Both the position numbers and the translations under genes were made by a program. The notes beneath the pieces are model-generated. The model was not told the DNA's origin and made no database searches. It saw nothing but the letters and a program-made list of their open reading frames with translations. From a virus, in the IMG/VR virus record IMGVR_UViG_3300031227_000301, positions 1 through 28,413 of that record: a stretch of DNA of 28,413 bases. One strand, given 5' to 3'. Shown in pieces: positions 1-28,413 of the stretch (position 1 is its first letter; each line of letters starts with the position of its first letter).

Positions 1-82
1 CGAGATTGGCACGGAGTGCGATCGCTGACCGTACTCGTTCTGTAAACTCCCTTTGTACTGTGTCGATAATCGACTGCTTCAT
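1..82 (-). CDS. Truncated small gene at window edge, unknown function
   Basis: Only the first 27 codons are present; the gene runs off the left edge. It starts at ATG (complement of 80-82) after a good ribosome binding site (GGAGG about 6 nt upstream on the minus strand), and the ATG overlaps the TGA of the preceding SLOG gene in an ATGA arrangement, which implies translational coupling. The visible N-terminus (MKQSIIDTVQREFTERVRSA) is charged and probably helical. No family can be named. It is the last visible member of the minus-strand operon that begins near 1510. Confidence 0.55.
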   Translation of the reverse strand, partial: MKQSIIDTVQREFTERVRSAIALRANL

Positions 83-816
83 CTCTGTCCTCCGCTGTTG
101 GTTTGTTTATGTAACGGCTCCAACCACTGGAACCTGCGATCGTTCGCCGGCAGTACCCCCTCGCCAGGCCCGAGCACGAATACCCGCAAGCCGACCTTCA
201 CGGCCGTCTCGATCATGTGCTTGGTCCCCCGGCTCTCACCGTCCCACACGGCGATCAGCGCGTCCGCTGCGGCTGCCATCTCCAGATTGCGGATCGGCCC
301 CGCCGACAGGCCGTGCTTGTCCCAATCAGCGGGGAACGTCCTCACCTGGATGTGACGGCTGTACGCCACCGACTCCCCGAGCTGATCGACGCCCTGGGCC
401 CCTCCGGAGAAGACCTCCGAGATCTCGAATCCCGCGAGGTCCACCGCAGCTCGGACGAGGGCGATGTCCTTGATCCCGCGGCTGCCGGCGATGATAGTCC
501 TCATGGGGCCGTCTCCTGCTCCGCAATGAAGAAGGGGGCAGGGGCCATCGCATACGTCGCAGGGTCCGCACTCGGACAAATCTACATCGAAAGGGGCGGA
601 GCTCTGCACGAATTTCATGATCTGGTCTCGGTGATCGTCCTTGATCAGTATGCGGATCTCGATAGCGTCTAAGAAAATGGCACCACTTGGGGGATAGATA
701 CGCCACTCTGGCCAACTGCACCACTTGTAGACGCTATCGTACTCATCTACACAACAGTAGCATTCCCGAGCGTCCCCTTTGCCACGACTCTTCAGATACA
801 GGACTCTTGTGTTCAT
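79..816 (-). CDS. SLOG-domain protein (DUF2493/YspA-like) with Cys-rich N-terminal extension
   Basis: The protein has 245 aa. Residues 105-220 read as a complete SLOG domain of the DUF2493/YspA type: MRTIIAGSRG at the domain start, then a GGAQGVD nucleotide-binding loop, then FPADWDKHGLSAGPIRN and a DGESRGTKHMI segment. SLOG domains are Rossmann-like folds thought to bind or process nucleotide-derived ligands; those in phages are mostly uncharacterised. Residues 1-104 are a different, Cys-rich region ending in closely spaced cysteines (CGPCDVCDGPC), possibly metal binding. Start 816 has a GGGAGG site about 7 nt upstream. A second ATG at 504, exactly where the SLOG domain begins, has its own AGGAG 8 nt upstream, so a 141-aa SLOG-only product may also be made. 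The gene lies 14 nt after its upstream neighbour. The SLOG assignment is firm; the biological role is not known. Confidence 0.8.
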   Translation of the reverse strand: MNTRVLYLKSRGKGDARECYCCVDEYDSVYKWCSWPEWRIYPPSGAIFLDAIEIRILIKDDHRDQIMKFVQSSAPFDVDLSECGPCDVCDGPCPLLHCGAGDGPMRTIIAGSRGIKDIALVRAAVDLAGFEISEVFSGGAQGVDQLGESVAYSRHIQVRTFPADWDKHGLSAGPIRNLEMAAAADALIAVWDGESRGTKHMIETAVKVGLRVFVLGPGEGVLPANDRRFQWLEPLHKQTNSGGQR

Positions 817-830
817 TTCACACCTCCCAG

Positions 831-1364
831 TCAGCTATCGCCGGCCGACGTCTGTATTGCATCCAGGATCATCCGCTCCGCGGTCATGTCCGACTCGCCT
901 GCAAGCGCCTCAAGGAACCGCTCCGCCTGCGACGGCGAGAGCAGGCCGCCTGGGGCCAGGGACTCCCAGTCGTCGCTGCCAGCCAGCTCGACGCCGACGG
1001 TGGCGCCGTGGAGGTATCCCTGGGCGCGGTACGGGCCTGCCCCGTCCGAGTCCATCTCCACGAACGTGGTCAGCGTCCCACCAAAGAGGATCCGCAACCG
1101 CTGCCGGAACGTCAGGCGCCGCGGGCGCAGCCGCAGGTAGTACGGGTTCACCGGCCCGGTCCGGACCTTCACCTTGCTGGTCTCGGTCTCCATCAGGGCA
1201 CCTCCATCCAAGTCACAGGGAACGCCCCAGGCTGCCTCGAAGGCGTCTACCTTACGGCGAAGGCCGAAGTTGTACGCCCACCTGGCCGCGCCGGCATGAC
1301 GCAACAGCGCGGTCCGCTGCCGGTCGTTGGGGTCCAGTTCGGTCTTGTAGGCGCGGTGGATCAC
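831..1364 (-). CDS. TnpB-like N-terminal HTH segment fused in frame to a phage protein of unknown function
   Basis: The reading frame gives 177 aa from GTG at 1364. That GTG overlaps the TGA of the upstream zinc-ribbon gene (GTGA), which supports this start over the longer open frame reaching 1478. Residues 1-45 (HRAYKTELDPNDRQRTALLR, then HAGAARWAYNFGLRRK) closely resemble the N-terminal helix-turn-helix region of IS200/IS605-family TnpB/OrfB proteins. Everything that would follow in TnpB, including the RuvC DED residues and the C-terminal zinc ribbon, is absent. From an internal ATG at 1193, which has its own GGAGGTG 5-6 nt upstream, the rest (120 aa, with a basic RPRRLTFRQRLRILFGG stretch) looks like an independent phage protein. 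It could be a true fusion, or a TnpB remnant running into a separate gene. Function is unknown; a DNA- or RNA-binding role for the N-terminus is inference. Confidence 0.6.
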   Translation of the reverse strand: MIHRAYKTELDPNDRQRTALLRHAGAARWAYNFGLRRKVDAFEAAWGVPCDLDGGALMETETSKVKVRTGPVNPYYLRLRPRRLTFRQRLRILFGGTLTTFVEMDSDGAGPYRAQGYLHGATVGVELAGSDDWESLAPGGLLSPSQAERFLEALAGESDMTAERMILDAIQTSAGDS

Positions 1365-1510
1365 TTGGCCGCCTTCTTTTTCTGCCTGCGTGGCCGGTTC
1401 CAATATGGAGATCGGCATTTCGGACAAGCAAGCACGGTAGACTTGCGGGGGATCCAGACGTGTCCGCATCGCAGGCACGTCAACTTCTGTGGGATTTTTA
1501 CTTTCGTCAT
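1361..1510 (-). CDS. 49-aa zinc-ribbon protein
   Basis: This is a very short gene. The translation begins MTKVKIPQKLTCLRCGHVWI and contains CLRC and CPKC knuckles 17 residues apart, followed by SPYWNRP and a lysine/arginine-rich tail. That is a rubredoxin-like four-cysteine zinc ribbon with a nucleic-acid-binding look. The start at 1510 has GGAGG 7 nt upstream on the minus strand. The TGA stop overlaps the GTG start of the TnpB-like gene by 4 nt. It is the first gene downstream of a clear minus-strand promoter (1529-1556), so it probably leads the operon. Small zinc ribbons of this sequence style are widespread in phages and mobile elements; the specific role is not known. Confidence 0.75.
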   Translation of the reverse strand: MTKVKIPQKLTCLRCGHVWIPRKSTVLACPKCRSPYWNRPRRQKKKAAK

Positions 1511-1528
1511 TTCGTCCTCCACGTCATA

Positions 1529-1556
1529 ACCATAGGGTACGGCGTATCTTTGTCAA
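1529..1556 (-). promoter_or_regulatory. sigma70-like promoter for the minus-strand zinc-ribbon/TnpB-like/SLOG operon
   Basis: On the minus strand, TTGACA (complement of 1551-1556) is followed after 16 nt by TATGGT (complement of 1529-1534). The ribosome binding site and ATG of the zinc-ribbon gene follow directly. The -35 is a perfect consensus and the -10 matches 4 of 6. Confidence 0.6.
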
Positions 1557-1582
1557 GCGGAAAAAGCAAACGGGAAAAAAGA

Positions 1583-1597
1583 TCGACGGGTCGTCGA
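1583..1597. promoter_or_regulatory. Palindromic operator candidate TCGACG-GGT-CGTCGA
   Basis: A perfect 6-bp inverted repeat with a 3-nt spacer lies between two divergent promoters. Its centre (1590) is 14 nt upstream of the plus-strand -35 box (1604). The same CGACG-N3-CGTCG palindrome, at the same 14-nt distance from a TTGAC -35 box, occurs at 5581-5593. Position just upstream of -35 fits an activator or a repressor overlapping polymerase. Confidence 0.5.
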
Positions 1598-1603
1598 ATT
1601 GTC

Positions 1604-1632
1604 TTGACCTGCCCATCTGCCTGCGGCATGCT
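1604..1632 (+). promoter_or_regulatory. sigma70-like promoter for the plus-strand small-gene block
   Basis: TTGACC (1604-1609), a 17-nt spacer and CATGCT (1627-1632) lie about 50 nt upstream of the first plus-strand gene. The -10 is weak (3 of 6), which would suit a promoter needing an activator at the adjacent palindrome. Confidence 0.45.
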
Positions 1633-1679
1633 GACCCCAGGATGAATGACCGCCCCCATGGGCACAACGAGGAGGAACC

Positions 1680-2117
1680 ATGGCAGATAACGAGAACCCA
1701 ACTGTCAACGATCTCTTGGCACTTGCCGAGGATTTCAACGAGATCATCAACGCGGTTGCCGATAAGGGCGGCGACCCGATCGGGTCGTTCTCTGTCTCTC
1801 CCAGCGGGTGGGGACCGGGATCTGTGACATTCGACTCCTGGGGACCTTCCTGGAACGACGACTGCGACGAGCGCGCCCAGGTGGACCCCCAGCGACGAGA
1901 GCGACGATCCCGATCTCGTATCCCTCAGCGTGCACATGATCGGGGAGATGGAGCAGCTCGGGGAAGCGGTTCTGGAGTTCGTGAGGCAGGCGCGTCACCC
2001 CAAACTCGGCGCCTGCGAGACCTGCATGCACTACGTGAGCGGTACCGGCACCTGGGGGCACTGCCCGAAGAAGGACGAGCGCAGACAGGACGGGGACTGG
2101 TGCGAGGACTGGGATGA
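1680..2117 (+). CDS. 5' part of a frameshifted small phage gene, unknown function
   Basis: ATG at 1680 follows a strong GAGGAGG site. The first about 69 codons look genuine (MADNENPTVNDLLALAEDFN, then an acidic and Trp-containing stretch to WNDDCDERAQVDP). After a run of five C (1886-1890) the same frame becomes Arg-rich and low in information (QRRERRSRSRIP onward) up to the stop at 2117, as expected for an out-of-frame GC-rich reading. Shifting +1 at the C run joins VDP directly to SDESDDPDLVSLSVHMIGE, which leads into the next entry. The real product is therefore probably a single protein of about 250 aa spanning 1680-2430. No family recognised. Confidence 0.5.
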   Translation: MADNENPTVNDLLALAEDFNEIINAVADKGGDPIGSFSVSPSGWGPGSVTFDSWGPSWNDDCDERAQVDPQRRERRSRSRIPQRAHDRGDGAARGSGSGVREAGASPQTRRLRDLHALRERYRHLGALPEEGRAQTGRGLVRGLG

Positions 2118-2430
2118 CGGGATCCGAAGCGCCTCAGACGAACAGGGAAAAGAGGAAGCCCCGCATCCACCGTACCCGATCCCTGGGCTACCGCAGTCGA
2201 TGCTCAAGGGCCGTGCCACCGTCGTCGAGGAGATCCTGGCCATCCGCAAGCGCAACACCATCCCGCCGACCGACACCGAGGTCCGGACCATGATGGACCA
2301 CTGCGAGCACGTCGCAGAGGAACGGATGGGCGTCTGTGAACAGGCATGCGCCGAGGATCACATGCGGATCTACCGCGCGCTACAGGAATTGCTGGACCTG
2401 CGCACTCTCAGCCGCGGAGGTGCCCCATGA
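1930..2430 (+). CDS. 3' part of the frameshifted gene: Cys-rich protein, unknown function
   Basis: The open frame from ATG 1930 encodes 166 aa beginning MHMIGEMEQLGEAVLEF. It holds a cysteine cluster (CETCMHY ... GHCPKKDERR ... GDWCEDW), the kind of four-Cys arrangement often seen in small phage zinc- or iron-binding proteins, and a helical C-terminus with further Cys/His (DHCEHVAEERMGVCEQACAE). There is no ribosome binding site at 1930 or at the in-frame GTG at 1924. The frame extends upstream in a sensible acidic sequence to the C run at 1886-1890, so it is more likely the continuation of the 1680 gene than a separate gene. Its stop (TGA at 2428-2430) overlaps the ATG of the next gene. Confidence 0.55.
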   Translation: MHMIGEMEQLGEAVLEFVRQARHPKLGACETCMHYVSGTGTWGHCPKKDERRQDGDWCEDWDDGIRSASDEQGKEEAPHPPYPIPGLPQSMLKGRATVVEEILAIRKRNTIPPTDTEVRTMMDHCEHVAEERMGVCEQACAEDHMRIYRALQELLDLRTLSRGGAP

Positions 2431-2837
2431 ATGAACGCCCTCCCATCGTCAGCATCGGGGCCGGAGACCTCAACAGGGTCCATTGCCAGCGGATCGGACG
2501 CGAAGACTTCATCTTCCGCCGGTACCCAACCCCCGCCGATCTCAAGCGCGCAGAGAACGATAACAAGCTCGTGGTCACGATCGTCGAAGACCGACTCCCC
2601 AGGGTCCGGACCACCGAGGAGACCCGCGCCTTTGTCGATGGCTTCCTTGGTGCCCTTGGCCTTGAGCGATCCGACTACCACGTCCTTGTGTGGGTCCACG
2701 GCATGAGCGAGGAGGAGGGCAGAGAACGCTGGGTTGCGGAGGTCCTTCGGCAGCGGTATATCCCGTTCAGCGTCCAGGCAGGGACCATACCAGGCGCAGG
2801 ACCGATCCCCAACTGTGAGGAGGTGCCCAATGGCTGA
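2427..2837 (+). CDS. Conserved-looking small protein, unknown function (136 aa)
   Basis: The start at 2427 is fixed by an ATGA overlap with the previous stop and by GGAGGTG 5 nt upstream. The product (MNERPPIVSIGAGDLNRVHC...) has a mixed alpha/beta look: short hydrophobic strands (KLVVTIVED, YHVLVWVHGM) alternating with charged helices. No catalytic motif or family is recognised. The tail overlaps the next gene by 8 nt. It belongs to the plus-strand block started by the promoter at 1604. Confidence 0.6.
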   Translation: MNERPPIVSIGAGDLNRVHCQRIGREDFIFRRYPTPADLKRAENDNKLVVTIVEDRLPRVRTTEETRAFVDGFLGALGLERSDYHVLVWVHGMSEEEGRERWVAEVLRQRYIPFSVQAGTIPGAGPIPNCEEVPNG

Positions 2838-3060
2838 GTGGATGATCATCGCTCTCTGGATCTACATGGTCGGGTTCCTCTTGGTTGGGATCGGAGTATC
2901 CGCCAAAGGCCATCGGCATGGCGACGGGGACCACGTTATTATGCTCACTACGCTGGAGGTTGCGGGCCTCTGGCCGCTCCTCATCATCGCTCTGGCGTTG
3001 TACTGGGCCGGGTGGCTGCTGGCCTCGTTCCTCGATCGCCGTGGCACGGGGACCCCATGA
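2830..3060 (+). CDS. Small two-helix membrane protein
   Basis: The product has 76 aa, starting at ATG 2830 after GAGGAGGTG. Two hydrophobic segments are obvious: about residues 4-24 (MIIALWIYMVGFLLVGIGVS) and about 44-66 (LWPLLIIALALYWAGWLLAS). They are separated by a short His/Asp-rich loop (GHRHGDGDH). The C-terminus is charged (FLDRRGTGTP). This is a typical small phage inner-membrane protein; a role in lysis (holin-like) or superinfection exclusion is possible but unsupported by neighbours. It overlaps both flanking genes. Confidence 0.6.
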   Translation: MAEWMIIALWIYMVGFLLVGIGVSAKGHRHGDGDHVIMLTTLEVAGLWPLLIIALALYWAGWLLASFLDRRGTGTP

Positions 3061-3272
3061 AGACCCCTCCCACCATCCGCGAGGCCCAGTGCCCGCGCTG
3101 CAAGCAATGGTCCCCGATCGCCTGGGACGACGCGATCCCCCCAGGCGGCTGGTGGTGGAAGGACTCTGCCGGCTGCCCCGAGTGCGGATACCCTGCCCTG
3201 GTCGAGAGCGAGTGCGAGACGCGGGAGGTCCCGATCCCGTGTCCACACCCGGAGCTGCCGTTCGATTCCTGA
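3057..3272 (+). CDS. 71-aa zinc-ribbon protein
   Basis: ATG 3057 overlaps the upstream TGA (ATGA). The protein (MKTPPTIREAQCPRCKQWSP...) contains CPRC and CPEC pairs about 27 residues apart with a Trp-rich linker (GGWWWKD), a standard four-Cys zinc ribbon. It ends with further Cys residues (SECETREVPIPC). Likely nucleic-acid or protein binding; no specific function can be assigned. Confidence 0.6.
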   Translation: MKTPPTIREAQCPRCKQWSPIAWDDAIPPGGWWWKDSAGCPECGYPALVESECETREVPIPCPHPELPFDS

Positions 3273-3317
3273 CCAGCGCAGCGTGCCCGCTTCCGAGAGG
3301 CAGCGATCCAATTCAAG

Positions 3318-3677
3318 ATGGCTATCGTCGACGACATCGGTCCACCGCCCAGATGGATCGCCGGGTTGTGGGAGAAGTTCTTGCGGCTGTTCAGCCAGAA
3401 GGAAGGCATCGAGGTAAGTTGTGGAGCCGTCACGAGGAGCAGCGGACCTGGGCTCGTGGAATACCTCACTCACGACGGGCCTCTCGACCCGACCCACGTC
3501 GGGATCGACTGGGCAGAGGGCTTCGAGCCCCCCGAGGTCGCCGCGGCCATAGCAGACCCGTCCCTGTTCGTCCTCCCCGGCGAGGACCCGGAGGACTGCC
3601 GCGGCTGCCCCGACGTCGGCTCCTGCGACAATGAGGCTGTCCCCCTGTGCCAGGTCGACGACGAGGAGGATCGATGA
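3318..3677 (+). CDS. Hypothetical Cys-containing protein (119 aa)
   Basis: ATG 3318 lies 45 nt after the previous gene with only a weak upstream purine stretch. The protein begins MAIVDDIGPPPRWIAGLWEK and ends in an acidic Cys cluster (DPEDCRGCPDVGSCDNEAVPLC). The four C-terminal cysteines may bind metal. Its stop overlaps the next ATG by 4 nt, which supports expression as part of the block. No family recognised; the start is less certain than for its neighbours. Confidence 0.5.
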   Translation: MAIVDDIGPPPRWIAGLWEKFLRLFSQKEGIEVSCGAVTRSSGPGLVEYLTHDGPLDPTHVGIDWAEGFEPPEVAAAIADPSLFVLPGEDPEDCRGCPDVGSCDNEAVPLCQVDDEEDR

Positions 3678-3829
3678 AGGAAGAGCTCTGCATCGAATGC
3701 GGCGAGCCTACTGGCCGCGCAGGCAGACACGACGACTCGCTCTACTGTGGGTGGTGTGGCGCTGGACCGTTCTGCGAGGAGTGCCTGGATGCCCACGAGG
3801 TGTTCTGCGACGCCAAGGACTCACCCTAG
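3674..3829 (+). CDS. 51-aa double zinc-knuckle protein
   Basis: ATG 3674 overlaps the upstream TGA. The short product contains CIEC, CGWC and CEEC pairs and a final Cys (MKEELCIECGEPTGRAGRHD, then LYCGWCGAGPFCEECLDAHE), in the style of a small treble-clef or cross-brace zinc finger. It ends the plus-strand block. Function unknown. Confidence 0.6.
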   Translation: MKEELCIECGEPTGRAGRHDDSLYCGWCGAGPFCEECLDAHEVFCDAKDSP

Positions 3830-3847
3830 ACAACCCCTGCACCGACA

Positions 3848-3861
3848 GGGCCGCGTGGCCC
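3848..3861. terminator. Small GC-rich hairpin between convergent blocks
   Basis: GGGCC-GCGT-GGCCC forms a perfect 5-bp stem with a 4-nt loop 18 nt after the last plus-strand stop. No T run follows, so it would be at most a weak or Rho-assisted terminator. The rest of 3830-4070, between convergent genes, holds nothing recognisable apart from a second 5-bp hairpin near 4053-4070. Confidence 0.3.
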
Positions 3862-4070
3862 GTAGCCCCCCACCAGCGCCGTTGACTGCGACGACGGCCC
3901 CGGATGCTCCCACCCCAAGCTACCAGGCCACACAGCGCCTCCTACCCCCTCACGCATCTGCGTCCCTGGCCCGGGACGTGCAAGCCCGCGCACGTAGCAC
4001 CGGCTGTCTGCAAATTCAACGTGAAATATTCCAAGGATGATAACCGAGGAGGTCCGCGCTCAGCAGCGGA

Positions 4071-4499
4071 TCATGCTCCCTCTTCGTCCTTCCATTCGGG
4101 GTGGGCATGGGCATTGACTTCGGCAAGGCCCTCCTGGGCCAGGGTCGTGTCCCCCGCGTCGTCCTCATGCAGAGCACTCCGCAGCGAGTCGATGACCATC
4201 GAGCCCTGCCACACTTGCATCCCGGCCTCTTCGATGTTCTGTGGCACACGCATTGTCTCGAAGAACGCCAGCGCCCTCTGCGCAGCCCGTCGCAATATCT
4301 CGATCTGTCGACAACTCCACCTCCTGTGCGCCTCTTCTTTCTTGCCTGGTTCCATATACGTGCCGCACATGAAATAATTGGCGTCGGGAATGGACTGCAA
4401 TTGTCCAATGCTCTTTTCGTAGACGTTCACGCGCGGTGCCCCGCAGAACGGGCAAGGTTCACGGGCGGCCAGAAGTTCCTCGTCGGTCATCCGGTGCAT
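4071..4499 (-). CDS. Zinc-ribbon-like protein with CPFC motif (142 aa)
   Basis: ATG at 4499 shares one base with the TGA of the upstream gene (TGATG) and has GGAGGTG about 5 nt upstream. The N-terminus (EELLAAREPCPFCGAPRVNV) has the CPFCG signature seen in Lar-type restriction-alleviation proteins and other small phage zinc ribbons, but the expected second CxxC is reduced to single cysteines (YFMCG, WSCRQ). The rest is helical and acidic. A Lar-like function is only a possibility. It is the last gene of the minus-strand operon 5507 to 4071. Confidence 0.55.
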   Translation of the reverse strand: MHRMTDEELLAAREPCPFCGAPRVNVYEKSIGQLQSIPDANYFMCGTYMEPGKKEEAHRRWSCRQIEILRRAAQRALAFFETMRVPQNIEEAGMQVWQGSMVIDSLRSALHEDDAGDTTLAQEGLAEVNAHAHPEWKDEEGA

Positions 4500-4723
4500 C
4501 AAGCACCTCCCTCCTCGTCCTCGTGCAGGGTGCGCAGTCGCTGCACCTCCGCTGCCGCGTCCCCGCAAGCCTCCTCCGCTGTCTCCAACTCCGCACCCAG
4601 CCGATCCACCTCACCCAGCAACAAGTGGACCGCCTCAATGTGCTTCGCCACCTTGAACATACCAGCGTGCGCTCCGCCCCACAGCTTCCGGATCTCGGCG
4701 ACCGTCAACGGCTTATCCATCAT
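4499..4723 (-). CDS. Short coiled-coil protein (74 aa)
   Basis: Start at ATG 4723 (first of two consecutive ATGs), overlapping the upstream TGA, with a GGGGAGG purine run 3-4 nt upstream. The product (MMDKPLTVAEIRKLWGGAHA...) is helical with a heptad-like second half (LLLGEVDRLGAELETAEEAC, AAAEVQRLRTLHEDEE), so it is probably a dimeric coiled coil. No function can be assigned. Confidence 0.5.
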   Translation of the reverse strand: MMDKPLTVAEIRKLWGGAHAGMFKVAKHIEAVHLLLGEVDRLGAELETAEEACGDAAAEVQRLRTLHEDEEGGA

Positions 4724-5085
4724 CCCCCTCCCCGCCATAGTTTGGTGACACCGCTTCCACTGTGCGGAGGCCGCGGCACGAATTCGAACGACATTGGTCC
4801 GCTGGGCTGGTATCCGCCCTCGACGCGTACACCGGGGACGCTGGCACTCATGCCGTCCACCGGCGTCCACCGCTTCCCGTCGAAGTAGTAGGGCCCCTTG
4901 CCTCTCGGGTTCCTGGTACTCCGACGCAATTGGCGCATCACACCAGTGGCCGCAACGGACACCATGCACCCCAAGCCCATCACCGGCAGATACTCCACCG
5001 GCACCACGAACCACATCCCGATCCCAAGCACCAGGGCCACCACGACGGCCAGGATGGCGAGCACCAACTTCGCTTTACTTCGCAT
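4720..5085 (-). CDS. Membrane protein with two N-terminal transmembrane helices and a soluble domain
   Basis: ATG 5085 shares a base with the upstream TGA (TGATG) and follows GGGAGGTGGGTG; a GTG one codon earlier is less well spaced. Residues about 6-26 (AKLVLAILAVVVALVLGIGM) and about 28-48 (VPVEYLPVMGLGCMVSVAAT) are hydrophobic. They are followed by a basic stretch (RQLRRSTRNPRGKG) and a soluble tail containing YYFDGKRWTPVDG, which resembles short beta-hairpin repeats in surface proteins. Topology would place the basic tail in the cytoplasm. Function unknown. Confidence 0.55.
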   Translation of the reverse strand: MRSKAKLVLAILAVVVALVLGIGMWFVVPVEYLPVMGLGCMVSVAATGVMRQLRRSTRNPRGKGPYYFDGKRWTPVDGMSASVPGVRVEGGYQPSGPMSFEFVPRPPHSGSGVTKLWRGGG

Positions 5086-5507
5086 CACCCACCTCCCGTC
5101 TCGTCATGGATAGCGATCGCCTTCCGCAGTGCGCCCATGTTGATCACCTGGACCACATTGCCAGGCTTCACCTCGATTGCAGGCATACCGAGACGCGTGA
5201 TCACCTTCCCGTCCTCAAACTCAGTCACCAGCGCTATCTCCACTTCGTCTGGATAGCCAGGGTGCTCCGCCGCGAACTCCCGGAGGACCTTCTCCTCCGC
5301 ATCGTTGATGGCCTTCTTTGTCGCCTGGAAGCACATGTCGACAGTCAGAGATGGGGGAAGCCTCACCTGGACCCAGATTATGAACTCATGGTTCGGTCCA
5401 CCACCGGTGCAGACCTCCCACAGCGCCCACCGAGGGTTCAGGTCCTGCGCTCTCGCTTTGGTGATAACTTCGGCGCCAGGGTCCTCCCGGCTCCCTCGAT
5501 ACTGCAT
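5085..5507 (-). CDS. Hypothetical protein, first gene of the 5507-4071 operon (140 aa)
   Basis: ATG 5507 follows GGAGGAGGCC. The sequence (MQYRGSREDPGAEVITKARA...) has beta strands (HEFIIWVQVRLPPSL), a charged helix (KKAINDAEEKVLREFAAEHP) and a strand-rich end (KVITRLGMPAIEVKPGNVVQ). No family recognised. It is transcribed from the promoter at 5545-5573, which shares an upstream palindrome with the promoter at 1604. Confidence 0.55.
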   Translation of the reverse strand: MQYRGSREDPGAEVITKARAQDLNPRWALWEVCTGGGPNHEFIIWVQVRLPPSLTVDMCFQATKKAINDAEEKVLREFAAEHPGYPDEVEIALVTEFEDGKVITRLGMPAIEVKPGNVVQVINMGALRKAIAIHDETGGG

Positions 5508-5544
5508 GGCCTCCTCCTCGCTGTTTCCTCGTCAACCTCCTCCA

Positions 5545-5573
5545 CCTCTACCGTCCCCGATTCCCCCTGTCAA
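5545..5573 (-). promoter_or_regulatory. sigma70-like promoter for the minus-strand 5507-4071 operon
   Basis: On the minus strand, TTGACA (complement of 5568-5573), a 17-nt spacer and TAGAGG (complement of 5545-5550). The -35 is perfect and the -10 weak (3 of 6), the same pattern as the plus promoter at 1604. Confidence 0.5.
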
Positions 5574-5580
5574 CTACTTT

Positions 5581-5593
5581 CGACGATCCGTCG
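5581..5593. promoter_or_regulatory. Palindromic operator candidate CGACG-ATC-CGTCG
   Basis: A perfect 5-bp inverted repeat with a 3-nt spacer, centred at 5587, exactly 14 nt upstream of the minus-strand -35 box. Read on the minus strand it is CGACGGATCGTCGAA; the site at 1584-1598 reads CGACGGGTCGTCGAA, one mismatch in 15. Confidence 0.5.
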
Positions 5594-5720
5594 CACTGGC
5601 CCAGGCGACCAGCCCCCGAACCTCACTGCCTCTTTCCCTCCTCGACTTGCTTCCCCCGCCGACCGTAGCTACGCTTCACCACAGGAACCATAACTACTAG
5701 ATTTCACAGGAGGAGACCAC

Positions 5721-5963
5721 ATGACTGCACTCTACGCCTACAAGATCAAGGTCAGGCATGGACAGCTCCAGGACGACGACAAGCGGATAGTCGTCCTCCG
5801 ACGCCTCAAGAAGGCTGGCTGCCTCCACCACCTCGACGACACCGAGTTGCATGTCGTCTGGTTCCCGCACTGCCAGCTCAACCACGATGATGTCGCCATT
5901 TGGATAGACCTCCTCGGGATGCTGATCGTCGACCGCCGGGACTGCTGCGAGCTGTTTGGATGA
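5721..5963 (+). CDS. Hypothetical small protein (80 aa)
   Basis: ATG 5721 follows AGGAGGAG with good spacing. The product begins MTALYAYKIKVRHGQLQDDD and is mixed alpha/beta with several His and Cys (GCLHHLDD, VVWFPHCQLNHDD, DRRDCCELFG). No family is recognised. It stands alone between the divergent operon at 5507 and the long non-coding region. A weak promoter (TTGCTT 5647-5652, 17 nt, TACGCT 5670-5675) may serve it. Confidence 0.55.
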   Translation: MTALYAYKIKVRHGQLQDDDKRIVVLRRLKKAGCLHHLDDTELHVVWFPHCQLNHDDVAIWIDLLGMLIVDRRDCCELFG

Positions 5964-5998
5964 GCGATCCCACCCTCAGCCACACCCACTCTCCATAT

Positions 5999-6053
5999 TC
6001 GTCGATCATTCTACGATCATTCGTCGAACGTTCGTCGATCAATCGTCGAGCCA
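5999..6053. repeat. Five tandem 11-bp repeats, consensus TCGTCGATCAT
   Basis: Units start at 5999, 6010, 6021, 6032 and 6043 with no gaps: TCGTCGATCAT, TCTACGATCAT, TCGTCGAACGT, TCGTCGATCAA, TCGTCGAGCCA. The period of 11 bp places each unit on the same face of the helix. The TCGTCGA core is also the right half of the operator palindromes at 1583-1597 and 5581-5593. Likely protein-binding iterons. Confidence 0.75.
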
Positions 6054-6522
6054 CCCACGCAACCCCCCGATATCACAACACTCCCACCACGCCACCACGC
6101 CCCCTCCAACCACCGCCGCACCCCCAAAGCCCTCGCGCATCACGCGAGCGTCACGCACGCGCATCACACGCGCATCCTAGAATCTAACTCTTATGCTAAA
6201 GGGTTTCTAATATATGTCTCCCATCTTATATTCTACTTCTCTTATGACTGACTTATGACTGCTATCTCTAATACTACGCTCTGTCTTAAAACTGAATTAA
6301 ACCCATGACGCGGACGCGAGCGAGCACACGCACGCACGCACGAGCCCACGCACACACGCGACGCGAGAATCAAACCACCAACTCACTGCCGAACCACCAC
6401 CCTCACACCCAACTACAAACACCGCAGCCGGACATAGCAAAGGGGAACCACAGGGGACCGGAACAACAACCCCACACCACTGTCAGCCAGCTAAATCCCA
6501 CGGCAAACGCGACCCCCGCACG

Positions 6523-6550
6523 CGGCGCGCGTCCACGTGCACGCGCGCCG
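6523..6550. repeat. Perfect 10-bp inverted repeat with 8-nt loop
   Basis: CGGCGCGCGT (6523-6532) and ACGCGCGCCG (6541-6550) are exact complements around CCACGTGC, which contains the palindrome CACGTG. It can form a very stable hairpin or cruciform. No T run follows, so it is not a standard intrinsic terminator. It lies about 105 bp upstream of the promoter at 6656. Confidence 0.55.
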
Positions 6551-6655
6551 TCTCCCCTCACTCTAACTATGACTCCCCTCAGTATCTCTGAATCTACCAA
6601 GGACCCCTTCCTAGAATACAACCACCCCAGATCGAACACTACCACCACAGAACCC

Positions 6656-6685
6656 TTGACATCCAGCAACCCTGCTCTGTATTAT
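6656..6685 (+). promoter_or_regulatory. Strong sigma70-like promoter upstream of the HTH gene
   Basis: TTGACA (6656-6661), an 18-nt spacer and TATTAT (6680-6685): the best promoter match in the window (6 of 6 and 5 of 6). It would give a leader of about 180 nt before the HTH gene at 6870. Confidence 0.6.
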
Positions 6686-6869
6686 CCTGCCATGACCCTT
6701 GGATACAACTACCGGACCTCCCCTCTCCCAGCTTCTCTACCACCAGGCCCAGCATACAATAACTCCCAGCTCGATAACCACCGAGCCACAACATGCAACG
6801 CGCCGAACCCCACTGCTCAACCACAACTCCCCTCCATCCGGAAACAACGTACACACTCCAGTTATAACC

Positions 6870-7751
6870 ATGAAGCCTACTGATTCAACTACCCCCGATA
6901 GAGTGCGTAGTAATAGAAGAATGCAACCACCAGGAGTGGAGAAGACTCAGCAGAGAAGAGGAGCAGTTACTAGAGAGTTGTATGAGAGGATGTTTCAAAT
7001 CTACGTGCGCGACCCGTCGATCTCGCGGGTTCAAGAGACATGCGGCGTCGCCTATCAGACAGCGAAAAAAGCAGTGGAGGAGGGCTGGCCGGAGCGGGGC
7101 TTCGAAGCGATCCGAGACCGCTTCGCCAGGGTTGCCATGGAGGCCCAGCGGCGTGAGGAGAACGATCCTCGGACGGTCATCGGTGAGAACCTCGCGCTGA
7201 TCCGCACCGTCAAGGGCCGGCTCCGGGATGCAGCGAAGGCCACCGGCGTGAAGAGCGGGGATCTGATCCGGATCACCGACTCGCTGGACAAGGTCCTGAC
7301 CCGGGAGCACGTCCTGCTCCAGGCGGCCATTGACGCGGGGATGGAGGGCGGCGGTGGAGTCGAGGACCAGATCGCCACCCTGGACGACGCAGCCCTGGAG
7401 GGCCTGGCCATGCGTGGGGAGCTCCCCCCGGAGTTGGTCTCGTTCATGGCGCCGGGGTACGTTCCGGAGCGAGACCCCAACAGCCACCTCTTCGTCGCCC
7501 CGGACGACAGCGATGGACCGCCCGCTATTGAACCGCCCCCCATCGCCGAAGATATCCCTGATCTCCTGGCAGCCCCCTCGGATCCCCCGGCCCCTGCCCC
7601 ACAGCCTGCCCGTGTGCCCACCGAGGCCCCGACCAAGACGGACGGGGCCCTGGACCTCGAAAGCCTTTCTGAGCGCATCATGAGCGACTCGACGAAGGGG
7701 AAAAAGGGGGCTGGACAGGCAACAACCACACAAGAAAACAAGCGGTTCTAA
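6870..7751 (+). CDS. Helix-turn-helix protein, candidate terminase small subunit
   Basis: The product is about 293 aa from ATG 6870. The frame is open further upstream, but that part is low-complexity, and ATG 6921 is an alternative; none has a clear ribosome binding site. An N-terminal HTH (RELYERMFQIYVRDPSISRV, then QETCGVAYQTAKKAVEEGWP) resembles those of terminase small subunits and transposase-type HTHs. A helical region follows (GENLALIRTVKGRLRDAAKA, LDKVLTREHVLLQAAIDAG), possibly for oligomerisation, then a Pro/Ala-rich acidic tail. The first 30 codons use AGA/AGG and A-rich codons unlike the GC-rich rest. It lies before an HNH gene and upstream of portal and large terminase, where a small terminase is expected. 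A replication or transcription regulator remains possible. Confidence 0.55.
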   Translation: MKPTDSTTPDRVRSNRRMQPPGVEKTQQRRGAVTRELYERMFQIYVRDPSISRVQETCGVAYQTAKKAVEEGWPERGFEAIRDRFARVAMEAQRREENDPRTVIGENLALIRTVKGRLRDAAKATGVKSGDLIRITDSLDKVLTREHVLLQAAIDAGMEGGGGVEDQIATLDDAALEGLAMRGELPPELVSFMAPGYVPERDPNSHLFVAPDDSDGPPAIEPPPIAEDIPDLLAAPSDPPAPAPQPARVPTEAPTKTDGALDLESLSERIMSDSTKGKKGAGQATTTQENKRF

Positions 7752-7864
7752 TAGATGAATATCCCCCCAGGACAAAACGGAACCACCTAACTAGCTGATT
7801 TCTTTACCATTCCGAAACGAGTTGACATAGTAGCACTTATCGGACAAACGGAGTCGCCCCTCGT

Positions 7865-7894
7865 TTGATAGCCGCTCCATGTTTGTGGTATCCT
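7865..7894 (+). promoter_or_regulatory. sigma70-like promoter for the HNH gene
   Basis: TTGATA (7865-7870), an 18-nt spacer and TATCCT (7889-7894), 30 nt upstream of ATG 7925. The -35 matches 5 of 6 and the -10 4 of 6. This placement argues against translation starting at the upstream TTG at 7865. Confidence 0.5.
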
Positions 7895-7924
7895 CCAGAT
7901 GTTGACATGGACAGGGGGTCAGCG

Positions 7925-8446
7925 ATGAGGATGGACACACGCTGTATTGACGTTGGCGACAGAGAGAAGCCAACCAAAGCACTGCGGCGCACAACCAAAG
8001 AGAAGTCGGCGCTTAGGATTGCTGCGTTAGATCAGTACGGGGAGGTGTGCGAAGTTTGCGGTTACTCCTTCCCGTGCCTTGAGAGGCTTTTGGTAAACAC
8101 CAGCCGACCCCCTATGGCTGTTCATCACATTTGGCATTACTCCAAGGGCGGACCTAACGACATCTCGAACGTGGCGGTGCTTTGCCCGAATTGCCATGCT
8201 CTAGCTCACGTCATATGGCCGGAAAAGAGCAGTGAGGAGGGGTCCTTGACTAGAGGGCTACGTCGTGACGAGTTCGTGAAAACAATGAAAGGGGCACGGT
8301 TTGGAGGTGAGGCGGTTCGACAACTACCGCTTTGCTGGGGAGACAAGCACGGACATAGGCTAAACAGCAGCGTTACGAACTTCCAGGACTTCTTGGTTGA
8401 GGCGTGGGACGCCATGCACGGCGATACCACCCAGGGGGAGGGGTAG
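7925..8446 (+). CDS. HNH endonuclease
   Basis: The product is 173 aa from ATG 7925, preceded by a GGGGG run 6 nt upstream. The HNH core is clear: CEVCGYSF, then MAVHHIWHYSKGGPNDISNV with the paired histidines and the Asn, then LCPNCHALAH with the final His and the second CxxC that binds structural zinc. HNH proteins cut DNA using a single metal ion; in many HK97-type phages an HNH protein beside the terminase assists cos cleavage and packaging, while others are free-standing homing nucleases. The gene has its own promoter and is flanked by 173 and 644 bp of non-coding DNA, which would fit either a packaging accessory next to cos or a selfish insertion. Codon use is less GC-biased than the structural genes. 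Confidence 0.85.
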   Translation: MRMDTRCIDVGDREKPTKALRRTTKEKSALRIAALDQYGEVCEVCGYSFPCLERLLVNTSRPPMAVHHIWHYSKGGPNDISNVAVLCPNCHALAHVIWPEKSSEEGSLTRGLRRDEFVKTMKGARFGGEAVRQLPLCWGDKHGHRLNSSVTNFQDFLVEAWDAMHGDTTQGEG

Positions 8447-9090
8447 TGCTGTGTGCTTCTCAACGCAAACGTCCCCAACTTTTGACCGGGGGGGGGGACC
8501 TCCGGCACCGAACCCCGACCCTGACCCGTCCCCGTCGCAGTCCCCGTCGTCTCCGTCGCAGAGCGGGGCCGCATGGGGGGCGCACCATCCACAGAACCTC
8601 CGTCGCAGTCCTCGTCGCACTCACCGTAGAAACTTGACCCGGGGGGAGGGGGTGAGCCTGGCCCCGGTGGTCTCTTGCCCCGGGTCCGCCGGGCCCGCCG
8701 CGCCGCCCCCAGTCCGCCGTACCCCTCTGCTGTGCCTGTGAAGATTTCAGCGCGGCCCCCCCCTGAATTGGCCTGCCAGCACCGCCGATTCTGAGGTCGG
8801 AATAATGATAGCAGTGGTCCAGTAGAGGGGGGGCACCGGGGGTCAAAAAACCGGGCGATATGGCCCCGGTTAGCCGTAACCCACCCCCCTCCAACCCCCG
8901 CGAAAAAATCCCACTTTTTGAACTCGCCCCCCCCACCCGACCCCGACCCAACCGCCCGACCCATCGCGCCCCATCGCGCCTCTCGTGCAGTGGTCGAGTG
9001 TTGGTGCTGGTCCGGTGGTGGAGGAAGATGGAGTTGCGTGTGGTCGGCTGAGATGGTAGTTGGTGAGCAGATTGAGCGAGGAGGTGTTGT
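8447..9090. other. Non-coding region with long G and C runs
   Basis: No gene is credible in these 644 bp; the long open frames on both strands are Pro/Arg/Gly-rich GC artefacts without ribosome binding sites. It contains a 10-G run (8488-8497), further runs of six to eight G or C, repeated CGTCGCAG octamers (8533, 8554, 8601), a TTGACC(C)-plus-G-run motif twice forward (8483, 8634) and once inverted (about 8839-8848), a paired CCATCGCGCC repeat near 8960, and a minus-strand terminator-like hairpin. It follows the HNH gene, so a cos/pac packaging site is a reasonable but unproven guess. Confidence 0.5.
8843..8871 (-). terminator. Minus-strand intrinsic terminator candidate
   Basis: Read on the minus strand, AACCGGG pairs with CCCGGTT around a 9-nt loop (arms 8865-8871 and 8849-8855) and runs straight into six T (complement of 8845-8850). 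On the plus strand only two T follow. No minus-strand gene is visible upstream of it, so what it would terminate is unclear. Confidence 0.45.
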
Positions 9091-9645
9091 GTGGCCGAGG
9101 TAGCGTTCATGCCGATTTCGACATGGGATCCATGGTTCGTGAAGGCGATTCGAGAGCACTACACAGAGAGCGCTGGTGCTCCTCCCGGGAAGAAGCAGGC
9201 GTGGAGGATCCACGAGGACGGCATCGTGGTCGGGTGGATTGGTCTCGGCGAGCCAGCCTACGCTTTGTCTCCTCGGCGTCGTCTTGGGATCGCTGACATC
9301 CGTCCGTTGCCTCAGACTGTGTGCTGCTTCATTTACCGAGTCGTGGTCCCCCGCTCGCAGCGTGTGTTGTCGAGTGGAGATCTACTCCGTCTGTGGCATG
9401 GGCCTGCTGCTGCCGATTGGTCTCGTCGTTACGGCTGGGAGCCTGTGCACTGGGAGACGATGGTGTCGCAGGGCGATGCGAAGAATCTCGGTGCGTGCTT
9501 CAAGCGGGCTGGGTACCGCAGTCTGGGGTGGACGACTGGGCGCGGGGCGCGTCGTCCGGCAGGGCACTCTCGTGGTCCCCGGGTGTGGGGCGACACTGAG
9601 AAGCGGCTGGTGCTCTACCGTGGTCCGCTTGCGAGGCTCCCGTAG
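9091..9645 (+). CDS. DUF4338 (DruA)-like / Mom-like protein
   Basis: The product is 184 aa from GTG 9091, which has AGGAGG six nt upstream. The C-terminal half matches the pattern I recall for DUF4338, the domain of Druantia DruA and of some transposon-associated proteins: DWSRRYGWEPVHWETMV, then NLGACFKRAGYRSLGWTTGR-G, then a basic linker and a final LVLYRGPL strand. The N-terminal half (WFVKAIREHY, DGIVVGWIGLGEPAY) and a VVPRSQRVLSSGDLLRLW segment also recall GNAT-like Mom proteins, which modify adenine in phage DNA. The protein is much shorter than DruA. It could be an anti-restriction DNA modifier or a domesticated DUF4338 protein. It sits alone between a non-coding region and the tRNA cluster. 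Family similarity moderate to good, function uncertain. Confidence 0.6.
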   Translation: MAEVAFMPISTWDPWFVKAIREHYTESAGAPPGKKQAWRIHEDGIVVGWIGLGEPAYALSPRRRLGIADIRPLPQTVCCFIYRVVVPRSQRVLSSGDLLRLWHGPAAADWSRRYGWEPVHWETMVSQGDAKNLGACFKRAGYRSLGWTTGRGARRPAGHSRGPRVWGDTEKRLVLYRGPLARLP

Positions 9646-9665
9646 TCCCCCCGTCGTCTTCTCTC

Positions 9666-9695
9666 TTGACAACGCTTCTCGCCTTGGTCTACATT
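9666..9695 (+). promoter_or_regulatory. sigma70-like promoter for the tRNA cluster
   Basis: TTGACA (9666-9671), an 18-nt spacer and TACATT (9690-9695) lie about 130 nt upstream of the first tRNA. A 29-codon open frame starts at ATG 9703, close to the predicted transcript start, but lacks a ribosome binding site and is not called as a gene. Confidence 0.55.
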
Positions 9696-9823
9696 GCTGG
9701 CCATGAAGGTCACGAACCACATTCTCCTCCCCGGTCACACGACACCGATGGTGCCAGGCAGTTGGCCTGGCGAGCGTTGGTCTGTTCTGTGACAACCTGA
9801 TCTCGATTCACTCAGACAATTAG

Positions 9824-9896
9824 GCCTCGGTAGCTCATTCGGTAGAGCGGCTGTTTTGTAATCAGCGGGTGGGGGGTTCGAATCCCTTCCGGGGCT
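9824..9896 (+). tRNA. tRNA-Thr (anticodon TGT)
   Basis: The 73 nt fold as a full cloverleaf: acceptor GCCTCGG/CCGGGGC (one G-U), D arm GCTC/GAGC, anticodon loop TTTGTAA giving TGT, and a T arm with TTCGAAT. The last anticodon-stem pair is a T-T mismatch. No CCA is encoded. Confidence 0.9.
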
Positions 9897-9914
9897 CTGG
9901 AGTTCTGACAGCAT

Positions 9915-9985
9915 GGGCCGATAGTTCAGCGGCAGAACAGCGGTCTCCAAAACCGCAGACCCGGGTTCGATTCCCGGTCGGCTTG
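9915..9985 (+). tRNA. tRNA-Trp (anticodon CCA)
   Basis: The 71 nt fold as a cloverleaf: acceptor GGGCCGA/TCGGCTT with two terminal G-U pairs, D arm GTTC/GAAC, anticodon stem GCGGT/ACCGC with loop CTCCAAA, T arm CCGGG/CCCGG with TTCGATT, discriminator G. No CCA is encoded. It lies 18 nt after tRNA-Thr. Confidence 0.9.
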
Positions 9986-9988
9986 CTT

Positions 9989-10062
9989 CGGGGTGTAGCG
10001 CAGCCTGGTAGCGCGCCTGGTTTGGGACCAGGACGTCGTCGGTTCGAATCCGGCCACCCCGA
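9989..10062 (+). tRNA. tRNA-Pro (anticodon TGG)
   Basis: The 74 nt fold as a cloverleaf: acceptor CGGGGTG/CACCCCG perfectly paired, D arm GCGC/GCGC, anticodon stem CCTGG/CCAGG with loop TTTGGGA, T loop TTCGAAT, discriminator A. Only 3 nt separate it from tRNA-Trp, so the cluster is surely co-transcribed. No CCA is encoded. Confidence 0.92.
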
Positions 10063-10179
10063 CTACCACCTCCGCAGTCTCCCATCTCATGACCCTCTTG
10101 CGCAGCGATCCACGCTGGTGGTAGAGTGTGCGTCGTGGAGAGGTGAGCGAGGCGGAGTGGTTGAGTCCAGGAGGGGAAG

Positions 10180-10512
10180 ATGCTGCAGGATTTCTTGGTG
10201 AACGTTCCGACGACGGCTCCGGTGTCTGGTGATCCCCGGTCGGTGAAGCATCTGCGTGAGAAGCAGGTGGTGTTTCGGATCACCGGCACTGCCTGGGATG
10301 TTGACCTGCAGGTGTCGTACGACGGTGGAGATTCGTTCGTGGACTTGGCTTCGAACGTGACAGCGAGCACCGAGGTGTCGCTGGTGGACGGGAACGGGTG
10401 GCCGTTGCTGGCGACGCACGTTCGAGTGGTGACGAATGCCGGCGGCGTGCCGGGTGATCCGGTGGCGGAGCCGTGCGTGGCGATGTTGTGGGGGTACCGG
10501 GATCTGGGGTAG
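10180..10512 (+). CDS. Small beta-rich protein, unknown function (110 aa)
   Basis: ATG 10180 follows AGGAGGGGAAG. The sequence (MLQDFLVNVPTTAPVSGDPR..., then QVVFRITGTAWDVDLQVSYD, HVRVVTNAGGVPGDP) reads as a beta-sandwich with short alternating strands and a GGDSF turn, the style of small phage structural or decoration proteins. Position at the start of the late plus-strand module agrees, but it precedes the portal rather than following the capsid gene. No family is claimed. Confidence 0.6.
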   Translation: MLQDFLVNVPTTAPVSGDPRSVKHLREKQVVFRITGTAWDVDLQVSYDGGDSFVDLASNVTASTEVSLVDGNGWPLLATHVRVVTNAGGVPGDPVAEPCVAMLWGYRDLG

Positions 10513-10604
10513 ACGTGGGCTGTTGTGCCCCGGTGCTGGCTGCGGCCTGGCGCGGGGCCGAGCCCCCTGTCCCTGCCCCCTCCTGAGTCGTTGAGAGGTT
10601 GGCG

Positions 10605-11042
10605 ATGATCAATGAGACAAGAACCCTAAGAACCCTGGATGAGACGATCGGATTTCTGAACGAGCTGCTGGCGTTGGACGTTGACGCGGTGAGTGCGCTG
10701 ATGTGCAACGCCCGGGTGCCGTGTGGGGATGCGCTGGCTAATCATCCGACGGTGCAGGTTGGGCTGCAGCCTGGGACGACGAAGGATGACGGGCTGTGCG
10801 ATGTCGGTCTGCTCGGCGTGCTGAACGGTTTGTTCGGGACCTTGGAAGGCGGTCGGTTCGACGGGTGGGGTCCGCTGTGTGCTGACGTGGATCCTGTTTG
10901 TCCGCACTGTGGCATGGGGAGGGATGAACTCGCTGCCGGTGGCTGGAAGCCCGGGGATGAGCATTGCCCCATGTGCTGCAAGGCCCTGGCGGAACCGGTT
11001 GTCCTGGGCTGGCGTGTGCTTCGGTTCCGGAGGACGGGCTGA
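10605..11042 (+). CDS. Zinc-ribbon-containing phage protein (145 aa)
   Basis: ATG 10605 has GAGAGG six nt upstream; a TTG two codons earlier is less likely. The N-terminal half is helical (LRTLDETIGFLNELLALDVD) and contains an NHPTVQV segment. The C-terminal half has CPHCGMGRDEL and CPMCCKAL, a four-Cys zinc ribbon. The stop overlaps the next ATG (TGATG). Function unknown. Confidence 0.6.
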   Translation: MINETRTLRTLDETIGFLNELLALDVDAVSALMCNARVPCGDALANHPTVQVGLQPGTTKDDGLCDVGLLGVLNGLFGTLEGGRFDGWGPLCADVDPVCPHCGMGRDELAAGGWKPGDEHCPMCCKALAEPVVLGWRVLRFRRTG

Positions 11043-11155
11043 TGGGAGCTGAGTGTGCCATGGCCATCGTGGCCAGCGCTGCAGTTTTTGTGTTGGTGTG
11101 GTGCGGGCTGGCTGTGAGCGGCCGGTGCTCGGACGACGAGCGGAGCGAGGGCTGA
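11042..11155 (+). CDS. 37-aa single-pass membrane microprotein
   Basis: ATG 11042 shares a base with the upstream TGA, and the stop lies 1 nt before the portal start, so it is squeezed between two genes of the late operon. Residues about 6-27 (AMAIVASAAVFVLVWCGLAV) form one hydrophobic helix, followed by a charged tail (SGRCSDDERSEG). No function can be assigned. It could also be a leader whose translation couples to the portal. Confidence 0.45.
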   Translation: MGAECAMAIVASAAVFVLVWCGLAVSGRCSDDERSEG

Positions 11156-11156
11156 G

Positions 11157-13136
11157 ATGAGCGGAGCCGGCGTGAAGAAGAGGCCTGGTAGACATGGTCG
11201 TGCCGTGAAGACGGAGGTCGACGCCCGGACTACCGACGCCCCGGATCTGACTGGCGACGAGTGGCTTGACGGCGGGACTGCGCTGCAGGTGATGAAGGCG
11301 ACGAGCGCCGGTGTTTCCCTCGAGGACTCACAGATGTGGGGGGCTGGGGCCCTGGGCGAGGACGGCTGGAGCACGAAGGGATTCGTTCGTCCTCCGATGC
11401 CGATGGACGGGCTGTGGATCACGTACATCAACTCGAATGTGCTGCGGCAGTGTGCGCGGGCTTACTTCGCTACGGTGGATGCGTTCGGCGCGGTGGTGGA
11501 GCCGATCTTGAATCCGGAGGCCGAGGACTTCGAAGCGAAGCTGGCTGCGCTGGTGTTCGAGGAGCGGGTGTACCTGTTCGAGCAGGGGAAGTCGAAGAAA
11601 GATCCCGTGTGGCCCGAGGGTGCCGACCTCGAGAAGCAGAAGAGCGAGTACATGGCCCGGCTGCGGCAGGAGATGGCTGGCTGTCGGGTGTGGGCGAAGA
11701 CCGTGGTGGACGATGGCCGTAGCCTGGTGTACCTGCGGAGCCGGATTCGTGACGAGTGGGTGGGGTTGGGGAACGCTGCGATCGAAGTGATGCGTGACCT
11801 GAACGACAAGCCCTCCCGGTTCGCCTGGGTGTCGATGTTGCGCCTGGCGCCGACGAAGCAGGACGAGGAGCCGATCGAGGTGGCGGAGAAGCTTCGGGTG
11901 GGATTGAACATCCTGACCCGGAAGGTTTGGCGTCGGTTCCGGAAGTGGGCGCAGGTGCTGGAGAGCGGGAAGGAGGTCTGGTTCAAGGAGTACGGTGACC
12001 CTCGGATCATGAGTCGGCGGACGGGGGAGTACTTCAGGGACGAGCAGGCATGGGAGAAGCATCTTGCCGACAACCAGTCGGACGATGCGGATGCGGCAGC
12101 CGACCAGGAGGCGACGGAGATCTACCACTTCCTCGTCCCGGACAGCCGGAGCGTGTGGGGCATGCCGATGTGGTACGGGGCGATCCGGTCAGTGGCGGGG
12201 AGCATCGCCGCTGAAGAGGTCAACCTGGTGTTCTTCGACGGGTCTGCGATCCCTCCCTACGCAATCCTGGTGAACGGCGGGAAGCTGAAGAGCGGGGCTG
12301 ACACCGTCATTGCCGAGCACTTCAAGAAGCTGCGTGGGCGAAAGAATCGTCACAAGGTGCTGATCCTCGAGGCCCTCCCTCCGAAGTCGAAGGGCGCGGT
12401 CAACGCGGGGAGTACCGGGAAGGTGGAGATCGTGTTCGAGCGGCTCTACCAGCAGAGCGAGGCGACGTTCCTCGAGTACGACGAGACGAACCGGGACAAG
12501 GCAGCGGAGACCCTGCGAGTGCCGAGGATCCTTCGTGGCGCCGCCGGGGACTACAATAGGGCGACAGCTTCAGCCGCCCTGACGATGTTCGAGAACATGG
12601 TGGCGGGTCCGACGAGGGCGGAGTGGGACGACGAGTTCGACGGGTTCCTCCGTGATAGGGAGTACCGGCTGGTGCGGATGCGGAGCCGGAGCCCCATCAC
12701 CAGGGATCCAGAGACCCAGGCGAAGATCGTGGAGATCCTGTCGAAGGCGGGTGGGCTTGTCCCCGGGGAGGTCCGGGACCAGGCAGCGGACATCCTGAAC
12801 GCGGAACTGCCCGAGATCGACGAGCCCTGGACGAAGCAACCGATGCTGATGACCCTGGCGGGGATCCAGCCCGGCGGCGCAGGTGCCGGCGAGGGCGGCG
12901 AAGGCATTGCAGGTCCTGGTGTCACCGAGGGGACCGACCCGAGCCGGATCAACGAGGCCGTGAATCGGCTGGTGGCCTTTCAGCAGGCGATCGCCGATGC
13001 GCAGAAGGGCGGTGTCCAACTCCGCGGCGGCGGCGGGGACGGAGACGACCAGGTCCTCCGGATGGAGATCCCGTGGGCAGAGATGCAGCGCATCGTGCAG
13101 CCCGATCCGGAAGCCCCCCCCGACACTGAGCTGTGA
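11157..13136 (+). CDS. Portal protein
   Basis: The product has 659 aa. Portal rings of twelve subunits form the DNA entry vertex and bind the large terminase. Seen here: an N-terminal extension of about 75 residues, VLRQCARAYFATVDAFG, the core strand AAIEVMRDLNDKPSRFAWVS with LRLAPTKQDEEP typical of PBSX/HK97-type portals, the clip-region SVWGMPMWYGAIRSVAGSIA, and the helical RVPRILRGAAGDYNRATASA stretch near the crown. The Gly- and acid-rich C-terminus (after about residue 560) may be flexible. The length is at the long end for HK97-type portals. The start has GAGGG upstream; the stop overlaps the terminase start. Portal lies upstream of the large terminase, the reverse of the usual order. 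Confidence 0.9.
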   Translation: MSGAGVKKRPGRHGRAVKTEVDARTTDAPDLTGDEWLDGGTALQVMKATSAGVSLEDSQMWGAGALGEDGWSTKGFVRPPMPMDGLWITYINSNVLRQCARAYFATVDAFGAVVEPILNPEAEDFEAKLAALVFEERVYLFEQGKSKKDPVWPEGADLEKQKSEYMARLRQEMAGCRVWAKTVVDDGRSLVYLRSRIRDEWVGLGNAAIEVMRDLNDKPSRFAWVSMLRLAPTKQDEEPIEVAEKLRVGLNILTRKVWRRFRKWAQVLESGKEVWFKEYGDPRIMSRRTGEYFRDEQAWEKHLADNQSDDADAAADQEATEIYHFLVPDSRSVWGMPMWYGAIRSVAGSIAAEEVNLVFFDGSAIPPYAILVNGGKLKSGADTVIAEHFKKLRGRKNRHKVLILEALPPKSKGAVNAGSTGKVEIVFERLYQQSEATFLEYDETNRDKAAETLRVPRILRGAAGDYNRATASAALTMFENMVAGPTRAEWDDEFDGFLRDREYRLVRMRSRSPITRDPETQAKIVEILSKAGGLVPGEVRDQAADILNAELPEIDEPWTKQPMLMTLAGIQPGGAGAGEGGEGIAGPGVTEGTDPSRINEAVNRLVAFQQAIADAQKGGVQLRGGGGDGDDQVLRMEIPWAEMQRIVQPDPEAPPDTEL

Positions 13137-14698
13137 TGCCACAGCGATCCCCCACCATCCCCGGCCACTTCGAGCCCCTGACCAAGCGACAGAAGCTAGT
13201 CAAGCTGGCGATGCTCCGCTTCCTGGCGCAGCGGGAGTTGTTCCGCCGGCGGCTGCGAACTGACCCCAACGCATTCATCGAGTACGCCTTCGAGACCGAG
13301 AAGGGCGAGCCGATGAAGCAGGCGTGGTTCCACCTGGAGTGGCAGGACCTCCTGACCCACAACGAGGACTGCATAATCATTGGCCCTCGTGGACATGGGA
13401 AAACGAGCCAGATAATTGGACGGATTATCTGGGAGTTGGGGAAGGACCCGAACTTGCGGGTGAAGATCGTCTGCCAGTCGGACAACAAGGCGAAGGAGCG
13501 CCTCGTTGAGATCCAGCAGCACATCGAGGGTAATGTGAGGGTGAAGTTCGTCTTCCCCGGGCTGATGGCTGCGGTGAAGGGGGAGTGGTCGAAGCACAAG
13601 CTCTTCATCCGGCGGACGATCGTCGCTCGAGATGCGTCGGTGCACGCGCTAGGGGTCCTGAGCACCGCGACCGGCGGGCGGTCGGACCTCAACGTCTACG
13701 ACGACGTGGTGGACCGGCGGAACGCGATCCTGCAGCCGAAGCAGCGCGAAAATGTGAAGATGGCCTACAAGGGCGACTTCTCGAACCTCCTGCTCCCTGG
13801 TGGCCGGACCTGGTACATCGCCACGAAGTGGCACAAGGACGACCTGACCCACGAGCTCCTCCGCAACAAGCGCGGGATCTACGCCATCCGGGAGTACGCG
13901 ATCAACGAGGCCCTCGATCCAATCTGGCCCGAGGTCTGGTCGCACCTTGCACTGGTGAGGCAGCGGAAGAAGATCGGGAAGGTGGAGTTCGATCGAGGAT
14001 TCCGGAACATTGCTCTGAGCGGGGACGTGATCGTTATCCAGCCGGAGTGGATCAAGTACCGGCCGTATCGGCACTTCCCCGACGACCTGCACATGATCAC
14101 CGCGTACGATCTGGCCATCGAGGACAAGACGAGGAGCGACTACTTCGCGTGGTGCATCCTGGGGTGGAGCCCGAGCGAGAAGAAGATCTTCGTGGTCGGG
14201 GCTGGGCATGCCAGGCTGACGTTCTACCAGCAGTTCAAACGGGTGATCGGGGACTGGTTGAAGTGGCGGGCCCGGCGGGTGGTCATCGAGACGATCGGGT
14301 ACCAGAAGGCGCTGGCCCAGGAGTTGGAGCGGGTCACGATGATCCCGGTGTTCGGATTCAAGCCGCAGAAGGACAAGGGGACGAGGCTTCTGGAGGTCTC
14401 GCCATACGTCGAGACGGGGAACGTGATCTTCGCCGACCACCTGGACCCGCTGGCGGACAAGGTCACACAGGAGCGCGGAGACCTCGTTTCGGAGCTGACG
14501 GAGTTCCCGCTCTACGTGACCGACGACTGCATGGACGCATTCGTGGAGGGCGCCCTCTGCGTGGTCGGCGTCTACGGGGGATCGATCCTCGAGGACGTGC
14601 TCCGGGAGTACGACGAGGAGGACGACTTCTGGCATGAATGGGACGACGATGATGGCGCCGAGGTGTCGGTGGCCATCGCGGGGGGGGACGACTGGTGA
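13136..14698 (+). CDS. terL: Terminase large subunit
   Basis: The product has 520 aa from ATG 13136 (TGATG overlap with the portal stop; GTG 13133 is an alternative). It is the ATP-driven DNA packaging motor and headful/cos nuclease. The N-terminal ATPase has a Walker A GPRGHGKTS, a Walker B-like LNVYDDVVD, and a coupling-type ATKWHKDD segment. The C-terminal RNase H-like nuclease shows the expected acidic residues: the Asp in MITAYDLAIED, the Glu in RVVIETIGYQKALAQELE and the Asp pair in DDCMDAFVEG. The length is normal. The stop overlaps the next start (GTGA). All key residues look intact, so the protein should be active. Confidence 0.92.
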   Translation: MPQRSPTIPGHFEPLTKRQKLVKLAMLRFLAQRELFRRRLRTDPNAFIEYAFETEKGEPMKQAWFHLEWQDLLTHNEDCIIIGPRGHGKTSQIIGRIIWELGKDPNLRVKIVCQSDNKAKERLVEIQQHIEGNVRVKFVFPGLMAAVKGEWSKHKLFIRRTIVARDASVHALGVLSTATGGRSDLNVYDDVVDRRNAILQPKQRENVKMAYKGDFSNLLLPGGRTWYIATKWHKDDLTHELLRNKRGIYAIREYAINEALDPIWPEVWSHLALVRQRKKIGKVEFDRGFRNIALSGDVIVIQPEWIKYRPYRHFPDDLHMITAYDLAIEDKTRSDYFAWCILGWSPSEKKIFVVGAGHARLTFYQQFKRVIGDWLKWRARRVVIETIGYQKALAQELERVTMIPVFGFKPQKDKGTRLLEVSPYVETGNVIFADHLDPLADKVTQERGDLVSELTEFPLYVTDDCMDAFVEGALCVVGVYGGSILEDVLREYDEEDDFWHEWDDDDGAEVSVAIAGGDDW

Positions 14699-16086
14699 AA
14701 TGCTGTAATGAAACCATCGAGATCCGGCCGAGCGCTCGAGCGGTCCTCGTCGAGAAGGCGGATGGGCACTGGGTGTGGGGACCAGGGGGCGTGCGCAAGG
14801 TCGCTACCGCGGCAGAGGGCATGCTTCTGCTCGGGGGCGAACGTGTCGCTGTCCAGGGAGAGCGCTTCGTCCTCGTCGAGAATACCCTCGATGGGCCGGT
14901 CCTGCACCTTGGCGCGGGGATGCGCAAGGCGGAGCGGATCGTCCGACTCGGATTGAACCCTGTGGACCGAGTCCGTGTCCTTGCCTGCAGCCCGCTGGGG
15001 GGCGTGGGTGTGGTGGCGAGCCGGATGGTGCCATGCACCGAGGCAGACCTCCTCGACGCCGGCATGGCCGCACTCGACGAGGTCCTCGAGGCGTTCGGTG
15101 CCGGGGCCCCAGTGGAGAAGGCCCCGAAGAAGCCGCTGGACCCGAATGACGCGAAGGACTTTGCGCGGATCGTGCGAGAGCTCACCGCTGAGATCAACGA
15201 TCCGCTGGAGCGGGAGGAGCGGGCGGTGATGATCCGCGCGCTGGACGGCATGGCGGAGGTGGATTGGCAGGATCTATCTTCCGATGAGCGGGTGGAGCTG
15301 CTGGGCACGACGGCCGCCGGCGTGGGGGCAGTGGGCGCTACGGCGGTGACGTCCGCGGGGGTGAAGCGCTCGGTGTTCACGACTGGCGAGTCGGTGGTGC
15401 TCGGGACGCGGAAGAGCGTGGGCACGGCACTTGGCATGGATCTGCGGACCTCGATGAATCTGATTGACAGGCGGATCGTGGGGTCGGTCCAGGATCTGGC
15501 GGGGCACTACCTGACCGATCGGAAGAGACAACTGCGGGACCGGATGACCAGGGAGGGGCAGCGTGTTGTGACCGCTGCGCTTGCTGACGGGTTGGGATCG
15601 AAAGAGGTTGCGCGGCGTCTTGAATCGGTTTGGTTGTCGGACAAGACCTTCGGACGTGGACGGGCCTACGCTGAGTTGTGTGCCCAGGCATGGATGCAGG
15701 ACTCGCGGAGCTACGGGCAGATCTCGTCGTACAGCGAGGCGGGGATCCAGCGGTACCAGATCGAGGCGGTGCTCGATGAGCAGACGACTGTCATCTGCCA
15801 GGAGCTGCACGGGAAGGAGTTCGACGTTGGGACGTCAATGCGCCAGTTCGAGGATCGGTCGGGGTGGGACGATCCCCAGGAGATCAAGCGGGCTGCCCCG
15901 TGGGTTCGGCAGAGTGGCGGGGAGATGTTTATCAAGCCACCTGGTGGGGAACGTGTGAGTCTGGGAAGTCGTGGCGAGGATGGAGTCTTCAAGTTTTCGG
16001 TCTCTGATCAGGCCATGCAAAACAGCGGGGTTGGCTACCCACCGTTCCATGGCTACTGCCGCACGACTACCGTCCCGGTGATCTGA
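14695..16086 (+). CDS. Minor head protein with C-terminal MuF-type domain
   Basis: The product has 463 aa from GTG 14695, which overlaps the terminase stop. The C-terminal quarter has the SPP1 gp7/MuF signature: YQIEAVLDEQTTVICQELHG, then after an insertion VGYPPFHGYCRTTTVPVI. These proteins bind the portal on the inside of the head and are ejected with DNA. The first about 130 residues form a separate beta-rich domain (SARAVLVEKADGHWVWGPGG...) not normally part of MuF proteins. The middle (about 150-330) is helical with charged stretches. No toxin domain is recognised, though MuF proteins often carry one. An 82-nt gap with a possible promoter follows. Confidence 0.8.
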   Translation: MKCCNETIEIRPSARAVLVEKADGHWVWGPGGVRKVATAAEGMLLLGGERVAVQGERFVLVENTLDGPVLHLGAGMRKAERIVRLGLNPVDRVRVLACSPLGGVGVVASRMVPCTEADLLDAGMAALDEVLEAFGAGAPVEKAPKKPLDPNDAKDFARIVRELTAEINDPLEREERAVMIRALDGMAEVDWQDLSSDERVELLGTTAAGVGAVGATAVTSAGVKRSVFTTGESVVLGTRKSVGTALGMDLRTSMNLIDRRIVGSVQDLAGHYLTDRKRQLRDRMTREGQRVVTAALADGLGSKEVARRLESVWLSDKTFGRGRAYAELCAQAWMQDSRSYGQISSYSEAGIQRYQIEAVLDEQTTVICQELHGKEFDVGTSMRQFEDRSGWDDPQEIKRAAPWVRQSGGEMFIKPPGGERVSLGSRGEDGVFKFSVSDQAMQNSGVGYPPFHGYCRTTTVPVI

Positions 16087-16122
16087 TCGTTGTGATACGA
16101 AAACTACAATCTGAAATTCCCT

Positions 16123-16153
16123 CTTGACATCTGTGTGTTTCGTTCCTGAGAAT
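16123..16153 (+). promoter_or_regulatory. Possible internal late promoter
   Basis: TTGACA (16123-16128) with GAGAAT (16148-16153) after a long 19-nt spacer, in the only sizeable gap between the MuF gene and the following gene. The -35 is perfect; the -10 and spacing are poor. It could drive the scaffold-to-capsid section separately. Confidence 0.35.
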
Positions 16154-16168
16154 AGGAGCGAGGTGCTC

Positions 16169-16543
16169 ATGCGGCAAATCGTCCCATCTCTGGTTCGTAT
16201 CGGCAACGATGACGTGGCCGAATCTCCGAAGGCGCAGCGCTATCTCGATCGGTATGTTTCGGAAGCGATCTTGACCAGCTTCAACGAGCGCCCAATGGCC
16301 GGGACGATGACCAGGGCGGAGGTCGTCAGCCGCTTCAATCAGGTCGAAGAGATGGTGAAGATCGCCCGCTTCGACTGCAAGATGAGCCCTTATCGGATTG
16401 CTGACCATCTCCTGCACTGGCTGCTATTGTGGCTGGACGAGAACCCCTGGGAGCCGGATCTGCGCCGGAAGGCGTATGGACCACATGTTTTGAGACCGCG
16501 CCACGACGAGCTTGTCGGGCCGGATGGAAGACCATTGCACTAG
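16169..16543 (+). CDS. Hypothetical protein in the head module (124 aa)
   Basis: ATG 16169 follows GAGGTG with short spacing; the in-frame TTG at 16124 would lie in the promoter. The product (MRQIVPSLVRIGNDDVAESP...) is helical with a Trp/Leu-rich segment (HLLHWLLLWLDENPWEP). No family recognised. The conserved-looking spacing between MuF protein and scaffold-like genes suggests a structural or assembly role, which is inference. Confidence 0.55.
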   Translation: MRQIVPSLVRIGNDDVAESPKAQRYLDRYVSEAILTSFNERPMAGTMTRAEVVSRFNQVEEMVKIARFDCKMSPYRIADHLLHWLLLWLDENPWEPDLRRKAYGPHVLRPRHDELVGPDGRPLH

Positions 16544-16569
16544 GCTTGAAGCCATCACGGGAGGAAGGC

Positions 16570-17286
16570 ATGAGCGACGAACTCAAGAGCAACGCGGATC
16601 TGCTGAAGCGGCTGCTGGCCATGGGCGAGGGCACCCAGACTGGCGACGAGACCAAGATGACCGTCGGCAAGGCCATCGCCGACATCACCGACGCGGTGGC
16701 GAAGACCGGCGGCGACAAGGGCAAGCTCGCCGCGGTAGCCAAGGAGAAGGCCCCGATGATCGAGGCCGTGCTCAAGGCCATCGACGCGGGCAAGGGCACC
16801 GACGAGGAGATTGCCTTCAAGGTGGCCAAGGCCGAGGGCGCCGCCGGCGGGGACGAGAACCTGACCAAGGCAGAGGAAATCCTCAAGGGCCTGCAGGGGA
16901 CGGTCGCCAAGGAGGATGTCGTGTGCCCCAAGTGCAACTGGAAGGGATCCAGCGACGACCTCAAGGACGGCGCCTGCCCCGAGTGCGGCGCGAAGGTCGC
17001 CACCGGCGGTGAGGACGAGGAGAAGAAGAAGGGGTTCGCCAAGGCGAAAACCGACTTCCAGGCCGACCTCGACGTGGCCAAGGCCAAGGCCAAGGAAGAC
17101 CTCTCCGACGACGACAAGAAGAAGCTCAAGGATCGGCTCGCGCAGCTCCGGGGCACCCCCAAGGGCAAGGACGACGACGACCTGAAGAAGGCTGCCGACG
17201 ACCTCGAGGAGATCTCGAAGGGCTTCGGCGGCGAGTCCGACGGAGGCTGGGGCTACGACCTGAACGACGATGGCAGCGACAAGTAG
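16570..17286 (+). CDS. Lys/Asp-rich helical protein with central zinc ribbon, possible scaffold or internal head protein
   Basis: The product is 238 aa from ATG 16570 with GGGAGGAAGG upstream. Residues 1-110 are helical and Lys/Ala-rich. A zinc ribbon follows (VVCPKCNWKGSSDDLKDGAC, PECGAKV), then a highly charged coiled-coil half (AKAKAKEDLSDDDKKKLKDR, DDDDLKKAADDLEEISKG). The extreme C-terminus, GGWGYDLNDDGSDK, resembles the DWGLDLADE end of the scaffold-like protein at 19522. Codon use is very regular (AAG, GAC, GCC). The charge pattern and location before the protease fit an internal or scaffolding role, but no family match can be claimed. Confidence 0.6.
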   Translation: MSDELKSNADLLKRLLAMGEGTQTGDETKMTVGKAIADITDAVAKTGGDKGKLAAVAKEKAPMIEAVLKAIDAGKGTDEEIAFKVAKAEGAAGGDENLTKAEEILKGLQGTVAKEDVVCPKCNWKGSSDDLKDGACPECGAKVATGGEDEEKKKGFAKAKTDFQADLDVAKAKAKEDLSDDDKKKLKDRLAQLRGTPKGKDDDDLKKAADDLEEISKGFGGESDGGWGYDLNDDGSDK

Positions 17287-17345
17287 TCCGCGTCCCGTCA
17301 CAGGTCTCCTGATCGCCTGATCCCTTCACCCGGAGGCGCCACTCG

Positions 17346-19517
17346 ATGGACCCCCAGCACGACTACACCGGCAGCGGCGGCCTCGTCGAATTCCTGCTCA
17401 AGGATCTCATCGAGGACGAGCGAGAGTTGGTCCGCATGTTCGGACCCGACCACGTCCGGAAGATGGCTGTGCTGTGGAGGTCCCTTGTGGGCAAGAGCGC
17501 GATCGCCAAGCCGCTCCTGAAGATGTTCCCGGAGCACAAGGTCTACGTCGAGCCGTTCGCAGGTTCCGGGGCGATGTTCTTCAACAAGGAGCCCGTGGAG
17601 AAAGAGGTCCTGAACGACCTGGATCCGGAGATCGCCTTCGGGTTCCGGTTCGTCCAGGGGGTGACCAGCGCGCAGTTGAAGAAACTTGAGGGCATGAAGT
17701 GGTGGATCGCTGACTCAAAGCCTGCATTCGATGCTCTCCGCAACGGCAAGCCGACAGGGGACGTGGAGCGGTTCCATAAATTCTTGCTGCTGAAACTGGT
17801 CTCATTTTTCGGTAAAGGCAATGAGAGTTCACGCACGTCCAATCGCGTTGGCACTCCGACGAAACGTCCACCGTTGGCTATCGGCAGAATGAAAGAGGCG
17901 AAGGAGCGCCTGGCTGGTGTGGTGATCCGGTGCGAGGACTACCAGAAGGTCTGCAAGGAATTCGACGGTCCCGACACCTTCCAGTTCCACGATCCTCCCT
18001 ACCATGGATTTGGGCAGAACGTCGGCGAGAAGGAGTGGGACGAGAAGCCCTACGCAGAGTTCATAAAGACGCTCAAGTCCAAGTTCCTGATCACTTACGG
18101 CGACAAGGGGGACATGGGGATCTGGAAGGGTTTGAATGTCAAGAAGCATACGGTGTCGAAGCCGCTCCCGATGGGTGTTGGAGCAAGCACCGGCGTGATG
18201 TTCACCATCACCAACTTCGACGTGAAGACCGTCTCCATGATGCGCAAGGACCAGCGGGTGGAGATCACCGCCGCGCAGGCCGCGGTGCTGGCCTCCGGTG
18301 TCCCGATGCTGACGGACGTGCTCCCTGTGCTCAAGGATCTTGCTACCGGGCTTGGCCGCCTGGTGCCGAGTGAGATCACGGACGACGCGGTGTCCCTCGA
18401 ACGCATCCTCCAGGCATCGATCGCCGGTCACCAGGTGCTGAAGGGCAATGTCCCGGACGAGGACCTGGTGCGACTCAAGAACGGCATCCGTGGCCTGGCC
18501 GAGATGGTCGGGTTCGACGCACCGATGTTGAATGGTCTCGCCGAGAGCATCGGGAAGGCTGTGGACCTGGTCCCTGCCCCGTCGATGACCCCCGACGAGA
18601 AGCGGGAGTCCCAGGCGCTTCGTTCGAAGAAGTGGGGGATCTCCGCACTCGACGGGCATGGGGAGCGGCTGACGTTCCCCGCCGGCTGGTCGAAGGACCT
18701 TGAGGACTACGGGGATCCCTGCAATCTCATGTATCCCTGCGACACCGTCGAGCGGGCTCGGAATGCCCGGATCAGGTTCAAGCAGTTCGCAGCGGGATAC
18801 CCGCAGGATGCGGATCGGAAGATTGTCCACGGTCGCATCGTGGAGCGCGAGTTGAAGCTCGGGATCAAGCCGCGCTTCGACGAGAAGGACGCGCTGGACA
18901 TGCTGCTCCCGGAGAACCTCCGGACGCAGATGGAGAAGGCGCTGGGGCAGGGCGGGGGGCCAGAGGGAGATGGTGGTGCAGAGCAGTGCGTGTGTCCCGC
19001 CTGCGGAAAACAGGTGGCCCACGATCGCAGTACGCCATGCAACGAGATGAAGTGCCCCGAGTGCGGTGCGGCAATGACCGGGCAGGGGGCCCCTGGGGAC
19101 GCGACCCAGAAGCAGCACCACTGCACCCTCCTGAAGAAGGCAGACCCCGCCAAAGAGGAGCGGTACGTCCTGGGCTTCGTCTTGCGGGCGAACATCGAGG
19201 ACAAGCAGGGCGACATTTACGACGAAGCCGCGGTCCGCGAGGCGATGTTCTCCTGGATGGAGAAGGGCCACAAGGAGGGCTTCCTCCACCGCGAGGCAGC
19301 GGGAAACCGCGTGGTCCTGGTCGAGAACTTCCAGGCCCTGGCCGACTTCGAGATCCCGGGGCCCGAGGCAGCGGACGGGAAGGCTGTGAAGATCAAGAAG
19401 GGCGACTGGCTGCAGGGCTGGAAGATCCTCGACGACAAGATGTGGGCAGACGTGAAGGCCGGGAAGCTGACGGGGTTCTCGATCGGTGGTCGCGCGAAGC
19501 GGACGCCGGAGGAGTAG
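17346..19517 (+). CDS. Fusion of D12-class adenine DNA methyltransferase with XkdF-type prohead protease
   Basis: The product has 723 aa. Residues about 45-295 are a Dam/D12-type N6-adenine methyltransferase: VLWRSLVGKSAIAKPLLKMF, the AdoMet loop YVEPFAGSGAMFF (67-79), NDLDPEIAF, and catalytic DPPY (216-219). Residues 300-410 are helical. Residues about 425-530 (RSKKWGISALDG, YGDPCNLMYPCDT) resemble DUF6582, often found in head modules. A zinc ribbon follows (CPAC 550-553, CPEC 570-573). Residues about 605-715 match the XkdF/peptidase S78_2 prohead protease: YVLGFVLRANIEDKQGDIYD, HKEGFLHRE (His 648), GDWLQGWKILDD and LTGFSIGGRA (Ser 712), the probable catalytic His and Ser. ATG 17346 has GGAGG about 8 nt upstream. 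The reading frame is unbroken and motifs on both ends look intact. The protease may release the methyltransferase in the procapsid (inference). Confidence 0.85.
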   Translation: MDPQHDYTGSGGLVEFLLKDLIEDERELVRMFGPDHVRKMAVLWRSLVGKSAIAKPLLKMFPEHKVYVEPFAGSGAMFFNKEPVEKEVLNDLDPEIAFGFRFVQGVTSAQLKKLEGMKWWIADSKPAFDALRNGKPTGDVERFHKFLLLKLVSFFGKGNESSRTSNRVGTPTKRPPLAIGRMKEAKERLAGVVIRCEDYQKVCKEFDGPDTFQFHDPPYHGFGQNVGEKEWDEKPYAEFIKTLKSKFLITYGDKGDMGIWKGLNVKKHTVSKPLPMGVGASTGVMFTITNFDVKTVSMMRKDQRVEITAAQAAVLASGVPMLTDVLPVLKDLATGLGRLVPSEITDDAVSLERILQASIAGHQVLKGNVPDEDLVRLKNGIRGLAEMVGFDAPMLNGLAESIGKAVDLVPAPSMTPDEKRESQALRSKKWGISALDGHGERLTFPAGWSKDLEDYGDPCNLMYPCDTVERARNARIRFKQFAAGYPQDADRKIVHGRIVERELKLGIKPRFDEKDALDMLLPENLRTQMEKALGQGGGPEGDGGAEQCVCPACGKQVAHDRSTPCNEMKCPECGAAMTGQGAPGDATQKQHHCTLLKKADPAKEERYVLGFVLRANIEDKQGDIYDEAAVREAMFSWMEKGHKEGFLHREAAGNRVVLVENFQALADFEIPGPEAADGKAVKIKKGDWLQGWKILDDKMWADVKAGKLTGFSIGGRAKRTPEE

Positions 19518-19521
19518 AGAT

Positions 19522-20412
19522 ATGCTGCGACAAGTGATGAAGCGGACCCGGCTTTCGGACATGGACATCGAAGAGGTCTCCATCGTCGGGCGCGCCGCGA
19601 ACGGCGAGAAGTTCGTGGTGATCAAGGCCGATCTCCCTGGCGAGGGCGAGGAGGACCAACTCAAGAAGAGCGGGATCTACTCGAACGCCGTGGCCAAGGA
19701 CGACAAGACTCTCAAGAGCGCGTGGGAGGCCCTGCCGCTCATGCCGCTCTGGGAACTGTCGGATCTGGTGGTGCCGGATCTCTCGACGATGAAGAGCCAC
19801 CCTGTCGTGGTCGAGAACCTCCAGATGATGCTGAAGCACATCGGGGAGTTTTTCGTGAAGCTCGACGACGCGTTGGGCAAGGTCCAGAAGGACCGCAACA
19901 TGTTCCCGGACGACGTGGTCTTCCCCGCTGATCTGGCGGAGTCCATCGCCACCATCGGGAAGGCGTTCGGTCTGGTCCTGGACATCCACAAGGGGGATCA
20001 CCCCGGCCTGGTGCACGGCAAGGCGGCCACGACCCCAGCCGATGACCAGAAGAAGGAAACGAGTGAACTCCGTGCGCTCCTGCAGGGCCTTCTTGGCAAG
20101 GCTGCTGTGGGCGGCGCCGATCACCGCGAAAACCTCGAGAAGGCCAAGGGCCTGATCGCAGGTTATCAGGATGTCTGCAAGGCGCTGGAGGGGCGCAACG
20201 GTCGACTGGCGGACCAGATCGCAGACTCAAATCGCCAGGTGCGCGCGCTGAAGGCTCGGACCTTCAGCAGAGGGGCCCTGGACCCCGATGAAGAATTCTC
20301 CAGGGATGGCGTTCGGAAGAACGCTGGCGGTGGTGGCGGCGACGAGGACAACACGGATTGGGGTCTCGATCTGGCTGACGAGGTGGCCGAGGATATGGCT
20401 GCCGGAACCTAG
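19522..20412 (+). CDS. Scaffold-like protein with protease-associated N-terminus
   Basis: The product is 296 aa from ATG 19522 with GGAGGAG 7-9 nt upstream, 4 nt after the fusion gene. The N-terminus (RLSDMDIEEVSIVGRAANGE, KFVVIKAD) matches the EVSLVDrPAN segment common in XkdF-type protease regions. The remainder is helical with coiled-coil potential (ENLQMMLKHIGEFFVKLDDA, LEGRNGRLADQIADSNRQVR). It ends in a Gly-rich linker and DNTDWGLDLADEV. Its place between protease and major capsid gene is where scaffolding proteins lie. The protease may process it; no cleavage site can be defined from sequence alone. An 83-nt gap follows. Confidence 0.65.
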   Translation: MLRQVMKRTRLSDMDIEEVSIVGRAANGEKFVVIKADLPGEGEEDQLKKSGIYSNAVAKDDKTLKSAWEALPLMPLWELSDLVVPDLSTMKSHPVVVENLQMMLKHIGEFFVKLDDALGKVQKDRNMFPDDVVFPADLAESIATIGKAFGLVLDIHKGDHPGLVHGKAATTPADDQKKETSELRALLQGLLGKAAVGGADHRENLEKAKGLIAGYQDVCKALEGRNGRLADQIADSNRQVRALKARTFSRGALDPDEEFSRDGVRKNAGGGGGDEDNTDWGLDLADEVAEDMAAGT

Positions 20413-20495
20413 ACGTAGACTCCGGTGTGACGGGCTGAGTAGTAGGGGGATCTTCGGAGCGCGAGAATGAAAACCGAACCCACGAGGAGTTGAAA

Positions 20496-21434
20496 ATGGA
20501 TGACGCGCGCACCTGGATCCAGAAGGCAGACATGGCCCTTGGGGACCTCACCACGGACGGTGGTGTTTTGGTTCCCGAGCAGGCCAAGTTATTTCTCAAA
20601 AAGCTGATCGCCAGCTCCACCATCCTCCCGAAGTCCCGGGTCCTCACAATGAAGAACCCGGAGCGCCGGGTCGAGAAGGTAGGATTCACCTCCGCCCGAG
20701 TGCTGGCTGCGGGCACCTCCGGCTCCGCCGTTGGATCGGGCAGCCGGGTGGCTCCGGACCTGAGCCGCGATACCCTGACCTCGAAGCTCCTCAAGGGCGA
20801 GTGCGACATCCCGAAGGAGGTGTTCGAGGACAACATCGAGGGCAAGAAGTTCCTGAGCACCGTGACCTCCCTCATGGTCGAGCGGGCTGGCCTGGACCTT
20901 GACGAGTTGTTCCTCAACGGATACATCTCCGGTGGGGATCCCTTCCTCGGGATCCTGGACGGCTGGATCACGAAGGCGACCTCCAACGTCTACGCCGCAG
21001 GCGGGGACCTGGTGAGCAAGGACGTCTTCAAGGCGATGTGGGCAACCGTGCCCAAGGCCCACCGGAAGAACAAGAAGCAGATGGTCAACTACGTCGGCTC
21101 CGACGCGGAGTCCGAGTACGCGGACCAGATCGGCGAGCGCGGAACCCCCGCGGGCGATCGTGCTGCCATCGAGGGCATGGCCCCGAAGTGGCAGGGGATG
21201 CCGATCGTGGGCGTGCCCGTGATGCCCGAGGACGGTGGAAGCGGGCACGACGAGACCACCGCGCTCATGGGGAACCCCAAGAACTTCATCGTCGGCTTCC
21301 AGCGGAAGGTCGAGGTGGAGCACGAGGTCAGCAAGCGGGACGGGGTGGTCTACATCCTGATCTCGGTGCGGACCGACTGCACCTTCGGTGAGGAAGAGGG
21401 CATCACCAAGGGAACCGGGATCACCTACGCGTAG
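20496..21434 (+). CDS. Major capsid protein (HK97 fold)
   Basis: The product is 312 aa from ATG 20496 with GAGGAG upstream (TTG 20490 also possible). HK97-like features: an N-arm (TTDGGVLVPEQAKLFLKKLI), the E-loop/P-domain region (SRVLTMKNPERRVEKVGFTS), a spine-helix DIPKEVFEDNIEGKKFLSTV, LDELFLNGYISGGDPFLGIL with DGW, and the A-domain (GMPIVGVPVMPEDGGS, NPKNFIVGFQRKVEVEHEVS). The length is normal for a capsid protein processed or not by a prohead protease. Position after protease and scaffold-like gene is as expected. Confidence 0.88.
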   Translation: MDDARTWIQKADMALGDLTTDGGVLVPEQAKLFLKKLIASSTILPKSRVLTMKNPERRVEKVGFTSARVLAAGTSGSAVGSGSRVAPDLSRDTLTSKLLKGECDIPKEVFEDNIEGKKFLSTVTSLMVERAGLDLDELFLNGYISGGDPFLGILDGWITKATSNVYAAGGDLVSKDVFKAMWATVPKAHRKNKKQMVNYVGSDAESEYADQIGERGTPAGDRAAIEGMAPKWQGMPIVGVPVMPEDGGSGHDETTALMGNPKNFIVGFQRKVEVEHEVSKRDGVVYILISVRTDCTFGEEEGITKGTGITYA

Positions 21435-21479
21435 CCTGCGGGCTGTTCAAGATGATTCCCATAACGGGAGGAGAGACAC

Positions 21480-23840
21480 ATGGCTGATCTGAATAACCTT
21501 CCCGAGCGAGGCGTCCCCGGTACTCACCTGTCGGTGCGACATTCGCCCGACGCGGTGGCTGCCCTGCGCGCGTCCATCGCCCGGCAGAATCTCACCATCG
21601 ACGTCGATGCGACGACCGGCGACGTCGTCCTGTACCTCAGCGCGGCGAAGACCACCTACATCACCTTCTCGGCAGCGACCGGCGCGACGAAGCTGGTGGT
21701 GGCGGGTGTGGACCGCGGGTCCATCGAGTCGGGGCTGATGGGCGACAAGGACCCCCAGGAGTCCGTCCTGTCTCGGTACGATCCCACCCCGAATCTGCCG
21801 GTGACCCCCACCGAAGGGGATCGGTACCTGGCCACCGCGACCGCGAACACCTGGACCAAGGACTACATCTACACCCTGAACGGCGCGAGCGCCTGGGACG
21901 AGTACGTTCCTGACGAGGGAGCGCTTGTCGAGGTCGAGGATGAGAACGTCTGGTACACCTTCACCGGTGCCGCGTGGATCCGCTTCGAGGAGCAGATTGC
22001 CCACGCGCTCCTGGCGGGTCTCCAGGGCGGGACCACGAGTGAGTACTTCCACCTGACCGAGGCGCAGCACGCGGCGTTCTACCTGGGGCAGACCGGGGTC
22101 CTGGGTCGCTTCGATCCGACCGCCGCGCTCCCCGTTGCTCCGTCGGACTGGGATGCGTATCTGGCGACTGCCACAGCGAACGGCTGGACCGATGGGAACT
22201 GTTACGTCTGGAACGGCGCTGCCTGGATTGTGGTCGTCGTGGCTGAGGGTCAGAAGCTGTGGGTAGCGGACGAGGACTTGATCTACGCCTACGACGGCGC
22301 GACCTGGGGGATCCTCCAGGCGAAGGACGCCGGGGGGCATGACCACGGTGCCGCTACGGGTGCTGGTGCCACGCACACCCACGCGATCACCGACCCCAAC
22401 CATGACCACGGTGCGGCGACGGCTGCTGGTGCCACGCACACCCACGCGATCACCGACCCCAACCATGACCACGGTGCCGCTACGGGTGCTGGTGCCACGC
22501 ACACCCACGCGATCACCGACCCCAACCATGACCACGGAGCGGCCACGGCTGCCGGTGCCACGCACACCCACGCGATCACCGACCCCAACCATGACCACGG
22601 TGCCGCTACGGGTGCTGGTGCCACGCACACCCACGCGATCACCGACCCCAACCATGACCACGGTGCGGCGACGGCTGCCGGTGCCACGCACACCCACGCG
22701 ATCACCGATCCCAACCATGACCACGGAGCGGCCACGGGCAGCGACGGAGCGGCCACGATTCCCATGTCTCTCCGTGGGAGTATGCCTACGCCGTCTCAAC
22801 CGTTCATAGGCGGTCCCTTTGCTGTGATACCTTCGACCCCGAATCCCGGTGGAGCCGCCTGGATGGAGTACAACACCGCTATCGAGCCGGACTTGGCGAT
22901 CAACTGGACGGAATCCAACAATGGCGTGAACGGAGTCCTGACGTTGGACGGTGCCGGCCCGAATATCATACTCACCGATGCCATGTGGGGTGGGTTCACT
23001 GCCGCGATGGTCGGCAAGTACGTCTACATCCAGAACGATGCTACTGTTCCTGGCAACAACGGGCTTTACGGGAGGATCGCTTCATACACGAGTCCCACTG
23101 CCGTGGTCCTGGACGTGGGCACTGGGTCGTTTGGTGCCCTGGCCGTGAGCGCTGGGACAGTGGACTTCCTGGTGTACGAGTTCAAGTGTGGTGACTGTAC
23201 CATCAGCTACCGCAACCTCAACACGTTGCTTGGTAACGATGAGACCAGGGTGATCACGCAGGAGGAGATCGAGGATGCCTGTGTCGCAGACGAAATAGCG
23301 GAAGGCTGGATGTCTCCGAACATGCCGAAGTGTGCTATTCCCATCGAGCGGGCTGTCGTGTACGTCGCCGAGATAACGTTCGAGTTCGTGGCGACTGCCG
23401 ACGCGGAGGTCTTCGATCTATACACGGGGGCAGACAGCGGGTTCGCCATGATCCACGGCTGTGCATTCGTGCATCAGTTCATTGATTTAGCGGGAGGCCA
23501 GAATGTGATTTTAGGAACAACCACTATCTACGCTGTGGAGGGGTTGGTCCGTCCGTCTGCTCCTGTGGGTGTTGCTGGCGATATTCAGGCGACCTGCTTC
23601 CTGCCGCTGCCCGATCACACCCACGCGATCGCCGCTGATGCGACGGGAGTGACTGCGGATGCCGAGGCCACGCACACCCACGCGATCGCCGCTGATGCGA
23701 CGGGAGTGACTGCGGATGCCGAGGCCACGCACACCCACGCGATCGCCGCTGATGCGACGGGAGTGACTGCGGATGCCGAGGCCACGCACACCCATTCCAT
23801 CACCGCAGCGGGTGACCACGCGCATGACGTGGGCGTCTAG
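21480..23840 (+). CDS. Fibre-like virion protein with duplicated domain and His-rich HxH repeats
   Basis: The product is 786 aa from ATG 21480 with GGGAGGAG. Residues about 96-169 and 206-279 are two copies of one DUF2793-like domain (both contain YLATATAN and end G-A-x-W). Between them EQIAHALLAGLQGGTTSEYF-HLTEAQ is a motif common in phage tail fibres. Residues about 286-420 are six 21-aa repeats (DPNHDHGAAT, AGATHTHAIT), giving a row of HDH and HTH pairs. A globular region (about 425-705) follows, then three 19-aa repeats with HTHAIAADATG and a His-containing end. HxH pairs coordinate iron in T4-type fibre needles, so a metal-binding trimeric fibre is likely. It directly follows the capsid gene, suggesting a head-attached fibre rather than a tail one (inference). 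Confidence 0.7.
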   Translation: MADLNNLPERGVPGTHLSVRHSPDAVAALRASIARQNLTIDVDATTGDVVLYLSAAKTTYITFSAATGATKLVVAGVDRGSIESGLMGDKDPQESVLSRYDPTPNLPVTPTEGDRYLATATANTWTKDYIYTLNGASAWDEYVPDEGALVEVEDENVWYTFTGAAWIRFEEQIAHALLAGLQGGTTSEYFHLTEAQHAAFYLGQTGVLGRFDPTAALPVAPSDWDAYLATATANGWTDGNCYVWNGAAWIVVVVAEGQKLWVADEDLIYAYDGATWGILQAKDAGGHDHGAATGAGATHTHAITDPNHDHGAATAAGATHTHAITDPNHDHGAATGAGATHTHAITDPNHDHGAATAAGATHTHAITDPNHDHGAATGAGATHTHAITDPNHDHGAATAAGATHTHAITDPNHDHGAATGSDGAATIPMSLRGSMPTPSQPFIGGPFAVIPSTPNPGGAAWMEYNTAIEPDLAINWTESNNGVNGVLTLDGAGPNIILTDAMWGGFTAAMVGKYVYIQNDATVPGNNGLYGRIASYTSPTAVVLDVGTGSFGALAVSAGTVDFLVYEFKCGDCTISYRNLNTLLGNDETRVITQEEIEDACVADEIAEGWMSPNMPKCAIPIERAVVYVAEITFEFVATADAEVFDLYTGADSGFAMIHGCAFVHQFIDLAGGQNVILGTTTIYAVEGLVRPSAPVGVAGDIQATCFLPLPDHTHAIAADATGVTADAEATHTHAIAADATGVTADAEATHTHAIAADATGVTADAEATHTHSITAAGDHAHDVGV
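22341..22718 (+). repeat. Six 63-bp coding tandem repeats (HDH...HTH units)
   Basis: Six units of exactly 63 bp begin at 22341 (GACCACGG...), with a partial seventh at 22719. Units 1, 3 and 5 carry GCTACGGGTGC and encode ATGAG; units 2, 4 and 6 encode ATAAG. The array therefore has a 126-bp higher-order period and arose by duplicating a pair. They encode 21-aa fibre repeats. Confidence 0.9.
23616..23786 (+). repeat. Three 57-bp coding tandem repeats near the fibre C-terminus
   Basis: Units start at 23616, 23673 and 23730 (CACACCCACGCGATCGCC...), nearly identical, with a diverged fourth start at 23787. Each encodes 19 aa with one HTH pair. Near-identity suggests a recent expansion. Confidence 0.88.
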
Positions 23841-23849
23841 ACTGAAACC

Positions 23850-23882
23850 AAGGGGCCTCCGGTGATGAGCCGAGGGCCCCTT
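23850..23882 (+). terminator. Hairpin terminator after the fibre gene
   Basis: AAGGGGCC (23850-23857) pairs perfectly with GGCCCCTT (23875-23882), with a further CGG/CCG pairing inside the 17-nt loop. It lies 9 nt after the stop codon. The T run is short (two T), so termination may be partial, letting the neck genes be expressed at a lower level than the capsid and fibre. Confidence 0.55.
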
Positions 23883-23902
23883 CACAGGTAGAGGAGGACG
23901 AA

Positions 23903-24487
23903 ATGTCCGAGCAACTCATGGCTAAGCTGGTACCTTTCAGCAGGTCGACTGGCCACAAGGTCAAGCGGTACAACTTCCGTGGGACCATGTTCCTCAATGA
24001 CAACAAGTGGCGTTTGGTCAGCGATGACTTGGCCGCTTCGCTTCGCCAACTCCGCTCGAATCCGAATGATCCGACCAGCCTCCTGGCGTTCCTGGTGATG
24101 AATGAGTCCGATGCCCGTCAGTGGGAGCAGGATCAGCGCCGGAAGGTCGACGACGATATCGAGATCGTTGGTGGTGGGGGTCTGGAGACCCGGCACCCCG
24201 ACGAGGTGCGCGGTGGCGATCCCGTCGTCCAGCGAGCGCTGGATGAACTTCGGAAGAAGTCAGCGAAGCAGGCTGCCGACCTCAAGGCGGAGCGCGCCGA
24301 GAAGGCTCGTCTACAGGGGCGCCTGGACGCCGCGGTGACAGAGGCAAGGCCCGAGCTGGTTCCCGAGCCGGAGAAGCTGAAGGTGGTGGACCTGGCAGCG
24401 TCGAAGCCCGCGCCGAAGCCCGCGCCGAAGAAGAAGGCACCACCGAAACAGAGGGGCACCGCGAAGAAGCGCGGTGGGAAGAAGTGA
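23903..24487 (+). CDS. Basic-tailed hypothetical head/neck protein (194 aa)
   Basis: ATG 23903 follows GAGGAGGACG. The N-terminus (KLVPFSRSTGHKVKRYNFRG, TMFLNDNKWRLVSDDLAASL) is a small globular domain. A coiled coil follows (LDELRKKSAKQAADLKAERA), then a Pro/Lys-rich tail (KPAPKPAPKKKAPPKQRGTA) that would bind DNA or acidic proteins. The stop overlaps the next GTG. This slot after the capsid gene often holds small head-completion proteins, but no family is recognised. Confidence 0.6.
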   Translation: MSEQLMAKLVPFSRSTGHKVKRYNFRGTMFLNDNKWRLVSDDLAASLRQLRSNPNDPTSLLAFLVMNESDARQWEQDQRRKVDDDIEIVGGGGLETRHPDEVRGGDPVVQRALDELRKKSAKQAADLKAERAEKARLQGRLDAAVTEARPELVPEPEKLKVVDLAASKPAPKPAPKKKAPPKQRGTAKKRGGKK

Positions 24488-24741
24488 GCGACGGGGTCGC
24501 CAAGACCCCGGATCTGGCCGTTGCTGCATGGCTGCACATGTGTGGCCTGAAGGTACTGAGCGCACACAAGATCGGTCGCTATCAGTACCGCTTCAGCTTC
24601 GATGATCCGGAAGGTAGAGCAGCGCAACTCCGCGTGGAGTTTGCCAATTCAGAGTCGGCCCGATTCGACGCCAGCCAGCGGTCTCTCAAGAAGCTGGTGA
24701 CGCCAGTGGACCGACGAGGAGATCAACATGGCAGGGACTGA
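24484..24741 (+). CDS. DUF5659-like small protein (85 aa)
   Basis: GTG 24484 overlaps the upstream TGA (GTGA). The pattern LAVAAWLHMCGLKVLSAHKI, then YQYRFSFDDPEGRAAQLRVE-FANSE, then FDASQRSLKKLV fits the small DUF5659 proteins I recall from phage head modules. Function is unknown. It overlaps the next gene by 14 nt. Confidence 0.5.
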   Translation: MSDGVAKTPDLAVAAWLHMCGLKVLSAHKIGRYQYRFSFDDPEGRAAQLRVEFANSESARFDASQRSLKKLVTPVDRRGDQHGRD

Positions 24742-25168
24742 CAAATTCATTGAAAGCATGCGGGCAGATATCGGACGGTACCAGCGGATGTCCGTGCAGC
24801 ACAGCGGAGCCTCAGAGGTTCTGGCGAAGTTCGTTCGGATCCTGCCTGCGAAGCACAAGGCTCGAATCGAGGCAGACAAAAATCTCGAAGGACTCCAGAA
24901 AGCCTGGGATGCAACTCTCGAGAAGTCCGAAGGCAATGTGCTTGGTGCCGTCCGAGCCATGATGAACGACATGGTTTTCAGTGTGGCACAGGAGGTGGCT
25001 GCAGAGGCCAACGCTCAGGCCCATTTGGCCGCCGAGAACATTGGCAAGGCCAAGGAGGCTGCGAGGGTCGTGAAGCAATTCGAGGCGATGCAGACTGCCG
25101 ACGAAGCCGACCCCAATGCTAGCGAAGATTCGGAGGGTGACGATGTTGGCAGTGGAGAAAGGAAGTAG
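24728..25168 (+). CDS. Helical hypothetical protein (146 aa)
   Basis: ATG 24728 follows GAGGAGATC. The product (MAGTDKFIESMRADIGRYQR...) is helical throughout with an Ala/Glu-rich centre (VAQEVAAEANAQAHLAAENI) and an acidic C-terminus (DEADPNASEDSEGDD). It may be an assembly chaperone or internal protein; nothing specific supports this. It overlaps the next gene by 26 nt. Confidence 0.55.
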   Translation: MAGTDKFIESMRADIGRYQRMSVQHSGASEVLAKFVRILPAKHKARIEADKNLEGLQKAWDATLEKSEGNVLGAVRAMMNDMVFSVAQEVAAEANAQAHLAAENIGKAKEAARVVKQFEAMQTADEADPNASEDSEGDDVGSGERK

Positions 25169-26165
25169 TCTCGGGATCGGGACAGACGAGAGCATCCTCG
25201 ACTTCTGGATCGTCCATCCCGAGACGGGTCGCCTGATCGACGCCGACTCGATTCAATTCCAACTCTGGGATCTCACTGGCGACGCCCCCGCACACATCAC
25301 CACAGACTGGACCGACGCCACGAAGATTTCCACAGGGAGATACTGCGTGACGGCGGACATTGCTGGCGACGCAGAAGTTGGCCGATGGGAGGTTCGCTGG
25401 AAGTGGGCCGTGGACAGCGGCGGGACCATCTACCAGACCAGGCGGGATTTCGAGGTCACGACGGTGCTTTGGGCGGATCCCACTCCATGGCTCTGCCTTC
25501 CCTACGAGTTGCGCGACGAGGGCTTCGACACCACAGAACTGCCGGAGAAGCGGCTGCAGGCGATCCTCACGAGGGTCGGCGGCTTCATCAGATCGGTGAC
25601 GGGGCGGCAGCGTTTCGGTTCGGTGGGCCTCGAGGTGGAGGCCCGCGGAAGCGGCGCAGATTTCCTGATCCTTCCCGATCCGATCATTGGCCTGGGCGCT
25701 ATCACTGAGGGCCTGATCGCCGAGGGCGTCAGGGACGGCGAGGACTACGACCTGGCCGATATCGAGGTGATGAACCGGCACCTGCGTGTCCAGTCCGCTG
25801 CGGATCGAGATGACCGGGATTTGCCCGGGCTTCTCCTGCCTGACGGGACATGGCTGGCAGCGTGCCTCTACTGGGTGACTGGTGTTTTCGGGTACACCGA
25901 TCCCGACCTGGGCGTGCCCGGGCCCGGGCATCTTCCGATGCCGCTACGCCAGGCAGCGGTCAGGCTGGCCATCCGCGAGACTCCGCAGCAACTCGTGTTC
26001 GATGAGGTCGAGGATCGGAAGATCCGGCATCGGACACAGAGCGACCGGATGGGTAGCCATGGATCAGCATTCTATAGGGGCCGAGCGGGGGCCATCACTG
26101 GCGATCCAGAGATCGACGATATCCTGCTTCAGTACGTGCGGCCCATCAGCGGGACCGTGGTGTAG
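25143..26165 (+). CDS. Head-tail connector (adaptor) with N-terminal Ig-like domain
   Basis: The product is 340 aa from ATG 25143 (GGAGGG upstream); the earlier ATG at 25116 is less well placed. Residues 1-105 look like an Ig/beta-sandwich domain (ILDFWIVHPETGRLIDADSI, VGRWEVRWKWAVDSGG). From about 118 the sequence (LPYELRDEGFDTTELPEKRL, QAILTRVGGFIRSVTGRQRF) resembles gp6/gp15-type adaptors, whose helical core packs onto the portal. The end (PLRQAAVRLAIRE, GDPEIDDILLQYVRP) fits this family. An added Ig-like domain on an adaptor is unusual. Confidence 0.6.
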   Translation: MLAVEKGSSLGIGTDESILDFWIVHPETGRLIDADSIQFQLWDLTGDAPAHITTDWTDATKISTGRYCVTADIAGDAEVGRWEVRWKWAVDSGGTIYQTRRDFEVTTVLWADPTPWLCLPYELRDEGFDTTELPEKRLQAILTRVGGFIRSVTGRQRFGSVGLEVEARGSGADFLILPDPIIGLGAITEGLIAEGVRDGEDYDLADIEVMNRHLRVQSAADRDDRDLPGLLLPDGTWLAACLYWVTGVFGYTDPDLGVPGPGHLPMPLRQAAVRLAIRETPQQLVFDEVEDRKIRHRTQSDRMGSHGSAFYRGRAGAITGDPEIDDILLQYVRPISGTVV

Positions 26166-26167
26166 CT

Positions 26168-26653
26168 GTGGCCTCCGGACGTCCACTGCATTTCTTCTGG
26201 GTCGAGCTGCGCCAGCTCGTCACCGAGGATCCGTTGGTGGACATCTACGACGAGGACCTCAATGAACCCCTCTTTGTGGACGATGACGACGACAAGGTGG
26301 GTACCCTCAAGCGCCCCGAGAAAGACGCCTTCCTGGTGAAGGCCACCATCGAGGTCCAGGACTTCGAGTCCCTGCGGCAGGTGGCCACCGGGAACGCTCC
26401 AGATTCGAATACGAAGCTCTACATCCACCGTCGGGACCTGATCCGCGCTGGCCTCCTGGATGCAGCGACCGGCGTGGTGACGCTCATGGTCAACGACCGG
26501 GTGAGCAGAATCCTCGACCGATTTCGGCGCCCGGCTGTGTCTTTCGGCAATCTGGAAATCTTCGTCACGGAGGTGCGACCCGCGGTGCTTGAGCACGGGC
26601 TAAACTTCTGGCAGGTGGACCTCGATTCCAGAAAGCAGGGAGAGCAACTCTGA
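26168..26653 (+). CDS. Probable neck/head-completion protein (161 aa)
   Basis: GTG 26168 lies 2 nt after the adaptor gene, with a weak ribosome binding site. The protein is beta-rich (LVTEDPLVDIYDEDLNEPLF, FLVKATIEVQDFESLRQVAT, TGVVTLMVNDRVSRILDRF), with an acidic DDDDD loop. In size, fold appearance and position between adaptor and the gp10-like gene it fits a stopper or head-tail joining protein. No firm family match. Its stop overlaps the next ATG. Confidence 0.5.
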   Translation: MASGRPLHFFWVELRQLVTEDPLVDIYDEDLNEPLFVDDDDDKVGTLKRPEKDAFLVKATIEVQDFESLRQVATGNAPDSNTKLYIHRRDLIRAGLLDAATGVVTLMVNDRVSRILDRFRRPAVSFGNLEIFVTEVRPAVLEHGLNFWQVDLDSRKQGEQL

Positions 26654-27270
26654 TGGCGAGTGAGATCAAGCTCACCGGGGACTGGGATCGGGCTGTCCGA
26701 ACCATGGCTACATTTCCTGAGCGACTCGCCAAGGCTCAGACCCAGGCGACCCTCATTGAGGCTCATGCACTCCGAAAGGAGATCGTCCAGGGCCTCACAA
26801 ATCAGGCGCCTGGTGGGTCCTCGATCCTGGCACTGAGTCCTCTCACGTTGGCGCTGCGGAAGCTCGCACGGTTTCGTGGGACGAAAGCCCTGGTGCGGCG
26901 CGGGGACCTCCGCAACAATATCAGCGTGGTGCACTCAATTATCGGCGGGATGCCTGCCTTCTTCGTGGGCATCAAGCGGTCAGCGGTTAACGAGGAAGGC
27001 AAGGATCTGACCAACATCGGCGAGCTGCAGGAGTATGGTGTCGAGACTATCGTCGTTCCAGTGACTCCGATGGTCCGGAACCTCTTCTTGGCACTGTACA
27101 TTCAGGGCTTGATTGCTGCCCCCCTCAAGGCAAGCACGACTACCATCGTCTACCATATCCCGGCGCGGCCGTTCTTGCGTCCTGCATTCGAAAAGTGGAA
27201 GAAAGGGCTTTCGCGTCGGTATGCTCTGAGGGTGGCCGGGTTGATGGACGGCGTGGCGGGGAGGCCGTAG
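26653..27270 (+). CDS. HK97 gp10-like tail-completion/neck protein
   Basis: The product is 205 aa from ATG 26653, overlapping the previous stop. It opens with a helix (DRAVRTMATFPERLAKAQTQ), then LRKEIVQGLTNQAPGG, a conserved-type strand region (FFVGIKRSAVNEEGKDLTNI, GELQEYG) and the C-terminal IPARPFLRPAFEKW, which is the hallmark of gp10-like minor tail/neck proteins. Length and location are as expected. The insertion around YIQGLIAAPLKASTTT is larger than usual. Confidence 0.65.
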   Translation: MASEIKLTGDWDRAVRTMATFPERLAKAQTQATLIEAHALRKEIVQGLTNQAPGGSSILALSPLTLALRKLARFRGTKALVRRGDLRNNISVVHSIIGGMPAFFVGIKRSAVNEEGKDLTNIGELQEYGVETIVVPVTPMVRNLFLALYIQGLIAAPLKASTTTIVYHIPARPFLRPAFEKWKKGLSRRYALRVAGLMDGVAGRP

Positions 27271-28281
27271 ATGGGAGTGCCGACGATTACCTCGATCACG
27301 CCGGCTGTCGGACTGAGCCACGGGAACTACCTCGTCACGATCAAGGGTGCGAACATCGCGCTCCCGCACGAGCCCCCCGCCACTGGCCCCGCAGGGGACC
27401 TGAAGGAGCATGTACGTGTGCTCTTCGATGGAGTCGAATGTAACTGGAAATTCACCGGGGTCATCGATGACGAGGATGGCGACCCCGGAGACCGGATCCT
27501 CTGGTGTCGAATCCCAGGCGGGATCCCGGCCAGCTACGTGATCGACCGGCGGACCAAGGCGACGAAGGGCGCGGTGGACGTCACGATCCTGAATATTGAT
27601 GAGGACGGTGATCCGATCTCCGGCGAGACAGTGACGCTCGAGGAGGCCTTCTCCTTCGAGTACCCAGACCTGAAGCAGGACTGTATGGTCCTCCGGGTGG
27701 TGCGTGCCCTCGTCCAGAAGATGCGACAGCAGGTGATGCGGAACGTTGTCACCTCGGTCCACACCGACTACGACAACGAAGTCGATGGGTCTGCGCTGAC
27801 CCAACTCTCGGAGCTTCCCGCCATCAGCTTGAGCATCCAGGGGATCCCGTTCGATCGGATGGGGATGACCCAGGAGCGAGATGTTGAGGACCGGGACGAT
27901 GAGTACGGCAGCGTCGAGGTCGAAACCCCGGAGACGGTGGACCTCCGGTTCCAGGTAGTTGGGGTCGTGAGCAACGACAAGCATCTCCTCAACCTTCCGG
28001 CTGCCGTGACCAGATTCTTCAGGGTGAATCGGACGATTACTGTTCTGGCGGATCCGGATGATGCGACCCGCGGGGACAAGGTGTATCCGATCCTCCCTGA
28101 CACTGAGATGACGTTCGGGCGCGCCAGGGGCAACAGCAATATCCAGTTTTTCAGGCAGACATGGGTGGTGAGTGAGATCGACATCGAGAGCTTCCTGCCA
28201 CAGGTAATCAGCGGCGTCCTTGACGGTGGTGACGACGGAGTGGTGGCAGATCTCGATGCGCAGAAGTTGGTGGTGGACTAG
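27271..28281 (+). CDS. IPT/TIG-domain protein fused to a tail-terminator-like domain
   Basis: The product is 336 aa from ATG 27271 directly after the previous stop. Residues 1-125 carry an IPT/TIG Ig-like domain (PTITSITPAVGLSHGNYLVT, IKGANI, VRVLFDGVECNW). Residues about 130-320 (CMVLRVVRALVQKMRQQVMR, LPAISLSIQGIPF, TVDLRFQVVGVVSNDKHLLN, FFRQTWVVSEIDIESF) have the alternating pattern of tail terminator/completion proteins: a helix, then P-x-I-x-I strands, then a helix beginning with D/K-HLLNL. IPT domains are known decorations of virion proteins. The next gene should be tail tube or sheath. Confidence 0.55.
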   Translation: MGVPTITSITPAVGLSHGNYLVTIKGANIALPHEPPATGPAGDLKEHVRVLFDGVECNWKFTGVIDDEDGDPGDRILWCRIPGGIPASYVIDRRTKATKGAVDVTILNIDEDGDPISGETVTLEEAFSFEYPDLKQDCMVLRVVRALVQKMRQQVMRNVVTSVHTDYDNEVDGSALTQLSELPAISLSIQGIPFDRMGMTQERDVEDRDDEYGSVEVETPETVDLRFQVVGVVSNDKHLLNLPAAVTRFFRVNRTITVLADPDDATRGDKVYPILPDTEMTFGRARGNSNIQFFRQTWVVSEIDIESFLPQVISGVLDGGDDGVVADLDAQKLVVD

Positions 28282-28350
28282 ATTTTGCAAATTGGTCTTG
28301 TGGACGGTGAGATCGAATGATACGTTATCGCCAGAACGATGGAGGGCGCT

Positions 28351-28413
28351 ATGGGCAATAACATGCTTCTCTCGAGCAAGGTAATCGCGTTTGAGAAGGC
28401 GGCGGCAAAGAAG
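28351..28413 (+). CDS. Truncated gene at window edge, presumed tail protein
   Basis: ATG 28351 follows GGAGGGCGCT, and 21 codons remain open to the end (MGNNMLLSSKVIAFEKAAAK). The 69-nt gap before it holds only weak promoter-like sequences. Position after the tail-terminator-like gene suggests tail sheath or tube, but the visible part is too short to test. Confidence 0.5.
   Translation, partial: MGNNMLLSSKVIAFEKAAAKK

Follow-up and report, generated by a model that had tools for sequence, protein, structure and literature searches.

A Dam-type adenine methyltransferase joined to an XkdF head maturation protease: a candidate virion-loaded payload in phages

Prohead proteases enter the procapsid together with the scaffold and cut head proteins as well as themselves; the small fragments leave. 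In a 28,413-nucleotide stretch of viral DNA (hereafter the window), the gene in the place of such a protease also encodes a DNA adenine methyltransferase, which raises the question of what a DNA-modifying enzyme is doing on a head maturation protease. An earlier note on this DNA had suggested that the methyltransferase is carried into the procapsid and freed there by self-cleavage.

Results

A single open reading frame encodes a predicted methyltransferase and a predicted head protease

The earlier note had described one unbroken frame holding an intact D12-type methyltransferase, a DUF6582-like segment, a zinc ribbon and an XkdF/S78_2 protease, and each of these elements was recovered. All 723 codons are open, with no internal stop, and a GGAGG-like site precedes the ATG (Table 1). 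From N- to C-terminus, the protein consists of a Dam-type D12 adenine methyltransferase, a helical linker, the DUF6582-like segment, the zinc ribbon and XkdF (S78_2). Pfam MethyltransfD12 matched residues 49-221 (E=5e-16, 59.6 bits against a cut-off of 22), and a PDB profile search aligned the whole adenine methyltransferase 7m6b to residues 44-293 (E=8e-9), which indicates that the domain is complete. The profile match, motif I together with DPPY, and the Dam fold described below place the domain among the D12/Dam-type adenine methyltransferases, with methylation itself being predicted. The Dam subfamily model TIGR00571 scored 56.4 bits, under its 114.85-bit threshold; we thus call the domain Dam-like, do not file it as Dam, and do not assume GATC specificity. 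GATC was not depleted, and no avoidance was seen.

At the other end of the protein, Pfam Peptidase_S78_2/XkdF matched residues 597-719 (E=1.7e-18, 67.3 bits against a cut-off of 24). This profile, the candidate catalytic His and Ser at the residues that the earlier note had named, and the position before scaffold and capsid genes assign the domain to XkdF/Peptidase_S78_2, with proteolysis predicted. The DUF6582-like segment was not called by Pfam in the fusion protein and was recognized by phmmer (residues 416-540, 1e-34) through a protein, L298, that itself has a Pfam DUF6582 match (2.3e-6). The zinc ribbon, for which Pfam gave weak matches only, has CPxCG pairs at 550-554 and 570-574 whose cysteines are invariant in three relatives. 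No helicase domain was detected by Pfam anywhere in the protein, so the pairing of a methylase with a SWI2/SNF2-type helicase that marks DarB-like proteins is absent. The dN/dS values (0.21-0.37 for the methyltransferase and ~0.06 for XkdF) indicate that both domains are under purifying selection.

Structure prediction of the full protein, which the earlier note had proposed as a check, recovered both folds, so neither is lacking. With a 53-row alignment (an earlier 11-row alignment gave a poor pLDDT of 52.8), AlphaFold2 returned block means mostly of 86-98 for methyltransferase residues 51-120 and 181-270, 84-89 for the zinc ribbon and mostly high confidence for XkdF, with a poorly defined linker at about 300-470. 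Among PDB structures Foldseek matched E. coli Dam, T4 Dam, DpnM and Mcbe1 (lowest E 2e-12), and in BFVD it matched XkdF proteins. Beside the latter were two viral proteins annotated as Zeta toxin (A0A6J5PIT0 and A0A6J5KKZ6), which suggests that Zeta toxin is another cargo type of XkdF.

Table 1. Features of the fusion gene and its neighbours, in window coordinates
Feature	Position	Strand	Remarks
MuF-like minor head protein	14695..16086	+	phrog_13868, Phage_Mu_F; same family upstream of fusion in L163
Methyltransferase-XkdF fusion ORF	17346..19517	+	723 aa, ATG start, no internal stop; same fusion in L002, L003, L004
Block of divergence from L003	17432..18189	+	residues 29-281, confined to methyltransferase domain
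D12/Dam-type adenine methyltransferase domain	17478..18218	+	residues ~45-291; Pfam, PDB profile match, Foldseek to Dam
Motif I VEPFAGSG (SAM binding)	17547..17570	+	residues 68-75
Motif IV DPPY (catalytic)	17991..18002	+	residues 216-219
Predicted helical linker	18219..18590	+	residues 292-415, low confidence
DUF6582-like segment	18591..18953	+	residues 416-536; phmmer 1e-34 to L298
Zinc ribbon (CPxCG...CPxCG)	18987..19067	+	residues 548-574; pLDDT 84-89; Pfam matches weak only
XkdF/Peptidase_S78_2 head maturation protease domain	19134..19502	+	residues 597-719
Candidate catalytic His648	19287..19289	+	kept in XkdF rows of alignments A4/A6
Candidate catalytic Ser712 in GFSIGG	19479..19481	+	kept in XkdF rows of alignments A4/A6
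Scaffold-like gene directly downstream of fusion	19522..20412	+	probable start; phrog_13975 and phrog_3017 N-terminal matches
Major capsid protein	20490..21434	+	phrog_1623, E=5e-73

The fusion recurs in independent genomes

Three further IMG/VR contigs, assembled from different metagenomes, hold the same unbroken fusion with identities of 100, 91 and 74% (L002, L003 and L004), and two of these three relatives are complete genomes of ~87 kb. Contig G001 (86.9 kb) represents the window's own phage (99.97%), and its genome is closed because the window bridges both of its ends with a 137-base overlap; G003, an 86.6-kb contig, has a terminal repeat of 114 bases. More distantly, relatives with ~42% identity in both domains, in one frame, occur in at least 25 of the 195 Myxococcota genomes searched, some of them on chromosome-sized contigs as prophages of isolate genomes. 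The domain order that the earlier note had proposed to look for in other phages is thus found both in IMG/VR contigs and in Myxococcota. That the fusion is an assembly error or a chance read-through of two genes, the doubt raised in that note, is extremely improbable given independent contigs, two complete genomes, isolate prophages and a domain order that persists at ~42% identity; an assembly error is excluded, since separately assembled contigs and isolate-genome prophages share the architecture. DPPY and the protease His and Ser are kept in the relatives. Motif I is mostly VEPFAGSAA in the distant ones, and within the window's lineage the methyltransferase motifs are all canonical and invariant.

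Other searches were less productive. The FHDPPYHG pattern retrieved only the three relatives already known, the P0001 patterns had no match in the genome scan (alignment of distant fusions then gave matches), and the plasmid search returned, among the records listed, only stand-alone Dam-like matches. Matches in Meiothermus and Thermus phages were rejected as fusions, as they are free-standing methyltransferases with a 'serine protease-like' ORF on the opposite strand.

The fusion occupies the head protease slot and is the sole S78-type protease found

The genes start in the order portal (11157), TerL (13133), MuF-like (14695), fusion (17346), scaffold-like (19522) and capsid (20490), which bears out the earlier note's placing of the fusion in the protease slot before scaffold and capsid. 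The start listed for the scaffold-like ORF, 19486, is probably wrong, with the ATG at 19522 behind GGAGGAG being the likely one, in which case this ORF and the fusion do not overlap. The scaffold-like gene also comes next after the fusion in L163, L158 and L038. In each of the complete genomes G001 and G003 the single XkdF match is the fusion, and among recognizable types we found neither a second XkdF nor an S78 match there. The XkdF part of the fusion has no nearby start codon with a strong ribosome-binding site. With the fusion as the only recognizable protease and no strong internal ribosome-binding site, every copy of the methyltransferase would, judging from the sequence, be translated as part of the head protease polypeptide. 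The complete genomes also encode free-standing PF01555 methyltransferases. A lone XkdF protein (~200-214 aa) occupies the same slot as the fusion, but without cargo, ahead of related capsid genes in DLP_5, V-YDF132, RHph_Y1_11, JP1 and RcZahn; cargo is therefore optional for head building.

Several other features of these genomes were recorded. Just upstream of the fusion, the gene at 16429-17286 (likely start near 16570, conserved in L004) encodes a zinc ribbon (CPKCNWKG...CPECG). The TerL of L004, the 74% relative (1396-3363), carries an intein-like insert in its Walker A region (GHGK/CMVAGTPVQ...VTHN/TTIL, slashes marking the insert ends) that is absent from the window TerL. Tandem repeats in the window at 22338-22737 (63-bp, 6.3 copies) and 23616-23794 (57-bp, 3.1 copies) code for HDHGAAT.../HTHAI... 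units, and by BLAST coordinates the window exceeds the G001 assembly by about four copies of the 63-bp unit and one of the 57-bp unit.

The methyltransferase domain alone differs between two near-identical phages

Outside the methyltransferase domain, the window and L003 are nearly identical (~99%) over 11 kb. The METHYLTRANSFERASE domain is the part exchanged between them: 178 of the 242 differing columns fall within 17346-18221 (876 bases, residues 1-292), compared with 64 differences in 10,094 columns elsewhere, and more than 300 bases downstream of 18189 show no difference at all. Synonymous divergence (pS) is 0.49 in the methyltransferase domain, falls to about 0.01 in the linker and is 0 in XkdF. 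As judged from this alignment, a divergent allele, itself under purifying selection, has taken the place of the methyltransferase domain alone. Such a swap is consistent with an altered DNA target under restriction pressure, as would be expected of a swappable specificity module, and would fit a structural role poorly. It is one case in one metagenomic contig pair, for which chimeric assembly is unlikely; a domain swap was looked for among L157, L158 and L162 and none was seen. The L003 phage (G002, L028) also encodes an MT-A70 and a free D12 methyltransferase, at 17691-18170 and 19042-19530, in a stretch without alignment to the window.

XkdF terminates a wider set of multi-enzyme proteins

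Searching IMG/VR for XkdF motifs, and searching for the distant fusions, uncovered a range of N-terminal partners of XkdF: methyltransferases, DNA ligase, nucleotidyltransferase (NTase), 2H phosphoesterase, UDG and Tad3-like domains, where Tad3, 2H and other cargo labels are profile matches and 'NTase-like' is a reading of the sequence. Among the matches listed, 53 of 70 non-redundant complete XkdF ORFs begin with 100 aa or more of additional sequence, which in 17 holds a D12 domain. In the XkdF type prevailing in the first scan, the ORF opens with the protease and continues into a long C-terminal part, so N-terminal cargo is limited to part of the XkdF family.

Two methyltransferases precede XkdF in L157, L158 and L162, and three in L184; further double fusions are L187-L192, L195, L197, L199-L201 and L221-L225. 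In the aligned double fusions the second methyltransferase domain has GGS for GGK with DPPY kept, and this second copy may be inactive or re-purposed. L226 (1162-5628, 1488 aa) strings four D12 methyltransferase stretches and a Tad3-family domain ahead of a terminal XkdF. Tad3, a Type I Thoeris inhibitor, gave Pfam matches of 1.8e-8 in L226 and 8e-8 in L318 (3-725, a partial ORF), both XkdF-terminated. ATP-dependent DNA ligase lies ahead of XkdF in L038 (7556-10891), L069 (1-2547), L220 (2142-7826) and L233 (4206-8795), together with a methyltransferase in L220 and L233 and with both an NTase-like part and a methyltransferase in L038. Some ligase fusions hold LigD-like and NTase-like parts, and where checked they stand in the slot before scaffold and a phrog_1623 capsid; in L038, L163 and L158 the same scaffold-like family and the phrog_1623 capsid adjoin the fusion. 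A 2H phosphoesterase precedes XkdF in L164 and in gp18 of the isolated Arthrobacter phage Salgado, and UDG does so in L344 (3985-5541; PF03167, 5.9e-19) and, weakly, in L079 (3-1292).

The PAK_P3-type 'DNA methyltransferase' (138 aa) was rejected as a further fusion, as it holds XkdF only. Proteins of 138-212 aa bearing that name include L005 2919-3335 (PAK_P3 gene 3), many Nankokuvirus records and RHph_Y1_11 EVC30_149. On lone XkdF proteases the name looks like a propagated misannotation, whose source may be a methyltransferase-XkdF fusion or the phrog_1530 label.

Discussion

By its predicted content, the fusion is a polyvalent protein in that it joins unrelated functional domains in one protein among packaging and head genes. 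We propose that it works as one, with the methyltransferase carried into the procapsid, released, delivered and shielding phage DNA from restriction, a reading that we hold to be evenly poised between right and wrong. The gene would encode a precursor with the Dam-type methyltransferase as N-terminal cargo and the head maturation protease at its C-terminal end. XkdF would bring this precursor into the procapsid and cut the linker during head maturation, leaving a folded methyltransferase of ~30 kDa trapped in the head, to be ejected with the DNA into the next cell, where adenine methylation would protect phage DNA against restriction. This assumes that the cargo survives the protease, though prohead proteases usually degrade themselves and the scaffold. 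Procapsid carriage and release by self-cleavage, as the earlier note suggested, are now better supported, because no other S78-type protease was found in two complete genomes, because other enzymes expected to act early occupy the slot in related phages and because the methyltransferase domain is swapped as a unit.

The main rival, which we consider rather unlikely, holds that the methyltransferase acts in the producing cell, where it is made late together with the head genes and methylates progeny DNA around packaging so as to protect it in advance, and that fusion only couples its expression or locates it to procapsids, with no need for ejection. Modification before packaging is the classical phage route around restriction, the fusion lies among structural genes in every relative with context examined, and the allele swap fits this account equally well. 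For such a role, however, a separate late gene would be enough, and the same genomes already encode free methyltransferases, while the recurrence of DNA ligase, 2H, UDG and Tad3-like domains in the same position is left unexplained. The free-standing PF01555 enzymes mean that methylation need not depend on a packaged one; together with the non-methylase cargo in sister phages, they tilt the balance to delivery over methylation in the producing cell, without settling it.

The D12 domain could instead be retained as a structural part of the precursor, there to bind DNA or scaffold, and methylation would then not matter. The GGS of second methyltransferase domains, by which some copies may be inactive, and the FAGSAA form of motif I in most distant relatives point this way, but the motifs of the window's lineage are all canonical and invariant, a domain-only swap to a divergent allele and rapid evolution would be odd for such a part, and a lone XkdF works in close capsid relatives; we find this improbable. 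Less probable still is a mere economy of two genes, in which self-cleavage frees the enzyme in the producer cytoplasm with neither a virion role nor a need for the procapsid. A self-cleaving protease fusion could indeed free its enzyme anywhere, but here XkdF occupies the head slot, no other S78-type head protease was found, and proteases of this kind are expected to act inside procapsids.

Extending the delivery reading, we suggest tentatively, with slightly less than an even chance of being right, that phages use XkdF head proteases generally to load and release enzymes of DNA repair and anti-defence, which are interchangeable at the protease N-terminus and make up a swappable counter-defence payload borne by the virion, with the methyltransferase as a specificity cassette. 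If so, any N-terminal domain on XkdF becomes a candidate virion-delivered effector, and the fusion partners of head proteases would be a simple place to look for anti-restriction or anti-signalling proteins. It would also be a natural cargo-loading mechanism, with culturable Myxococcus prophages (M. xanthus AM003, L173/L174, carries the phrog_13242 fusion) and isolated Arthrobacter phages (for the 2H form) as test systems.

The earlier note knew of no described system of this kind, which was too strong. The window protein matched phrog_13242 at 3e-73, a PHROGs v4 family (450 aa, labelled 'unknown function') with the same order of D12 methyltransferase (24-247) and XkdF (about 309-430). That this family has the methyltransferase-XkdF architecture follows from L163, which matches it end to end, and from lone XkdF proteins, which match its C-terminal part. 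The window protein has about 270 extra residues between the domains (helical linker, DUF6582-like segment and zinc ribbon). In Arthrobacter Laroyevirus gp18, named 'RNA ligase', an N-terminal 2H phosphoesterase and a C-terminal XkdF in the head gene cluster resemble the fusion, with a cargo that acts on RNA or nucleotides whereas that of the window is of the DNA methylation type.

The general idea of multi-domain virion proteins that end in a head protease is already published. Assemblin-like (head-maturation) peptidases were reported to be always C-terminal in phage polyvalent proteins, and processing in virion assembly has been proposed (Iyer et al. 2017, PMC5512222). The window protein resembles that group in being multi-domain, in its head-gene context, in its C-terminal head-type peptidase and in a cargo thought to be early-acting; the methylase theme there is a SWI2/SNF2-adenine methylase module, unlike the solo Dam-type D12 domain here, and neither XkdF nor DNA ligase is named in the text of that paper. 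In the literature searched we found no description of a methyltransferase-XkdF fusion; figures or supplements may hold examples. The Dar proteins of P1 are packaged, co-ejected and protect DNA against type I restriction, and DarA is trimmed by the P1 prohead protease (PMC9024508, PMC12810830). DarB is an anti-restriction protein that, as with the window protein, has a methylase domain, and is a precedent whose virion location is proven, that of the window protein being predicted; DarB differs in having a helicase, an N-terminal targeting signal and no fusion to a protease (PMC9024508, PMC12810830). Beside these systems, what is apparently undescribed is the XkdF-terminated set with its D12 methyltransferases, ligases and anti-defence-like domains, which is common in myxobacterial prophages.
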